This document shows, in pieces, positions 1 to 64,000 of a stretch of 64,000 nucleotides of DNA. Every line of letters starts with the position of its first letter. Positions within the stretch are counted from its first letter, which is position 1. Both the position numbers and the translations under genes were made by a program. Origin of the DNA: Streptomyces sp. NBC_00525 (GTDB taxonomy: Bacteria > Actinomycetota > Actinomycetes > Streptomycetales > Streptomycetaceae). The notes under the pieces were generated by a model. The model had not been told where the DNA came from. It searched no databases and worked only from the letters and a program-made list of their open reading frames with translations. The stretch lies in contig NZ_CP107834.1 in assembly GCF_036346595.1 (NCBI RefSeq), positions 3,038,001-3,102,000 on the forward strand, given 5' to 3'.

Positions 1-50
1 CCGACCACGCCCCCGAAGTAATCAACCTGATCCGCACCCGCCTCACGTAA
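1..50 (+). CDS. 3' end of an unidentified protein (truncated by window edge)
   Basis: Only the last 15 codons are in the window. They are read in the frame that ends with TAA at 48-50 and give a C-terminus of DHAPEVINLIRTRLT. A strong hairpin follows 10 bp after the stop, which supports this being the real end of a plus-strand gene. The residues are too few to name a family. Confidence 0.5.
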   Translation, partial: DHAPEVINLIRTRLT

Positions 51-60
51 ACCCACCAAC

Positions 61-90
61 GGCTCCCAGACAGCAGCCTGCCTGGGAGCC
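61..90 (+). terminator. Rho-independent-type hairpin
   Basis: A perfect 9-bp stem, GGCTCCCAG at 61-69 with CTGGGAGCC at 82-90, lies just after the stop codon at 50. There is no U-run, as is usual for Streptomyces terminators. Confidence 0.7.
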
Positions 91-358
91 GAAAGCCCTC
101 AACCAGCCGAACGCGCCCCGTCAGTGCCGAACATGTCGATCAACTGGGAAAGACGCGTCCGGGCGGCCGCACTGCGAACGGGGTTCTTCGGCGGTCACGA
201 GTGGTCCTCCGCCTACGTCCGCTCGACACTCCGTGGGCGCCACCTGGGAAGAGTCCCCGGGAGCCGCCTCGGGACTATGAGCAGACCGCCGACCCCGCCC
301 CTCTCATCCTCCAATTGGTGCATCAACACTCACTTGGCAGGGCACAGGCGGATGACGG

Positions 359-547
359 CTACCGCTTCAGCGCGCGGTAGCGCTTCAGAAGAGCAGTGAT
401 CTCGTCAGGATCGGCGCGACTGTTCAGCTCTGCCAGAAGATCGTCGGGACAGAGCTCGTAGAGATCACCCCACCAGCGTCGCCCCTTGTTGTCCCAGATC
501 CTGTACCCGCCCGGCACTCCACGTGCGACGTACCGCCGTCTGCTCAC
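359..547 (-). CDS. Small basic hypothetical protein (62 aa)
   Basis: I do not recognise a named family. The GTG start at 547 is chosen because GGAAAGGG lies a few bases upstream; the open frame extends further 5' to 643 but that part is low-complexity and lacks a ribosome site. The protein begins VSRRRYVARGVPGG, has a Trp/Arg-rich centre (RIWDNKGRRWWGDLYEL) and ends in a charged helix (DEITALLKRYRALKR). Its size, charge and place beside tRNA genes and an insertion sequence resemble accessory or phage-derived genes, but that is inference only. Confidence 0.55.
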   Translation of the reverse strand: MSRRRYVARGVPGGYRIWDNKGRRWWGDLYELCPDDLLAELNSRADPDEITALLKRYRALKR

Positions 548-795
548 ACTGCCCTTTCCGTCATTGTTTCCCTGGCCGGCAAAGCAGGTCAGGTCGCCAG
601 ATCGGCGACCGGAAGGCCGCGTGCGAACTCCGGGAGGACACACACGGCCTCGTCTTCACGACGAGGTACGGCACTCCGACCGCGCCGGGGAACCTCACCC
701 GCATGTTCGCTCTCCGCGCTCGAGGTGCACCCGAAGATCGCCCAGCGGATTCTTCGCCTGGTACCGGCCGGCCCGGTTGCTGCACGGGCAACGCG

Positions 796-827
796 AGAGG
801 CCCCCAGGATTTCTCCTGGGGGCCTCT
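796..827 (-). terminator. Terminator of tRNA-Arg
   Basis: A perfect 14-bp stem (796-809 with 814-827) around a 4-nt loop sits 10 bp beyond the 3' end of the minus-strand tRNA-Arg gene. Confidence 0.8.
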
Positions 828-836
828 GGCCTGCTG

Positions 837-909
837 TGCACTCGGCAGGATTCGAACCTGCAACCTTCTGATCCGTAGTCAGATGCTCTATCCGTTAAGC
901 TACGAGTGC
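837..909 (-). tRNA. tRNA-Arg (anticodon ACG)
   Basis: Reading the minus strand, a 7-bp acceptor GCACTCG/CGAGTGC encloses a full cloverleaf with discriminator A. The anticodon stem TCTGA/TCAGA holds the loop CTACGGA, giving anticodon ACG. The T arm carries GGTTCGAATCC. CCA is not encoded. Length is 73 nt. This is the inosine-modified Arg tRNA that reads CGN codons. Confidence 0.95.
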
Positions 910-1032
910 TTGTGCTTTCGGGGCTTTTTTCTGCCCCGTCGGCGTTGCGAGAACAACATTACATGACCTGCGCCGGGACGCGAAATCCATTGTCCGGACC
1001 CTGCCTGATCTGGGCAGATGCCGGGAACGGGC

Positions 1033-1061
1033 GAAGCCCCGGTCCTGGGGACCGGGGCTTC
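1033..1061 (-). terminator. Terminator of tRNA-Ser(GCT)
   Basis: The stem GAAGCCCCGGTC (1033-1044) pairs perfectly with GACCGGGGCTTC (1050-1061), just beyond the 3' end of the tRNA. Confidence 0.8.
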
Positions 1062-1071
1062 GGTGGTGGTG

Positions 1072-1163
1072 CGGAGGCGGAGGGATTTGAACCCTCGATC
1101 AGGGGGTTACCCCGAAACCGCATTAGCAGTGCGGCGCCATAGACCGGACTAGGCGACGCCTCC
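1072..1163 (-). tRNA. tRNA-Ser (anticodon GCT)
   Basis: Acceptor GGAGGCG/CGCCTCC with discriminator G, a long variable arm typical of class II tRNAs, and anticodon stem CCGCA/TGCGG around CTGCTAA, giving GCT. Length is 92 nt. It would decode AGC/AGU serine codons. An insertion sequence sits 88 bp upstream of its 5' end, so the tRNA promoter region is close to the insertion. Confidence 0.95.
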
Positions 1164-1287
1164 AGCGCACATCCCGCGCGAGCGCGAGTGGTGCATGCAG
1201 ATGATGACACAGCAACACGCTGTGCCACCAATCGCGGCCTACGGTACTAGGCCGTGTCCGTAAAGTCGATCGCTCGTTACTCCGTTC

Positions 1288-2120
1288 GTGGTGCGTCGAC
1301 ATGAACTGACCGATGAGTCGTGGGCGTTGATCGCTCCGTTGCTGGCGCCGGGGCGGATGGGCCGGCCGGTGCGGGACCGGCGCCAGGTGGTGAACGGGAT
1401 CCTGTGGAAGCTGTCCACCGGGGCCGCCTGGCGTGACCTGCCCGAACGCTACGGCCCGTGGAAGACGGTCTACGAACGCTTCCGCCGCTGGTCCGCCGAC
1501 GGCACCTGGGACCGCCTCCTGGCTCACGTCCAGCAGCACTGTGACGCCGTCGGACAGGTCGACTGGACGATCGTGTGTGTCGACTCCACCACGGTGCGGG
1601 CCCACCAGCACGCGGCCGGGGCCCGAAAAGGGGGCCCTGGGAGGGCGAGGCGCTCGGCCGGTCGCGCGGCGGGCTGACCAGCAAGATCCACCTGGCCTGC
1701 GACGGTCGGGGACGCCCCCTGGCCTTCACCCTGACCGGCGGGAACGTGAACGACTGCACCCAGTTCGAGCCGGTCATGGAACGCATCCGGATCGCCCGGC
1801 CGGGGCCGGGCAGACCCCGGACCCGGCCCGAGCGGGTCGTGGCGGACAAGGGCTACTCGGCCCGCAGGATCCGTGCCTACCTGCGTCGGCGCGGGATCGC
1901 CGCGACGATTCCCGAGCGGATCGACCAGATCAACGGGCGCCTGCGCCGCGGCGAAAGTCTCTGCCGGCTCGATCGGACCGCCTACCGGCGGCGCAACGTC
2001 GTCGAGCGCTGCTTCAGCCGGCTCAAGCAGAACCGGGCCCTGGCCACTCGCTACGACAAACGAGCCGCCCACTACCAAGCAATGGTCACCCTCGCCTGCC
2101 TCCAACTCTGGCTCCCATGA
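1288..2120 (+). CDS. IS5-family DDE transposase, produced by -1 frameshifting
   Basis: The N-terminal frame (1288-1677) starts MVRRHELTDESW and contains the DUF4096-like DNA-binding part and the first catalytic Asp (VCVDSTTVRAHQH). The second frame ends at 2120 and carries the second Asp (VVADKGYSAR) and the Glu (RNVVERCFSRLKQNR). Moving from frame one to frame two needs a single -1 shift near the A4G5 run at 1626-1634, after which the protein reads RKRGPWEGEALGRSRGGL, the expected family continuation. The DDE triad is complete. The alternative is a real one-base mutation that inactivates the gene. Confidence 0.85.
1626..1632 (+). other. Candidate -1 ribosomal slip site
   Basis: The heptamer A AAA GGG lies in the zero frame of the first transposase frame. 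A P-site AAA tRNA can re-pair one base back, and the ribosome then enters the frame of the C-terminal half. The overlap of the two open frames (about 1575-1677) contains this run. Confidence 0.5.
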
Positions 2121-2251
2121 CTTTCCGGACACCCCCTAGGGAGTCGGCCGCGAGGGCAAAGCGGTTGCCGCGCGCAACGCCGGGCCGAGTGGCGCGTTAG
2201 GCATGGCGGGGGCGCCGCCCCCGCAGGTTCAGCCGCCACAGGAGTCCGCAA

Positions 2252-2707
2252 ATGATGCGCCGTCTCGCCCTCACCGCTGTCGCGTCCCTCGCCGCGCTGT
2301 CCGCCGCCGCGCCCGCCGCCTCCGCGGCCGGGCCGCTGCCGCTGCCCCTGTCGCTGCCGCTGCTGCAGGGCCCCGCCGACGACACCCGGCTCACCGTGGT
2401 CGTGGCCGGCTCCGGGAACCCCGAGGCGGACGGGACGTACGAGCTGGAGTGCGGGCCCGCCGGCGGGAGCCACCCGGCCGCGGCGCAGGCCTGCGAGCGG
2501 CTGGAGCAGCTGAGGCTGCAGGGCAGGAACCCGTTCGCCCCCGTTCCCCGCAACGCGATGTGTACGCAGCAGTACGGCGGGGAAGCCACCGCCCGTGTCA
2601 CCGGCACCTGGCACGGGCACCGCGTCGACGCCCGGTTCGCGCGGACCAACGGGTGCGAGATCGCCCGATGGAACGGCGCCCGCCCGGTTCTGCCGAACGT
2701 GAGGTGA
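2252..2707 (+). CDS. Subtilisin-inhibitor-like (SSI family) secreted protease inhibitor
   Basis: A 151-aa preprotein with a Sec signal peptide (MMRRLALTAVASLAAL, cleavage likely after SAA near residue 26). The mature part has the SSI pattern: four cysteines (Cys67, Cys81, Cys104, Cys135) for the two conserved disulfides, the CGPAGG motif, the MCTQQYGG reactive loop and the GTWHGHRV/NGCEIARWN end. SSI proteins inhibit extracellular serine proteases of the subtilisin/trypsin type. Alignment of the loop to SSI (CPM-VYD) puts Gln106 at P1, which is unusual. AGGAG precedes the start; a second in-frame ATG follows immediately. Confidence 0.88.
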   Translation: MMRRLALTAVASLAALSAAAPAASAAGPLPLPLSLPLLQGPADDTRLTVVVAGSGNPEADGTYELECGPAGGSHPAAAQACERLEQLRLQGRNPFAPVPRNAMCTQQYGGEATARVTGTWHGHRVDARFARTNGCEIARWNGARPVLPNVR

Positions 2708-2918
2708 CCCGTCCCCGACCCCGGCGGCCGGTCCGCACGGGGTTCGACGAGGGTCGGAGCCGTACAAGCCGTGCATCACACCTTGGTGAGAGCTCCCCCT
2801 CATCCGCAGTCCCGCGCCCCGCCCCTGCCTTTAGACTCCTTCAGTGACAGCCCGGGGCCCGAGGGGCAAGATGGGGCCGCTGTCGGCAAGGTGCAGTAAT
2901 CAGGGAGGAACCGTCGTC

Positions 2919-5900
2919 GTGAGCAGCAGGCCATCCCGAGGCGCTGCTCGCCTCGCAGCCATACTCGATGCCCTTCCGGACGGGCTCCTGCTCGTCAACT
3001 GCAACGGTACGGTCGTCAACGCCAACACCATCGCCCTCGAAATGTTCGAGACGCCGGGCACCGCGCTCGTCGGTCGCGGGCTGCTCGATCTGCTGCCGGA
3101 GTTCGACTCCAAGCTGATCCCGGGGTCGATGCGCAGGCCGGAGGCTGCGGACGAGCGCGGCCGTACGAAGCCCACGCGCATGGTCGCGCGGCGCACCGAC
3201 GGCCACGAGTACCCCGTAGAGGTGACGAGCGCCAGCCTGGAGGACGGGCAGGCGGCGTACAAGGACGTCCAGGGCTCGTACGGCGGCGGTGGCGGCTATA
3301 CGGGCGACGAGCTGCTGATGCTCGTCGTGCGCGACCTCTCGGGCACCGTGGACACCGAGGCCGAGCTGGCCCGCTCGCAGCGCCAGACCGAGATGATCCT
3401 GCGGGCCGCGGCCGAGGGTGTCGTCGGCACGGACACGGACGGCCGGGTCGTCCTCGTCAACCCCGCCGCCGCGCAGATCCTCGGCTTCCGGGCCAGCGAC
3501 CTCGGCGGCAAGGAGCTGCACCCGCTGATCCTGCACTCGCGCGCGGAGGGCGAGCCGTTCCCGTACGAGGAGTCGCCGCTCGCCGACACGCTCAAGTCGG
3601 GGCGCAAGCATCGGGTGCGCGGCCAGGTTTTGTGGGCCAAGAGCGGGGAACAGGTGCCGGTCGACCTGACCACCGCGCCCGTCCGCGACGGTGACCAGCT
3701 CGTCGGTGCCGTGATGACGTTCACCGACCGTCGCCCCTACGAGGAGCTGGACAAGCGGCGCAGGGACGAGATCGCCGAGCTGACCGCGAACCACACCGCC
3801 GCCGTCGCCGAGCTCACCGAACGGCACGCCGCCGAGACCGCCGCCCTCAAGGAGGCGCACGCCGCCGAGCTCGCCGACCGCACCGAGCGTTACGCCTCCG
3901 AGCTGGAGAAGCAGACCGAGCGGCTGACGGACCTCACCGCCCGGCACGCCCAGCTCACCGCCGTGCTCGGCGAGTCGCTGCGCGGGCCCCTGGAGGAACT
4001 GCGCGGCGAACTGTCGGCGCTCGCCGCCGACCCCGCCGGCCAGCTGTGGCCCGAGGCGAATCAGATCCTTCACCACCTGGCCGCCGGTTACGCGCGCATG
4101 ACGACGCTCATCGACAACGTTCTCGGCTACCAGCGCCTCGACAGCGGCGCGGAAGAGCTGATCAAGTCGCGGGTGCTGCTCGACGGGGTCGTCACCGCGG
4201 GTATCGACGCCGCGGTCGAGCTGATCGGGCCCGGCCGCGCGCAGTTCGCGGTGCACGCTCCGCCGATCGAGGCGGAGGTCGACGCCGGGCGTCTGGTGAC
4301 CGCCGTCGCCCATCTCGTCGCGGATGTCGCCGGTGTCGACTCGACCGGCAAGGCCCGGCTCGTGCCGGGTGGCGGCTATGTGGACTCGACCATCGTCGTC
4401 GCCGCCGCTCAGCGCGGTGACGTCGTGCGCATCGAGGTGCGCGGGCCGTTCGCCGGGGGCGACCCGGTGCACGTGCCGATCGTGAGCGGCATCGTCCGCG
4501 CGCACGGCGGGGTGCTCCAGACGCACGAGATGCCGGGCATGAGCGGCAGTGCGTACGTGCTGGAGGTGCCGATCGGCGCGGGTGCGGGGACGGTGGCGGT
4601 GGCGGAGGCGCCTGCGGTGGCGCTTCCGGCGGTGGAGGCGGCTCCTGGGGTGGCTCCTCCGGTGGTTCCTGCAGTGGCGGCTCCTCCGGTGGGTGCCGAG
4701 GCGCACGTTCCGGCCGGGGCCCTTCCCGGTGCGGAGCCCGATCATGCGGGCCAGGTTCCTGCTGTTTCCGAGGTGCCCGAGGCGGGAAGGGGGCGGCGCC
4801 GGGCACGGCGTTCGTCCACCGACGCCTTCCTGGAGAGCCCCGTGGGCGGCTCCGACGGCTCCGGTGAGCCGCAAGCGGCCCCCGGGGACACCGGCGCGGC
4901 CGCCCCGACCGGGCGCCGGCGCGCGCGCCGTGCGGCGCCCGCCCCCGAGGCGGCGCCGAACGAACTGATCCCCGCCCAGCAGGCGGAGGGCTCCGGGCGC
5001 CGCCGCGGGCGCCCCAGCCCCGCCGAAACGGGCGCCCAGGCACCGGGTCAGGCCCTGGCGCTGCCCGCTGCCGCTCCGGCGGAGGGTGCCGTGGTCACCG
5101 CCGCCGAGGGGGCGCAGGGAGGCCGCCCGCAGCTCGGGCAGACGGTGCCGCCGCAGGGCGTCCCGGCCGAGGCGCAGCTGCCGGTCGCGGCCGGTGGTCA
5201 CCGGGGCAACCCCGGCGACGAGGGCCGGCCGGCCCTTCCTCCGGTCGTCAACGCCGTGGAGTCCTCCGCTGCCGCCGCCTTCTCGAACCTCGACGACGCC
5301 CCTGGTGCGATCGCCTCTCCGCCGTCTCCGGAAGCGTCCGCTTCTGCACCGGCACCGGCACCGCAGCCGACCGGTCGGCGGGCGCGCCGCGCGCTGGCGG
5401 CCGCCCAGGACCGTGCCGCCGCAGACGCCGGACCGCGCGTCCCCTTCGCGCTGCCTCCCGCCGACGCGGACCGCGCCCCTTCGCATGCCGAGGCGCAGGC
5501 GGCCGGCGGGGACGGTTCGTACGGGCGCGGCGTGGGTATGGGCGAGGCTTCGGCCGGTACGCAGGACAGTTCCGGCCCCGCGCCCGATGCCGTGTCCGGT
5601 GCGCCGGAGCACGCCCCCGTGCCGCCGCAGGCCCAGCCCGCGCCCACCGGCCGACGCCGGGCCCGCCACGGCAGTGACACGGGCCCGCAGGCGGCCCAGC
5701 CCGCTCCGTTCGCGCTGCCGGCCCAGGCGGGGACGCCCGCGCCGCCCGGGCCTCCTGCGCCTGGGGCTCCTGCGCCCTCTGTGCCCGCTGCCGAACAGCC
5801 GATGCCCGGTGTTCCAGCGGGACAGCCGGTGCCGGGCGCCCCGGCAGAACAGTCGATGCCCGGTGCCCAGGCCAACGCGCCCTTCGTGCTGCCCGCACAG

Positions 5901-7733
5901 ACCACGCCGGAAACCCCGGCCGAACAGCCCGGCCCGTTCGCCCTGCCGGCCGCAGCCGACCAGTCGGCCGCGCCCCCGGCGGCTCCGGCTCCGGCACCTG
6001 GGACTCCGGCCCACGGGATGCCCGCTGCCCACACTCCGGCGACGGGAACTCCGGGCGGCACCCCGCCCCACGGCATGCCCGCCCCCGCCCCGGCCACCGG
6101 AACCCCGAGCCACGGAACCCCGGCCCCCGGCACTCCAGCCCACGGCACCCCCGCGACGGCCACCCCCGCCCACGGCATGCCGACTCCCCCCGCCCCGGCG
6201 ACCGGCACGTCGGCTCACGACACCCCGGCTCACGCCATGCCCGCCCCTGCCACCGGCACCCCTGCCCACGGCATGCCCACCCCCGGCACTCCGCCCCACG
6301 GCATCCACGCCGCCCCTCCGGCCCCAGGAACCCCTGGCACCGCCATCCCCGCCACAGAACCCGCGCCCCCCGCCGTCCGGGCCGACAACGACGCGTCCGG
6401 GCAAGGCCCCGTCCTGCCCGAAACGCAGAGCACCGGGCGTACCGCCCACACCACCGGCACCGCGGCCCCCGACGCCGCCACGCCCGCCACACCCCCGGCC
6501 CGTCCGCGCACCCTGGCGCCCGCGCCCGACGCGCGGCGGCAGCCGTTGCCCGCCGAGGCGCCCATGCCGGCGTCGGCCGACTCGACGCAGGGGCGCGCGT
6601 TCAGCGTGCGCACGCTCGGGCAGGGCGTGCCGTTCTCCCAGCACATCACCCACCAGCAGAACCAGACGCTCGGCGGCGGCGTGAGCAGTGGCAGCGGCGC
6701 CGGCAGCAGTGTCGGCCGCCGCCGCAAGCTCGCCGCCCCGCCCGAGCCCGATCAGGACGAGCGCCCCGCGCTCCCCACACCGGCACCCGCCGCCCCCGCG
6801 GCACCCGCTCCCACGGCCGCCGCCCCCGCCGGCACCGTGCACGGGCAGGGCTCCGGTCAGTTGCTCTCCGCGCCTCCGGCCGAGGGCCGCGCGTACGCCA
6901 TCGGCGCCCCCGACGAGGGCGCGGCCGAGGGGCCCGAGCCGCTGGACGGTCCCGGTGGCGCGGTCGAGGTCGCCAATCGGCCCTCGCCGCAGCCCGTGGA
7001 CGACGAGCTGCCGCCCGAGCCGCTGGACAACCCGCGCCGTCTGCTGGTCTGGCCCGCGCCCGACGTCTCCACGCAGCAGGCGCTGAGCGATCGCGGCTAC
7101 CGGCCGGTGATCGTGCACTCGCGCGAGGAGGTGGACGCGCAGATCGCCGCGTTCCCTGCCGCGCTGTTCGTAGACCCGCTGACGGGTCCGATCACCCGAA
7201 AGGCGTTGCAGTCCCTGCGGCAGGCCGCCGTGGCGGCCGAGGTGCCTGTTCTGGTGACGGCCGGTCTGGGACAGGCGTCGCGGGAGGCGGCGTACGGTGC
7301 CGACCCCGCCGTACTCCTGAAGGCGCTCGCGCCGCGCGACAGCGAGCAGCATCCGCCGCGCGTCCTGCTGATCGACGAGCACGAGGACATCGCGGTCGCG
7401 CTGACGGAGACGCTGGAGCGCCGGGGCATGCAGGTGGCCTGCGCCGCGACGGACAGCGAGGCGGTCTCGCTGGCGACCCGGATGCGGCCGAACCTGGTGG
7501 TGATGGACCTGATGCAGGTGCGCCGCCGCCGGGCGGGCATCGTGGACTGGCTGCGCGCCAACGGGCAGCTGAACCGCACGCCGCTGGTCGTCTACACCTC
7601 GGCCGGCATCGACCAGTCCGAGTTGCCGAGGCTCAGCTCCGGCGAGACCGTGCTGTTCCTGGCGGAGCGCTCGACGAGCGAAGAGGTGCAGTCCCGCATC
7701 GTGGACCTGCTGGCGAAGATCGGCACGAACTGA
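2919..7733 (+). CDS. Giant PAS / degenerate histidine kinase / receiver-like regulatory protein (1,604 aa)
   Basis: The GTG at 2919 is preceded by GGGAGGA at a good distance; the frame is open upstream to 2844. Domains in order: PAS 1 (about 11-130), PAS 2 (about 150-275), a heptad-like coiled coil (280-346, repeated Ala-Glu-Leu runs), a dimerisation/ATPase-like region (350-555) where no SHELRTP-type H-box histidine is seen, a very long Pro/Ala-rich linker (560-1370) with at least five GRRRARR-type basic motifs and short TPAHGMP repeats, then two receiver-like domains (1371-1470 and 1481-1604). The last keeps the phospho-acceptor-like Asp1530 (VVMDLM) but not an obvious conserved Lys. It is likely a cytoplasmic scaffold or signalling hub rather than an ordinary kinase. 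No cognate partner is adjacent. Confidence 0.8.
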   Translation: MSSRPSRGAARLAAILDALPDGLLLVNCNGTVVNANTIALEMFETPGTALVGRGLLDLLPEFDSKLIPGSMRRPEAADERGRTKPTRMVARRTDGHEYPVEVTSASLEDGQAAYKDVQGSYGGGGGYTGDELLMLVVRDLSGTVDTEAELARSQRQTEMILRAAAEGVVGTDTDGRVVLVNPAAAQILGFRASDLGGKELHPLILHSRAEGEPFPYEESPLADTLKSGRKHRVRGQVLWAKSGEQVPVDLTTAPVRDGDQLVGAVMTFTDRRPYEELDKRRRDEIAELTANHTAAVAELTERHAAETAALKEAHAAELADRTERYASELEKQTERLTDLTARHAQLTAVLGESLRGPLEELRGELSALAADPAGQLWPEANQILHHLAAGYARMTTLIDNVLGYQRLDSGAEELIKSRVLLDGVVTAGIDAAVELIGPGRAQFAVHAPPIEAEVDAGRLVTAVAHLVADVAGVDSTGKARLVPGGGYVDSTIVVAAAQRGDVVRIEVRGPFAGGDPVHVPIVSGIVRAHGGVLQTHEMPGMSGSAYVLEVPIGAGAGTVAVAEAPAVALPAVEAAPGVAPPVVPAVAAPPVGAEAHVPAGALPGAEPDHAGQVPAVSEVPEAGRGRRRARRSSTDAFLESPVGGSDGSGEPQAAPGDTGAAAPTGRRRARRAAPAPEAAPNELIPAQQAEGSGRRRGRPSPAETGAQAPGQALALPAAAPAEGAVVTAAEGAQGGRPQLGQTVPPQGVPAEAQLPVAAGGHRGNPGDEGRPALPPVVNAVESSAAAAFSNLDDAPGAIASPPSPEASASAPAPAPQPTGRRARRALAAAQDRAAADAGPRVPFALPPADADRAPSHAEAQAAGGDGSYGRGVGMGEASAGTQDSSGPAPDAVSGAPEHAPVPPQAQPAPTGRRRARHGSDTGPQAAQPAPFALPAQAGTPAPPGPPAPGAPAPSVPAAEQPMPGVPAGQPVPGAPAEQSMPGAQANAPFVLPAQTTPETPAEQPGPFALPAAADQSAAPPAAPAPAPGTPAHGMPAAHTPATGTPGGTPPHGMPAPAPATGTPSHGTPAPGTPAHGTPATATPAHGMPTPPAPATGTSAHDTPAHAMPAPATGTPAHGMPTPGTPPHGIHAAPPAPGTPGTAIPATEPAPPAVRADNDASGQGPVLPETQSTGRTAHTTGTAAPDAATPATPPARPRTLAPAPDARRQPLPAEAPMPASADSTQGRAFSVRTLGQGVPFSQHITHQQNQTLGGGVSSGSGAGSSVGRRRKLAAPPEPDQDERPALPTPAPAAPAAPAPTAAAPAGTVHGQGSGQLLSAPPAEGRAYAIGAPDEGAAEGPEPLDGPGGAVEVANRPSPQPVDDELPPEPLDNPRRLLVWPAPDVSTQQALSDRGYRPVIVHSREEVDAQIAAFPAALFVDPLTGPITRKALQSLRQAAVAAEVPVLVTAGLGQASREAAYGADPAVLLKALAPRDSEQHPPRVLLIDEHEDIAVALTETLERRGMQVACAATDSEAVSLATRMRPNLVVMDLMQVRRRRAGIVDWLRANGQLNRTPLVVYTSAGIDQSELPRLSSGETVLFLAERSTSEEVQSRIVDLLAKIGTN

Positions 7734-7758
7734 CCGGCGCACCGAGGCATACGACGAC

Positions 7759-7786
7759 GGCGGTACGGGTAGGCACCCGTACCGCC
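7759..7786. terminator. Bidirectional terminator between PAS gene and fadD
   Basis: A perfect 12-bp stem, GGCGGTACGGGT with ACCCGTACCGCC, around a 4-nt loop lies between two convergent genes. Confidence 0.8.
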
Positions 7787-7832
7787 CTCGCTCTGTCTGC
7801 CCGTACCGCCCTCACGCTGTCCGGACAGCGGA

Positions 7833-9482
<1,650 letters not shown>

Positions 9483-9534
9483 GGCGTCCTCCCGGTAGGC
9501 GCTACGCGGCAGTAGGGTTCCGCTGATTCTGCTC

Positions 9535-9552
9535 ACATACCGAGCGGTATGT
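9535..9552. promoter_or_regulatory. Palindromic operator upstream of fadD
   Basis: ACATACCG-AG-CGGTATGT is a perfect 8+2+8 inverted repeat. Its position in the promoter region of an acyl-CoA ligase, and its resemblance to TetR-family operators of fatty-acid genes in actinobacteria, point to a lipid-responsive repressor site. Both the binding protein and the function are inferred. Confidence 0.65.
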
Positions 9553-9730
9553 CACTAGCCGCGAGGGTACGAATCGGTGACGTCCGCCAATTTCGTACCG
9601 TCCGTGACGGACAACGGACGTTTCCGTTCCGCTTTACGTTCCGCCTACGGGGGGATCGGACCGGAGACGCTGCTGTACGGGGACGGCGCGGCGAAACCGG
9701 TGTCGGCGGGCCGGGTCGTGACGCGCCCGC

Positions 9731-10372
9731 TCAGCGGACCGGCGTCAGCTCCGGGTCCAGGCGCAGCTTCCCGAGCGCACGGGAGACCGCGCTCTTGACC
9801 GTGCCGACGGACACGCCGAGCACCTCGGCGGTCTGCGCCTCGCTCAGGTCCTCGTAGTAGCGCAGCACGACCATGGCCCGCTGCCGGGTCGGCAGCTTCA
9901 GCACCGCGCGCCACATGGCGTCGTGCAGCGACTGCCGCTCCGCGGGGTCGGGGCCGGGCGCCGCCTCCTGCTCGGGCAGTTCGTCGCAGGCGAACTCGTC
10001 GACCTTGCGCTTGCGCCACTGCGAGGTTCTGGTGTTGAGAAGGGCCCGGCGCACATAGCCGTCGAGCGCCCGGTGGTCCTCGATCCGGTCCCAGGCGACG
10101 TACGTCTTGGTGAGCGCCGTCTGCAGCAGGTCCTCGGCGTCGCTGGGGTTGGCGGTGAGCGAGCGCGCGGCCCGCAGCAGCACCGGCCCGCGCGCCTCCA
10201 CGAACGAGGTGAACGAGGGATACGGGAGGTGCGGCGCCACCGACGCGCGCGCACCGCGCGAGGGGCGCGCGGGGGCGCCCGATGTGCGCGCCGGCGCGAA
10301 GCTGCGTACTGCGGCCGACGTGCGTACCGGTGCGGCCCCCCTGTGGGTGCCCGTACGGACTGGCGTGGTCAT
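9731..10372 (-). CDS. SigE-family ECF RNA polymerase sigma factor
   Basis: A 213-aa protein. After an Ala/Arg-rich N-terminal extension of about 48 residues (possibly partly untranslated), it has a region 2 (FTSFVEARGPVLLRAARSLTAN, DAEDLLQTALTK, VRRALLNTRTSQWRKRK) and a region 4 helix-turn-helix (LPTRQRAMVVLRYYEDLSEAQTAEVLGVSVGTVKSAVSRAL). These are the signatures of the SigE (TIGR02983-type) ECF subfamily. No anti-sigma gene is adjacent. A later start would give a normal-length ECF factor of about 165 aa. Confidence 0.88.
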   Translation of the reverse strand: MTTPVRTGTHRGAAPVRTSAAVRSFAPARTSGAPARPSRGARASVAPHLPYPSFTSFVEARGPVLLRAARSLTANPSDAEDLLQTALTKTYVAWDRIEDHRALDGYVRRALLNTRTSQWRKRKVDEFACDELPEQEAAPGPDPAERQSLHDAMWRAVLKLPTRQRAMVVLRYYEDLSEAQTAEVLGVSVGTVKSAVSRALGKLRLDPELTPVR

Positions 10373-10569
10373 GGCTCCACGCTAGGAGCGGGGCCCGCCC
10401 GCCGGATCGCCCCCAGGTCCCGAAACCTCGTCCCCCTCAGGGTGTAGGACCGGTCCCCGCTCGACCTCCTACGGGTGGAGGAGAGGGCACCCCGGTACTC
10501 CGGGTCACCCCTGAGACGAACCCCCGGGGCGCGGGCCGCGTAGAGACCTCCCGAAGGGGGAAGACAGGG

Positions 10570-10644
10570 CGGACCCGGCCGGATTCGAACCGGCGTCCTC
10601 ACGGTTTTGGAGACCGCGCGCGACGACCTCTGCGCTACAGCCCC
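10570..10644 (-). tRNA. tRNA-Trp-like gene (anticodon CCA) with a weak acceptor stem
   Basis: On the minus strand the anticodon stem GCGGT/ACCGT holds CTCCAAA, so the anticodon is CCA. The T arm is perfect (GCCGG TTCGAAT CCGGC) and a D arm GCGC/GCGC is present. The discriminator is G, as expected for Trp. The acceptor GGGGCTG/CGGGTCC has a G-G mismatch at 4-69 and two G-U pairs. It is either a divergent second tRNA-Trp or a decaying copy. Confidence 0.65.
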
Positions 10645-10725
10645 GCCCCTGCCGTCATCCTAGGACCCCGCCCCGATCGCCTCTCCACTCTGCGATGCTG
10701 AAAACCGATCAGGAGGGGGATCACG

Positions 10726-11259
10726 ATGCGGTGGAAGGTTCACGGGGAACGCCCGGTCTACGAGAACAGCTGGCTCAACCTGTGGCTGGCCGACATCGAG
10801 ACCCCGGACGGCAACCGCTTCGAGCACCACGTCGTCAAACTCCGTCACCTGGCCGTGGCAGCCGTGGTCAACGAGCGGCGCGAGGTGCTGATGATGTGGC
10901 GGCACCGCTTCATCACGGACACCTGGGCCTGGGAACTGCCCATGGGTCTGGTCGAGGACGACGAGACACCGGCCGAGGCGGCGGCCCGCGAGGTCCTGGA
11001 GGAGACCGGCTGGCGCCCCGGCCCGCTGAAGCCCCTGATCTTCGCGGAACCGGCCGCCGGCATCACCGACTCCGAACACCACCTCTTCCTCGCCGACGGC
11101 GCCACGTACGAGGGCCCGCCGACCGAGAGGAACGAGTCCGACCGCATCGAGTGGATTCCGCTGACCGACCTCCGGGGCATGATCGACCGCCGCGAGATCG
11201 TCAGCAGCGGCACCCTCGTCGGCCTGCTCTACATCCTCATGGACGAGTCGATCCGCTGA
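10726..11259 (+). CDS. Nudix hydrolase (ADP-ribose pyrophosphatase-like)
   Basis: A 177-aa protein with a complete Nudix box: Gly, five residues, Glu, seven residues, then REVLEETGW (within the stretch after LPMGLVEDD). The N-terminal YENSWLNLWLADIETPDG and the phrase ELPMGLVE resemble NudF/ADP-ribose pyrophosphatase-type enzymes, which hydrolyse nucleoside diphosphates linked to another moiety. AGGAGG precedes the ATG at 10726. The substrate cannot be fixed from sequence. Confidence 0.85.
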   Translation: MRWKVHGERPVYENSWLNLWLADIETPDGNRFEHHVVKLRHLAVAAVVNERREVLMMWRHRFITDTWAWELPMGLVEDDETPAEAAAREVLEETGWRPGPLKPLIFAEPAAGITDSEHHLFLADGATYEGPPTERNESDRIEWIPLTDLRGMIDRREIVSSGTLVGLLYILMDESIR

Positions 11260-11272
11260 CCCGGCAAGCCGA

Positions 11273-11302
11273 AGGGCGGGCCTCCACCAGGAGACCCGCC
11301 CT
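11273..11302. terminator. Terminator shared by Nudix gene and tRNA-Ser
   Basis: AGGGCGGG (11273-11280) pairs with CCCGCCCT (11295-11302), 13 bp after the Nudix stop and 12 bp beyond the 3' end of the convergent tRNA-Ser gene. Confidence 0.7.
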
Positions 11303-11313
11303 CTTCGTCACTG

Positions 11314-11398
11314 CGGTGGGTGTGGGATTTGAACCCACGGTGACTCGCGCCACGACGGTTTTCAAGACCGTTCCCTTAGGCCGCTCGGGCAACCCACC
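11314..11398 (-). tRNA. tRNA-Ser (anticodon TGA)
   Basis: Acceptor GGTGGGT/ACCCACC with discriminator G, anticodon stem ACGGT/ACCGT around CTTGAAA (anticodon TGA), a long variable arm and the T arm GTGGGTTCAAATCCCAC. Length is 85 nt. It decodes UCA/UCG serine codons. Confidence 0.95.
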
Positions 11399-11451
11399 CC
11401 GCGCCGGGCGGTCGGTGTGGACCGGTCCGGCGCGGGGAACAGCCTAGCCGG

Positions 11452-13011
11452 TCAGCTGTCGCCCTTGCGCTCGCCCAGGGTCACTTCGGCCGTTGCCGTC
11501 TTGCCGTCGCGCTCGTAGGTCAGGGTGACGCGGTCGCCCGGCTTGTGGGTCCAGATCTCGCCGATCAGGGTCGGGCCGCTGTCGATGACGGTGTCGTTGA
11601 ACTTCGTGATGACGTCGCCGGCCCGCAGGCCCGCCTTGGCCGCCGGGCCGTTCTTCGTGACCGCGTCCGTGCCGCCCGCGCCCCGGTCCGCGATGACGGC
11701 GCCGCCGTTCTTCTCGTCCATCGTGACCGTCGCGCCGATGACCGGGTAGACCGGCTGACCGGTCTTGATCAGCTGCTGGGCGACGGTCTTCGCCTGGTTG
11801 ATCGGGATCGCGAAGCCGAGGCCGATGGAGCCGGCCTGGCTCTGCCCGATGCTGCCGGTCGACTGGATCGCCGAGTTGATCCCGATGACCGCGCCGCCCG
11901 CGCTGAGCAGCGGGCCGCCCGAGTTGCCGGGGTTGATCGAGGCGTCCGTCTGCAGGGCGCTCATGTACGAGTTGCTGCCGCCGTTGCCGTCACCGGAGGC
12001 GACCGGGCGGTTCTTCGCGCTGATGATGCCCGTGGTGACCGTGTTGGACAGGCCGAACGGGGCACCGATCGCGATCGTCGAGTCGCCGACCGCCACCTGG
12101 TCCGAGTTGCCAAGCGGCAGCGGGGCCAGCGACTTCGGCGGGTTCTTCAGCTTGATGACGGCCACGTCGTAGCCCTGCGCCCGGCCGACCACCTCGGCGT
12201 CGTACTTCTTGCCGTTGGAGAACGTCGCCGTCAGCTGGCCGCTCTCCGCGGCGGAGGCCACCACGTGGTTGTTCGTGAGGATGTGGCCCTCCTTGTCGTA
12301 CACGAAGCCGGTGCCCGTGCCGCCCTCGCCGTTGCCGCCCTGCGCCTCGATCGTCACCACGCTCGGCAGCGCCTTGGCGGCCACACCGGCGACCGTGCCC
12401 GGGTCGCGCTTGAGGTCCTGCGGGTTGGACGAGGCCGCGACCGTCGTCGAACCGGAGTCGTTGTTGCGGTCCGCCGCCCAGAAGCCGAGGGCGCCGCCGA
12501 TGCCGCCCGCCACCAGCGCGGCCACCACCACGGCGGCCACCAACCCGCCCCCGCCCCGCTTGCGCGGCGACTCGTGGGTCTGCGGTCCGCCGGGCGCGCC
12601 CCACACCGGGCCGCCGCCGCTGCCGTACGCCGTCTGCGCGTACGCCGGGGCGGCGGGCGGAGGCGGCGGCGGCCAGCCGGCGTCGGCCGCGGACTGCGGC
12701 GGGGCCGGAGGCGCGTACTGGGGGGATGCCGGGACCGCGGCCATCTGCGCGGTCGCCCCGTCCGGCACGGGATACGCGGGGTGGGCCTGCGGCGCGGGGG
12801 AGGCCGGCTGCGGGTCCGGCGTACCCGGTGCGGGCTGCGGGGCCGAGGTGGCCGGCGCCGCGTGCGGGTCCGGTGCCGCCGGGGGCGTCGCGGCGGGGGG
12901 CGTGTCCTCGGGGTGCGCCTGGGGAGCGTCGGCCGGCACGGGAGGTGCGGACGGAACGGACGAGGCGCCCTCGGCCCCGGTGCCCTCGTTGCCCTCGTTC
13001 TCTGTGCTCAC
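11452..13011 (-). CDS. Membrane-anchored HtrA/DegP-like serine protease with PDZ domain
   Basis: A 519-aa protein from GTG at 13011 with a GAGGAG-type site upstream. A cytoplasmic Pro/Ala-rich region (about 1-150) leads into one membrane helix (GGLVAAVVVAALVAGGIGGALG). The extracellular trypsin-like domain has His249 (TNNHVV), Asp282 (YDVAVIKL) and Ser364 (GNSGGPLL), a complete triad. A PDZ domain forms the C-terminus (AAKAGLRAGDVITKFND). HtrA proteases handle damaged envelope proteins. It is divergent from the GDPD gene. Confidence 0.93.
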   Translation of the reverse strand: MSTENEGNEGTGAEGASSVPSAPPVPADAPQAHPEDTPPAATPPAAPDPHAAPATSAPQPAPGTPDPQPASPAPQAHPAYPVPDGATAQMAAVPASPQYAPPAPPQSAADAGWPPPPPPAAPAYAQTAYGSGGGPVWGAPGGPQTHESPRKRGGGGLVAAVVVAALVAGGIGGALGFWAADRNNDSGSTTVAASSNPQDLKRDPGTVAGVAAKALPSVVTIEAQGGNGEGGTGTGFVYDKEGHILTNNHVVASAAESGQLTATFSNGKKYDAEVVGRAQGYDVAVIKLKNPPKSLAPLPLGNSDQVAVGDSTIAIGAPFGLSNTVTTGIISAKNRPVASGDGNGGSNSYMSALQTDASINPGNSGGPLLSAGGAVIGINSAIQSTGSIGQSQAGSIGLGFAIPINQAKTVAQQLIKTGQPVYPVIGATVTMDEKNGGAVIADRGAGGTDAVTKNGPAAKAGLRAGDVITKFNDTVIDSGPTLIGEIWTHKPGDRVTLTYERDGKTATAEVTLGERKGDS

Positions 13012-13209
13012 AGCTCTTTACTCCTCGGTTCCACGTCAGTCGTTCGGCAAGAGATCCGCTGTGTACGTGTCTGGAGTCAGCTTTTCCCACAACACGTCAG
13101 GCCACTGTAAGCAGGAGCTGTGCATCCGCGCACGGCCCTTACATCGGACAAAACGGGCCCGCGTCGCAAGCTGCCCACAGCCGTCTTCCCGCGGTGACAC
13201 CATGACTCG

Positions 13210-14049
13210 GTGACCCAAGCACGGCAGCAGCACCCCATGCAGCATCCCATCCAGGTCATCGCCCACCGCGGCGCGTCCGACGACGCGCCCGAACACACCC
13301 TCGCCGCGTACCGCAAGGCGATCGAGGACGGTGCCGACGCCCTGGAGTGCGACGTACGCCTGACGGCCGACGGCCATCTCGTCTGCGTACACGACCGCAG
13401 GGTGAACCGTACGTCCAACGGGCGCGGCGCGGTCTCCGCCCTGGAGCTGAACGCCCTCGCCGCTCTCGACTTCGGCTCGTGGAAGGACCGCGACGAGTCC
13501 GAGTCCCCCGACTGGGACCCGGTACCGGGCGAGCTGACCTCCGTACTCACCCTCGAACGACTGCTCGAACTGCTCGTCGAGACGCGAGCCGCCGGGCGGC
13601 CTCTCCAGCTGGCCGTCGAGACCAAGCACCCCACCCGCTGGGCGGGGCAGGTCGAGGAGCGGCTGCTGCACCTGCTGAAACGCTTCGAACTCGACGCGCC
13701 CCCACCGACCGGCTCCCCGTCACCGGTACGCGTCATGAGCTTCTCGGCCCGCTCGCTGCACCGCGTCCGGGACGCCGTACCCCATCTGCCCACCGTGTAC
13801 CTGATGCAGTTCGTCTCCCCCCGGCTGCGCGACGGGCGGCTGCCCGCGGGCGCGCGGGTCGCCGGCCCCAGCATGCGGATCGTGCGCAGCCATCCCGGTT
13901 ACATCGAGCGACTGCACCGGGCGGGGCACCGGGCCCATGTGTGGACGGTCAACGAGCCGGAGGACGTCGATCTGTGCGTACGGCTCGGCGTGGAGGCCAT
14001 CATCACCAACCGGCCCAAGCAGGTCCTGGCCCAGCTGGGCCGCTCGTAA
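13210..14049 (+). CDS. Glycerophosphodiester phosphodiesterase (GDPD)
   Basis: A 279-aa TIM-barrel enzyme that hydrolyses glycerophosphodiesters to glycerol-3-phosphate and an alcohol. It shows the family motifs IAHRGASDDAPEHT (catalytic His/Arg), DALECDVRLTADGHLVCVHD (metal Glu/Asp and second His), and VWTVNEPEDV near the end. No signal peptide is seen, so it is probably cytosolic. The GTG at 13210 has no clear ribosome site; an ATG at 13237 or a little later is also possible. Confidence 0.9.
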   Translation: MTQARQQHPMQHPIQVIAHRGASDDAPEHTLAAYRKAIEDGADALECDVRLTADGHLVCVHDRRVNRTSNGRGAVSALELNALAALDFGSWKDRDESESPDWDPVPGELTSVLTLERLLELLVETRAAGRPLQLAVETKHPTRWAGQVEERLLHLLKRFELDAPPPTGSPSPVRVMSFSARSLHRVRDAVPHLPTVYLMQFVSPRLRDGRLPAGARVAGPSMRIVRSHPGYIERLHRAGHRAHVWTVNEPEDVDLCVRLGVEAIITNRPKQVLAQLGRS

Positions 14050-14222
14050 TACCTGCATACCTGCGCATCTGCACATGGGTAGATCAACTACAGGGAGTAC
14101 ACCGGCGCACTCGGAGTGTGCCCGATCGTGTCGAGTGCGTCACTGACAGACCCTTGGCCGGTTTCCGGCAGAGCCCTGGAGGGCATCCACACCGTGGCGT
14201 GGGGGCAAAGGAGGTCTCGGGG

Positions 14223-14855
14223 GTGGCGTTGATGGTGGCACAGGAGGTGCCCACGTCGTCGAGCATGGCCGTTCCCCATGGTCCTGCGGGCGTGGGTCGG
14301 GCAAGGCGACGGATGCGCGAACAGCTGCGCAGCCACGGGGTGTCGGATTCGGTCGTCGACGACGCGGTGCTGATTCTTTCCGAACTGCTCAGCAACGCCT
14401 GCCGGCACGGCAGGCCGCTGGGCCGGCAGACGGAGCGGGGCGACGGCGACGTACGCGCCGCCTGGTGCGTCGACCGGACGGGCGGACTGACCGTCGAGGT
14501 GACGGACGGAGGCGGCCCGACCAGGCCGGTTCCGGCTACGCCTTCGGTGACCGCGCGCGGCGGACGGGGGCTCAACATCATCAGCGCCCTGGCCCGCGAG
14601 TGGGGCGTACGCGACGACGTCTCGGGCGAGGTCACGGTCTGGGTGCAGGTCGACGGGGACCACGATTCCCCGGGCCGGTCCGGCGAACGGCCGGGCGGGC
14701 GCGGCAGTGCGCGGACGACCGGTATGACCGGTCTGCCGAGCGCGCGGAAGACGACGGTCGTGCCGGGGCTCGATACGGCGGGGCTCGGTGTGCCGGGCCT
14801 CGATGGGCTGGACTTCACCGGCATGTTCGATGACGCGTTCGACGATGTGGGCTGA
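14223..14855 (+). CDS. RsbW-like ATP-binding protein (anti-sigma factor kinase family) with Gly/Asp-rich tail
   Basis: A 210-aa protein starting at GTG 14223, eight bases after AAAGGAGG. A GHKL ATPase fold occupies about residues 25-140: N-box LILSELLSNACRHG, G1 box VTDGGGP and G2-type GRGLNIISALA. Such proteins in Streptomyces phosphorylate anti-anti-sigma factors or bind sigma factors. Residues 145-210 are an unusual extension ending in repeated GLD units and an acidic aromatic end (FTGMFDDAFDDVG). No anti-sigma antagonist lies beside it. Confidence 0.85.
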   Translation: MALMVAQEVPTSSSMAVPHGPAGVGRARRRMREQLRSHGVSDSVVDDAVLILSELLSNACRHGRPLGRQTERGDGDVRAAWCVDRTGGLTVEVTDGGGPTRPVPATPSVTARGGRGLNIISALAREWGVRDDVSGEVTVWVQVDGDHDSPGRSGERPGGRGSARTTGMTGLPSARKTTVVPGLDTAGLGVPGLDGLDFTGMFDDAFDDVG

Positions 14856-15101
14856 GCGCGCGGGCTGAAGGCGTACACCCGGCTCGTACGTCCGTTCCGC
14901 AGGCCCGGTTCGTACGTCGGGCAAGTGCCGGGTACCCGCCTCGGCGCCCGGACCGGGCAGTCGCGCGGGCTGTTGTGCCCCGGTGGGCGGCGGGACGGCT
15001 AGGGTCTGTGCGACAGATCGTCGCGGGCCCACGAAGATCCGCCGGAAACACCCCGGGCTCGCGGGCCGGACCGCACCGTCGCAATCGGGAGTAAGCCCAC
15101 C

Positions 15102-16067
15102 ATGGCGAAGAAGCGCCCTCAGTCCAAGGCCGGGAAGCAGCAGCTCAAGGACGGCGAGATCCCGGTCGTCGGGGCTCGTGAACCCTGCCCGTGCGGTTCG
15201 GGCCGCCGCTACAAGGCGTGTCACGGCCGCGCCGCGGCCCAGGCCGTGACCGAGCTGGTGCAGCGTCCGTTCGAGGGCCTGGCCGGGGAGTGCGACTGGG
15301 TCGCGCTGCGCGAGCTGGTGCCCGCGGCCACGGTGGAGCTGACGCTCAAGGACGGGCTGCCCGAGGGCGTGCCCGCGGTGACGCTGGCGACGGTCCTTCC
15401 GATGGCCTGGCCCGCGCTGCGCCGCGAGGACGGCTCCGTCCTGCTCGCGCTCCAGAACGACACCTCGTCCGGCGACCTGAGCCGGGACCTCGCGGACACC
15501 CTGCGGCGCGCGCTGGAGGCCGAGCCCGGTTCGCCGGTGGCCGCCCGCCGTGTGCCGGCCGACGGGCCCCGGCTGCAGGACCTGCTGGCCGCCGACGCGC
15601 CCTTCGAGCCGGTCGTGCACACCGGCTTCGAGTTCTGGGTGCCGGACGCGGAGAACGCCACGGCCGAGGTGTCCGCCTCGCTGGAGCGTGCGAACGAGGC
15701 GGCGATCCCGACCGCCCTGCTCTCCGGCGTGGACGCCGCCTACTGGTGCGAGACGCCGGAGAAGAGCCACCTGCGCTGGGTCATGCCGCACGCCGAGGAG
15801 CAGCTCCTCGACGCGCTCGCCCGGCTGCACGCGGCGGGTGAGACGTCGCTCGGCGAGGGGACCCGGCTGGTCGGTTCGTTCCGGGCGCACGGGCTGATGG
15901 TTCCGGTCTGGGACCTGCCGAGCGCGATGAGCGCCGAGGACTGCGAGAAGCCCGCCGCCGCGTTCGCGGAGCGGCTCGCGACGGCGCTCGCGTCGGACGC
16001 GCCGCTCACCGCCGAGGAGCGCAGGGCGCGGGGCGGCCTCACCAACCGCCAGGTGACGCTCAGCTGA
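15102..16067 (+). CDS. DUF5926 family protein with SEC-C zinc motif
   Basis: A 321-aa actinobacterial protein. The N-terminus is Lys-rich (MAKKRPQSKAGKQQ) and is followed by a SEC-C zinc-binding motif (EPCPCGSGRRYKACHG, about residues 28-43), as at the end of SecA. The remaining 270 residues match the DUF5926 family by memory; its function is unknown. GGGAG precedes the ATG. SEC-C motifs often bind ribosomes or SecB-like partners, so a role near protein synthesis or export is a guess. Confidence 0.85.
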   Translation: MAKKRPQSKAGKQQLKDGEIPVVGAREPCPCGSGRRYKACHGRAAAQAVTELVQRPFEGLAGECDWVALRELVPAATVELTLKDGLPEGVPAVTLATVLPMAWPALRREDGSVLLALQNDTSSGDLSRDLADTLRRALEAEPGSPVAARRVPADGPRLQDLLAADAPFEPVVHTGFEFWVPDAENATAEVSASLERANEAAIPTALLSGVDAAYWCETPEKSHLRWVMPHAEEQLLDALARLHAAGETSLGEGTRLVGSFRAHGLMVPVWDLPSAMSAEDCEKPAAAFAERLATALASDAPLTAEERRARGGLTNRQVTLS

Positions 16068-16678
16068 CGGTGTCGCCTACACGGTTCGGACGGTGACTCC
16101 CGTCACAACTACCCGTACTGGCAGGTAAATCGCTGTCCGAATACGCGAGATCGAATTTGCGAACGGCAGATCTCTTGTTACCGTTCTAGAAGCCCGGTCG
16201 CTGGTGCATCCCCCGTCGCCAGCGATCGGGCATCCTCATTTCCGGGTACGGCGCGCGCCGCGCCCACCGGGCCGCGCCGCCCCTCGTACGAGCCCCGCGC
16301 AGGCGCCCCGCAGACCCCCCCCCGGCTCCCCGCCGCCCCTCTTCCCCTCGCGGTGGCCCGCCGTCAGCCCTGCCGCACAGTACGGCGGTTGAACCCCCGG
16401 CGGACCGGGAACGACCGGCCGGGGCGCCATCGAAAGGCCCGGAGTCGCCCGGTTTCGCGACGCCTCGAATTCGTGCTCATACCGCACTGCGGAACAAACG
16501 GATGACGTGCTCGCGGTCCCGCCGTTTACCCGGAAATCGCGAAGAGGGGCAGAAGGGGACAGGGACGAACGTAAGGGTTTCACCGGAGATCGGACAAGGA
16601 AGCGAAAGAACTCCGTAATGAATGGAACCTAAAGGAACAAGAACGCATCAGAATCTGGCCAACCACGCTGCCAACCGT
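16068..16678. other. 611-bp convergent intergenic region with tandem stem-loops
   Basis: No convincing gene is seen between the convergent DUF5926 and primase-like genes. Two stem-loops follow each other on the plus strand: GAACGG (16161-16166) with CCGTTC (16181-16186), and a 12-bp stem 16193-16204 with 16219-16230 containing one G-U pair and a 14-nt loop with CCCCC. A possible promoter (TTGCGA at about 16157, TACCGT at about 16179) lies just before or within them. This may be a small RNA or a leader remnant. The short open frames here look like chance. Confidence 0.4.
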
Positions 16679-17398
16679 TCAGTACGCGAGTCTGCTGCCA
16701 CCGTCCGGAGCACTCGCGCTCGCCTCGACCAGTGCGTCCAGCACGGCCCCCACATCGGGCAGCCAGGGCACCCCGCCGGAGGTGGCGGCGCCGGAGGAGG
16801 AGGCGCGCTTGGGGCGCGGCCCCGTAGCGCGCTCCGGCGCACGCTCCCAGCACACCTGTCCCGTACCGATCTCCGACGGCGGGAGGACCACGTAACCGCC
16901 CTCGCCGTGGAACCGCAGCGAACTGGGCACCCAGTCCTGGGCGTACAGCAGCTCACCGAGCCGTTCCAGCGTGTACGGGGCGACCAGCAGCGCCCACCGG
17001 GTGGGCGTCGCCACCACGGGCCCCGGCCGCAGGCCCGCCCGGTCGAGCGCGGCCAGGGCACCGGCCCCGGCGGCCGCCGGCAGGCTCAGGGCGCACGGCG
17101 CCCGCCCGCCCGTGGCGAGCAGCACCGGCGCGGCGGGCCGGTTCGTCCACCACCAGCGCACCATCCGGGCATCGGTGGTCGCGGCGAGCAGTCCGGGATC
17201 GAAGGGATGCGCGCCGGGCACCGCGCACTCGGGATCGGGGCAGGCGCAGCCGCGGTCACCGCGTCCGCCGGCTCCTCGCAGCCCCGCTCCGGGGACCACG
17301 GGCCACTGCCACTCCGTGGCGCAGGTCAGGGCCGCGTCGAGCCGGGCGGACCCGCCCCTGCGGCCGAGCCTGCGTCGCCTTCCGAGGATCTCGCGCAT
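16679..17398 (-). CDS. Bifunctional DNA primase/polymerase-like protein (prim-pol N-terminal domain only)
   Basis: About 239 aa from ATG 17398 (MREILGRRRRL), with AAAGGA upstream; an ATG at 17428 would add ten residues. It resembles the small Streptomyces proteins annotated as bifunctional DNA primase/polymerase: CATEWQWPVVPG, then a CACPDPECAVPGAHP cluster and the KAWDxxA-like region MVRWWWTNRPAAPVLLATG. The full AEP catalytic set of acidic residues is not obvious to me, and no helicase domain follows. It stands alone as a conserved chromosomal gene rather than in a plasmid. Confidence 0.7.
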   Translation of the reverse strand: MREILGRRRRLGRRGGSARLDAALTCATEWQWPVVPGAGLRGAGGRGDRGCACPDPECAVPGAHPFDPGLLAATTDARMVRWWWTNRPAAPVLLATGGRAPCALSLPAAAGAGALAALDRAGLRPGPVVATPTRWALLVAPYTLERLGELLYAQDWVPSSLRFHGEGGYVVLPPSEIGTGQVCWERAPERATGPRPKRASSSGAATSGGVPWLPDVGAVLDALVEASASAPDGGSRLAY

Positions 17399-17877
17399 AA
17401 GCGCTCGTTCCTTTCCGTTGAACGCCAAGGGTCCGCCTCACATCGTGCGCGGTGACACCATGCCTGCGGATCTTCTGGGTGTACGTGCTCGTCGAGCCTG
17501 CGGTACGTGCTGCTCGTCGGTACCGAGCGTGAGCTGTGCTGAGCCGGATCGAGCTGCTTGCCGTCGTCATCGTGACGAGATACGAAGCGCACGGCGCGTC
17601 TGCCGTCCGTGCGTACGGCCTCGCCACTCGGGGGCGGGGCGCGGCCGTCTCAAAGGGAGGACGTCCGGGCACGCTGTGGGGTTCCGGGGTCGTGCGGGGC
17701 CGCCCCCGGCCATCCAAAGAATTACGTACCCAGCATGTCCGGAATGACGCTCCCCTGGGACTTCCCCCGGAGACGCACTCCCGTCGAACGCACCCAGTCG
17801 ATCGCCAATGGGCATCACGGGGTGCTCTTTTTGGCCAAGTTGCTTAACGCATGGACACCGCGTTTTCCGGGGGGACA
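17399..17877. other. Intergenic region upstream of the GAF/PP2C gene
   Basis: About 480 bp between divergent genes. I see no convincing coding sequence. The stretch 17710-17850 is less GC-rich than its surroundings (AAAGAATTACGTAC, CTTTTTGGCCAAGTTGC) and probably carries the promoter of the downstream plus-strand gene. No clear terminator or operator was found. Confidence 0.4.
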
Positions 17878-19365
17878 ATGCTGGACATCGCCTCACTTGT
17901 ACGTGTACATGTGGATGCACTGGTAGCGGCGCAAAATGACATGGGGGTTTGCGATGCTATTCGACGGAACGCACCGCTCGGAAAGCCGACGACCATGAGC
18001 GCACCGCACCTGCCAAGAATGGCTGGTATCGATCCCACAGTCCAGGTTTCGGCGCAAACTACCGAGCCCATCGATGAGGCCCGCGCGGCGCCCGGCGCCT
18101 TCCTCCAGGACCGGCTGGCCGGCTGGGTCTCCGATCTCACCACGCTCCACGAGCTCACCGAGCGGCTGGCCAGAACCAGCACCCTCGACGACGCGCTGCA
18201 CGAGTTCCTCGAAGCCGGAGCCGCCCTCGTCGGCGCCCGCCGGGGCCTGGTCTCCTTCGAACCCTGCGACCACCGGGGCCCCGTCAGCACCATCGGCCTC
18301 GGGCTCGCCCACGCCGAACTGGGCCGGATCGAAACCGTGCCGCGCAGCGCCACCTCCTACGGCCGCGTCCTGGAGGGCCTGCCCAACCCGGACGGCCCGC
18401 TGACCACCACCGATCTGATCGGCGACCGCGGCCTCGACCCCCGCAGACGCGAGGTCGCCGCCGACCTCGGCTACGCCGCCAGCTACGCGCTGCCCCTCAC
18501 CACCGACACGACCGGACTGCTCGGCGCCGCCGTCTGGCTCTACGACGAACCGGCGGAACCGCCCGAGCACCTGCGCCACCTCGTCGACCGGTACGCCGGA
18601 TACGCCTGCGAGCACCTGGCCCGCCTGCTGGAACTGGAACGGGCCAGGACGGATGTCGCCACCGTGACCGAAGAGCTCCTGCCCACCCGGCTGCCCCGCG
18701 TCCCCGGCGTCCAGCTCGCCGTACGCCACGAGGTGGCCCCGCAGGGCGGCAACGACTGGTACGACGCGCTCGCCCTGCCGGAGGGCGCCCTCGGGCTCGC
18801 CGTGGGATCGGTGGGCGGCTCGGGGCCCAGCGCCCTGGCCGCGACGGGACGGCTGCGCGCCGGGCTGCGCGCGTACGCGGTGATGGAGGGCGAGGACCCG
18901 GTCGCCGTGCTCTCCGACCTCGAAGTGCTGCTCCGGCTCACCGAACCGGCCCCCTCGGCGACCGCGCTCTTCGCCTACTGCGAACCGGCCCGCCGCAAGA
19001 TCCTGCTGGCCGGGGCCGGACACACCCCGCCGCTGATCATCGGCGAGCGCCGCACCTCGTACGTGGAGACCACGCTGTCCGCCCCGCTGGGCATGCTGTC
19101 CTGCTGGGAGGCGCCCAGTGTCACCATCGCCCCCGCACCTGGCGAGACGGTTCTGCTGTACACGGACGGGCTGCTGCGCCGGGCCGGTGACTCGATGGAC
19201 CGGGCGTACGCGCGGCTCCACGCGGCGGCGGCGAGCGTCCCGAGGGCGCTGCGCCCGGACGCCGCCGCGGTGGCCGACCACGTGGTGCGCACCGTGCTGC
19301 CGGAGGGCGCCGGGCGCGCGGACGGCACCGAGGACGTGGTCGTACTCGCGGCCCGGTTCGACTGA
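17878..19365 (+). CDS. GAF domain / SpoIIE-type PP2C phosphatase family protein, possibly catalytically altered
   Basis: A 495-aa protein from ATG 17878, preceded by a GGGGGGA stretch; the upstream in-frame ATG at 17851 has no site. A short N-terminal segment (MLDIASLVRVHVDALVAAQNDMGVCDA) precedes a GAF domain (about 95-240) and a SpoIIE-like PP2C domain (about 255-495) with QGGNDWYDAL, GHTPPLI and LLYTDGLLRR. The motif that normally reads GDVxGHG is GSVGGSG here (Ser311), so one metal-binding Asp is missing. It would act on anti-anti-sigma factors if active. No such partner is adjacent. Confidence 0.82.
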   Translation: MLDIASLVRVHVDALVAAQNDMGVCDAIRRNAPLGKPTTMSAPHLPRMAGIDPTVQVSAQTTEPIDEARAAPGAFLQDRLAGWVSDLTTLHELTERLARTSTLDDALHEFLEAGAALVGARRGLVSFEPCDHRGPVSTIGLGLAHAELGRIETVPRSATSYGRVLEGLPNPDGPLTTTDLIGDRGLDPRRREVAADLGYAASYALPLTTDTTGLLGAAVWLYDEPAEPPEHLRHLVDRYAGYACEHLARLLELERARTDVATVTEELLPTRLPRVPGVQLAVRHEVAPQGGNDWYDALALPEGALGLAVGSVGGSGPSALAATGRLRAGLRAYAVMEGEDPVAVLSDLEVLLRLTEPAPSATALFAYCEPARRKILLAGAGHTPPLIIGERRTSYVETTLSAPLGMLSCWEAPSVTIAPAPGETVLLYTDGLLRRAGDSMDRAYARLHAAAASVPRALRPDAAAVADHVVRTVLPEGAGRADGTEDVVVLAARFD

Positions 19366-19475
19366 GCCGCAGCGCACGCGGACCGCTCGCGATGTAAGAG
19401 GTCTTCCGGCCCTGGGCCCCCTTCCGTACGCCCGTACGATGGAGATGGTCCAGTGTCGTATCAAGGAGAACAGTT

Positions 19476-20936
19476 GTGTCTGAGGAGTTCCCGGAGACCC
19501 CGGAGACCGAAGAGACAGAGCCCGTCAAGCAGCGGAAGAACGGCCTGTATCCGGGCGTCTCCGATGAGCTCGCCGCCAGCATGAAGTCGGGCTGGGCCGA
19601 CACCGAACTGCACGGTCTGGAGCCGATCCCCCAGGCCGGGCACACCGCCGACCGCCGTGCCGCGCTCTCCGCGCGCTTCCCCGGCGAGCGGCTGGTCGTT
19701 CCGGCCGGCCGGCTGAAGACCCGTTCCAATGACACCGACTACGCCTTCCGCGCCTCCACCGAGTACGCGTACCTCACCGGCGACCAGACCCAGGACGGCG
19801 TCCTCGTCCTGGAGCCGGTCGACGGCGGCCACGAGGCGACGATCTACCTGCTGCCCCGCTCGAACCGGGAGAACGGCGAGTTCTGGCTCGACGGCCAGGG
19901 CGAGCTGTGGGTCGGCCGCCGGCACGCCCTCGCCGAGGCCGAGCAGCTGCTGGGCATCCCCGCCAAGGACGTCCGCGAGCTGCCCGCCGCACTCGCCGAG
20001 GCCACCGGCCCCGTCCGCAACGTCCGCGGCCACGACGCCGGCATCGAGGCCGCGCTCACCGACAAGGTCACCGCGGAGCGCGACGAGGAACTGCGCGTCT
20101 ACCTCTCCGAGGCCCGCCTGGTGAAGGACGCCTTCGAGATCGCCGAACTGGCCAAGGCGTGCGACATCACCGCGCGCGGCTTCGAGGACGTCGTCAAGGT
20201 CCTCGACAAGGCCGAGGCCACCAGCGAGCGCTACATCGAGGGAACGTTCTTCCTCCGCGCCCGCATCGAGGGCAACGACATCGGGTACGGCTCGATCTGC
20301 GCCGCCGGCCCGCACGCGACCACCCTGCACTGGGTGCGCAACGACGGCGCCGTCCGCTCGGGCGAACTGCTGCTGCTCGACGCCGGGGTGGAGACCAACG
20401 ACCTCTACACCGCCGACGTGACCCGCACGCTTCCCATCAGCGGCACGTTCACACCGCTCCAGCGCAAGATCTACGACGCGGTGTACGAGGCCCAGGAGGC
20501 GGGTATCGCCGCGGTGAAGCCCGGCGCCGAGTTCCGGGACTTCCACGACGCCGCGCAGCGGGTGCTCGCCGAGAAGCTCGTCGAGTGGGGCCTGCTCGGC
20601 GACCTGTCGGTGGAGAAGGTCCTGGAGCTGGGCCTCCAGCGCCGCTGGACCCTGCACGGCACCGGCCACATGCTCGGCATGGACGTCCACGACTGCGCCG
20701 CCGCGCGCACCGAGGCGTACGTGAACGGCACGCTGGAGCCGGGCGTGTGCCTCACCGTAGAGCCCGGTCTCTACTTCCAGGCCGACGACCTGACCGTGCC
20801 GGAGGAGTACCGCGGCATCGGCGTCCGGATCGAGGACGACATCCTCGTCACCGAGGACGGCAACCGGAACCTGTCGGACAGGCTGCCCCGGCGCGCCGAC
20901 GAGATCGAGGCGTGGATGGCCGGCCTCAAGGGCTGA
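19476..20936 (+). CDS. pepP: Xaa-Pro aminopeptidase (aminopeptidase P, M24B)
   Basis: A 486-aa cytosolic metallopeptidase that removes N-terminal residues before proline. It begins at GTG 19476 after AAGGAGA. An aminopeptidase P N-terminal domain (about 40-215) is followed by the pita-bread catalytic domain with the five metal ligands in LLLDAGVETNDLYTADVTRT (two Asp), GTGHMLGMDVHD (His), LTVEPGLYF (Glu) and GVRIEDDILVT (Glu). A strong hairpin lies directly downstream. Confidence 0.95.
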   Translation: MSEEFPETPETEETEPVKQRKNGLYPGVSDELAASMKSGWADTELHGLEPIPQAGHTADRRAALSARFPGERLVVPAGRLKTRSNDTDYAFRASTEYAYLTGDQTQDGVLVLEPVDGGHEATIYLLPRSNRENGEFWLDGQGELWVGRRHALAEAEQLLGIPAKDVRELPAALAEATGPVRNVRGHDAGIEAALTDKVTAERDEELRVYLSEARLVKDAFEIAELAKACDITARGFEDVVKVLDKAEATSERYIEGTFFLRARIEGNDIGYGSICAAGPHATTLHWVRNDGAVRSGELLLLDAGVETNDLYTADVTRTLPISGTFTPLQRKIYDAVYEAQEAGIAAVKPGAEFRDFHDAAQRVLAEKLVEWGLLGDLSVEKVLELGLQRRWTLHGTGHMLGMDVHDCAAARTEAYVNGTLEPGVCLTVEPGLYFQADDLTVPEEYRGIGVRIEDDILVTEDGNRNLSDRLPRRADEIEAWMAGLKG

Positions 20937-20957
20937 TCACCGGCCTGCCGTAGGTAC

Positions 20958-21001
20958 GGGAGGGCGCCCTGCTCAGGACACCATGAGCAGGGCGCCCTCC
21001 C
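20958..21001. terminator. Bidirectional terminator overlapping the end of the RsbW-like gene
   Basis: A perfect 17-bp stem (20958-20974 with 20985-21001) surrounds a 10-nt loop. The right arm codes for the C-terminal residues of the minus-strand gene, and the stop codon (20973-20975) lies at the arm/loop junction. Confidence 0.9.
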
Positions 21002-21533
21002 GCCATTTCAGGACCTTGTCGAAGCTCACCACCGCGCCGGCGCGCCCCGGGCGGTTGCCGAAGTGCACATGGTCGGCGAGCTGTTCGATCAGGCACAGGC
21101 CCCGTCCCTCCTCGGCGGTGACGGGCGGATGCGACGCGTACTGCGAATCCGGCAGTCCGCTCCCGGGCTGCCGCCCGGAGGTGTGCGGCCCGGAGGTGTG
21201 CGGCCCGGTGTGTGCGGGGAATCCGGGCCCCGAATCGGCGACTTCGATACGGCACTTCTCGCCGTCCAGATACGCGGTGACCCGGTACTGGCCGCTGGTC
21301 GTGGCGGACGGCTCCTCCCAGGCGTCCCGGTCCCTCCCGGAAGCGCCGGAGGCGTCGTCGCGCTCCCCGCCGTGCTCGACCGCGTTCGCACAGGCTTCGC
21401 TGAGCGCGAGAGACAGGTCGAAGGAGATGTCCGGGTCCACGCCCGCGGATTCCATCGTGCCGAGCAGGAACCGGCGGGCGAGCGGGACGCTCGCAGCGTC
21501 GCGCCGCAATTGGAGTGACCACCAGATGCTCAT
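20973..21533 (-). CDS. RsbW-like ATP-binding protein (anti-sigma factor kinase family)
   Basis: A 186-aa GHKL ATPase-type protein. It starts at ATG 21533 with AGGAGG seven bases upstream. The N-box is LALSEACANAVEHGG, the G1 box is EVADSGPGFPAH and the G2 region is GRGLCLIEQLADHV. A flexible insert rich in Gly/Ser/Pro and containing a short TSGPHTSG repeat (about 110-135) sits between the boxes. This family phosphorylates anti-sigma antagonists or holds sigma factors. No antagonist gene is adjacent; it converges on pepP. Confidence 0.87.
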   Translation of the reverse strand: MSIWWSLQLRRDAASVPLARRFLLGTMESAGVDPDISFDLSLALSEACANAVEHGGERDDASGASGRDRDAWEEPSATTSGQYRVTAYLDGEKCRIEVADSGPGFPAHTGPHTSGPHTSGRQPGSGLPDSQYASHPPVTAEEGRGLCLIEQLADHVHFGNRPGRAGAVVSFDKVLKWREGALLMVS

Positions 21534-21801
21534 GCTCCGGCCTCCTGGTTGCGGCTAGACATACCGATACGTATTGCCGCGCCGGGGCGGTCGTAAGCAC
21601 GCGCCCGCCCCGAGACCACTCATTCAGCGGATGGCCGGATGCGCCACTTCGGTGTAATCGCGTCCCACCAGCCCCTTTCCGGACCGCCCTCGCCCCTCCT
21701 GAACCCGTCCGAACAGCCCCGCTCGCACCAATCCGCCCGGAAGACGACCTTCCGGACCTGCCGTACGGGGGCGGGGGGCCGGGTGCGATGATGGGGCCGC
21801 C

Positions 21802-22611
21802 ATGTCTGTGTCTGTGGGACGCGCCGGAGCCGGTCTGCGGCTACTGAGGGCCGCGGTGTTCGCCGCGGTCTGCGTCGCGTTGTCCGCTGCCGGGCATGCG
21901 CTGGCCGCCTGCGCGACCGTCCCCTGGTGGACCCTGCTCGCCGCGTTCCTCGGTGTTCTCGCGGTGGCCGTCCCCCTCGCGGGGCGCGAACGCTCCCTGC
22001 CCTCCATCGCCGCCGCCCTGGCCGGCGGACAGCTCGCCCTGCACGTCGTGTTCGGGGTGGGCACGCACACCGCCACCGCCGCGACCGGGCCCGCCGCCGG
22101 CGACGACGCGCTGATCCGGTTCGCGGCGAGCATCGTGTGCGGGGCCGGTCCCGCCCAGCTGAACGCCGCCGACGCGCGGGACATCGTGAGCACCGCGGGC
22201 ATCGACCCGGCGACGGTGACCGCCCAGGCGCACCAGCACCTGGCCGCGGCACCCTCCGGCACCATGTCCGCCCTCACCGGCACGCTGCCCGGCCTGCCCA
22301 TGCTGCTCGGGCACCTGCTGGCCGCCCTGGCCACCGGGTGGCTGCTGCGGCGCGGCGAGGTCGCCCTGTTCCGCATCGCCCGGCTCTCGGCCCACGGCGC
22401 GCAGCAGCTCGCGGCCGGGGCCCGGCTGCGGGCACTGCGGAACGCGTTCCGCCTCGTCGCCGCGCTGCGCTCCGGTCTGTCCGGCGAGTCCGCTACCGGG
22501 CCGCGCATCCCCCGTACGGCCGCGGACGCACCGTGCCCGGCCACCGGGGACACCCTCCAGCACATGGTGATCAGGCGCGGACCGCCCTCCGTACTCGCTC
22601 TCGCAGCCTGA
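21802..22611 (+). CDS. Polytopic membrane protein of the copper cluster
   Basis: A 269-aa protein with about four hydrophobic helices (RAAVFAAVCVALSAAGHALA, WTLLAAFLGVLAVAVPLA, IAAALAGGQLALHVVFGVG, LPMLLGHLLAALATGWLL). Histidines occur in or beside the membrane segments (GHALA, QLALHVVFG, GTHTAT). It stands first in a row of copper-trafficking genes, so a role in copper or metallo-oxidase assembly is inferred. No ribosome site precedes the ATG, so translation may be leaderless or weak. Confidence 0.75.
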   Translation: MSVSVGRAGAGLRLLRAAVFAAVCVALSAAGHALAACATVPWWTLLAAFLGVLAVAVPLAGRERSLPSIAAALAGGQLALHVVFGVGTHTATAATGPAAGDDALIRFAASIVCGAGPAQLNAADARDIVSTAGIDPATVTAQAHQHLAAAPSGTMSALTGTLPGLPMLLGHLLAALATGWLLRRGEVALFRIARLSAHGAQQLAAGARLRALRNAFRLVAALRSGLSGESATGPRIPRTAADAPCPATGDTLQHMVIRRGPPSVLALAA

Positions 22612-22642
22612 CGCGACGCCCTCCACGCGATGCGTACCGGCC

Positions 22643-22688
22643 CGTGCTCCGCGCCCTTCGGCGCGAGCGGGACCGGGCGCGGAGCACG
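22643..22688 (+). terminator. 14-bp hairpin between membrane-protein gene and ycnI
   Basis: CGTGCTCCGCGCCC (22643-22656) pairs perfectly with GGGCGCGGAGCACG (22675-22688). It may terminate the first gene or attenuate transcription into the copper genes. Confidence 0.6.
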
Positions 22689-22772
22689 CCCGTACGGAGG
22701 CGGTGTCGCGATGCCGGTGCGCACCCGCGCTCCGGAGCACCCTTCCCTCGCGCCTCTGTGGAGTGATCCCCC

Positions 22773-23513
22773 ATGAACGTTTCCCGCATCGCCCTCGCCG
22801 GCGGCGTCGCCGCGACCACCGTGCTGATGCTCGCCGGTACGGCCTCCGCCCACGTCAGCGTCCAGCCGCAGGGCGAGGCCGCCAAGGGCGGCTACGCCGT
22901 CATCAACTTCAAGGTCCCCAACGAGCGTGACAACGCCTCGACCACCAAGCTCGAGGTCAACTTCCCGACCGACCACCCGCTGGCGTCCGTGATGCCGCAG
23001 CCGGTGCCCGGCTGGGACATCGAGGTGACGAAGAGCAAGCTGGCCGAGCCGCTGGAGATGCACGGCAAGACGATCAACGAGGCCGTCTCCAAGGTCACCT
23101 GGACCGGCGGCAAGATCGAGCCCGGCCGCTTCCAGCAGTTCCCGCTCTCCGTCGGCCAGCTCCCCGAGGACGCCGACCAGCTGGTGTTCAAGGCCATCCA
23201 GACGTACTCCAACAAGGAGGTCGTCCGCTGGATCGAGGTGCCCCAGGAGGGTGCCGACGAGCCCGACTCCCCCGCCCCCGTGCTCAAGCTGACCGCCCCG
23301 GCCGGTGACGGGCACGGCGCCTCCGCCGCGTCCGGCTCGGACTCGTCGAAGTCCTCGGACGCCTCGGACTCCGCCGAGAAGGGCAAGGAGACCGCCACCG
23401 CCTCGGCGTCCTCCGAGGACAACACCGCACGAGTGCTCGGCATCGTCGGCATCGTCATCGGTGTCGCCGGTGTGGCCTTCGGTGTCCTGGCCGGGCGCCG
23501 TCGTACGACCTGA
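22773..23513 (+). CDS. ycnI: YcnI family (DUF1775) copper-binding membrane-anchored protein
   Basis: A 246-aa protein with GGAGTGA before the ATG. A signal peptide ends ASA, so the mature protein begins HVSVQPQ, giving the N-terminal His that YcnI uses to bind Cu(II). The DUF1775 domain runs to about residue 160 (WIEVPQEG), followed by a Ser/Asp-rich linker and a C-terminal membrane helix (VLGIVGIVIGVAGVAFGVLAGRRR). It works outside the membrane with the downstream Sco and ECuC proteins. Confidence 0.9.
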   Translation: MNVSRIALAGGVAATTVLMLAGTASAHVSVQPQGEAAKGGYAVINFKVPNERDNASTTKLEVNFPTDHPLASVMPQPVPGWDIEVTKSKLAEPLEMHGKTINEAVSKVTWTGGKIEPGRFQQFPLSVGQLPEDADQLVFKAIQTYSNKEVVRWIEVPQEGADEPDSPAPVLKLTAPAGDGHGASAASGSDSSKSSDASDSAEKGKETATASASSEDNTARVLGIVGIVIGVAGVAFGVLAGRRRTT

Positions 23514-23582
23514 CCGGCTCCAGGGGGCCGGGACACCGCCCGGCCCCACCCGCTCCACCGACCCACCAGGAAACAGTGCTCC

Positions 23583-24236
23583 ATGGTTAAGAAGATCGTG
23601 CCGGCCGCGGCGCTCGTCATCGCGGCCGCGCTCACCCTGTCGGCCTGCGGCAGCAGTGACAACGACAGCAAGAAGCCCATCGCCGAAGTGTCGGTGGAGG
23701 AGAAGACGCAGGCGGCGACGGTGCTCGACACGCCGTTCACCAAGCCGGACCTCGTGCTGACCGACACGCACGGCAAGAAGTACGACCTGCGCAAGGAGAC
23801 CAAGGGCAAGCCGACGCTCATCTACTTCGGCTACACCAACTGCCCCGACGTCTGCCCGCTCATCATGAGCAACATCGCCATCGCCAAGAAGGCCCTGCCC
23901 AAGGCCGACCAGGACGATCTCCGGGTCGTCTTCGTCACCACCGACCCGGAACGCGACACCCCCGCCTCGCTCGGCAGCTGGCTCAAGGCGCAGGACCCCT
24001 CCTTCGTCGGCCTCACCGGCGACTTCCCGACGATCCAGGCGGGCGCCCGGCAGATCGGCATCGGTATCGACGCGCCGAAGAAGGAGAAGGACGGCACGGT
24101 CGTCTCCATGCACGGCTCGCAGGTCATCGCGTTCTCCCCGAAGACCGACAAGGGATACCTGGTCTACAGCGAGGACACCACGCCCGACGACTACACCAAG
24201 GACCTCCCCAAGATCGTCAAGGGGGAGAACCCGTGA
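23583..24236 (+). CDS. sco: Sco1/SenC family copper metallochaperone (lipoprotein)
   Basis: A 217-aa lipoprotein (LSAC lipobox at about residue 20-23) with a thioredoxin fold. The copper ligands are Cys87 and Cys91 (CPDVCP) and His177 (SMHGSQV). Sco proteins deliver Cu to cytochrome oxidase CuA and, in S. lividans, take part in the pathway to the radical copper oxidase GlxA. The stop codon overlaps the next start (GTGA), so it is translationally coupled to the ECuC-like gene. Confidence 0.93.
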   Translation: MVKKIVPAAALVIAAALTLSACGSSDNDSKKPIAEVSVEEKTQAATVLDTPFTKPDLVLTDTHGKKYDLRKETKGKPTLIYFGYTNCPDVCPLIMSNIAIAKKALPKADQDDLRVVFVTTDPERDTPASLGSWLKAQDPSFVGLTGDFPTIQAGARQIGIGIDAPKKEKDGTVVSMHGSQVIAFSPKTDKGYLVYSEDTTPDDYTKDLPKIVKGENP

Positions 24237-24682
24237 ACCGCCGCACGGCCCTCGCCGGCGTTCTGGCCCTGACCACGGGCCTCGCGCTGGCGGGGTGCTC
24301 GTCCTCGTCGGACACCCCGGACCTCCAGGTCATCGGCGGGTTCATGCCGCAGCCCGTCAACGACATGGCGGCCGGCTTCCTCGTCGTGCAGAACCACGGC
24401 ACCGGGGACGACCGCCTCACCTCGGTCACCAGCCCGCTCTCGGACGACATCACGATCCACGAGACGAGGGACCAGGTCATGCGCAAGGTGGCCTCGTTCG
24501 ACGTGCCCGCGGGCGGCGAGCTGAACCTCGAACGCGGGGGCAACCACATCATGTTCATGAAGCTCAAGCGGCAGCCCAAGCAGGGCCAGAAGGTATCCGT
24601 GGAACTGCACTTCGAGAAGGCCGGCGCGATCGAGGTCGACCTTCCCGTGAAGGAGACCACCCACAACCCGAAGAAGCAGTGA
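24233..24682 (+). CDS. ecuC: PCu(A)C / ECuC-type extracellular copper chaperone (lipoprotein)
   Basis: A 149-aa lipoprotein (LALAGC lipobox). The Cu(I) site has the family pattern of two Met and two His: His76, Met83, then 21 residues to His105 and Met107 (HIMFM). In S. lividans, ECuC hands Cu(I) to Sco. GTG 24233 overlaps the sco stop codon by four bases. GGGGGAGA in the end of sco provides the ribosome site. Confidence 0.9.
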   Translation: MNRRTALAGVLALTTGLALAGCSSSSDTPDLQVIGGFMPQPVNDMAAGFLVVQNHGTGDDRLTSVTSPLSDDITIHETRDQVMRKVASFDVPAGGELNLERGGNHIMFMKLKRQPKQGQKVSVELHFEKAGAIEVDLPVKETTHNPKKQ

Positions 24683-24695
24683 GGGACTGACCGCC

Positions 24696-26684
24696 ATGAC
24701 AGCCACCGCCCCGCCCTTCGGGCCGTTCCCGGCCGCCCCGCGACGGCCGCTCGCCGTCGCAGGACTCCTCACCGTGCTGCTCGGCGCGGTGCTCGGTCTG
24801 CTGCTGGCCACCGCGGCCCCCGCGTCGGCCCACGCCGCGCTCACCGGGAGCGATCCGCAGGACGGGTCGGTGGTCGCCACCGCGCCCAAGGAAGTCACCC
24901 TCACCTTCTCCGAGCAGGTCGCCGTCGGAAAGGACTCCATCCGCGTCCTGGACCCGTCCGGCGAACGCGCCGACACCCAGGCCGACCCGCTCGACCTGAA
25001 CAGCGGGTCCACCGTGAAGTACGGCGTCGCCCTGCGCGACGACCTGCCCGAGGGCACGTACACCGTGGCCTGGCAGGCGGTCTCCGCCGACAGCCACCCG
25101 GTCTCCGGCGCCTTCACCTTCTCCATCGGCGCCCCCTCCGAGACCACCGTCTCCCTCTCCCGCAGCGAGGCCGGGGGCGGCCTGGTCGGCGCCCTCTACG
25201 ACATCGCGCGCTACGCCGCGTACGCCGGGTTCATCCTGCTCGCGGGCGGCGCCGCGTTCGTCCTCGCCTGCTGGCGGCGCGGCGCGGGCGCACGCCCCTT
25301 GCAGCGGCTGGTCGTACGCGGCTGGCTGACGCTCACCGCGGCGACGATCGCGATGCTCCTCCTGCGCAACCCGTACACCGGTTCCGGGAAGCTGGGGGAC
25401 GTCTTCGACCTCAACGGCCTCAAGGCGGTTCTCGACACCAAGCCCGGCGCGGCGCTGGTCTCCCGGCTGCTGCTGCTCGGCGCGAGCGCGCTGTTCGTCG
25501 CGGTGTTGTTCGGCGCGTACGCCAAGCGCGAGGACCCCCGCGAGAAGAAGGACCTCACCTTCGGCCTGGCCCTCGGGGGCGCGGTCATCGCCACCGGTAT
25601 CGCCGGCACCTGGGCCCTGGCCGAGCACGCGTCCACCGGCATCCAGCCCGGCATCGCGATGCCCGTCGACATACTCCATCTGCTGGCCGTCGCCGCCTGG
25701 CTGGGGGGACTCGCGGCCCTGCTGACCGCGCTGTACCGCACGCCCGACCTGCCCCCCTCCGCCGTGCGGCGCTTCTCCACGATCGCCCTCGTCAGCGTGG
25801 TCGTCCTCGCCTCGACCGGCCTCTACCAGTCGTGGCGGCAGGTCGGCACGTGGTCGGCGCTGACCGGTACGGATTACGGGCAGCTCCTCCTCGTCAAGGT
25901 GGGGCTGGTCGCCGTCCTGGTGGGCATCGCGTCCATGTCGCGCCGCTGGACGGGCCGACTGGCCGCAGGCACCGCGACGGACGAGGCGGAGGCCGGCGCG
26001 GCAGCCGGGACCGACGCGGCGGCAGACCCCGACGACGCGGTGGACACCGATGAGGACGCCGCCGAGAGCGCCGCCCGGAGCGAGGCGGACACCGCCTCCC
26101 AGGACCCCGTACGGGCCGCTCAGCTCGCCCGGCAGCGGGCCGCCGTGGCCACCGCCGAGAAGAAGCGCATACGCGACGCCGACCCCGGACGCTCGGGGCT
26201 GCGCCGCTCCGTGCTGGCCGAGGTCGGCGTCGCCGTGGCCCTGCTGGCCGTGACCACCTTCCTCACCTCCACCGAGCCCGGCCGTACGGAGGAAGAGGCG
26301 GCCCGCTCGTCGTCGCCGGCAGCGGCCGCGCCCGTGCAGAGCGGCCCCGTCAGCCTCACCCTGCCGTTCGACACGGGCGGCGAGAACGGCAAGGGCACGG
26401 TACGGCTGGACATCGATCCGGGTCGCACCGGAGCCAACGTGATCCACCTGTGGATCGACGACCCCGCCAAGAAGCCCATGGACGTCCCCGAGGTGAAGCT
26501 CGCCTTCACCCTGGAGTCGAAGGACATCGGCCCCCTCCCGGCCGTCCCGGCCAAGCTGGCCGAGGGCCACTGGACCGCCACCGGCCTCCAGCTGCCGATC
26601 GCCGGCGACTGGACGGTCTCGGTGACCGTGCGGACTTCGGACATCGACCAGGCAACGGTCAACGAGAACGCGAAGATCGGCTGA
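24696..26684 (+). CDS. copCD: CopC-CopD fusion with C-terminal YtkA/FixH-like domain
   Basis: A 662-aa protein. After a signal segment ending ASA the mature N-terminus is HAALTGSDPQDG, the CopC copper ligand His1, with the second motif at DSHPVSGAF (about 130-138). Eight or so membrane helices follow (CopD, about 165-430) with conserved His in FVLACW and HLLAVAAWLGGL areas. An Asp/Ala-rich cytoplasmic loop and a final helix lead to an extracellular YtkA-like domain (about 550-662). It probably imports or handles Cu for the cluster. Confidence 0.9.
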   Translation: MTATAPPFGPFPAAPRRPLAVAGLLTVLLGAVLGLLLATAAPASAHAALTGSDPQDGSVVATAPKEVTLTFSEQVAVGKDSIRVLDPSGERADTQADPLDLNSGSTVKYGVALRDDLPEGTYTVAWQAVSADSHPVSGAFTFSIGAPSETTVSLSRSEAGGGLVGALYDIARYAAYAGFILLAGGAAFVLACWRRGAGARPLQRLVVRGWLTLTAATIAMLLLRNPYTGSGKLGDVFDLNGLKAVLDTKPGAALVSRLLLLGASALFVAVLFGAYAKREDPREKKDLTFGLALGGAVIATGIAGTWALAEHASTGIQPGIAMPVDILHLLAVAAWLGGLAALLTALYRTPDLPPSAVRRFSTIALVSVVVLASTGLYQSWRQVGTWSALTGTDYGQLLLVKVGLVAVLVGIASMSRRWTGRLAAGTATDEAEAGAAAGTDAAADPDDAVDTDEDAAESAARSEADTASQDPVRAAQLARQRAAVATAEKKRIRDADPGRSGLRRSVLAEVGVAVALLAVTTFLTSTEPGRTEEEAARSSSPAAAAPVQSGPVSLTLPFDTGGENGKGTVRLDIDPGRTGANVIHLWIDDPAKKPMDVPEVKLAFTLESKDIGPLPAVPAKLAEGHWTATGLQLPIAGDWTVSVTVRTSDIDQATVNENAKIG

Positions 26685-26692
26685 GCAGGACC

Positions 26693-27988
26693 GTGAACCG
26701 AAACAGCACACGCGGCACCAGCAACGACACCGGCGCGCCCCCCGCGCTCACCCGGCGGCGGCTGCTCGGCACGGCGGGCGCGGCCGGGGCGACCGGGCTG
26801 GTGCTCGGAGCGGCCGGCGGCGCCACCGGCTACGCCGCCACCCGCGACGACGCCCCGACCGCGCTGACCGCAGTCGGCTCCACCGAGGTGATGTTTCACG
26901 GGAAACATCAACCGGGGATCACCACTCCGCTTCAGGCACGGGGGCATCTGGTCGCCTTCGACCTCGCCCCCGGCGCGGGACGCAAGGAAGCCGCCGCCCT
27001 GATGCGCCGCTGGTCCGCGGTCGCGCGGCGGCTGATGGCCGGCGAGCCCGCCGAGGGGGCGGCGGACGGCCCCGGCCACGACACCGGGGTCGCGCTGGAC
27101 GCGGGCCCGTCCTCACTGACCGTCACCTTCGGATTCGGCTACGGCTTCTTCGAACGCACGGGCCTCACCGCGCACCGCCCGCCGGGGCTCGACCCGCTGC
27201 CGCCGTTCTCCTCCGACCACCTCGACGCAGACCGGTCCAACGGCGATCTGTGGGTCCAGATCGGCGCCGACGACGCGCTCGTCGCCTTCCACGCCCTGCG
27301 GGCCGTCCAGAAGGAGGCCGCCTCGACGGCCACCGTGCGCTGGCAGATGAACGGCTTCAACCGCACGCCCGGCGCCACCGCGAAGCCGATGACCGCCCGC
27401 AATCTGATGGGGCAGGTGGACGGCACCGGCAACCCAAAGCCCACGGACGCCGACTTCGACCGGCGCGTCTTCGTGCCCGGCGGCCAGAACGCGGCGTACG
27501 ACTGGCTCACCGGCGGCTCGTACGCGGTGGTGCGGCGGATCAGGATGCTGCTCGACGACTGGGAGAAGCTTCCGGTGGAGCAACAGGAACGGGTCATCGG
27601 CCGGCGCAAGGCGGACGGCGCCCCGCTCAGCGGCGGCACCGAGACCACCCCGATGGACCTGGACAAGGTGGGCCCGGACGGCAAGCCGCTGATCCCGGAG
27701 AACGCGCACGCGCGGATCTCCTCGCCGGAGCGCAACAGCGGAGCGGCGATGCTGCGCCGCCCGTTCTCGTACCACGACGGCGTCTCGGCGGACGGCACTC
27801 CGGACGCCGGGCTGCTGTTCATCTGCTGGCAGGCCGACCCGCTGCGCGGCTTCGTCACCGTGCAGCGCAAGCTGGACCGCGGGGACGCGCTCACGCCGTT
27901 CCTGCGCCATGAGGCGAGCGGGCTGTTCGCCGTACCGGGCGGAGCCGCTGCCGGGGAGTACGTGGGACAGCGCCTGCTGGAGGCCTGA
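26693..27988 (+). CDS. dtpA: Tat-exported dye-decolorizing peroxidase (DtpA-like)
   Basis: A 431-aa heme peroxidase starting at GTG 26693, eight bases after the copCD stop. The twin-arginine signal is LTRRRLLGTAGAAG. DyP hallmarks are VMFHGKHQPGI, the GxxDG motif with catalytic Asp243 (GQVDGTGN) and the heme-ligand His339 (NAHARISSP). In S. lividans, DtpA is encoded in the same place as sco and ecuC and is needed to mature the Cu oxidase GlxA. The sequence encoding FHGKH also contains a near-parS motif. Confidence 0.93.
   Translation: MNRNSTRGTSNDTGAPPALTRRRLLGTAGAAGATGLVLGAAGGATGYAATRDDAPTALTAVGSTEVMFHGKHQPGITTPLQARGHLVAFDLAPGAGRKEAAALMRRWSAVARRLMAGEPAEGAADGPGHDTGVALDAGPSSLTVTFGFGYGFFERTGLTAHRPPGLDPLPPFSSDHLDADRSNGDLWVQIGADDALVAFHALRAVQKEAASTATVRWQMNGFNRTPGATAKPMTARNLMGQVDGTGNPKPTDADFDRRVFVPGGQNAAYDWLTGGSYAVVRRIRMLLDDWEKLPVEQQERVIGRRKADGAPLSGGTETTPMDLDKVGPDGKPLIPENAHARISSPERNSGAAMLRRPFSYHDGVSADGTPDAGLLFICWQADPLRGFVTVQRKLDRGDALTPFLRHEASGLFAVPGGAAAGEYVGQRLLEA
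26892..26907. other. parS-like 16-mer inside dtpA (15/16)
   Basis: TGTTTCACGGGAAACA differs from the ParB-binding consensus TGTTTCACGTGAAACA at one position in the core. It encodes the conserved MFHGKH of DyP enzymes, so it may be coincidence. Confidence 0.3.
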
Positions 27989-28080
27989 GTGCCGGGGAGC
28001 CGGCAGGGGAAGCTTCGACACCTGCGGGAGTTGGGCCCTGGAGCCCGGCCATCCGGGCCTTCCGGGCCCGCACCGCGCAT

Positions 28081-28086
28081 TAGGGT
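28081..28086 (+). promoter_or_regulatory. -10 element of a probable leaderless promoter for pheA
   Basis: TAGGGT ends six bases before the pheA ATG at 28093. No ribosome-binding sequence fits between them, so transcription probably starts at or next to the ATG. Confidence 0.5.
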
Positions 28087-28092
28087 GACGGT

Positions 28093-29028
28093 ATGTCCGC
28101 CACGCGCTACGCATATCTCGGCCCTGAAGGCACCTTCACCGAGGTCGCCCTCCGTACGCTCCCGGAATCCGCCACCCGCGAACTCGTCCCGATGGTCTCC
28201 GTACCGGCGGCTCTGGACGCGGTGCGCAACGGTACGGCCGCCGCGGCGCTCGTACCGATCGAGAACTCCGTCGAGGGCGGTATCACCACCACCCTCGACC
28301 AGCTGACCAGCGGCGAACCGCTGATGATCTACCGCGAGGTGCTGCTCTCCATCACCTTCGCACTGCTCGTTCGGCCCGGCACCAAGCTGTCCGACATCAA
28401 GACGGTCACCGCCCACCCGGCCGCCCAGCCGCAGGTGCGCAACTGGATGGCCGCTCATCTCCCGCAGGCCGTCTGGGAGTCGGCGGCGTCCAACGCGGAC
28501 GGCGCACGGCTCGTCCAGGAGGGCCGGTACGACGCGGCGTTCGCGGGCGAGTTCGCGGCGGCCACGTACGGGCTCGAACCGCTGGTGACCGAGATCCACG
28601 ACGCGGAGAACGCGCAGACCCGCTTCGTACTGGTGGGCCGGCCGGCCCGGCCCGCGGCGCCGACCGGCGCGGACAAGACCTCCGTGGTGATCTGGCTGGG
28701 CGAGGACCATCCCGGCGCCCTGCTCGAACTGCTCCAGGAGTTCGCGGTGCGCGGGGTGAACCTGATGCTGATCCAGTCGCGGCCGACCGGGGCGGGCATC
28801 GGCAACTACTGCTTCGCGGTGGACGCCGAGGGCCATATCGCCGACCGGCGGGTCGGTGAGGCGCTGATGGGGCTCAAGCGCATCTGCCCGAATGTGCGCT
28901 TCCTCGGCTCCTATCCGAGGGCCGGTGTGACCCCGGCGGACGTACGCCCTCTGCGCGCCGGTACGTCGGACGCCGAGTTCACCGAGGCCTCCGACTGGCT
29001 GGCGCGCAACCAGGACGGGCGGGCCTGA
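28093..29028 (+). CDS. pheA: Prephenate dehydratase
   Basis: A 311-aa monofunctional enzyme converting prephenate to phenylpyruvate for phenylalanine synthesis. The catalytic domain has YLGPEGTFTEVA, VPIENSVEGGI and the conserved NAQTRFVLVG (TRF motif). A C-terminal ACT domain (HPGALLELLQEFAVRGVNLMLIQSRP) is the allosteric site for phenylalanine; the usual ESRP reads QSRP here. It lies next to a DnaA-box-rich intergenic region. Confidence 0.95.
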   Translation: MSATRYAYLGPEGTFTEVALRTLPESATRELVPMVSVPAALDAVRNGTAAAALVPIENSVEGGITTTLDQLTSGEPLMIYREVLLSITFALLVRPGTKLSDIKTVTAHPAAQPQVRNWMAAHLPQAVWESAASNADGARLVQEGRYDAAFAGEFAAATYGLEPLVTEIHDAENAQTRFVLVGRPARPAAPTGADKTSVVIWLGEDHPGALLELLQEFAVRGVNLMLIQSRPTGAGIGNYCFAVDAEGHIADRRVGEALMGLKRICPNVRFLGSYPRAGVTPADVRPLRAGTSDAEFTEASDWLARNQDGRA

Positions 29029-29124
29029 CGGCGGCCGTCCGCACGACGGGGGTCTGACAGCCACGGGCCCGATGCCCCGGCCACCCGGCCACCCGGCTAC
29101 CCAGGCGGTGGCCGGGGAACAGCC

Positions 29125-29468
29125 CTGTCCACACGGCTGGTGGGATCAGCGGATTGTCCTCACTGAAAAGTTATCCACAGGCGCGCATCCATGCCTGGGG
29201 ACAAGTCGACACTGGAATCCGACATGGTCGACAAATCAACACAGCCCACCTGGACCCGTCCACAGAGTTCCAGGCCGCCCGGTGTCAGCACAATTCCATT
29301 GATCAACTCTTTAGGGCTAGCAATTCCCACCCGAATGAGCGCGCAAAGCAGGTTTGAACCATGAATCCACGCGTTTCCACCGGCCGCCCGGAATGACCCC
29401 ATCCATGTCCACAGACTTCCCCCACAGCCTGTGGATAACTTTGACGAACCACTCACCCCTGTGGACAA
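29125..29468. promoter_or_regulatory. DnaA-box cluster between pheA and serS
   Basis: Six nonamers fit the DnaA box: CTGTCCACA at 29125, TTATCCACA at 29171 (perfect), CCGTCCACA at 29256, ATGTCCACA at 29405, TGTGGATAA at 29430 and TGTGGACAA at 29460 (reverse strand, both perfect). Two more have one mismatch (29154 and 29196). They fill a 576-bp gene-free stretch that is less GC-rich than its flanks. S. coelicolor has known DnaA-titrating clusters near oriC; this is probably one of them (see findings). Confidence 0.8.
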
Positions 29469-29604
29469 GCGGCGAGCAACTCCCCCTTCACGCAAGGCCG
29501 ATGCGGCACGAACCCAGAATGCCGAATAGTGGCAATTCGGGCAAAGCGCCACGCTTGTGCCCATCGGTTCAAGCGCCGGAAGCGGGCCCCGGTAGCCTGG
29601 GGGA

Positions 29605-30894
29605 GTGATTGACCTTCGCCTGATTCGTGAGGACCCCGACCGTGTTCGCGCCTCCCAGCGCAACCGGGGAGAGGACGTCGCACTCGTCGACGCCCTGCTC
29701 TCCGCCGACGAACGGCGCAGGTCGTCCGGGGTCGCATTCGACGAACTCCGCTCCGAGCAGAAATCGCTCGGCAAACTCATCCCCAAGGCGTCCCCCGAGG
29801 AGCGCACCGAGCTCCTGAAGCGCGCCGAGCAGCTCAAGGCCGACGTCAAGGCGGCCGACGCGGCCCAGGACGAGGCCGACGCGGAGACCAGGAACCTGCT
29901 GCTGCGGCTCGGCAACATCGTCCACCCGGACGTGCCGGTCGGCGGCGAGGAGGACTTCGTCGTCCGGGAGACGCACGGGACGATCCGTGACTTCGGCGCC
30001 GAGGGCTTCGAGCCCAAGGACCACCTGGAGCTCGGCGAGGCACTGGGCGCGATCGACATGGAGCGCGGCGCCAAGGTCTCCGGCTCGCGCTTCTACTACC
30101 TGACGGGCGTGGGCGCGCTGCTGGAGCTCGCCCTCGTCAACGCGGCGATCGCCCAGGCCACCGAGGCCGGCTTCACCCCCATGCTGACCCCGACGCTGGT
30201 CCGCCCGCGCGCCATGGAGGGCACCGGCTTCCTCGGCCAGGCCGCCGACGACGTCTACCACCTCGACAAGGACGACCAGTACCTGGTCGGCACCTCCGAG
30301 GTACCGCTCGCCGCGTACCACATGGACGAGATCATCGACGCGGAGAAGCTGCCGCTGCGCTACGCCGGCTACTCGTCCTGCTACCGCCGCGAGGCGGGGA
30401 CGTACGGCAAGGACACCCGCGGCATCTTCCGGGTCCACCAGTTCACCAAGGTCGAGATGTTCTCGTACGTCGACCCGGCGGACGCGGAGGCCGAGCACCT
30501 GCGCCTGCTCGACTGGGAGAAGCAGTGGCTCACCGGCCTGGAGCTGCCCTTCCAGGTCATCGACGTCGCCAGCGGCGACCTGGGGGCGTCGGCCACCAGG
30601 AAGTACGACTGCGAGGCGTGGATTCCGACCCAGGGCAAGTACCGCGAGCTCACATCGGCGTCCAACTGCGGCGAATTCCAGGCCCGCAGGCTCTCGGTCC
30701 GGATGCGGGACAACCGCGACGGCAAGAAGGTCATGAAGCCGCTGGCCACGCTGAACGGCACGCTGTGCGCCGTCCCGCGCACCATCGTGGCGATCCTGGA
30801 GAACCACCAGCTGTCCGACGGTTCGGTGCGGGTGCCCGAGGTGCTCCGTCCCTACCTGGGCGGGCGCGAACTCCTGGAACCGGTCGCCAAGTGA
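29605..30894 (+). CDS. serS: Seryl-tRNA synthetase
   Basis: A 429-aa class II synthetase charging tRNA-Ser. The N-terminal antiparallel coiled coil (about 30-110) binds the long variable arm of tRNA-Ser. The core has motif 2 ([12 protein letters not shown]), the [10 protein letters not shown] loop and motif 3 ([20 protein letters not shown]). The start is GTG 29605; GGGGG lies directly before it, too close for a normal ribosome site, so a leaderless or short-leader message is likely. It overlaps the downstream HAD gene by four bases. Confidence 0.97.
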
Positions 30895-31697
30895 CATTTC
30901 CCTACAAGCTCGTCGCCACCGACCTCGACGGCACCCTGCTGCGCGACGACCACACCGTCTCCGCACGGACGCGCGACGCCCTGAAGGCCGCCGCCGCGGC
31001 CGGAGCGGCGCACATCATCGTCACCGGCCGGGCCGTTCCCTGGACCCGGCACATCCTGGACGACCTCGGTTACGAGGGCCTGGCCGTCTGCGCCCAGGGC
31101 GCACAGGTCTACCACGCAGGTGAGCGCAGGCTGCTCACCTCGCTCACCCTGGACCGGCAGCTGGCCGGACTCGCCCTCTCCAAGGTCGAGGCGGAGGTCG
31201 GCCCGCTGGCGCTGGCCGCGAGCCGCGACGGGCTCGACGGCGATGTACTGGTCGGGCCGGGCTACCAGGTGCAGGAGGGGCCGCACCCGTCCGTCTTCGT
31301 CCAGGACCCGGCCGAGCTGTGGGAAGCCCCGCTGAACAAGGTGTACATACAGCACCCGGAGCTGGGCGACGACGAGCTGGCGAAGGCCGCGCGGGCGGCG
31401 GTCGGCAATCTGGTGGACGTGGTCATGGCGGGGCCGGGGGTCGTGGAGATCCTTCCGCTGGGACTGAGCAAGGCCACCGGGCTCTCGCTCGCGGCGCGCC
31501 GGCTGGGCGTGAAGGCGGCGGACACGATCGCCTTCGGCGACATGCCCAACGACATCCCGATGTTCGCGTGGGCACGGCACGGGGTGGCCATGGCCAACGC
31601 CCATGACGACCTGAAGACCGTCGCCCAGGAGACGACCGCGTCGAACCAGGACGACGGCATCGCGGTGGTGCTGGAGCGGCTGCTCGGGGCGTCGTAG
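30891..31697 (+). CDS. HAD-superfamily (Cof-type) phosphatase
   Basis: A 268-aa cytosolic phosphohydrolase of the HAD IIB/Cof class. Motif I is [12 protein letters not shown] with the nucleophile Asp, motif II IVTGR, motif III the Lys in GLSKATG, and motif [12 protein letters not shown]. Its GTG overlaps the serS stop (GTGA), so the two are co-translated; this serS-HAD pair is conserved in Streptomyces by memory. The substrate is unknown. A related gene lies at 40501. Confidence 0.9.
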
Positions 31698-31745
31698 CCC
31701 TCACCGCTGGTCGCGGGCCTGCTCGGCCGCGGACTTGCTCGTGCG

Positions 31746-31780
31746 GCTCAGGGGCCGGGGTACTGCCTCGGCCCCTGAGC
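31746..31780 (+). terminator. Terminator of serS-HAD operon
   Basis: GCTCAGGGGCCG (31746-31757) pairs perfectly with CGGCCCCTGAGC (31769-31780) and is followed by CTTTTCC. Confidence 0.9.
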
Positions 31781-31817
31781 CTTTTCCTACGCCGTCACCA
31801 GGACCTGCGGCCCCGGA

Positions 31818-32510
31818 TCAGCGCGTGTTGCGGCGGTTCAGCTCCTTCAGGTTGCGTGCGAGGGCGTCCATGCGCCCGTCGAGCCGGTCGACGCCCTCGG
31901 CCGCCCCGCTGAGCCGCGCGCTCATGGCGCCGACCACCTGATGGGTGACCTCCAGCCTCCGGTCGAGGCTGTCCAGCCGGTGCGACATCCGGCTGAGGAC
32001 CGGGCCCAGCTCCTGGAGCGCGATGCCCACGCCGGCCAGGTGGCTCTCGACCCGCGTCACGCGGTGTTCGAGCGACGCGTATCCCGCGCGCAGGTCCTGC
32101 TCGGCGTCGAGCAGATACGTACGCACGCACCGAGCGACGTCGCTGTCGCGAAGGAGCATGGCGACGTTGAGGACGGTTCGGCGGGTGTAGAGACGGAGCT
32201 GAGTGGCTGCCTGTGGATAACTTCCACCCTCCTCGCCGCCCCATAGCGACATCGTGTCGCTATGGAAGTCACGCAGCTCAGAGCCTCGCAGCACATGCAT
32301 TCCATTCTCGGAGAGCTCGTTCTGGTGCCGGTCGGTCAGCCTCCTGACCGTCTTTGTGGATACTTCGAAGTAACGAGCCACGTCCTCTGTGCGAACGTGA
32401 ATCCCGTCGGGGAGCATGACAAGGATCTTCACCTTGTCCAGGGCATCGACGCGCCCCATCTGTTCGACACGCAACGCGCGTGATTCGATCAAGGCGACTT
32501 CTGTTGGCAT
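31818..32510 (-). CDS. Putative DNA-binding regulator, phage-antirepressor-like, with coiled coil
   Basis: A 230-aa protein beginning MPTEVALIESRALRVEQ. Residues 30-75 look like a winged-helix domain (LPDGIHVRTEDVARYFEVSTKTVRRL), followed by RGSELRDFHS and RRTVLNVAMLLRDSDVARCVRTYLLDAEQ (about 105-140), a pattern found in phage antirepressor-type and so-called restriction endonuclease-like proteins of Streptomyces. The last 85 residues are a predicted coiled coil rich in RLDSLDRRLE heptads. It is a single gene with no phage neighbours. A perfect DnaA box lies within the coding region. Confidence 0.65.
   Translation of the reverse strand: MPTEVALIESRALRVEQMGRVDALDKVKILVMLPDGIHVRTEDVARYFEVSTKTVRRLTDRHQNELSENGMHVLRGSELRDFHSDTMSLWGGEEGGSYPQAATQLRLYTRRTVLNVAMLLRDSDVARCVRTYLLDAEQDLRAGYASLEHRVTRVESHLAGVGIALQELGPVLSRMSHRLDSLDRRLEVTHQVVGAMSARLSGAAEGVDRLDGRMDALARNLKELNRRNTR
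32212..32220. promoter_or_regulatory. Perfect DnaA box inside the antirepressor-like gene
   Basis: TGTGGATAA is the exact complement of TTATCCACA. It falls inside codons for the SYPQ part of the protein, about 2.7 kb from the DnaA-box cluster. Confidence 0.5.
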
Positions 32511-32760
32511 GAGCTGTCTTCTGCCTTCCGCTGGTGAAATCCACGGGAAATGGACAGGGGGGATCGACAGCCCTCTTCCCAGGGCTTCAGGGGCGGAGGA
32601 CGCTCACGGTTGCCACTCACTCCGGGAACCGGCCGGCGGGTGTTCCCTCGCCGTACCGGCCATCTGCACATTCACGAACGCTACGACGCCACGGATTCCA
32701 GTTGCCTCCACGCACCGTGAACAACGCACCGATAACCGTACAGTTACGCGTAGGACTGTC

Positions 32761-32810
32761 CGACATGCGAAAACCCCCCGACCGAAGGGCCGGGGGGTTT
32801 TCGCATGTCG
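32761..32810. terminator. 20-bp perfect inverted repeat ending the ABC operon
   Basis: Positions 32761-32780 and 32791-32810 are perfect reverse complements with a 10-nt loop. The core AAAACCCCCCG/CGGGGGGTTTT acts in both directions. It lies 14 bp beyond the stop of the last ABC gene. Confidence 0.9.
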
Positions 32811-32823
32811 AGGGAGCGCCCGC

Positions 32824-33543
32824 TCACTCCTCGCCGGCGAGCTTCAGCGCGCGCAGCTTCTGCCCCGCGTACCAGGTGGCCACGACGGTGACCGCGGCCA
32901 GCAGGACCGTGGCGAGCGGCAGCCCGACGTCCGAGGTGATCGCCCCGTTGCCGCCGGTCTTCTCGGCGAGCGCGAGCGCCCACTGCTGCACGCTGAGCGT
33001 GCGCGCACCGGGCACCAGGCTGCCGAACAGGGCCTCCCACACCAGCGCGTAGACGAGGCCCAGCACCACGGCGTGCCGGCTGACCGTACCCAGCAGCAGG
33101 AACAGCGCGCTGTAGGCGATCGAAGCGACCAGGGCGGCGATCGTGTACGCCACCGCGATCTGCTGGCCGTTGCCGTTGAGGATCAGGCCCGCGACCATCG
33201 TCGGGACGGCCGAGAACACCATGGTCACCGCGATCGCGACGATCAGCTTGGTGAAGATGATCGTCGGCCGGCTCACCGGCTTGGCCAGCAGGTAGACGAT
33301 CGAGCCGTCGTCGATCTCCGGCCCGATGGCGCCCGTACCGGCGATCACGCCGATCAGCGGGACCATCGTGGCGATGGCGAATCCACCCAGCACGTCCGAG
33401 GCCACCTGATCGTCGGCCCCGGCGAACCATCGCACCGCCACCGCGATGACGATCAGCAGCACGGGCAGGACGAAGAGGATGGCGGCCCGGCGCCGGCCGA
33501 GCAACGCCCGGTAGGTGAGCCGGGCGACTGTGGGGTCGTACAT
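32824..33543 (-). CDS. ABC-2 type transporter permease
   Basis: A 239-aa membrane protein with about six helices (ILFVLPVLLIVIAVAVRW, GFAIATMVPLIGVIAGTG, TKLIVAIAVTMVFSAVPTMV, AALVASIAYSALFLLLG, VVLGLVYALVWEALFGSL, ATVLLAAVTVVATWYAG). The segment EIDDGSIVYLLAKPVSRP is typical of ABC-2 exporters. It is the last gene of a four-gene minus-strand operon and pairs with the ATPase 27 bp upstream. Confidence 0.9.
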   Translation of the reverse strand: MYDPTVARLTYRALLGRRRAAILFVLPVLLIVIAVAVRWFAGADDQVASDVLGGFAIATMVPLIGVIAGTGAIGPEIDDGSIVYLLAKPVSRPTIIFTKLIVAIAVTMVFSAVPTMVAGLILNGNGQQIAVAYTIAALVASIAYSALFLLLGTVSRHAVVLGLVYALVWEALFGSLVPGARTLSVQQWALALAEKTGGNGAITSDVGLPLATVLLAAVTVVATWYAGQKLRALKLAGEE

Positions 33544-33570
33544 GACGTCACAGCTCCTTGTCGGCCTCGA

Positions 33571-34482
33571 TCAGGCCGCTACGAGATAGGAAAAGACCGA
33601 TTCGAGGGACTCGTCGGACGGTGAAACGGTCAGCAGACGGATGCCCTGCTCGCGCGCGACCTTGGGCAACAGCGTGGTGAACCGGGCGAAATCGATCGCT
33701 TGGATACGCAGAGCGTTCTCGCTCAGGTCGACTTCGATCCCCGCTGTCGACGGGTCGGCGATCAGCGCGGCGGCCAGGGCCCGGTCGTCGCTGGACCGTA
33801 CGAGATAGCGGTGCGGACGGTCGGTCATCAGCCGGCGGATGCGCCGGAAGTCGCCGGACGCCGCGTGCCGTCCCGCCACGATCACCTCGATGTGCGAGGC
33901 GAGCTGTTCGACCTCTTCGAGGATGTGCGAGGAGAAGAGGACCGTACGGCCCTCCGCGCCCATCCGGCGCAGCAGTTCCATCAGCTGCATCCGCTGGCGC
34001 GGGTCCATCCCGTTGAACGGTTCGTCGAGCAGCAGCACGGAAGGGTGGTGGACCAGCGCGGACGCCATCTTCACGCGCTGGCGCATGCCCTTGCTGTACG
34101 TCGAGATCTTGCGGTCCTGCGCGTGCTCCATCTCGACCGTGGCCAGCGCCGCGGCCGCCTCGGCCTTGCCCAGTCCGTGCAGTTCGGCGTTGGCCACCAC
34201 GAACTCGCGGCCGGTCAGGAAGTCGTACATGCCCTCCCGCTCCGGCACGATGCCGATCTCCCGGTACACCGCCTCGTTGCGCCAGATGGGCTTGCCGTCG
34301 AGCGTGACCGTGCCCGTCGAGGGGGCCAGGAAACCCGCCATCATGTTGATCAGCGTGGACTTGCCCGCGCCGTTGGGGCCGAGCAGGCCGGTGACGCCCG
34401 GACCCACGGTCATGCTGACGTCGTTGACGGCGACCACATTGCCGAACCAGCGGGAGGTGTGGTCGATCTCGATGGTGGTCAC
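33571..34482 (-). CDS. ABC transporter ATP-binding protein
   Basis: A 303-aa ATPase from GTG 34482 (VTTIEIDHTSRWFG). It shows Walker A GPNGAGKST, a signature YSKGMRQRVKMASAL, Walker B LLLDEPFNGMD and the H-loop SSHILEEVEQL, with a C-terminal extension after about residue 215. The start overlaps the stop of the upstream permease by four bases, so translation is coupled. Substrate unknown; the ABC-2/CcmA-type pair suggests export. Confidence 0.92.
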   Translation of the reverse strand: MTTIEIDHTSRWFGNVVAVNDVSMTVGPGVTGLLGPNGAGKSTLINMMAGFLAPSTGTVTLDGKPIWRNEAVYREIGIVPEREGMYDFLTGREFVVANAELHGLGKAEAAAALATVEMEHAQDRKISTYSKGMRQRVKMASALVHHPSVLLLDEPFNGMDPRQRMQLMELLRRMGAEGRTVLFSSHILEEVEQLASHIEVIVAGRHAASGDFRRIRRLMTDRPHRYLVRSSDDRALAAALIADPSTAGIEVDLSENALRIQAIDFARFTTLLPKVAREQGIRLLTVSPSDESLESVFSYLVAA

Positions 34483-35387
34483 AGCCCGACCCTCCGGTAG
34501 CGGCGCATCAGCACGGCGTACGAGCCGGCGATCAGCGCGAGAACAACGAGCAGATAGACGACGCCGGACCCGGCGCCCGGCCCCGCCCCGCCGGGGAAGG
34601 CCGAGGTCGCCCCGAGGAACGCGGTCTGCACCCCGTCGATCAGCGTGATCGGCGAGAACAGCCCCAGCCATTCCACCGCGTTCTCCGATCCGGTGGACCA
34701 GGCGATGCCCTGGACGGTCGAGACCCCGCCGTAGGTGATGGTCAGCAGCGCGATGACCGCGGCGACGCCGAAGCCCCGGCGCGGGGTGAGCGCGGCCATC
34801 ACCAGGCCGAGGCCCGCGAAGAGAACGGAGAGCAGCAGCACGGAGACCATCCCCTGGGCGAACCACTTCGTCTGGTCCGCGAAGTCGAACTTGCCCAGCA
34901 GTGCGCCGATGTAGAGGATCACGACCGGCGCACCGGTCAGCACGAAGATCGCGGACGCCATGGCGGCGAACTTGGCGAGGACGTAGTCGCCGTGCTCGAT
35001 CGGCCGCGAGAAGTACAGCGGCACGGTTTTGAACCGCAGGTCCCTGGAGACCGCCTGCGGCGCCTGCGCGGCGACGAACAGACCGATGACGGCCTGCAGA
35101 TAGATCGCGAACCGCGTGTACTGGAGCGGAAGTTTAGTCGTCCCCGGAGTGGCGATGGCGACGGCGACGATGATCGCCGCCACCAGGCACATCACGCCGA
35201 ACAGCAGCATGGGCAGCACCTTGGACTTGGCCGAACGGCCGAGCCCGAAGGCGCCGCGCAGGGTCTGCGAGTACAGCGAGCGGCGGGCGTAGGCGCGGCC
35301 GAGGCGCGGGCCGTCGTAGGCGCGGTAGCCGATGTTGTGGATGCGGGAGGTCTCGCTCCCGGTCACGGCGCCGGACTCAGTGCTCAT
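34479..35387 (-). CDS. ABC-2 type transporter permease
   Basis: A 302-aa permease. A soluble N-terminus with IHNIGYRAYDGPRLGR (a motif common in these permeases) precedes about six membrane helices, including VLPMLLFGVMCLVAAIIVAVA and VVYLLVVLALIAGSYAVLMRR. It overlaps the upstream ATPase by 11 bp and the downstream ATPase by 4 bp, so all four genes form one tight operon with two ATPase/permease pairs. Confidence 0.9.
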   Translation of the reverse strand: MSTESGAVTGSETSRIHNIGYRAYDGPRLGRAYARRSLYSQTLRGAFGLGRSAKSKVLPMLLFGVMCLVAAIIVAVAIATPGTTKLPLQYTRFAIYLQAVIGLFVAAQAPQAVSRDLRFKTVPLYFSRPIEHGDYVLAKFAAMASAIFVLTGAPVVILYIGALLGKFDFADQTKWFAQGMVSVLLLSVLFAGLGLVMAALTPRRGFGVAAVIALLTITYGGVSTVQGIAWSTGSENAVEWLGLFSPITLIDGVQTAFLGATSAFPGGAGPGAGSGVVYLLVVLALIAGSYAVLMRRYRRVGL

Positions 35388-36432
35388 CGCGTCCGCTCCC
35401 CTTCTGCAGTACGGCTCCGGCCTGCTGTACGACTCCGGCCTGTGGTGCGGGCCCGGCGTGGGCCGGCACGGAGCGCGGTGCCGCTTCGTCGTCGCGGAAC
35501 ACCTCGGCGATGTGGTGGCGGCGCTGTTCCATCCGTACGAGGCCGAGTCCGAGGCCGGCGACGCTGTCGCGCACGAGGTCGTACGTCTCCTCGCCGGTCG
35601 CCTCGATCAGCAGGATGTGTCCGGCGCCGGGCAGTCCCTGGGTGTCCAGGCCGTCCTGCCCGAGGAGTTTGACGCCCGCCCCGGCGAGGGAACGCCGAAG
35701 GGCGTCCGTGCCGTCCGGGTGGTCGTCGCTGTCCGTGACCTCGACCGCGAGGGTCGTGGTGATCTGGGTGAAGTCACTGGTGGAGCTGGAGCGCAGAAGC
35801 GTGCCGCCGTTGATCACGACGACGTGGTCGCAGGTGCGTTCCAGCTCGCCGAGCAGGTGCGAGGTGACCAGGACGGAGATGCCGAAGTCGGTGTGGATGC
35901 GGCGGATGAGGCCGAGCATCTCGTCGCGTCCGACCGGGTCCAGACCGTTGGTCGGCTCGTCCAGCAGGACCAGCTGCGGATCGTGGACCAGTGCCTGGGC
36001 CAGCTTCACGCGCTGCTTCATGCCGGTCGAGTAGCCGCCGATGGGCCGGTAGCGCTCCTCGTACAGCCCCACATGGCGCAGGGTGTCGGCGGTGCGCTCG
36101 CGGGCGGCGGTCGGCGGCAGCCCCGACATGCGCGCCATGTGCACGACGAACTCGGTGGCCGAGACGTCGGGCGGCAGGCAGTCGTGCTCCGGCATGTAGC
36201 CGACCCGCTCGCGGATGGCGGCGCCACTCGTCGAGACGTCGAGCCCGAGCACCGCGGCCCGGCCCTCGGTGGCGGGGGACAGACCCAGCAGGATCTTGAT
36301 CAATGTGGACTTGCCGGCTCCGTTCGCACCGACCAGCCCGGTCACACCGGGGCCGATGTCCAGGGTGAGCCGGTCAAGCGCGGTCACACGGGGGAACCGC
36401 TTACTCAGACCTTCGGCAACAATGACATTCAC
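35377..36432 (-). CDS. ABC transporter ATP-binding protein
   Basis: A 351-aa ATPase. The GTG at 36432 (VNVIVAEGLSKRFPRV) is chosen because the ABC fold begins here; the open frame upstream to 36531 has no ABC homology. Walker A is GANGAGKST, signature YSTGMKQRVKLAQAL, Walker B LVLLDEPTNGLD and H-loop TSHLLGEL. The C-terminal 60 residues are Ala/Pro-rich. First gene of the four-gene ABC operon. Confidence 0.9.
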   Translation of the reverse strand: MNVIVAEGLSKRFPRVTALDRLTLDIGPGVTGLVGANGAGKSTLIKILLGLSPATEGRAAVLGLDVSTSGAAIRERVGYMPEHDCLPPDVSATEFVVHMARMSGLPPTAARERTADTLRHVGLYEERYRPIGGYSTGMKQRVKLAQALVHDPQLVLLDEPTNGLDPVGRDEMLGLIRRIHTDFGISVLVTSHLLGELERTCDHVVVINGGTLLRSSSTSDFTQITTTLAVEVTDSDDHPDGTDALRRSLAGAGVKLLGQDGLDTQGLPGAGHILLIEATGEETYDLVRDSVAGLGLGLVRMEQRRHHIAEVFRDDEAAPRSVPAHAGPAPQAGVVQQAGAVLQKGSGRDEH

Positions 36433-36582
36433 CCGACCGACGGTAGTGGCGCGGGCCACAGCAGTCGTCAGACCACACGGTTGGATCGGCATCAGCCTCG
36501 AGTTGTAGGGGACCCGTAAGGGCACCGTCACGAAGGACTACCCCAGCCCCGGAGCGAAGCGGCGATGGCCTGCGCGAAGGGG

Positions 36583-36591
36583 TTTTCCACA
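36583..36591 (+). promoter_or_regulatory. DnaA-box-like nonamer between divergent genes
   Basis: TTTTCCACA differs from TTATCCACA at one position. It lies in the gap between the divergent ABC operon and the hydrolase-SDR gene. Confidence 0.35.
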
Positions 36592-36688
36592 GGCTGCGCG
36601 ACCCCCTTGACGCGGCCGCCGGGCATTGCGAGATTCATCGGTGTCACGTTACGAGCACGTACCGCACACGGCAGGGACGGACGGTCGC

Positions 36689-38530
36689 ATGGCGTCACGA
36701 CGAAGGAATGAACGGCCCACGGGCACGGGCGGTTCCGGAGGGAACGGCGGCCCGCGTCTGCTCGACCTGCCGGGGGCGCGCGAACGCCGGGTGGCCACGG
36801 GCGGCATCGAGCTGTGCGTGGTCGAGCTGGGGGACGCCGCACGGCCGACGATCGTCCTCGTGCACGGGTATCCGGACAGCAAGGAGGTCTGGACGCAGGT
36901 CGCCGCGCGACTCGCCGGGCAGTGGCACGTGGTGCTGTACGACGTACGCGGGCACGGCCGTTCATCGGCGCCGAAGCCGTTGCGCGGCGGTTTCACGCTG
37001 GAGAAGCTGACCGACGACTTCCTGGCCGTGGCCGACGCGGTGAGCCCGGACCGCCCGGTGCATGTCGTCGGGCACGACTGGGGTTCGGTCCAGTCCTGGG
37101 AGTTCGCCACGGTGGACCGTACGAAGGGCCGCATCGCGTCCTTCACCTCGATGTCCGGCCCGTCCCTCGACCATTTCGGCCACTGGATCAAGCGGCGGGT
37201 GCACCGTCCCACCCCGCGCCGGGTCGGCCAGCTCCTCGGCCAGGGCGCCAAGTCCTGGTACGTGTACCTGCTGCACACCCCGGTCCTGCCCGAACTGGCC
37301 TGGCGGGGGCCGCTCGGCACCGTGTGGCCTGGCATTCTGGAGCGGCTGGAGAAGGTGCCTCCGGGTGACTACCCGACGCCCTCGCTGCCCGACGACGCTG
37401 CGCACGGGGCATGGCTCTACCGGGACAACGTGCGTACCCGGCTGCGCAGACCGCGCAGCGACGCCCATGCCCACGTCCCGGTGCAGTTGATCACGCCGAC
37501 CGGTGACGTGTTCCTCTCCGAGCAGCTCTACGACGAACTCGAATCGTGGGTGCCGCGGTTGACCCGGCGGGCACTCCCGGCCAAGCACTGGGTGCCGCGC
37601 ACCCGGCCGGACCAGCTGGCCGCCTGGATCGCGGAGTTCGCGACGACGGTCGAGTCCGCCGGGGAGACCGGCGCCCCGGCCAAGGCCCGGCCCCAGGGGG
37701 TGTACGCGGAGCGGTTCGGCGGCCAACTCGTGCTGGTGACGGGGGCCGCCGGCGGGATAGGGCGCGCCACGGCGCTGGCCTTCGCGGCGGCGGGCGCGCG
37801 GGTGGTGGCGGTCGACAAGGACGCCGAAGGGGCCGAACGGACGGCGGAGGCGGCCCGGTCGGCGGGGGCGCCCGAGGCGTGGGGAGAGGCGGTGGACGTG
37901 GGCGACGAGCAGGCCATGGAGAAGCTCGCCGCCAGGGTGGCCGACGCGTACGGCGTCGTGGACGTGCTGGTCAACAACGCCGGCATCGGGCTGTCCGGCC
38001 CGTTCCTGGAGACGACGTCCGAGGACTGGCGCAACGTCCTCGATGTGAATCTGTGGGGGGTCATCCACGGCTGTCGGCTCTTCGGCAAGCAGATGGCGGA
38101 GCGCGGCCAGGGCGGTCATATCGTCAACACCGCTTCTGCGGCGGCCTTCCAGCCGTCGCGCGCACTGCCCGCGTACAGCACGTCGAAGGCGGCCGTGCTG
38201 ATGCTCAGCGAGTGTCTGCGCGCCGAACTCGCCGAGAAGTCGATCGGGGTCAGCGCGATCTGCCCCGGCATCGTCAACACCGGCATCACGGCCACCGCGC
38301 GGTTCGTGGGAACGGACCAGGTGGAGGAGCAGCGGCTGCGCAAGCGGGCGAGCAAGCTGTACGGCGTCCGGAACTACCCGCCGGAGAAGGTCGCGGACGC
38401 GGTCCTGCGGTCGGTGGTGCGCAACCAGGCCGTCGTTCCCGTGACGCCGGAGTCCCACGCCGTACGGTTCCTGTCCCGCGTCGGGCCCGGCCTGCTGCGG
38501 GGTGTCGCCCGCCTGAAGCCGCCGCTGTAG
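36689..38530 (+). CDS. Alpha/beta hydrolase fused to short-chain dehydrogenase/reductase
   Basis: A 613-aa two-domain protein. Residues 40-315 form an alpha/beta hydrolase of the epoxide/haloalkane hydrolase type: VLVHGYPDSKEVW (oxyanion loop) and the nucleophile Asp130 in VVGHDWGS. Residues 335-613 are an SDR with TGAAGGIG (NAD(P) binding), NNAG, a catalytic Ser in NTASAAAFQ and Tyr496/Lys500 in YSTSK. Both active sites look complete. ATG 36689 is favoured; earlier in-frame starts exist with weak sites. The substrate is unknown, but an ester, epoxide or lipid-like compound is plausible. Confidence 0.9.
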   Translation: MASRRRNERPTGTGGSGGNGGPRLLDLPGARERRVATGGIELCVVELGDAARPTIVLVHGYPDSKEVWTQVAARLAGQWHVVLYDVRGHGRSSAPKPLRGGFTLEKLTDDFLAVADAVSPDRPVHVVGHDWGSVQSWEFATVDRTKGRIASFTSMSGPSLDHFGHWIKRRVHRPTPRRVGQLLGQGAKSWYVYLLHTPVLPELAWRGPLGTVWPGILERLEKVPPGDYPTPSLPDDAAHGAWLYRDNVRTRLRRPRSDAHAHVPVQLITPTGDVFLSEQLYDELESWVPRLTRRALPAKHWVPRTRPDQLAAWIAEFATTVESAGETGAPAKARPQGVYAERFGGQLVLVTGAAGGIGRATALAFAAAGARVVAVDKDAEGAERTAEAARSAGAPEAWGEAVDVGDEQAMEKLAARVADAYGVVDVLVNNAGIGLSGPFLETTSEDWRNVLDVNLWGVIHGCRLFGKQMAERGQGGHIVNTASAAAFQPSRALPAYSTSKAAVLMLSECLRAELAEKSIGVSAICPGIVNTGITATARFVGTDQVEEQRLRKRASKLYGVRNYPPEKVADAVLRSVVRNQAVVPVTPESHAVRFLSRVGPGLLRGVARLKPPL

Positions 38531-38568
38531 GCCGCCGGCGGCCGGGAAGGGGCAGGCTCGGGCTCGCA

Positions 38569-38622
38569 GTTGTCCACAGAATCGCCAACGAACCTGTGGA
38601 TAAGTCGAGTTGGCTGTGGATC
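38569..38622. promoter_or_regulatory. Second group of DnaA boxes, upstream of kptA
   Basis: Three nonamers in 54 bp: TTGTCCACA at 38569-38577 (perfect), TGTGGATAA at 38594-38602 (perfect, reverse) and TGTGGATCA at 38614-38622 (one mismatch, reverse). They lie between the hydrolase-SDR stop and kptA. Confidence 0.7.
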
Positions 38623-38710
38623 AAACCTCCGAGCGGGAATCGTTCCGGTGAAGCCGGGAAGAAGAGGAAATGCGGATGCGCCGGGGCGCCGCCGGGAGGA
38701 CGCTGAAGGG

Positions 38711-39253
38711 ATGGACGAAAGACGCACCGTCAAGGTGTCCAAGTACCTCTCCAAGCATCTGAGGCACCAGCCCGAACGGATCGGGATCACGCTCGACCCG
38801 CAGGGCTGGGTGCCGGTCGACGAGCTGCTGCGCGCGGCGGCCCGCCACCACTTCCCGATCAGCAGGTCGGAGCTGGACCATGTGGTCGCCTCCAACGACA
38901 AGCGGCGCTTCGCCGTCGAGGGCGACCGCATCCGGGCGAGCCAGGGGCACACCGTGGCCGTGGATCTGGGCCTGCCGCCGGCCGAACCGCCCGCGTACCT
39001 GTACCACGGCACCGTCGGCCGCTCCCTGGACGCGATCCGTGTGGAGGGGCTGCGCCCGATGAACCGCACCCATGTGCACCTCTCGCCCGACCGGGAGACC
39101 GCCACCCGCGTCGGGGCCCGGCGCGGCCGCCCCGTCGTGCTGTCGGTGGACGCGGGGGCGATGCACCGCGCCGGTCACACCTTCTGGGTCAGCGCCAACG
39201 GAGTGTGGCTCACCGCCGCCGTGCCCGCCGCGTTCCTGCGCCTGCCGGGCTGA
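38711..39253 (+). CDS. kptA: RNA 2'-phosphotransferase (Tpt1/KptA family)
   Basis: A 180-aa enzyme. It matches KptA/Tpt1 across its length: VKVSKYLSKHLRHQPE, GWVPVDELL, KRRFAVEGDRIRASQGHT, LYHGTVGRSLDAIRVEGL, RTHVHLSPDRETA and GRPVVLSVDAGAM. In yeast this enzyme removes the splice-junction 2'-phosphate from tRNA using NAD+. Bacteria lack that splicing route, so the role here may be in RNA repair or ADP-ribosylation of RNA/DNA ends. GGAGGA lies nine bases before the ATG. Confidence 0.93.
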   Translation: MDERRTVKVSKYLSKHLRHQPERIGITLDPQGWVPVDELLRAAARHHFPISRSELDHVVASNDKRRFAVEGDRIRASQGHTVAVDLGLPPAEPPAYLYHGTVGRSLDAIRVEGLRPMNRTHVHLSPDRETATRVGARRGRPVVLSVDAGAMHRAGHTFWVSANGVWLTAAVPAAFLRLPG

Positions 39254-39336
39254 GACGAGGGCCGGAGGCGGCACGGGCCAGAAGGCCACGTGCGCCCCGG
39301 ACGCGCCCCAGGGGAGGCCATCGCGCGCCCCGCCTC

Positions 39337-40287
39337 TCAGACGGCCAGTTGGGCCGCGCCCCGCGTCGCGATCTCCTCGAACAGCTTGTCGTCCGGCACC
39401 GCCGCGTCGAACCCCGGCCCGTCGACGGGAACCGGGGCATGGATGACGATCTCGGTGAATCCCAGTTCCGCATGCCGGCCCGCGAAGTCCACGAACGCGT
39501 CCACGGAGTCGAACGGCCGGTCCGCGCCCACCGCGAGACGCGAGTTGAACTCCGGCGTGAACCCCGTGAGCAGCACCTTGTCCAGCTCCGCCACGTCCCG
39601 CCCGGCTGCCGCGCAGGCCCGGCCCAGGCCGTCCATCTGACGCGCGAGGGCGTCGAGCGACTGCGCGCCGCTCCCCTCCTCGTACAGCTTCGGATCACCG
39701 GTGGTCACCCATGCCTGGCCGAGGCGCGCCGCGAGCGCGAGACCGCGCGGCCCGGTGGCGGCGACGGCGAAGGGCAGCCGGGGCCGCTGTGCACAGCCAG
39801 GCAGGTTCCGCGCCTCGGTGGCCGCGTAGAACTCGCCCTCGTACGACATTCCGGCCGGTTCGCGCAGCAGGCCGTCCAGCAGGGTGACGAACTCCCCGAA
39901 GCGGTCGGCCCGCTGCCGGGGCGTCCACGGCACCTCGTCGCTGCGAAGGAGCGTCGTCGCGTCGAACCCGTTGCCGCCCGCGCCGATGCCCAGCGTGATC
40001 CGCCCGCCCGAGATGTCGTCGAGCGTGATCAACTCCTTGGCCAGGGTGACCGGGTGGCGGAAGTTCGGCGAGGTGACGAGCGTGCCGAGGCGGAGGCGTT
40101 CGGTGGCGGCAGCGGCGGCGGTCAGTGTGGGCAGTGCGCCGAACCACGGGCCGTCCCGAAAGGCACGCCAGGACAGGTGGTCATAGGTGTAGGCGGCGTG
40201 GAAGCCCAGCTCCTCGGCGTGCCGCCAGCGCTCGCGGCCTCCCTGGTTCCAGCGGTGGATCGGCAGAATCACGGTGCTCAGTCGCAT
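39337..40287 (-). CDS. LLM-class F420-dependent oxidoreductase
   Basis: A 316-aa luciferase-like monooxygenase-family TIM barrel. It has the family pattern MRLSTVILPIHRW, AEELGFHAAYTYDHLSW, LRLGTLVTSPNFRHPVTLAKELITLDDISGGRITLGIGAG and AATGPRGLALAARLGQAW. Actinobacterial members of this group use coenzyme F420. It converges on kptA without a clear terminator. Substrate unknown. Confidence 0.9.
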   Translation of the reverse strand: MRLSTVILPIHRWNQGGRERWRHAEELGFHAAYTYDHLSWRAFRDGPWFGALPTLTAAAAATERLRLGTLVTSPNFRHPVTLAKELITLDDISGGRITLGIGAGGNGFDATTLLRSDEVPWTPRQRADRFGEFVTLLDGLLREPAGMSYEGEFYAATEARNLPGCAQRPRLPFAVAATGPRGLALAARLGQAWVTTGDPKLYEEGSGAQSLDALARQMDGLGRACAAAGRDVAELDKVLLTGFTPEFNSRLAVGADRPFDSVDAFVDFAGRHAELGFTEIVIHAPVPVDGPGFDAAVPDDKLFEEIATRGAAQLAV

Positions 40288-40500
40288 GGGGCGACCCTAC
40301 GAGGGGAGCGGAGCCGCCGCGCCGACAGGGCGGGCGAGGACGGTGGTGTCGCAGCGAGGGACGCACTTGTCGGCCCCCAAGCGCCCTCCCCCGACGGACG
40401 CTGTCATATGCGTCTGGAATGTTCGCCAGGTCAGGGGCGTGTGCTCTCAAATGTGCGCCCCTCCGCACGACCGTGCGACTGTGTACGCGAGAATGTACGG

Positions 40501-41367
40501 GTGACCACCGTTATCGAACAGTCCGCTCCTGCCGCTCCCCGGCTGATCGCCACGGATCTGGACGGCACCCTGCTGCGCGATGACAAGACCGTCTCGGACC
40601 GCACGGTCCGGGCTCTTGCCGCCGCCGAGGCAGCGGGGATCGAGGTCTTCTTCGTCACCGGACGCCCGGCCCGCTGGATGGACGTCGTCAGCGACCACGT
40701 CCACGGCCACGGTCTGGCGATCTGTGCCAACGGCGCCGCCGTCGCCGATCTGCACGCGGGCGGACGCCTGCTGAAGGTGCGGGGCCTGGAGCGGGCGACG
40801 GCCCTGGACGTCGTCCACACGCTGCGGGCCGCCGCTCCCGGCACCTCGTTCGCCGTCGAGCTGACCACCGGCATCCACTACGAGCCCGCCTACCCGCCCT
40901 TCTACCTCGACCCCGGCGCCACCGTCGCGGTCGCCGAGAAGCTGCTGCAGGAGGGGGCCGTGGGCGCCGGCGCGCCCGTGCTGAAGCTGCTGGCCCGGCA
41001 CGGCGAACTCGACCCGGACGCGTTCCTCTCCCTCGCCCGTGCGGCCGCCGGGGAACGGGCCACCTTCACCCGGTCCAGCCCCACCGCGCTCATCGAGATC
41101 AGCGGAGCCGGCGTCTCCAAGGCCAGCACCCTGGAGCTGTGCTGCGCCGAACGCGGCATCGCGGCCGCCGAGGTCGTGGCCTTCGGCGACATGCCCAATG
41201 ACGTGGAGATGCTGAGCTGGGCCGGCCGCTCGTACGCAATGGGCAACGCCCACCCGGCCGCCCTGGCGGCGGCCTCCGGCCGTACCGCCACCAACAACGA
41301 GGACGGCGTGGCCGTCGTCATCGAACGCATCCTGGCCGAACGCGCGGGGAACCTCACGGAGAGCTGA
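40501..41367 (+). CDS. HAD-superfamily (Cof-type) phosphatase
   Basis: A 288-aa protein from GTG 40501 (VTTVIEQSAPAAPRLIATDLDG). Motif [15 protein letters not shown], motif II FFVTGRPARW, the Lys in GVSKAST and motif IV GDMPNDVEML are all present. It resembles the serS-linked HAD protein in the same window, including the [12 protein letters not shown] start. The upstream frame is open to 39205 but overlaps the LLM gene and is not real. No ribosome site is seen before the GTG. Confidence 0.88.
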   Translation: MTTVIEQSAPAAPRLIATDLDGTLLRDDKTVSDRTVRALAAAEAAGIEVFFVTGRPARWMDVVSDHVHGHGLAICANGAAVADLHAGGRLLKVRGLERATALDVVHTLRAAAPGTSFAVELTTGIHYEPAYPPFYLDPGATVAVAEKLLQEGAVGAGAPVLKLLARHGELDPDAFLSLARAAAGERATFTRSSPTALIEISGAGVSKASTLELCCAERGIAAAEVVAFGDMPNDVEMLSWAGRSYAMGNAHPAALAAASGRTATNNEDGVAVVIERILAERAGNLTES

Positions 41368-41390
41368 GAGCAGGCCACGACGACGAAACA

Positions 41391-41443
41391 CGGCCCCCTC
41401 CGAGCGGGGCCCCCTCCGAGCGGGGCCTCCTCAGAGCGGGGCC
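41391..41443. repeat. Three 16-bp tandem repeats forming alternative hairpins
   Basis: Units CGGGGCCCCCTCCGAG-like lie at 41391-41404, 41405-41420 and 41421-41436, with a partial unit to 41443. Each GGCCCC/GGGGCC pair can form a hairpin, so this is probably the terminator between the convergent HAD and sensor kinase genes. The last units run into the kinase stop codon (41431-41433) and its final APL codons. Confidence 0.7.
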
Positions 41444-43188
41444 TGCCACACCACCGTCGTGCCGCCTCCGTCCTCCCCGATCCCCGGTCCGAACCAGCTG
41501 GCCCCGCCCAGCGACTCCGCCCGGCGGGCCAGATTGCGCAGTCCGCTGCGCCGCCCGCCCTCCGGCATGCCCACCCCGTCGTCGGCGACCGCGAGCCGTA
41601 CGGCGCCGCGCCCGTCGTCCAGCGTGACGGTCGCGTCGACGACCACCTCGATGCGCGCCGCTCCCGCGTGCCGGAAGGCGTTGGACAGCGCCTCCCGCAG
41701 TGCCGCGATCAGGTTCTTGCCGGTCAGCTCGCTGACCAGGGAATCGACCGCCCCGACGAAGCGGTGGGACGGCTTGAAGCCCAGCGGCACGGCCGCCATG
41801 TTGATCTCGCGCAGCACCCGCGTGCGCAGCCCGGACGGCGCCTCGGCCGGCTCCTGCTGGAGCGCGAAGATCGCGGTCCGGATCTCCTGAATGGTCACGT
41901 CCAGCTCGTCGACCGCCCGGCCGACGCCGGTCTGCACCTCCGGCACGTCCGACCGCCGCTGGGCGCTCTCCAGCATCATCCCGGTCGCGAACAGTCGCTG
42001 GATGACCAGATCGTGCAGGTCACGCGCGATCCGGTCGCGGTCCTCGTACACCGCGAGGCGCTCGCGGTCGCGCTGCGCCTCCGCCATCATCAGGGCGAGC
42101 GCGGCCTGCGAGGCGAACTGCGTGGCCAGCGTCCGTTCCGTCTCCGTGAAGGGCCGGGCACCTCTTGCGCGGGGTGTGGCGAGCGCGCCGAGCACCCGGC
42201 CGCCGCTGTGCAGCGGGAGCAGCATGTTCGGGCCGAAGGGGTCCGCGAGCCGGGTGATCATGCGGGTGTCGGTGGCCGAGTCGTCCACGAAGACCGCCTC
42301 TCCGCCCAGGAGCATCCCCACCACCGGGCTCTGGGCCGGGATGATCACGCCGAGCGAGTCGGTCGGGTCGTCCGCCGACACCGCGACGATCTCCAGACCC
42401 CCGTCCGCAGCGGGCAGCAGCACGATTCCGGCCGCTGCTCCCGCGAGGCGGCGGGCCTGCTCGGCGACCACCGTGAGCGCGTCGTCGGCGTCCCCGCCGG
42501 ACAGGAGGGCGGTCGTCACGGCCACCGAGCCGTCGATCCACCGCTCGCGCTGCCGGGCGGCCTCGTACAGCCGGGCGTTGCCGATGGCGATCCCGGCCTC
42601 CGTCGCCAGGACACGCACCAGATGCAGGTCGTAGTCGCTGAACTCGCCGCCGCCGTCCTTCTCGGCGAGATAGAGATTGCCGAAGATCTCCCCCTGCACC
42701 CTGATCGGTACGCCCAGGAAGGTCCGCATCTCGGGGTGGCCCGGCGGAAAGCCGGCGAACCTCGGATCGGTGGTCAGGTCCGCGAGGCGCAGGGGCCGGG
42801 GATCGTGGATGAGGGCGCCGAGCAGACCCCGGTGGCCGTCCGGCCTGTGCCCGATCTCGCGCGCCACCGAGTCGGAAACGCCGTGGGTGACGAAGTCGGA
42901 GAGCCCTTCGCCCTCCGCGTCCACCACGCCGATCGCGGCGTAGCGGGCATGGGCCAGTTCGGCCGCCGTCTCGCAGATCCGGTCGAGCGTGGAGTGCAGT
43001 TCGAGGCCGGTACCCACCGAACGCATGGCTTCCAGCAGGCGCGGCACACGGGCGGTCAGCTCGGTGGACAGCCCGCGCAGGCTCCGGGTCACCTCGGCCG
43101 TCTCCGCCGCGTCCACCGGTGCTTCCCCGTGGTCGGGAGGTTCCGCGTGAACGGGGGGCTCCGCGTGGTCGGGCTCCTCCTGTGCCAT
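41431..43188 (-). CDS. Sensor histidine kinase with two GAF domains (DevS-like)
   Basis: A 585-aa protein with no membrane helix. A charged N-terminus with EPP repeats precedes GAF 1 (about 65-205) and GAF 2 (about 220-370). The HisKA_3 dimerisation domain has the phospho-accepting His392 (ARDLHDLVIQRLF) and the HATPase carries EALSNAFRHAG and VADDGVGMPEGGRRSGL. The layout matches DevS/DosT-type kinases, whose GAF1 can bind heme. It lies 78 bp after cydCD on the same strand, so it may share transcription with the oxidase operon. No response regulator is adjacent. Confidence 0.88.
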   Translation of the reverse strand: MAQEEPDHAEPPVHAEPPDHGEAPVDAAETAEVTRSLRGLSTELTARVPRLLEAMRSVGTGLELHSTLDRICETAAELAHARYAAIGVVDAEGEGLSDFVTHGVSDSVAREIGHRPDGHRGLLGALIHDPRPLRLADLTTDPRFAGFPPGHPEMRTFLGVPIRVQGEIFGNLYLAEKDGGGEFSDYDLHLVRVLATEAGIAIGNARLYEAARQRERWIDGSVAVTTALLSGGDADDALTVVAEQARRLAGAAAGIVLLPAADGGLEIVAVSADDPTDSLGVIIPAQSPVVGMLLGGEAVFVDDSATDTRMITRLADPFGPNMLLPLHSGGRVLGALATPRARGARPFTETERTLATQFASQAALALMMAEAQRDRERLAVYEDRDRIARDLHDLVIQRLFATGMMLESAQRRSDVPEVQTGVGRAVDELDVTIQEIRTAIFALQQEPAEAPSGLRTRVLREINMAAVPLGFKPSHRFVGAVDSLVSELTGKNLIAALREALSNAFRHAGAARIEVVVDATVTLDDGRGAVRLAVADDGVGMPEGGRRSGLRNLARRAESLGGASWFGPGIGEDGGGTTVVWQAPL

Positions 43189-43266
43189 ACCCAGAGCGTA
43201 ATTAGTCCCATTTGTTGAGGAAAGTCGGACGCCTACCGCCAGAAGACCTACGGAGGCCGGCCCCGC

Positions 43267-46200
43267 TCAGGAGCGCGCGCCGATGGCGATGCCCGGCGCC
43301 CCAGTGCTCTCGCGTTCCCGCGCCAGCATGCGGCGCAGCGGTCCGTCCACCGCCGCCAGCACGTCGTACGGGCCCCGCTGCGCGATCGCGCCCTCCTCCA
43401 GGACCACGACCTCGTCCACCGCTTCGAGACCGGCGAGGCGGTGGGTGATCAGGACCGTCGTACGCCCCGCCGTCGCCGCCAGCAGGTCGGTCGTCAGGGC
43501 GTCCGCGGTGGGCAGGTCGAGGTGCTCGGCGGGCTCGTCCAGCACGAGGACCGGGAAGTCGGCGAGCAGGGCCCTGGCCAGGGCGAGCCGCTGGCGCTGT
43601 CCCCCGGAGAGGCGGGCGCCGTGCTCGCCGACGAGGGTGTCCAGCCCTTCCGGCAGCGCGTCCGCCCAGTCGAGCAGGCGGGCGCCGGCGAGGGCGCTGC
43701 GGAGTTCCGGTTCGGTCCCGCCGGGGCGGGCGAGCCGCAGGTTCTCCCGGAGCGAGCTGTCGAAGATGTGGGCGTCCTGGGCGCACAGTCCGACGAACCT
43801 CCGGACGGTGTCCCCGTCCAGCGCCGAGGCGTCCACCCCGCCGATCCGGTAGCTGCCCGCGTCTGCGTCCAGGAAGCGCAGGAGCACCATGGCCAGGGTC
43901 GTCTTGCCGGACCCGGAAGGCCCCACGACGGCGATGCGGCGGCCCGCGTCCAGCCGGAGATCGACCCCGGCGAGCGCGTCGCGGGCGGTGCCGGGGTATC
44001 GGGCGGAGAGCCCGCGCACCTCCAGCGGGAAGGGGCTGTCCGGCGCCGGCACCGGACTCTCCGGCTCCCGTACGGGCACGGGGGCGTCCAGCACCTCGTA
44101 CACCCGCTCCGCGCTCCGCCTGACCCGCTGCCGGTACTGGGCGGCGAGCGGCAGACCGGTCACGGCCTCGAAGGCGGCCAGTGGGGTGAGGACGACGACC
44201 GCGAGTTCCACGCCGGCCAGCCGGCCGTCCGCCACCGCAGGCAGGGCGACCAGGGCGGCGGCGGCCACGGTGAGACCCGAGACCAGGGCGATGAGTCCGC
44301 CGCCGAGCGCGGTCGCCGTCGCCGCGCGGGAGGCGATCCGGGTGAGGACGGCGTCGGCGGCGCGGGTCCTGGCCGTGCGGCCCGGCAGAGCGCCCGCCAC
44401 GGTCAGCTCGGCCGTTCCGCCCAGCAGATCGGTGATCCGGGTGGCCAGGTCGGCGCGCGCGGGCGCCAGCAGCCGTTCCACCCGGCGGGCACAGGCGCCG
44501 CTGAGCAGGGGAACCCCGACGCCCGCCAGGAGCAGCCCCACGGCCAGGACGACGCCCGCCTCCGGAAGCAGCCAGCCGGTGAAGCCCACGGTCGCGGCGC
44601 CCACGAGGACGGCGGTGCCGGCGGGCAGCAGCCACCGCAGCCAGTAGTCCTGGAGCGCGTCCACGTCCGCGACCAGCCGCGAGAGCAGGTCCCCGCGCCG
44701 GGCGCCGCGCAGACCGCCCGGCGCGATGCGTTCCAGGCTGCGGTACACGGCGACGCGGAGTTCGGCGAGCATGCGCAGGACCGCGTCGTGCGAGACGAGG
44801 CGTTCGGCGTAGCGGAAGACCGCCCGGCCGATCCCGAAGGCACGGGTCGCCGTCACCGCGACCATCAGATAGAGGACGGGTGGCTGTTCGGAGGCGCGGG
44901 AGATCAGCCAACCGGAGACCGCCATCAGCCCGACCGCCGACCCCAGAGCGAGGCTCCCCAGCAGCAGGGCGAGCCCGAACCGGCCGCGGCGGGCCCCCGC
45001 CGCCTCCCGGACCCGTGTCAGCACGTGCCGCCGGGCGGCGTCCGGTGCCCGGGTCTCGGGAGCGGGCGCCGGCTCCTCGTACGCCTCCGATACGGGCCCC
45101 GGCTCGACGGCGGCAAGATCGCCGGGCGCGTTCACGGGGCGGGGGACGGTCGTCGGTGCCGGTTCGGGCGCCGGGGCGGTCAGGGTCACCACCCGGTCCG
45201 CCACCGACAGCAGCGCCGGCCGGTGCACCACCAGGAGGACGGTCCGGCCCTCGGCCAGTCTCCGTACGGCCTCGACGATGCCCGCTTCCGTCTCGCCGTC
45301 CAGGCTCGCGGTCGGCTCGTCGAGCAGCAGCACCGGCCGGTCCGCCAGGAAGGCGCGGGCGAGCGCGATCCGCTGGCGCTGGCCTGCGGAGAGCCCGGCG
45401 CCGTCCTCACCGAGCAAGGTGCGGTCGCCGTCGGGGAGCCCCCGTACGAAGTCGTACGCCCCCGCCGCACGCAGCGCGGCCGTCACCGCGCTGTCGTCGG
45501 CTGCCGGACGGGCGAGCCTGACGTTCTCCGCGATGGTGCCCGCGAAGAGGTGCGGGCGCTGCGGCACCCAGGCGATGTGCTCCCGCCAGCGTTCGAGGGA
45601 CACCTCCGCGAGGTCGGTGCCGCCGATGCGGACCCGGCCCTCGTCGGGCGCGGTGAACCCCAGCACCGCGTTCAGCAGGGTGGTCTTGCCGACCCCGCTG
45701 GGGCCGACCAGGGCGACCGTCTCCCCCTCCTCGACGGTCAGCGTGGTGGGGGCGAGGGACGGTACGGAGCGGCCCTCGTGCCGGACGGTCAGCCCGTCCA
45801 GCTCCAGCCGTAGCGAGCCGGGGACCTCCCCCGTACCGCTCGCGCGGGGCTTCGTCTCCAGGACGGCGAAGACCTCCTCGGCCGCCGAAAGCCCCTCGAC
45901 GGCGGCGTGGAACTGCGCTCCCACCTGCCGGATGGGCAGATAGGCCTCGGGAGCCAGGATCAGAACCAGCAGGCCGGTGTAGAGGTCGAGTTCGCCGTGC
46001 ACCAGTCGCATCCCGATGGTGACGGCGACGAGGGCCACCGAGAGCGTGGCGAGGAGTTCCAAGGCGAAGGACGAGAGGAAGGCGATCCGCAGGGTGCGCA
46101 GGGTGGCCTGCCGGTACTGCGAGGTGATCCTGCGGATGGACTCGGCCTGGGCCTTGGCGCGGCCGAACACCTTCAGTGTCGGCAGCCCGGCCACCACATC

Positions 46201-46812
46201 GAGGAAGTGCCCGGAGAGCCGGGAGAGCAGCCGCCACTGACGGTCCATGCGCGACTGGGTCGCCCAGCCGATCAGGATCATGAACAGCGGAATGAGTGGC
46301 AGTGTGACGACGATGATCGCCGCCGACACCCAGTCCTCGGTCACGATCCTGGCGAGCACCGCCACCGGCACGACCACCGCGAGCCCGAGCTGTGGCAGAT
46401 AGCGCGCGAAGTAGTCGTCGAGCGCGTCGATCCCCCGCGTGGCCAGCGTCACCAGTGAGCCGGTGCGCTGCCCGCTCAGCCAGTCCGGCCCCAGCTCGGC
46501 CGCCCGGTCCAGCAGCCGCCCGCGCAGTTCGGACTTGACCGACGCACCGGCGCGGTGGGCGGCCAGCTCGGTGAGCCAGGCGACCAGGGCCCGCCCGAGC
46601 GCGACCGCCGCGAGCAGAAGGAGTGGGGTCCGCAGCTCACCGGCCGTCAGCCCCTTCTCGAAACCGCCCACCACGATCTCGGCGACGAGCATGGCCTGGC
46701 CGATGACCAGCGCCGCCCCGGCGATGCCGAGGACCACCACCGCCACCATGAACAGGCGCGTGGCGCGGGCGTGACGGAGCAGACGCGGGTCGATCGGTTT
46801 CACGTGAAACAT
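43267..46812 (-). CDS. cydCD: CydDC fusion: thiol reductant ABC exporter
   Basis: A 1,181-aa protein made of two half-transporters in order CydD-CydC. The first half has helices over about 15-290 and Walker A GPSGVGKTTLL near residue 370; the second has helices from about 640 and Walker A GPSGSGKTTLA near residue 965, each with an LSxGQRQRxALAR signature and LLDEP/LVLDEP Walker B. In E. coli CydDC exports cysteine/glutathione and is needed to assemble cytochrome bd. The ATG at 46812 begins inside a parS core, so the N-terminus reads MFHVKP. Confidence 0.95.
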   Translation of the reverse strand: MFHVKPIDPRLLRHARATRLFMVAVVVLGIAGAALVIGQAMLVAEIVVGGFEKGLTAGELRTPLLLLAAVALGRALVAWLTELAAHRAGASVKSELRGRLLDRAAELGPDWLSGQRTGSLVTLATRGIDALDDYFARYLPQLGLAVVVPVAVLARIVTEDWVSAAIIVVTLPLIPLFMILIGWATQSRMDRQWRLLSRLSGHFLDVVAGLPTLKVFGRAKAQAESIRRITSQYRQATLRTLRIAFLSSFALELLATLSVALVAVTIGMRLVHGELDLYTGLLVLILAPEAYLPIRQVGAQFHAAVEGLSAAEEVFAVLETKPRASGTGEVPGSLRLELDGLTVRHEGRSVPSLAPTTLTVEEGETVALVGPSGVGKTTLLNAVLGFTAPDEGRVRIGGTDLAEVSLERWREHIAWVPQRPHLFAGTIAENVRLARPAADDSAVTAALRAAGAYDFVRGLPDGDRTLLGEDGAGLSAGQRQRIALARAFLADRPVLLLDEPTASLDGETEAGIVEAVRRLAEGRTVLLVVHRPALLSVADRVVTLTAPAPEPAPTTVPRPVNAPGDLAAVEPGPVSEAYEEPAPAPETRAPDAARRHVLTRVREAAGARRGRFGLALLLGSLALGSAVGLMAVSGWLISRASEQPPVLYLMVAVTATRAFGIGRAVFRYAERLVSHDAVLRMLAELRVAVYRSLERIAPGGLRGARRGDLLSRLVADVDALQDYWLRWLLPAGTAVLVGAATVGFTGWLLPEAGVVLAVGLLLAGVGVPLLSGACARRVERLLAPARADLATRITDLLGGTAELTVAGALPGRTARTRAADAVLTRIASRAATATALGGGLIALVSGLTVAAAALVALPAVADGRLAGVELAVVVLTPLAAFEAVTGLPLAAQYRQRVRRSAERVYEVLDAPVPVREPESPVPAPDSPFPLEVRGLSARYPGTARDALAGVDLRLDAGRRIAVVGPSGSGKTTLAMVLLRFLDADAGSYRIGGVDASALDGDTVRRFVGLCAQDAHIFDSSLRENLRLARPGGTEPELRSALAGARLLDWADALPEGLDTLVGEHGARLSGGQRQRLALARALLADFPVLVLDEPAEHLDLPTADALTTDLLAATAGRTTVLITHRLAGLEAVDEVVVLEEGAIAQRGPYDVLAAVDGPLRRMLARERESTGAPGIAIGARS
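46796..46811. other. parS: parS core overlapping the cydCD start codon
   Basis: Positions 46797-46810 match GTTTCACGTGAAAC, the 14-bp ParB site used in Streptomyces. The 16-mer consensus is matched at 15 of 16. The site covers codons 1-6 of cydCD. Confidence 0.75.
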
Positions 46813-46848
46813 CCCATGCGGCTCGGCGCGGTCAGGACGTGCATGGCG

Positions 46849-47850
<1,002 letters not shown>

Positions 47851-47866
47851 TACTCGGCTCCCGCTC

Positions 47867-49375
47867 TCAGTAGGAGAAGGCCATGGGCCGGTCGGCGTCG
47901 GCGTGATCGCCGCCGATCCGGGTGGGCGGGTTGAGGTCGTCCTCCGTCAGCTCCGGCGGGCCGGCCTTGATGTACTTCAGGAGGAGCTTGACCTCGATCA
48001 CGGCGAGCACCGCGTACAGCACGGTGAAGACGATCAGCGAGGTGAGCACCTCGGCCTGCGAGACACCGGGGGAGACCGCGTCGCGGGTCCGGAGCACTCC
48101 GTAGACCACCCAGGGCTGGCGGCCCATCTCGGTGAAGATCCAACCCCAGGAGTTGGCGATCAGCGGGAAGAGCAGGGTCCACAGGGCGACGATCCAGTAG
48201 CACCGGGCGAGACGCGGGCTGAGGGCCTTGTTCTTGAAGAGGACCAGATGCGGCACCTCGTCCTCACCCGTGCGCATCGCCTCGGGCAGCATGAACTTCT
48301 TCCGGGTGAGCCACAGCCCGAGGATGCCGAGGCCGAAGGAGGCCATCCCGAAGCCGATCATCCACCGGAAGCTCCAGAAGGCGACGGGGATGTTGGGCCG
48401 GTAGTCGCCGGGCCCGAAGCGCTCCTGCTCCGCCTTGTTGATGTCGTTGATGCCGGGGACGTACGAGTCGAACTCGTCGTCGGCGAGGAAGGACAGGACG
48501 CCGGGGATGGAGATCTCCACGGAGTTGTGGCCCTTGCTCACGTCTCCGTAGGCGAAGATCGAGAAGGGTGCCGAGTTCTGGCCGTCCCACAGGGCCTCGG
48601 CCGCGGCCATCTTCATCGGCTGCTGCTTGAACATCACCTTGCCGAGCTGGTCGCCGCTGACGGCCGTGAGGAGGCCGGAGATCACCACGGTGATCAGGCC
48701 CAGGCGCAGCGAGGTCCGCATCACCGGGATGTGCTTCTTGCGGGCCAGGTGGAAGGCCGCGATGCCCACCATGAAGGCCCCGCCGACCAGGAAGGCGGCG
48801 GTGATGGTGTGGAAGAACTGGGCGAGCGCGGTGTTCTGGGTGAGGACCTGCCAGAAGTCCGTGAGCTCGGCGCGGCCGCGTTCCTCGTTGATGCGGTAGC
48901 CGACCGGGTGCTGCATCCAGGAGTTGGCCGCCAGGATGAAGTAGGCGGAGAGCACGGTGCCGAGCGAGACCATCCAGATGCAGGCGAGGTGGATCTTCTT
49001 GGGGAGCTTGTCCCAGCCGAAGATCCACAGCCCGATGAAGGTGGACTCGAAGAAGAACGCGATCAGGGCCTCGAAGGCGAGCGGCGCCCCGAAGATGTCA
49101 CCGACGAACCGTGAGTAGTCGGACCAGTTCATGCCGAACTGGAACTCCTGGACGATGCCGGTGACGACACCCATGGCGATGTTGATCAGGAAGAGCTTTC
49201 CCCAGAACTTGGTCGCCCGGAGGTACTTCTCCTTGTTCGTCCGCACCCAGGCGGTCTGCAGGCCGGCGGTGAGCGCCGCGAGAGAGATCGTCAGAGGAAC
49301 GAAGAGGAAGTGGTAGACGGTCGTCGTACCGAACTGCCATCGCGCCAGGGTTTCCGGCGCCAGAGCTAGCTCCAC
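47867..49375 (-). CDS. cydA: Cytochrome bd oxidase subunit I
   Basis: A 502-aa heme-bearing subunit. ARWQFGTTTVYHFLFVPLTISLA includes the heme b595 ligand His; the FFHTITAAFLVGG His and the Met-containing region serve heme b558; the quinol Q-loop region and GWIFTEMGRQPW motif are present. GTG 49375 is preceded by AAGGAGA. It is the first gene of cydA-cydB-cydCD, and a Rex operator lies 84 bp upstream of its start. Confidence 0.97.
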   Translation of the reverse strand: MELALAPETLARWQFGTTTVYHFLFVPLTISLAALTAGLQTAWVRTNKEKYLRATKFWGKLFLINIAMGVVTGIVQEFQFGMNWSDYSRFVGDIFGAPLAFEALIAFFFESTFIGLWIFGWDKLPKKIHLACIWMVSLGTVLSAYFILAANSWMQHPVGYRINEERGRAELTDFWQVLTQNTALAQFFHTITAAFLVGGAFMVGIAAFHLARKKHIPVMRTSLRLGLITVVISGLLTAVSGDQLGKVMFKQQPMKMAAAEALWDGQNSAPFSIFAYGDVSKGHNSVEISIPGVLSFLADDEFDSYVPGINDINKAEQERFGPGDYRPNIPVAFWSFRWMIGFGMASFGLGILGLWLTRKKFMLPEAMRTGEDEVPHLVLFKNKALSPRLARCYWIVALWTLLFPLIANSWGWIFTEMGRQPWVVYGVLRTRDAVSPGVSQAEVLTSLIVFTVLYAVLAVIEVKLLLKYIKAGPPELTEDDLNPPTRIGGDHADADRPMAFSY

Positions 49376-49458
49376 GTCGACTTCTCCTTACGTCACCGCC
49401 GGAGCACCGGCGATTTGTCCGCGAAATCCAACGGATCACGGGAGGAAGCAGGACACGC

Positions 49459-49476
49459 TTGTGAACGCGTTCACAT
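49459..49476. promoter_or_regulatory. Rex operator (ROP) of the cyd operon
   Basis: TTGTGAACGCGTTCACAT matches the Rex consensus TTGTGAA-N4-TTCACAA at all but the last base. Rex of S. coelicolor is known to repress cydABCD at high NAD+/NADH. A further half-site, TTCACAAG at 49475-49482, directly follows. Confidence 0.9.
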
Positions 49477-49562
49477 TCACAAGCAATTATGGCGCACACG
49501 CTTTCGGACCCCGCATCCGGGGGTCCCCTATCACCTACCGGCCCATACCGGGCATACGAAAA

Positions 49563-49592
49563 GGCCCCGTACCTCTCGCGAGATACGGGGCC
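49563..49592 (-). terminator. Terminator of hisC
   Basis: GGCCCCGTA (49563-49571) pairs with TACGGGGCC (49584-49592) with an inner TCTCGCGAGA palindrome. On the minus strand it ends in CTTTTCG, 20 bp after the hisC stop. Confidence 0.88.
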
Positions 49593-49612
49593 CGACCGCC
49601 GGGCGGTGCCGG

Positions 49613-50692
49613 CTACAGCTCCCTGCGGTACTCCTCCGCCACCTTCAGGAACAGGTCATTCGCCTCGTCCTCGCCGATGGTGACGCGCACGCCCTCACCC
49701 GCGAACGGCCGGACCACCACGCCGGCCCTCTCGCAGGCGGCCGCGAAGTCCAGCGTGCGCTCGCCCAGCCGCAGCCACACGAAGTTCGCCTGGGAGTCGG
49801 GCACCGTCCAGCCCTGCCCCAGCAGCGCCCGGGACACCCGGTCCCGCTCGCACACCAGCGACCCCACCCGGCCGAGCAGCTCGTCCTCGGCCCGCAGCGA
49901 GGCCACCGCCGCGTCCTGGGCGAGCTGGCTGACACCGAACGGCACCGCCGTCTTGCGCAGCGCCGCCGCCACCGGCTCATGGGCCACCGCGAAGCCGACC
50001 CGCAGCCCGGCCAGGCCGTACGCCTTGGAGAAGGTCCGCAGCACCGCCACGTTCGGGCGGTCACGGTAGATCTCGATGCCGTCCGGGACCTCGGTGTCGC
50101 GGATGAACTCCCGGTACGCCTCGTCCAGCACCACGAGCACATCGCCCGGCACCCGGTCGAGGAACCGTTCCAGCTCGGCCCTGCGCACGACGGTGCCGGT
50201 CGGGTTGTTCGGGTTGCAGACGAAGATCAGCCGCGTCCGGTCGGTGATCGCGTCCGCCATCGCGTCCAGATCGTGCACATCGCCGTCCGTCAGCGGCACC
50301 TTCACCGAGGTCGCGCCGCTGACCTGCGTGATGATCGGGTACGCCTCGAAGGAGCGCCAGGCGTAGATCACCTCGTCGCCCGGCCCCGAGGTCGCCTGGA
50401 GCAGCTGCTGGGCCACGCCGACCGAACCGGTACCCGTGGCCAGGTGCGAGACGGGCACGCCGAAGCGGTTCGCCAGCTCGTTCATCAGACCCGTGCAGGC
50501 CATGTCCGGGTAGCGGTTGAAGTTCGCCGCGGCGGCGAGCGCGCCCTCCATCACCCCCGGCAGCGGCGGATACGGGTTCTCGTTGGAGGACAGCTTGAAA
50601 GCGGCCGGTCCGTCCGCCGACGCCGGTTTGCCCGGCACATACGCGGGAACGCCGTCCAGCTCGGCACGCAACTTGGGGCTCGTCTCGCTCAC
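49613..50692 (-). CDS. hisC: Histidinol-phosphate / aromatic aminotransferase
   Basis: A 359-aa PLP enzyme from GTG 50692, eight bases after GAGGAG. The PLP Lys is Lys223 ([15 protein letters not shown]); other motifs are [20 protein letters not shown] and [10 protein letters not shown]. It is not in a his operon, so it may be the second HisC or an aromatic (phenylalanine) transaminase. Streptomyces lacks other obvious transaminases near pheA, which makes a phenylalanine role reasonable but unproven. Confidence 0.9.
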
Positions 50693-51063
50693 CGCAGATC
50701 CTCCTCGGCCATCCGTACAGATCAATACTGCTCACCTTATGAGGATTGGGCGCCGCTGCGAACGGGTGAACAGTGGATTCGTCCGGTGGACCCCGGAATG
50801 AGGGGGAGCGCGCCCGGTCGTGGCGTGCGCCGGTGGCTCACTCCGTGGCGCGCGTCCCTCGAAGAGGTGAGTTGAGACCTCTTCGAGACCTCGCCCCGAC
50901 GCCAGGCCCATCCGGCCACACGCTTGACACATGACGGTAAACCAGCTCAACACCCTTGATTAGCAAGGCGATTGATGCCTGATGATCATGCAGAAACGTG
51001 CCTGTCAACGTCCGCATATGCGACCAGATCAACCCCCCTGCAGCGCCCTACTATCGGCACGCC
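50693..51063. other. Divergent promoter region between hisC and the LacI gene
   Basis: About 370 bp. A less GC-rich part (50920-51000) has TTGACA at 50924 and TTGATT at about 50953. TACTAT at 51049-51054 lies nine bases before the ATG of the LacI gene and could be a -10 element for a leaderless transcript. No coding sequence is visible. Confidence 0.4.
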
Positions 51064-52176
51064 ATGACAGCAGCAGGGAAGCACCAGGTGAGCCGGACGG
51101 AGACCCCCCGGCGCGGCGGCAGGCAGGGACGTGCCGGAATCCGTGATGTGGCGGCCGCCGCCGGCGTCTCCATCACGACCGTCTCCGACGCGCTCAACGG
51201 CAAGGGCAGGCTCCCGGACGCCACCCGCCGCCATGTCCGCGAGGTCGCAGAGCGCCTGGGCTACCGCCCTTCCGCAGCGGCCCGAACGCTCCGTACCGGC
51301 AAGTCGGGCCTCATCGGCCTGACCGTGACGACCTACGGGGATGAACCTTTCACCTTCACCGAGTTCGCGTACTTCGCGGAAATGGCGAGGGCGGCCACCT
51401 CGGCGGCCCTCGCCCGCGGCTACGCGCTCGTCATCCTCCCGGCCACTTCGCGCCACGACGTCTGGTCGAACGTGGCCCTCGACGGCACCGTCGTCATCGA
51501 CCCCTCCGACCAGGACCCGGTCGTCACCGAGCTGGTCCGCCAGGGGCTGCCCGTCGTCTCGGACGGCCGTCCCGCCGGATCGCTCCCGGTCACCGCCTGG
51601 GTGGACAACGACCACCGGGCCGCCGTGCTCGACCTCCTCGACCATCTCGCCGCCGCCGGGGCCCGCCGTATCGGGCTGCTCACCGGCACCACCACCGACA
51701 CGTACACACGGCTCTCCACCACCGCCTATCTGCACTGGTGCGAGCGCGTGGGGCAGGACCCGGTCTACGAGTCCTACCCGGCGCACGACCCGTGCGCGGG
51801 CGCGGTGGCCGCCGACCGGCTGCTGGCCCGCCCGGACCGGCCCGACGCCGTCTACGGGCTCTTCGACCCCAACGGCACGGACCTGCTGGCGGCCGCCCGC
51901 CGCTACGGACTGCGCGTCCCCGACGACCTGCTGCTGGTGTGCTGCAGCGAGTCCACGGTCTACGCCACGACCGAGCCGCCCATCACGACGCTCTCGCTGA
52001 AACCGCGCCGGATCGGCACGGCGGTCGTCCAGCTGCTCATCGACGCGATCGAGGGCGTCGACCACGACGGTCCGGTCGAGCGGGTGATACCGACGGAGCT
52101 GATCGTCCGGACGTCCTCGCAACGCCGTCCGCCCCGCACCACGGTCAGTGCGCCGCGGTCCCCGGCAGGGGACTGA
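51064..52176 (+). CDS. LacI-family transcriptional regulator
   Basis: A 370-aa repressor. The DNA-binding helix-turn-helix with hinge is GIRDVAAAAGVSITTVSDALNGKGRLPDATRRHVREVAERLGYRPSAAARTLRTG (residues about 20-75), followed by a periplasmic-binding-protein-type effector domain with VDNDHRAAVLDLLDHLAAAGARRIGLLTG. The ATG at 51064 has no ribosome site; leaderless initiation is likely. No sugar genes are adjacent, so the target is unknown. Confidence 0.92.
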   Translation: MTAAGKHQVSRTETPRRGGRQGRAGIRDVAAAAGVSITTVSDALNGKGRLPDATRRHVREVAERLGYRPSAAARTLRTGKSGLIGLTVTTYGDEPFTFTEFAYFAEMARAATSAALARGYALVILPATSRHDVWSNVALDGTVVIDPSDQDPVVTELVRQGLPVVSDGRPAGSLPVTAWVDNDHRAAVLDLLDHLAAAGARRIGLLTGTTTDTYTRLSTTAYLHWCERVGQDPVYESYPAHDPCAGAVAADRLLARPDRPDAVYGLFDPNGTDLLAAARRYGLRVPDDLLLVCCSESTVYATTEPPITTLSLKPRRIGTAVVQLLIDAIEGVDHDGPVERVIPTELIVRTSSQRRPPRTTVSAPRSPAGD

Positions 52177-52351
52177 TCAGCCCAATTGGGACCAATCGAC
52201 CGACGAACCTGGCATGCGGAAGGATTCACCACCCCTGGTGCGTCCCAGACCACGATCCGCATTCCTATGATGGGCGCACGACACCGCGGACCAACCCGAC
52301 CAGCAGGGCCCGTCAGGTGTACGGCGGCGCGACGGTGGTGTGGAGGGGTCG

Positions 52352-53410
52352 ATGACACAGGGGGCCGGTCAGGAGCCCGTGGTGCGGACGGCGACGTTGC
52401 GCGACTTCCGCGTACCGCCCTATGCGCAGTCCCCTGCGCCGCCCGCGTCACCGCATCCCGGAAGCGCTTTCCCCGAGGGCGAGCCCCCGGAGGGCTACAC
52501 GCCGACGGCGCGCGACCTTCCCGTCATCAGCATCGACGAAACGGCTCGGGCCCAGCCCGCGCCCGAGCCGCGACCCGCCGCCACCCCCGGCCGCGGCCCG
52601 CTGTACGTCGTCGGTGACGTCCACGGCTACCTGGACGAACTGCTGGCCGCCCTCGCCGAGCAGGGCCTGATCGACTCCGAGGGCCGCTGGGCCGCCGGCA
52701 ACGCCCGCCTCTGGTTCCTCGGCGACTTCACCGACCGGGGCCCGGACGGCATCGGCGTCATCGACCTCGTCATGCGGCTCTCCGCCGAGGCCGCGGCCGC
52801 GGGAGGTTACTGCAAGGCCCTGATGGGGAACCACGAACTGCTGCTCATCGGCGCCAAACGGTTCGGCGACACCCCGGTGAACTCCGGCGCGGGTACCGCC
52901 ACCTTCCAGGCCGCCTGGCTGCTCAACGGCGGCCAGAAGACGGACATGGAACGCCTCCAGGACGTCCACCTGCAGTGGATGTCCCGCCTCGACGCGATCG
53001 TCGAGGAGGACGAGCACCTCCTGCTGCACTCGGACACCACGGCGTACCTCGACTACGGCTCCACCATCGAGGACGTCAACGACACGGTGCACGCCATCCT
53101 CACGCGCAACGACGCCGACGAGTGCTGGGACCTGTTCCGCAAGCTCACCAAGCGGTTCGCCTTCCGCGACGAATCCGGCTCCGGCGCCGTCCAGGAGCTG
53201 ATGACGGCGTACGGCGGCCGGCGCGTCGTCCACGGCCACAGCCCCATCCCGTACCTGACCGGCGAGGTCGGCTCCGAGGACGGCGAGGACGGCGCCGGCC
53301 CCCAGGTCGACGGCCCCCACGTGTACGCGGACGGGCTCGCCATCGCCATGGACGGCGGGGTGACCATGGCCGGAAAGCTGCTGGTCGCCCAACTCCCCCT
53401 GCGTGACTGA
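52352..53410 (+). CDS. Calcineurin-like metallophosphoesterase
   Basis: A 352-aa protein; ATG 52352 follows GGAGGGG. A Pro-rich N-terminus (about 1-90) leads into the phosphoesterase core: LYVVGDVHGYLDEL, WFLGDFTDRGPDGIGVID, LMGNHELLL and RRVVHGHSPIPYL. These are the two-metal ligands of the PPP-like/ApaH group. It is probably a cytosolic protein or nucleotide phosphatase. TATGAT at 52266-52271 could be its -10 element. Confidence 0.88.
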   Translation: MTQGAGQEPVVRTATLRDFRVPPYAQSPAPPASPHPGSAFPEGEPPEGYTPTARDLPVISIDETARAQPAPEPRPAATPGRGPLYVVGDVHGYLDELLAALAEQGLIDSEGRWAAGNARLWFLGDFTDRGPDGIGVIDLVMRLSAEAAAAGGYCKALMGNHELLLIGAKRFGDTPVNSGAGTATFQAAWLLNGGQKTDMERLQDVHLQWMSRLDAIVEEDEHLLLHSDTTAYLDYGSTIEDVNDTVHAILTRNDADECWDLFRKLTKRFAFRDESGSGAVQELMTAYGGRRVVHGHSPIPYLTGEVGSEDGEDGAGPQVDGPHVYADGLAIAMDGGVTMAGKLLVAQLPLRD

Positions 53411-53592
53411 CGCGTCACGGGGAAGAGGCGTCCCGGCCCGACCGCGCCGAGCGGCGGGCCTATTTCCGCAAATCCCCTGTCACCCCGTGCTGTACGCGCT
53501 CTAACATCGGGCCTATCAGTAGCAGGCTCTCCTCCGTTTCCGCCCAACTGCCCGCCCCCAGCGGGCAGACAGGCTCGACGGAGCATCGGGGG

Positions 53593-54405
53593 ATGCACAT
53601 GAACAGCGCTCCGCACCTGCTGACCGAGGACCGGCCCGAGTACGAACGGCTCCTCGACGACGCACTGCGTCACGCTCATGAACGACCTGAACTGGCCGCC
53701 GTCGGGGAACGCCTCAACGCCGCCCAGTTGCGCACCATGGCGCTCGCCGCCGTCGCGCTGATCACCGCCACGGCCTCCGCCGAGTACGAGCGGTACGTGA
53801 AGACCCGCGAGGAACTGCGCGCCCCCGTCCGGCGCACCGGCCCGGACACCGCGCCGGACGACCACCCGCAGTCGGGCGCCGGCATGGGAGCGGTCGTCAC
53901 GGTTCTGACGCCGATGCTGGCGGGTACGGCCGCGGCCATATTCCTGCTGGTCGGCTACCTCCTGAGAATGCTGGACCCGCCACCGGCGTTCGCCGGGACC
54001 ATGGTCGGCGCCGGATGGTTCTTCGCCGCCGTCACGGCCGCCGCCATCCTGGTCGCCGCCATCGGCCTGCTCCTCGCCGCCCTGCGCAACGGCTCCACGT
54101 CCCTGGCGGCCCGAGACGCCGCCGACGCGCTGCCCGACGAGGTGGCGCTGGCCAAGGACGCCTGGCGCCTGGCGCTGCTGGAACGGGGCATCGTGCCCTT
54201 CCTGCGCGACGCGCTCGCCGAACCCGCCACCGGCACCGTGATCCCCGCCCCGCACCGCCCGGCGGGCCGCCTCCCGAAGATCGGCTACACCCGGCCCGAC
54301 TTCGCCGGCCCGGCCGAGGGCCCGGCCGCCGCGCCCCGCCCCACGTACACCAGCCCGGACTTCTCCAGCCCCGATTTCGGTGGGCCGGAGCACGAACCGG
54401 ACTGA
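53593..54405 (+). CDS. Membrane protein with two transmembrane helices
   Basis: A 270-aa protein of no recognised family. The N-terminal cytoplasmic part (LLTEDRPEYERLLDDALRHA) is helical and charged. Two helices follow at about 98-125 (GAVVTVLTPMLAGTAAAIFLLVGYLL) and 135-162. The C-terminus contains TRPDFAGPAEG and TSPDFSSPDFGGPEHEPD, a short repeated PDF motif. GGAG nine bases before ATG 53593 supports that start; ATG 53599 is possible. Confidence 0.75.
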   Translation: MHMNSAPHLLTEDRPEYERLLDDALRHAHERPELAAVGERLNAAQLRTMALAAVALITATASAEYERYVKTREELRAPVRRTGPDTAPDDHPQSGAGMGAVVTVLTPMLAGTAAAIFLLVGYLLRMLDPPPAFAGTMVGAGWFFAAVTAAAILVAAIGLLLAALRNGSTSLAARDAADALPDEVALAKDAWRLALLERGIVPFLRDALAEPATGTVIPAPHRPAGRLPKIGYTRPDFAGPAEGPAAAPRPTYTSPDFSSPDFGGPEHEPD

Positions 54406-54494
54406 CCGGGCGGCGCCGGCCGGTGCCGCGTACGAGCTACCGCAAGCGCGCGGCAGACGCGGACCTCCGGCATGAGCAGGCGACCAACGGGCTC

Positions 54495-54527
54495 AGGCGT
54501 CCGGCCCTGCGGCAGGGCCGGACGCCT
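54495..54527. terminator. Terminator of thiC
   Basis: A perfect 15-bp stem (54495-54509 with 54513-54527) and a 3-nt loop lie 16 bp beyond the thiC stop. Confidence 0.9.
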
Positions 54528-54543
54528 CGGTCGCGTACGCGCG

Positions 54544-56468
<1,925 letters not shown>

Positions 56469-56548
56469 GTGTGCAAAGGTGCCACCACGCTAGCCTCCGG
56501 ACGGGCGGGCTGAACAGAGGGCCCCTTCCTCCTTGCGATGATCGGCCG

Positions 56549-57880
56549 GTGACGCCCCCTCCTCACGACTCAGAACCGCAGGGCCACCAGCACGGCCACA
56601 CGCACAGCCACGGCCCCGCCGCACCCGTCTCCGCCCGTCTGCGCAAGGTGATCGCCGCGGTGCTGATCCCCTTCGCGGCCGCCGTGCTCGTCGGTCTCGT
56701 GGCGCTGTGGCCGGGCAGCGCGCCGGCGCACGAACGGACCGGGGTCGGCTTCGACCGGCAGACCCAGCAGGGGAAGGTGGTGAGTGTCGTCAGGATCGAC
56801 TGCCAGGACGTCAACGCCTCCCAGCTGCCCGTCGACGCCGGAACCACCCCTCCGGGGGAACGGCCGGCGACCGGCCGCGGTCTCTGCGGGAAGGCCACCG
56901 TCGAGGTCACCAGCGGTCCGGACGAGGGACGCCGGTTCGCCGAGGTGGTGCAGCCGGACGCGCCCCGGCAACTGCGCGCGGGGCAGGGGGTGGTGGTGGC
57001 GTACGCCCCCGACGCGCCCCATGACCTCCAGTACTCCGTGACGGATGTGAACCGGAAGTTCCCGCTGGTTCTGCTGGCCGGCATCTTCGCCGTCGCGGTG
57101 GTGCTCGTGGGCAGGATGCGCGGGGTCATGGCCCTGGTGGCGCTCGCCCTGTCGTTCGCCGTGCTGACGTTCTTCATCCTGCCGGCCATACTGCAGGGCT
57201 CGAACCCGCTGCTGGTGGCGGTCGTCGGAGCAGGCGCGATCATGCTGATCGCGCTCTACATCTGCCACGGGCCGACCGCCCGCACCTCCGTCGCCGTCAT
57301 CGGCACCCTGGTGTCACTGATGCTGATCGGGCTGCTCGGCTCGCTCTTCGTCGGCTGGGCGAGTCTGAGCGGGAACACCGACGACAACACCGGTCTCATC
57401 CACGGCCTGTATCCGCACATCGACATGAGCGGCCTGCTGCTGGCCGGTGTCATCATCGGCTCGCTGGGCGTACTCGACGACGTCACGGTCACCCAGACCT
57501 CGGCGGTCTGGGAACTGCGACAGGCGAACCCCACCATGAGTACGCGGCAGCTCTACCGGGCAGGGATCAGGATCGGACGCGATCACATCGCCTCCGTGGT
57601 CAACACCCTGGTGCTCGCGTATGCGGGCGCGGCGCTGCCTCTCCTTCTCCTGTTCACGGTCGCGCAGAGCAGCATGGGAACAGTCGCCAACAGCGAGCTG
57701 GTGGCGGAGGAGATCGTGCGCACGCTCGTCGGGTCGATCGGGCTGGTCGCCTCCGTGCCGGTGACGACCGCGCTCGCGGCGGTGGTCGTCTCCGCGGACC
57801 GCACGGGGATCGGCGCGGAAGCCATGGCTTCGGCACCCGTACGGGCCGGCCGGGGCCGGCGGCGGCGGGCGAGGTCCTGA
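56549..57880 (+). CDS. YibE/F family membrane protein
   Basis: A 443-aa protein from GTG 56549. The N-terminus is His-rich (GHQHGHTHSHGP), then a first helix, an extracellular domain (about 75-180) and a bundle of about seven helices typical of YibE/F (VALALSFAVLTFFILPAILQGSNPLLVAVVGA, GVLDDVTVTQTSAVWELRQANP, VASVPVTTALAAVV). Function unknown; the His-rich tail suggests metal binding. No ribosome site is seen. Confidence 0.9.
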   Translation: MTPPPHDSEPQGHQHGHTHSHGPAAPVSARLRKVIAAVLIPFAAAVLVGLVALWPGSAPAHERTGVGFDRQTQQGKVVSVVRIDCQDVNASQLPVDAGTTPPGERPATGRGLCGKATVEVTSGPDEGRRFAEVVQPDAPRQLRAGQGVVVAYAPDAPHDLQYSVTDVNRKFPLVLLAGIFAVAVVLVGRMRGVMALVALALSFAVLTFFILPAILQGSNPLLVAVVGAGAIMLIALYICHGPTARTSVAVIGTLVSLMLIGLLGSLFVGWASLSGNTDDNTGLIHGLYPHIDMSGLLLAGVIIGSLGVLDDVTVTQTSAVWELRQANPTMSTRQLYRAGIRIGRDHIASVVNTLVLAYAGAALPLLLLFTVAQSSMGTVANSELVAEEIVRTLVGSIGLVASVPVTTALAAVVVSADRTGIGAEAMASAPVRAGRGRRRRARS

Positions 57881-57959
57881 CCGAACGACGGAGGGTGATT
57901 CACCCGATCGGCAGATGTCCTTTTCGAGTGGCATGAATGCCCGTGGGCGGGCTCCCCTC

Positions 57960-58367
57960 TCAGCCGGCGTTCTGCTCTTCGGTCAGGATGCGACCCAGCG
58001 CCTCCTCCAGGTTGCCGTCGAAATCACCCAGCGTGCACTCCTGTCCGAGCGGCACGAGCTTGTCCGTACGGTCGAGGAAGGCGACCAGCGGTGCCGTGCC
58101 CGCCCGGAAGAGCGCACGGTCGGCGCCTACCTGCAACCGAATGTGGACATCGGACAGGCCCTCGGGCTCGGTCGGCGCGATGTGCACATCGCCGTCACCG
58201 CTGGGGCTGTTGAGGCCGTCGAGCAGCAGCTCGCGGCCGAAGGCCCAGGTGACGGGGGCGTCGCCGGGCAGATGGAAGGTCATCCGGATCGCGTACGGAT
58301 CGCACACTTCGTACCGGAGCTCCACCGGGATACGGAATGAGAGCTCCTCGGAGACGAGGAAGCTCAT
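57960..58367 (-). CDS. ssgA: Sporulation-specific cell division activator SsgA
   Basis: A 135-aa SALP-family protein. It begins MSFLVSEELSFRIPVELRYEV and has the SALP core FHLPGDAPVTWAFGRELLLDGL and DRTDKLVPLGQECTLGDFDGNLEEALGRIL. SsgA promotes sporulation-specific septation by helping SsgB/FtsZ localise. ATG 58367 has GAGG upstream; a GTG-free extension to 58397 lacks a site. The next gene upstream is its activator ssgR, the arrangement known in S. coelicolor. Confidence 0.96.
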   Translation of the reverse strand: MSFLVSEELSFRIPVELRYEVCDPYAIRMTFHLPGDAPVTWAFGRELLLDGLNSPSGDGDVHIAPTEPEGLSDVHIRLQVGADRALFRAGTAPLVAFLDRTDKLVPLGQECTLGDFDGNLEEALGRILTEEQNAG

Positions 58368-58480
58368 CATGACCTCAGCTTGAACCGACTCACGCATCGT
58401 TCAACCCCGCAGTAGATGAATCTGGCCAGGAATGATCCCCCATGGCCCTATTGACGCCATCGTGGTGCACGCGATAGCAG

Positions 58481-58495
58481 ATCACAAGGAGTGAT
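58481..58495. other. Small inverted repeat between ssgR and ssgA
   Basis: ATCAC (58481-58485) and GTGAT (58491-58495) flank AAGGA in the 131-bp gap upstream of ssgA. It may be part of an SsgR binding site or a weak terminator; this is not established. Confidence 0.35.
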
Positions 58496-58498
58496 TTT

Positions 58499-59269
58499 TC
58501 AGATACTGATAGAGAACACGAACGAACGCAAGAGGCTGGCCACTTCACCGCGTAGCCGTTCGACTGCGGGGAGCAACCGTTCTTCCTCGTGCAGGGGTAC
58601 GGAAATGGCCATCGCGGCAGCGGTGAATCCGGCCGTGATGGGGATGGCGGCACAGACCGTGCCGAGCGCGTACTCCTGCCGTTCGATGACCGGCTCCGTA
58701 CGCTCCAGCGAGCGCAGCCGCGCCAGGAACGCCGCACGATCGCGGACGGAATACCTGGTCAGGGGGCGGACCGGGTGCCGGTCCAGGTGATCTTCACGGG
58801 CCTTCTCGTCGATCCGGCTCAGCAGGCACTGCCCGATCGCGTGTGCGTGCCCGGTCTCGCGGAAGGCCGCCCATTCGTCGACCGCCGGGCGCTCCGGGCT
58901 GTCGGCGACGGCGAGGAGTTCGATCTCGCCCTCGCGGTAGATGGCGCAGTACACGGGGGCCTCGACGATGTCCCGCCAGCGGTGCAGGGACCGGGACAAG
59001 GTGCTGCGGCGGTTCTGCAGGGCGCCGTCACCCATCAGCCGTTCGGCGGCGGCGCCGAAGAGGAAGACGCCGTTCTCCCGGCGCAGATAGCCCTCATAGG
59101 TCAGGGTGCGCAGCAGGTGGTAGGCGGTGGGGAGGGGAAGTCCCGCTTCCCTCGCGAGCTGTTTGGCCGGGGCCCCGTCGCGATGGGTACCCACAGCCTC
59201 CAGCAGCCTCAGCGCCCGCTGCACCGACCCGATGAGCGTCGGAACAGCCGTACTCGATGCCGTGGTCAA
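58499..59269 (-). CDS. ssgR: IclR-family activator of ssgA (SsgR)
   Basis: A 256-aa IclR regulator. The N-terminal helix-turn-helix is SVQRALRLLEAVGTHRDGAPAKQLAREAGLPLPTAYHLLRTL and the C-terminal effector domain carries RYSVRDRAAFLARL and EYALGTVCAAIPI. SsgR is known to activate ssgA directly in S. coelicolor. The chosen start is TTG 59269 with GGGGGTGA nearby; a GTG at residue 16 is a shorter option. Confidence 0.92.
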   Translation of the reverse strand: MTTASSTAVPTLIGSVQRALRLLEAVGTHRDGAPAKQLAREAGLPLPTAYHLLRTLTYEGYLRRENGVFLFGAAAERLMGDGALQNRRSTLSRSLHRWRDIVEAPVYCAIYREGEIELLAVADSPERPAVDEWAAFRETGHAHAIGQCLLSRIDEKAREDHLDRHPVRPLTRYSVRDRAAFLARLRSLERTEPVIERQEYALGTVCAAIPITAGFTAAAMAISVPLHEEERLLPAVERLRGEVASLLRSFVFSISI

Positions 59270-59501
59270 CGGTCACCCCCAGGCGTGGTGACGGGCGGTC
59301 AGCCCGCCCGTGGGGGCCGCCCCCACAGGTCTGCCGCGGAACCGGAGGCCGGATTCCGTACAAACCACTGGTCGGGGTGGTGACTTACGGCGCTTTCCCA
59401 GGCGGCGGCAGCGGACTGTCACTGTAACGGCAGCCTTCTGCCCGAGTGCCGATTCGCCTTTCCCTTAGCTCACCTGGGCTAATCCCCCGTCGGGCGTGCG
59501 G

Positions 59502-59717
59502 TCACCACCCGTTGCGCGAGGACGACGACATGAACTTCCGTACGACGAAGACGAGCCCGCCGACCAGGATCACGAAGACCAGGATCTTGAACAGCAGACC
59601 GACCACGAACGCGAGCAGGCTGGCGATCAGACCGCCGAACACGACGATCGCGATCACGGGCACCGCGATCCACTTCACCCACCAGGGCATCCCAGCGAAT
59701 ATCTCCCGCACGGCCAT
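59502..59717 (-). CDS. DUF5326 family small membrane protein
   Basis: A 71-aa protein with two tightly spaced hydrophobic stretches (WWVKWIAVPVIAIVVFGGLIASLLAFVVGLL and KILVFVILVGGLVFVVRKF) and a Ser/Arg C-terminal tail. It matches the Streptomyces DUF5326 family by memory. GAGG lies before the ATG. Function unknown. Confidence 0.85.
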   Translation of the reverse strand: MAVREIFAGMPWWVKWIAVPVIAIVVFGGLIASLLAFVVGLLFKILVFVILVGGLVFVVRKFMSSSSRNGW

Positions 59718-59847
59718 CGTCCTTACCTCGTCTCTGTGAGTTCCTGCTTCGATGCTAGAGGCGAAAGGGCGGCCACCGGGTCCTGGGAAGCCCTTGTACT
59801 CCCCTGATCGATCCCCTAGGGAACCCGGAGAAGCGCCGGCCGCCGGC

Positions 59848-60165
59848 TCATCCCTCGGGCGGCGAGAAGACCACCATCACCCGCAGGTCCTCGGTGATGT
59901 GGTGGAACTTGTGGGCCGTGCCCGCGGGCACGTACACCACACTCCCTCTTCCCACCTGTGTCGTTTCCATGCCGACGGTGATCGAAGCGCGACCGCTGAC
60001 CACGAAGTACACCTCGTCCTGGCCGTGCGGCTGCTGCGGATCAATCTGTCCCGCGTCCAGGGCGTACAGGCCGACCGACATGTTCCGTTCGCGAAGGAAC
60101 TGCAGGTACGCCCCGTCGTTGGCGGCCCGTTCCGCCTCCAGTTCGTCCAGCCTGAACGCCTTCAT
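59848..60165 (-). CDS. Cupin domain protein
   Basis: A 105-aa single-domain cupin. Motif 1 is PHGQDEVYFVVSGRASI with metal-ligand-like His and Glu, motif 2 is GTAHKFHH. It has no signal peptide. The ligand is unknown; it lies divergently from the holin-family gene. Confidence 0.87.
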   Translation of the reverse strand: MKAFRLDELEAERAANDGAYLQFLRERNMSVGLYALDAGQIDPQQPHGQDEVYFVVSGRASITVGMETTQVGRGSVVYVPAGTAHKFHHITEDLRVMVVFSPPEG

Positions 60166-60233
60166 GGCCCGTCCGCCCCTTGCCTCTGCTCAGCCGGTGT
60201 CCGCCACCGATCATGTCTGCCACGATCAGACAC

Positions 60234-60611
60234 ATGAAGAATTTCGTAGTCAAGACGATCGCCAACGCGGGTGCGCTGGCCGTGGCCATCTGGCTGCTCC
60301 AGGACATCACGCTGACCGGCGGCAGCACCGGCCGCAAGGCCCTGACCCTGATCCTCGTCGCGCTGGTCTTCGGCCTGGTCAACTTCGTGGTCAAGCCGAT
60401 TGTGAAGCTGCTCACCCTGCCCCTCTTCATCCTCACGCTGGGCCTGATCACCCTCGTGGTGAACGCGCTGATGCTCCTGCTCACCTCGTGGCTGGCGGGC
60501 GTACTGGACCTGAGCTTCCACGTCCACGGCTTCTGGACCGCCGTTCTCGGCGGCCTGATCGTCTCGATCGTGTCCTGGGCGCTGAACGTCGTCCTTCCGG
60601 ACGAGGACTGA
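60234..60611 (+). CDS. Phage holin family 4 (PF04020-type) membrane protein
   Basis: A 125-aa protein with four hydrophobic helices (TIANAGALAVAIWLL, ALTLILVALVFGLVNFVV, LFILTLGLITLVVNALMLLLTSWLAGV, WTAVLGGLIVSIVSWALNVVL). This family is widespread in bacterial chromosomes and is not evidence of a prophage. The ATG at 60234 is chosen because homologues begin MKNFVVK; the longer frame from 60180 overlaps the cupin promoter. Confidence 0.87.
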   Translation: MKNFVVKTIANAGALAVAIWLLQDITLTGGSTGRKALTLILVALVFGLVNFVVKPIVKLLTLPLFILTLGLITLVVNALMLLLTSWLAGVLDLSFHVHGFWTAVLGGLIVSIVSWALNVVLPDED

Positions 60612-60697
60612 GCCGCCCGGCGGGGCACGCCCCGCGTCCAACCGAAACAGTGCGGCCGGGACCGAGGACCGGCCGGGGAGAGAAACGAGGACGACAC

Positions 60698-61828
60698 ATG
60701 AGCACCATGGGCGACGGAACCCGTGCGGTACGCGCGGGCCTGCCGGAACCGCAGCAGTACGAACCCACCCTCCCCGGACCGGTCTTCGCCGCGCACTACC
60801 ACCTGTCCGGCGAGCCGACCGGCCCCTATACCTACGGCCGGGAGACCAACCCGACCTGGACTCATCTGGAACGGGCCATCGGGGAGCTCGAAGCACCGGG
60901 GGAGAGCGTGGAGACCACCGTCTTCGCCTCCGGAATGGCGGCGATCTCGGCCGTCCTGCTCTCCCGGGCGCGCAGCGGCGACACCGTCGTCCTCCCCGAC
61001 GACGGCTACCAGGCACTTCCTCTGCTGCGGGCCCAGCTGGAGGCGTACGGAGTCGAGGTGCGAACCGCGCCGACCGGCGGCGACGCACAGCTGGCCGTGC
61101 TGGAGGGCGCCAAGCTCCTCTGGATCGAGACGCCTTCGAACCCGGGGCTCGACGTCTGCGACGTACGGCGGCTGGTGGAGGCGGCACACGCCGGCGGCAC
61201 GCTCGTCGCCGTCGACAACACCCTCGCCACCCCGCTCGGCCAGCGTCCGCTCGAACTGGGCGCCGACTTCTCGGTGGCCAGTGACACCAAGGGCATGACG
61301 GGCCACGGCGACCTGCTGCTCGGCCACGTCACCTGCCGCGATCCGGAACTCGCGGCGGGCGTACGGCACTGGCGCAAGATCGTCGGCGCCATCCCCGGCC
61401 CGATGGAAGCCTGGCTGGCGCACCGGGCGCTGGCCACCCTGGAACTCCGGATCGAACGGCAGTGCGCCAACGCCCTCGCACTCGCCGAGGCGCTCACCGG
61501 ACACCAGGCCGTTTCCGGGCTGCGCTACCCCGGCCTCCCCACCGACCCCTCGCATCCGAACGCGGTGCGGCAGATGCGGCGCTTCGGCTCGGTGGTGTCG
61601 TTCGTACTGGCCGACCGGGAAACCGCGGAGCGCTTCCTGGCGGCCCTGCGGCTGGTCGATGACGCCACGAGCTTCGGCGGGGTGCGCTCCACCGCCGAGC
61701 GGCGGGGCCGCTGGGGCGGCGACGCCGTGCCGGAAGGGTTCATCCGCTTCTCCGTCGGCGCCGAGAACACGGACGACCTGCTGGCCGATGTCGCACAGGC
61801 GCTGACCGCGGCCACCGGCGGAAACTGA
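60698..61828 (+). CDS. Cystathionine gamma-lyase/synthase family PLP enzyme
   Basis: A 376-aa Cys/Met metabolism enzyme. PLP binds Lys198 in ASDTKGMTGHGD; other motifs are YTYGRETNPTWTHLERAIGELE, FASGMAAISAVL and IETPSNPGLDV. It is closest to cystathionine gamma-lyase, which makes cysteine from cystathionine, but lyase and synthase cannot be separated by eye. GAGGA precedes the ATG at 60698. Confidence 0.9.
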   Translation: MSTMGDGTRAVRAGLPEPQQYEPTLPGPVFAAHYHLSGEPTGPYTYGRETNPTWTHLERAIGELEAPGESVETTVFASGMAAISAVLLSRARSGDTVVLPDDGYQALPLLRAQLEAYGVEVRTAPTGGDAQLAVLEGAKLLWIETPSNPGLDVCDVRRLVEAAHAGGTLVAVDNTLATPLGQRPLELGADFSVASDTKGMTGHGDLLLGHVTCRDPELAAGVRHWRKIVGAIPGPMEAWLAHRALATLELRIERQCANALALAEALTGHQAVSGLRYPGLPTDPSHPNAVRQMRRFGSVVSFVLADRETAERFLAALRLVDDATSFGGVRSTAERRGRWGGDAVPEGFIRFSVGAENTDDLLADVAQALTAATGGN

Positions 61829-61857
61829 CGTCACGGCCCTGGTCCGCAGCACGGTAT

Positions 61858-61896
61858 GGGCGGTCCGAGCCTCCCCCCTCGTGGCTCGGACCGCCC
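61858..61896 (+). terminator. Terminator after the PLP enzyme gene
   Basis: A perfect 14-bp stem, GGGCGGTCCGAGCC with GGCTCGGACCGCCC, begins 30 bp after the stop codon. Confidence 0.9.
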
Positions 61897-62054
61897 CCGG
61901 CTCTTCGCGTTCGCCCTCGGAAGAACCGCCTCGACAAGGCTAGTTGACTCTGCGTCAGTGTCCAATCACAGTAGCGGCAGCGACCTATCGACATATTTAT
62001 CGTTGACCGGGGCGCATCGGATGCGTCACACGGGAGGGCGAGGAGGGACGGCAC

Positions 62055-62951
62055 GTGGATCTGGCCCTGCTGCGCACCTTCGTCACCGTGCACCGCGCCG
62101 GCTCCTTCACCCGCGCCGCCGCGCTCCTCGGCCTCTCCCAGCCCGCGGTGACCTCGCAGATACGCACGTTGGAACGCCAGCTGGGCCGGCCGCTCTTTCT
62201 TCGCCGCGCCCGCGGCGTGACGCCGACGACGATCGGCGACGAACTCGCCCACCGGGCCGCTCCCCATCTCGACGCGCTCGTCGAGATCACCGAGACCGGC
62301 CTCGACGAGGAGGCGGGCGTGCAGACCCTGCATCTGGCGGGGCCCCCGGAGTTCCTCTCGCTGCGGGTCCTGCCCGCCCTCACCCCCCTCATCACCCAGG
62401 GCCTCGCGCTGCGCGGTTCGTTCTCCGCCGACACCGACGAGACCCTGGAGGGCCTGGCCGCCGGGCACCACGACCTGGCCGTCGTGACGGCCCGGCCTCG
62501 CGGGGAACTGCTCTCCACCACCCCGCTCTGGGACGAGGAGCACGTCCTGGTCGCCGCACCCCGCTGGGCCCGCCGCCTCGGTCCGGGAACGCTGCGACGC
62601 AACGGCCCGGTGGTCCTGGAACAGCTGCCCGTGGTCGAGGTGCACGAGAGCCTGCCGCTGGTCTCCCGGTACTGGTCCGCCGTCTTCGACAGCCCGCCCG
62701 CGGCCACCGGCACCGTCATCACGCCGGACCTGCGCGCGGTCCTGGAGTGCGCGGCCGCCGGCGCCGGGCTCGCCGTCCTGCCGCGCTATCTGTGCGAGGG
62801 CGCATTGGAGCGCGGCGAGGTGGTGGCGCTGCTCGACCCCCCGGTCCCGCCGCTGCGCACCTACTTCCTGGCCGCGCGCACCGGCACGCTCGCCCTCCCG
62901 CGTCTCTCACGGGCCCACGAAGGGCTGCTCCGGGCCGCCGCCGACTGGTGA
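62055..62951 (+). CDS. LysR-family transcriptional regulator
   Basis: A 298-aa regulator from GTG 62055. The helix-turn-helix is FVTVHRAGSFTRAAALLGLSQPAVTSQIRTLERQLGRPLFLR, followed by a periplasmic-binding-type effector domain. GGAGGG lies upstream. The promoter region (61940-62020) is unusually AT-rich and contains a repeated TATCG (GACCTATCGACATATTTATCG), a possible autoregulatory site. The target genes are not evident; the preceding PLP enzyme is in the same direction but separated by a terminator. Confidence 0.92.
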   Translation: MDLALLRTFVTVHRAGSFTRAAALLGLSQPAVTSQIRTLERQLGRPLFLRRARGVTPTTIGDELAHRAAPHLDALVEITETGLDEEAGVQTLHLAGPPEFLSLRVLPALTPLITQGLALRGSFSADTDETLEGLAAGHHDLAVVTARPRGELLSTTPLWDEEHVLVAAPRWARRLGPGTLRRNGPVVLEQLPVVEVHESLPLVSRYWSAVFDSPPAATGTVITPDLRAVLECAAAGAGLAVLPRYLCEGALERGEVVALLDPPVPPLRTYFLAARTGTLALPRLSRAHEGLLRAAADW

Positions 62952-63014
62952 CATCGGGAACGCCGGACCGCACCCCGGTGTTTCAGAACGCGTCTCTTGG
63001 GCCACGCTTCTGCC

Positions 63015-63494
63015 ATGACCGAACGTCCTGTGGTCAAGCGAACCGCACGTGCCATCCTGCTCGACGGTGACGACCTCATCCTCATCAAGCGCACCAAACC
63101 TGAAGTGGACCCGTACTGGGTCACACCGGGCGGCGGGGTCGAGCCCGAGGACGCCACCGTGGTCGATGCCCTGCACCGCGAGGTGGACGAGGAACTGGGC
63201 GCGAAGATCACCGATGTGGTGCCCTGCTTCGTCGACACCGTGGAACACATCGAGGAGGGCGGGGTGAAGGGCGTCAAGGTCCAGCACTTCTTCGTCTGCC
63301 GCCTCGACTCCATGGACCTGTCCCTGCGCCACGGCCCCGAGATCGACGACCCCTGCGGGGAGTACGACATCGTCCGGGTGCCCTTCAGCCGCGTCGGCAT
63401 CGCCGCCGTGCACCTGGTGCCGCTGTCGCTGCGGCACTATCTGGACGGCAATATCGAAGGGGTACGCGCCTTGCACGCCGCCGACCTGGGCTGA
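63015..63494 (+). CDS. Nudix hydrolase
   Basis: A 159-aa protein. The Nudix box begins GGGVEPED and ends REVDEELGA; the metal-binding Glu pair is kept, but the first box Glu, six residues after the Gly, is Ala. VKVQHFFVCRLDS and a C-terminal LRHYLDGNIEGV follow. ATG 63015 is used; six further residues would start at 62997. Substrate unknown. Confidence 0.85.
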   Translation: MTERPVVKRTARAILLDGDDLILIKRTKPEVDPYWVTPGGGVEPEDATVVDALHREVDEELGAKITDVVPCFVDTVEHIEEGGVKGVKVQHFFVCRLDSMDLSLRHGPEIDDPCGEYDIVRVPFSRVGIAAVHLVPLSLRHYLDGNIEGVRALHAADLG

Positions 63495-63592
63495 CGCGGC
63501 GATCGATGCGGTGTCTCGGCGCACACGACTCGGCGTAGGGAGCTCGGCACGCATGGTCCGGCGTATGTGGCTCCGCGCGGGTCAGGGCGTCG

Positions 63593-63608
63593 TGTTTCAC
63601 GTGAAACC
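63593..63608. other. parS: Intergenic parS site
   Basis: GTTTCACGTGAAAC at 63594-63607 matches the 14-bp parS core exactly; the 16-mer differs at the last base only. It lies in a 214-bp intergenic gap, as most Streptomyces parS sites do. Confidence 0.85.
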
Positions 63609-63708
63609 GTGTGTGCCGCCCGCTGTGGCCCAATTTTCGGCTGCGCGTCTCGGCCAGTTCCGGTAAAGCGGTGGACGGGCGATCATCGCGTCGGACAGCC
63701 TGACCCGT

Positions 63709-64000
63709 ATGCCCAGCTCACTGCCCCGCCCGCTGTCCGATCTACCCATCCGGCGCCTCACTCGGGACGACTTGGTCGCCTGCGCCGATCTCAGCGAGGA
63801 CCGCGGCTGGCCTCGCGACGAGGAGCGCTGGGCGCTGCTGCTCGCCGCCGGAACGGGCTACGGAATCGACGACCCCGACAGCAAAGGGCTGATGGCGACC
63901 TGCATGGTGGTCTCGTACGGCACCGGCATGGCTGCCGTGGGCATGCTTCTGGTCGCCGGGCGCCATGCCCGGCGCGGGATCGGCCGGTACATGATGCAGA
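63709..64000 (+). CDS. GNAT-family N-acetyltransferase, 5' part only
   Basis: The gene runs off the window. The visible 97 residues start MPSSLPRPLSDLPIRRLTRDDLVACADL and contain the acetyl-CoA pyrophosphate loop GRHARRGIGRYMM (R-x-x-G-x-G type). The start ATG at 63709 has no strong ribosome site. Confidence 0.8.
   Translation, partial: MPSSLPRPLSDLPIRRLTRDDLVACADLSEDRGWPRDEERWALLLAAGTGYGIDDPDSKGLMATCMVVSYGTGMAAVGMLLVAGRHARRGIGRYMMQ

Follow-up and report, generated by a model that had tools for sequence, protein, structure and literature searches.

A conserved two-module cluster of predicted DnaA boxes between pheA and serS of Streptomyces, probably a replication-control locus near oriC

The gap between pheA and serS of Streptomyces sp. 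NBC_00525 harbours a cluster of DnaA boxes that is real and far above chance, and that recurs as two box pairs in every scored genome of the genus. We consider it quite probable that this cluster serves Streptomyces and its relatives as an oriC-proximal control locus bound by DnaA, presumably the ortholog of S. coelicolor D78, at which a two-module complex would restrain re-initiation. Most likely, the locus would thus act as a brake on the start of replication. A role in replication control had been proposed in an earlier reading of this DNA without database searches (the sequence-only reading), and it would still offer the best explanation of a strongly conserved, predicted DnaA-box cluster near oriC. 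What limits initiation in Streptomyces, which grow as long multi-chromosome hyphae, is poorly known. A DnaA-box cluster near oriC is a known kind of element, and no description of this locus and its layout was found in the accessible literature, the scope of which comprises neither the 2006 D78 paper nor most subscription papers.

The pheA-serS gap and its DnaA boxes

The window, i.e. the whole stretch of 64,000 nt that was analysed, spans positions 3038001-3102000 of the 7.10 Mb genome; window positions are given below with five digits and genome positions with seven. The left flank of the cluster is pheA, coding for prephenate dehydratase (28093..29028, plus strand; PF00800, E 7e-48, with an ACT domain), and the right flank is serS, coding for seryl-tRNA synthetase (29605..30894, plus strand; PF00587, E 7e-33, and PF02403, E 9e-27). 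Between the pheA end at 29028 and the serS start at 29605 lies a gap of 576 bp without any known gene, in agreement with the sequence-only reading, which had called the stretch gene-free. Several small ORFs are listed in the gap, and were set aside as unlikely genes given that both its length (455-996 bp) and its non-box sequence vary among genomes. No RNA gene was recognised either, as Rfam yielded no match up to E 1 across 28900-29750. Another rejected candidate is an IHF-like mid-gap site, TTGATCAACTCTTT, which looks datA-like in NBC_00525, but whose core is found in 13 of 100 gaps, and the full IHF consensus in none. A strongly conserved TAGCCT at 29593-29598, directly before the serS start codon, looks like a -10 element from which serS would be transcribed with almost no leader.

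A DnaA box was defined as a site with at most one mismatch to TTRTCCACA, and a perfect box as one with none. Seven such boxes, three of them perfect, are present in the gap. The sequence-only reading had reported six boxes including three perfect ones; its coordinates and its perfect boxes hold, while the total has to be raised to seven. Dinucleotide shuffles of the 576-bp gap (n=5000) contain 0.19 boxes on average and three at most, and neither seven boxes nor three perfect ones were reached in any of the 5000, which bears out the earlier expectation that box density exceeds that of shuffled DNA. The composition of the gap is 62.7% GC, and its lowest 50-bp window has 44%, the same as the oriC stretch.

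With regard to chromosomal position, dnaA is located at 3153974, and the oriC cluster, whose 15 boxes include two that overlap, occupies 3155215-3155787 in the interval from dnaA to dnaN, the latter name being our reading of the translation. The gap cluster therefore lies about 88 kb from oriC. The suggested proximity to oriC is thereby upheld, the distance being about 88 kb and not the 78 kb given there for D78. The TTNTCCACA sequence occurs at 78 sites in the 7.10 Mb, 26 of which are within 100 kb of oriC versus 2.2 expected; three are inside oriC and three inside the pheA-serS gap.

Conservation of the individual boxes

The genus sample consists of 121 genomes in which serS was located; 100 of the other 120 were sampled and 20 left out, giving 101 genomes with NBC_00525, of which 100 were scored, G010 having no pheA match in its piece. 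In all 100, the gap carries a cluster, of four to nine boxes with two to five perfect ones, so that the comparison of this gap across Streptomyces, put forward as a check by the sequence-only reading, turned out in its favour wherever both genes were found. Both box pairs are also present upstream of serS in G010. Perfect boxes number 5.17 per kb in the gap versus 0.107 per kb elsewhere in the 20-kb pieces (100 genomes). In 57 of the genomes with serS and dnaA on the same contig (for three, the distance was taken over the contig end), the two genes are 75-137 kb apart (median 86.4), and they lie on the same strand in 56, the exception being G012.

The conserved sites form two modules, the first with box A on the plus strand and boxes B and F on the minus strand, the second with box E on the plus strand and boxes C and D on the minus strand; their strength is guessed from mismatch counts. 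Box A (29171..29179, +), a presumably strong box that opens module I, reads TTATCCACA in 99 of the 100 genomes. Box C (29430..29438, -), also presumed strong, has the same sequence in 93, TTGTCCACA in four and TTTTCCACA in three, and together boxes A and C constitute a perfect 16-nt inverted repeat in NBC_00525. Box D (29460..29468, -), which is TTGTCCACA and follows 30 bp after C, is perfect at the aligned site in 81 genomes and within one mismatch in 94. Box E (29405..29413, +; ATGTCCACA), which opens module II and is weak, comes within one mismatch of the consensus at its aligned position in 33 of the 100 genomes and is conserved mainly in its TCCACA half, with TCCACAG at least 95% conserved in the alignment. 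The weak predicted site F (29226..29234, -; TTGTCGACC), 30 bp after B, shows at most two mismatches in 80 of 95 fitted genomes, a level that shuffled sequence reaches in 0.7%. Mean column conservation amounts to 0.999 for A, 0.960 for B, 0.992 for C, 0.939 for D and 0.820 for E, and to 0.651 for the non-box remainder of 29100-29539. Two further boxes of NBC_00525, CTGTCCACA (29125..29133, +) and TTGTCCTCA (29154..29162, +), are lineage-specific, with a box at the aligned site in two genomes including NBC_00525 and in NBC_00525 itself, respectively.

Box B (29196..29204, -; TTGTCCCCA), 25 bp after A, behaves differently from A and C. Its aligned site is within one mismatch of the consensus in 100 of 100 genomes and perfect in none. 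Nine distinct one-mismatch forms occur, namely TTGTCCCCA in 80 genomes, TTATCCCCA in nine and seven others in 11, and parsimony on the serS tree counts 11 changes. In nine genomes of related genera with the same layout, box B is likewise one mismatch off and never perfect (0/9); in the remaining family genomes carrying a cluster, a box B with at most one mismatch was not found in place. Since box B stays one mismatch away from the consensus in all 100 genomes while A and C are near-invariant, we read this as probable selection for an intermediate predicted affinity. Two neighbouring elements within 29205-29237 are also conserved: GTCGACA, directly after box B, with a mean conservation of 0.97, and GTCGACAAATC, which starts 22 bp on and overlaps box F, with 0.94. 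Both AAGTCGACA and GTCGACAAATC have a single occurrence in the 400 kb examined.

Two-module geometry and helical phase

In NBC_00525 the two triplets are congruent, their sites lying at 0, 25 and 55 bp. Pairs were searched for as a TCCACA on the plus strand and, 23-26 bp on, a box as defined above on the minus strand, the A-C distance being free above a minimum of 120 bp. Exactly two such pairs are present in each of the 100 genus gaps, and 186 of these 200 pairs have a spacing of 25; in 2000 shuffled gaps there are none. The A-B spacing is 25 in 87 genomes, 24 in nine and 23 in four, and the E-C spacing, for which the search requires TCCACA, is 25 in 99 and 26 in one. When spacings from 14 to 44 are scanned, 25 yields 186 pairs, 37-38 yields 59, 14 yields 20, 24 yields nine, and the others 0-5. 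The 37-38 class corresponds to a second, different forward box located 12-13 bp before box A in many genomes. Complete triplets were fitted in 95 genomes, G018, G035, G037, G051 and G060 being left unfitted because the script limits A-C to 290 bp. Among those fitted, the B-F spacing is 30 in 89 and 31 in six, and the C-D spacing is 30 in 59 and 31 in 31.

The distance between the modules is variable yet phased. From A to C it ranges from 250 to 312 bp, with peaks near 260, 270 and 280. In 19 independent genome pairs that differ by more than 3 bp, obtained by greedy pairing on a one-gene (serS) tree, the differences in module spacing deviate by a mean of 1.13 bp from multiples of 10.5, and none of 20000 randomisations that destroy phase gives a value as low. 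Under the same test, the pheA-to-A distance gives no signal (deviation 2.67; 11294/20000 as low) and the C-to-serS distance a weak one (2.15; 423/20000). Rayleigh tests on distinct lengths give R 0.58 (p 0.0011) for A-C and R 0.35 (p 0.0013) for A-serS, and no significant phasing for C-serS (R 0.15, p 0.29) or pheA-A (R 0.10, p 0.48). Three A-C lengths, 273, 294 and 295, each from one genome, are out of phase. The helical phase could stem from another DNA-bending protein. Taken together, two congruent modules, a box B that is never perfect and a phased module spacing suggest that the predicted DnaA sites form an ordered complex rather than a loose sponge.

Related genera and the limits of the cluster

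Beyond Streptomyces, the family was sampled with 20 genomes representing 14 further genera. At least four boxes lie between pheA and serS in 15 of them (the pheA match being partial in G198 and G154), and the Streptomyces layout is found in nine of the 20. In the remaining five, pheA is located 1.5-3.8 kb upstream of serS; a lost pheA-serS adjacency was rejected as the cause of their missing boxes, pheA being nearby in all five. In G123 and G134, four boxes remain next to the pheA stop codon, at over 1 kb from serS; the DNA between them and serS in G134 contains an open frame with DAGK and PAP2 domains. G137, G147 and G124 (genera g2 and g5) carry three, two and seven boxes, respectively, 0.1-1.3 kb upstream of pheA, and zero, zero and one within 1.5 kb before serS. 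The second half of the locus, module II, is rearranged in genera g3, g11 and g14, and the single genome of g10 has six boxes all facing one way. Given these rearranged, one-way and displaced clusters, the family as a whole does not share the exact geometry. A separate observation concerns G134 (genus g15), whose genome contains 320 perfect TTRTCCACA boxes versus nine for the reversed control. Among the first 100 positions, many of them lie in short co-directional arrays with a period of 75-78, 109-111 or 134 bp, and the repeat units in five pieces (L250-L254) differ from one another, their core being TTATCCACAG or TTGTCCACAG.

A class-level search covered 60 genomes, of which 46 outside the family gave a match; 26 outside loci were obtained, 25 of them readable upstream. 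No cluster is present in these 25 genomes: none has two boxes, and three have a single one-mismatch box. In 13 of the 25, pheA is directly upstream of serS, and from this distribution the gene pair appears to predate the boxes.

Other DnaA-box loci around oriC

The sequence-only reading had extended the cluster into a diffuse titration zone of about 10 kb on the basis of boxes at 32212, 36583 and 38569. These boxes do exist, the last one at 38570, but the drop in perfect boxes from the gap to its surroundings described above does not support such a zone. The single boxes at 32212 and 36583 have at best patchy conservation: perfect boxes 2.5-3 kb past the serS start, the place of 32212, are present in 16 of 100 genomes, and those 6.5-7 kb past it in 20. 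Nor is 38570 a stray box, as it is the first of a separate conserved triad (38570..38623) on mixed strands, made up of 38570(+) TTGTCCACA, 38595(-) TTATCCACA and 38615(-) TGATCCACA. Its inverted pair is found within 14 kb past the serS start in 63 of 100 genomes, with a spacing of 25 in 58 and 26 in five, and by a second pattern TGTGGA follows within 25 bp in 62 of 62. Searching 41 genus genomes for a perfect inverted pair with a spacer of 8-28 gives 45 occurrences spread over 33 of them, the reversed control giving none in the 41. Of these occurrences, by our reading, 31 belong to the 38570 triad (three by sequence alone), 13 to a locus about 20 kb beyond oriC, and one is other.

Two more loci lie outside the window. 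At -37 kb, a dense DnaA-box array (3118583-3118671) is delimited by two perfect end boxes, their span being 89 bp in 17 of the 20 matching genomes and 100 bp in the other three (41 searched; control 0). This array is 33-36 kb from dnaA in 17 of the 18 genomes with dnaA on the same contig. In the exception, G012, an array of this type is about 407 kb from dnaA, which, together with the opposite strands of serS and dnaA, suggests an inversion near oriC in that genome. At +20 kb (3175240-3175450), TTGTCCACA is followed 157 bp later by an inverted TTATCCACA pair, and other genomes have this pair as well, about 20-28 kb past dnaA. The conservation of the 38570 triad and of the -37 kb and +20 kb loci argues for several separate loci of fixed geometry around oriC instead of a diffuse titration zone.

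Relation to D78 of S. coelicolor

D78, H24 and H69 are probably names of cosmids, and D78 would not denote a distance; a literature check on the name yielded nothing relevant. The D78 cluster of S. coelicolor reportedly binds DnaA more tightly than oriC, and its deletion reportedly increases initiation. In that species, serS is SCO3961 and pheA is SCO3962, and a ScbR2 target upstream of serS was confirmed by EMSA (Table 2, PMC4595836). The printed ScbR2 site matches, with one mismatch, the middle of the gap of G118, an S. coelicolor-like genome in which 79.0 kb separate serS from dnaA when the contig ends are joined. Judged from this printed site, S. coelicolor would possess a homologous gap, and it is plausible that the pheA-serS cluster is the ortholog of D78, among known elements its nearest counterpart. 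Fourteen named records (including S. tendae, S. rochei, S. ardesiacus and S. coelicoflavus) were retrieved through a 24-base stretch of the gap of S. coelicolor-like sequence, and both box pairs are present in all 14. By comparison with S. coelicolor, the predicted ScbR2 site would fall at about 29270-29300, in the spacer between the two box modules; NBC_00525 is absent among the best 25 matches to the 28-mer site. A link between butyrolactone signalling and the locus is conceivable.

Proposed mechanism and alternatives

We infer DnaA binding and a restraint of initiation because, according to reviews, DnaA-box clusters of S. coelicolor that lie near oriC or are analogous to datA repress untimely initiation (PMC4585315, PMC5742627). 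Boxes A, C and D, the strong ones, would usually be occupied by DnaA, and the weaker B, F and E would be filled only at plentiful DnaA, probably in its ATP form. The two congruent modules, about 260 bp apart on one helical face, would then unite via DnaA-DnaA contacts into one compact or looped complex. Such contacts have a precedent, since the DnaA complexes that form on either half of the S. coelicolor oriC unite into a hairpin, domain I of the protein dimerises, and its long domain II has been proposed to reach distant boxes (PMC5448010). We propose that, as the locus lies about 88 kb from oriC and would be copied soon after initiation, the capacity to hold DnaA doubles early, free initiator falls and re-initiation is restrained. 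A tentative and more specific version, which we would not yet bet on, is a phase-locked two-module switch combining strong and deliberately weak boxes at 25 and 30 bp, whose modules would fold above a set level of DnaA (or ATP-DnaA) and turn weak into strong sequestration or change the nucleotide that DnaA carries. Several loci of fixed geometry, at -88, -79, -37 and +20 kb, would then surround the origin, this one among them.

The boxes may instead merely soak up DnaA, their arrangement being irrelevant. Such a passive sponge has some chance of being right without being the reading we favour: consensus boxes are present and concentrated near oriC (26/78 within 100 kb), and B. subtilis clusters outside oriC have been interpreted in this way (PMC5295017), but it would need neither the 25/30-bp spacing, nor the helical phase, nor a permanently imperfect box B. 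Titration alone does not explain the fixed geometry, and it is the mix of consensus and off-consensus boxes, along with the fixed phase, that favours an ordered complex. The same mix in three-box modules of fixed geometry would also suit a datA- or DARS-like catalytic site that alters the nucleotide state of DnaA beyond holding it, given that minimal datA has low- and high-affinity boxes (PMC10950094) and that DARS sites have a three-box core in common (PMC4245941). We find this rather doubtful, as the E. coli IHF consensus WATCAANNNNTTR occurs on neither strand of any of the 100 gaps, although without its first base it is found in 34.

A DnaA-dependent transcriptional control of serS (or pheA) through upstream boxes seems unlikely. 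The gap is indeed the upstream region of serS, with boxes A-D 434-137 bp before its start, the A-to-serS and C-to-serS distances are partly phased, and DnaA is a transcription factor in other bacteria (PMC8203912). The C-serS phase is, however, much weaker than the module-module phase, and the boxes of G123 and G134 stay with pheA when serS is more than 1 kb away, beyond the DAGK/PAP2 frame in G134, which makes serS control the less likely. The boxes of g2 and g5 lie upstream of pheA, and the 25 readable genomes outside the family have no cluster, even the 13 with pheA just upstream of serS. A second or vestigial origin, finally, is hardly credible: the DnaA boxes cluster in a stretch that is gene-free and relatively rich in AT (62.7% GC), which could recall one, but the locus is about 88 kb from dnaA-dnaN, where the genome's own 15-box cluster sits, and it has fewer boxes than that cluster. 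For the preferred reading, a two-module locus restraining re-initiation, the fixed geometry, fixed phase and obligately weak box offer exact mutations with which to tell passive sinks from ordered switches among oriC-proximal DnaA clusters.

Comparison with known systems

The E. coli datA locus is likewise a non-coding DnaA-box locus that restrains initiation and combines low- and high-affinity boxes (PMC10950094). It differs in having one IHF site, the pheA-serS gaps being without a full E. coli IHF consensus (0/100). DARS1 and DARS2 of E. coli are described as having a three-box core, which would liken them to the modules found here (PMC4245941). DARS, however, raises ATP-DnaA, and DARS2 is stimulated by IHF and Fis (PMC4245941), whereas the S. 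coelicolor clusters are described as repressive. According to a 2017 review, DnaA of S. coelicolor has no known protein partner (PMC5448010). In B. subtilis, joint removal of the clusters outside oriC leads to early initiation, but it takes the loss of all six for a strong effect, and the accessible parts of that source state no fixed two-module layout (PMC5295017). Closer to the present case, Streptomyces oriC contains two box groups united by DnaA into a hairpin, which resembles the two-module proposal (PMC5448010), although it has 19 boxes over nearly 1 kb compared with six conserved sites in the pheA-serS gap. D78 (Smulczyk-Krawczyszyn et al. 2006, J. Bacteriol. 188:6184) is, like the locus described here, an oriC-proximal DnaA-box cluster in Streptomyces.
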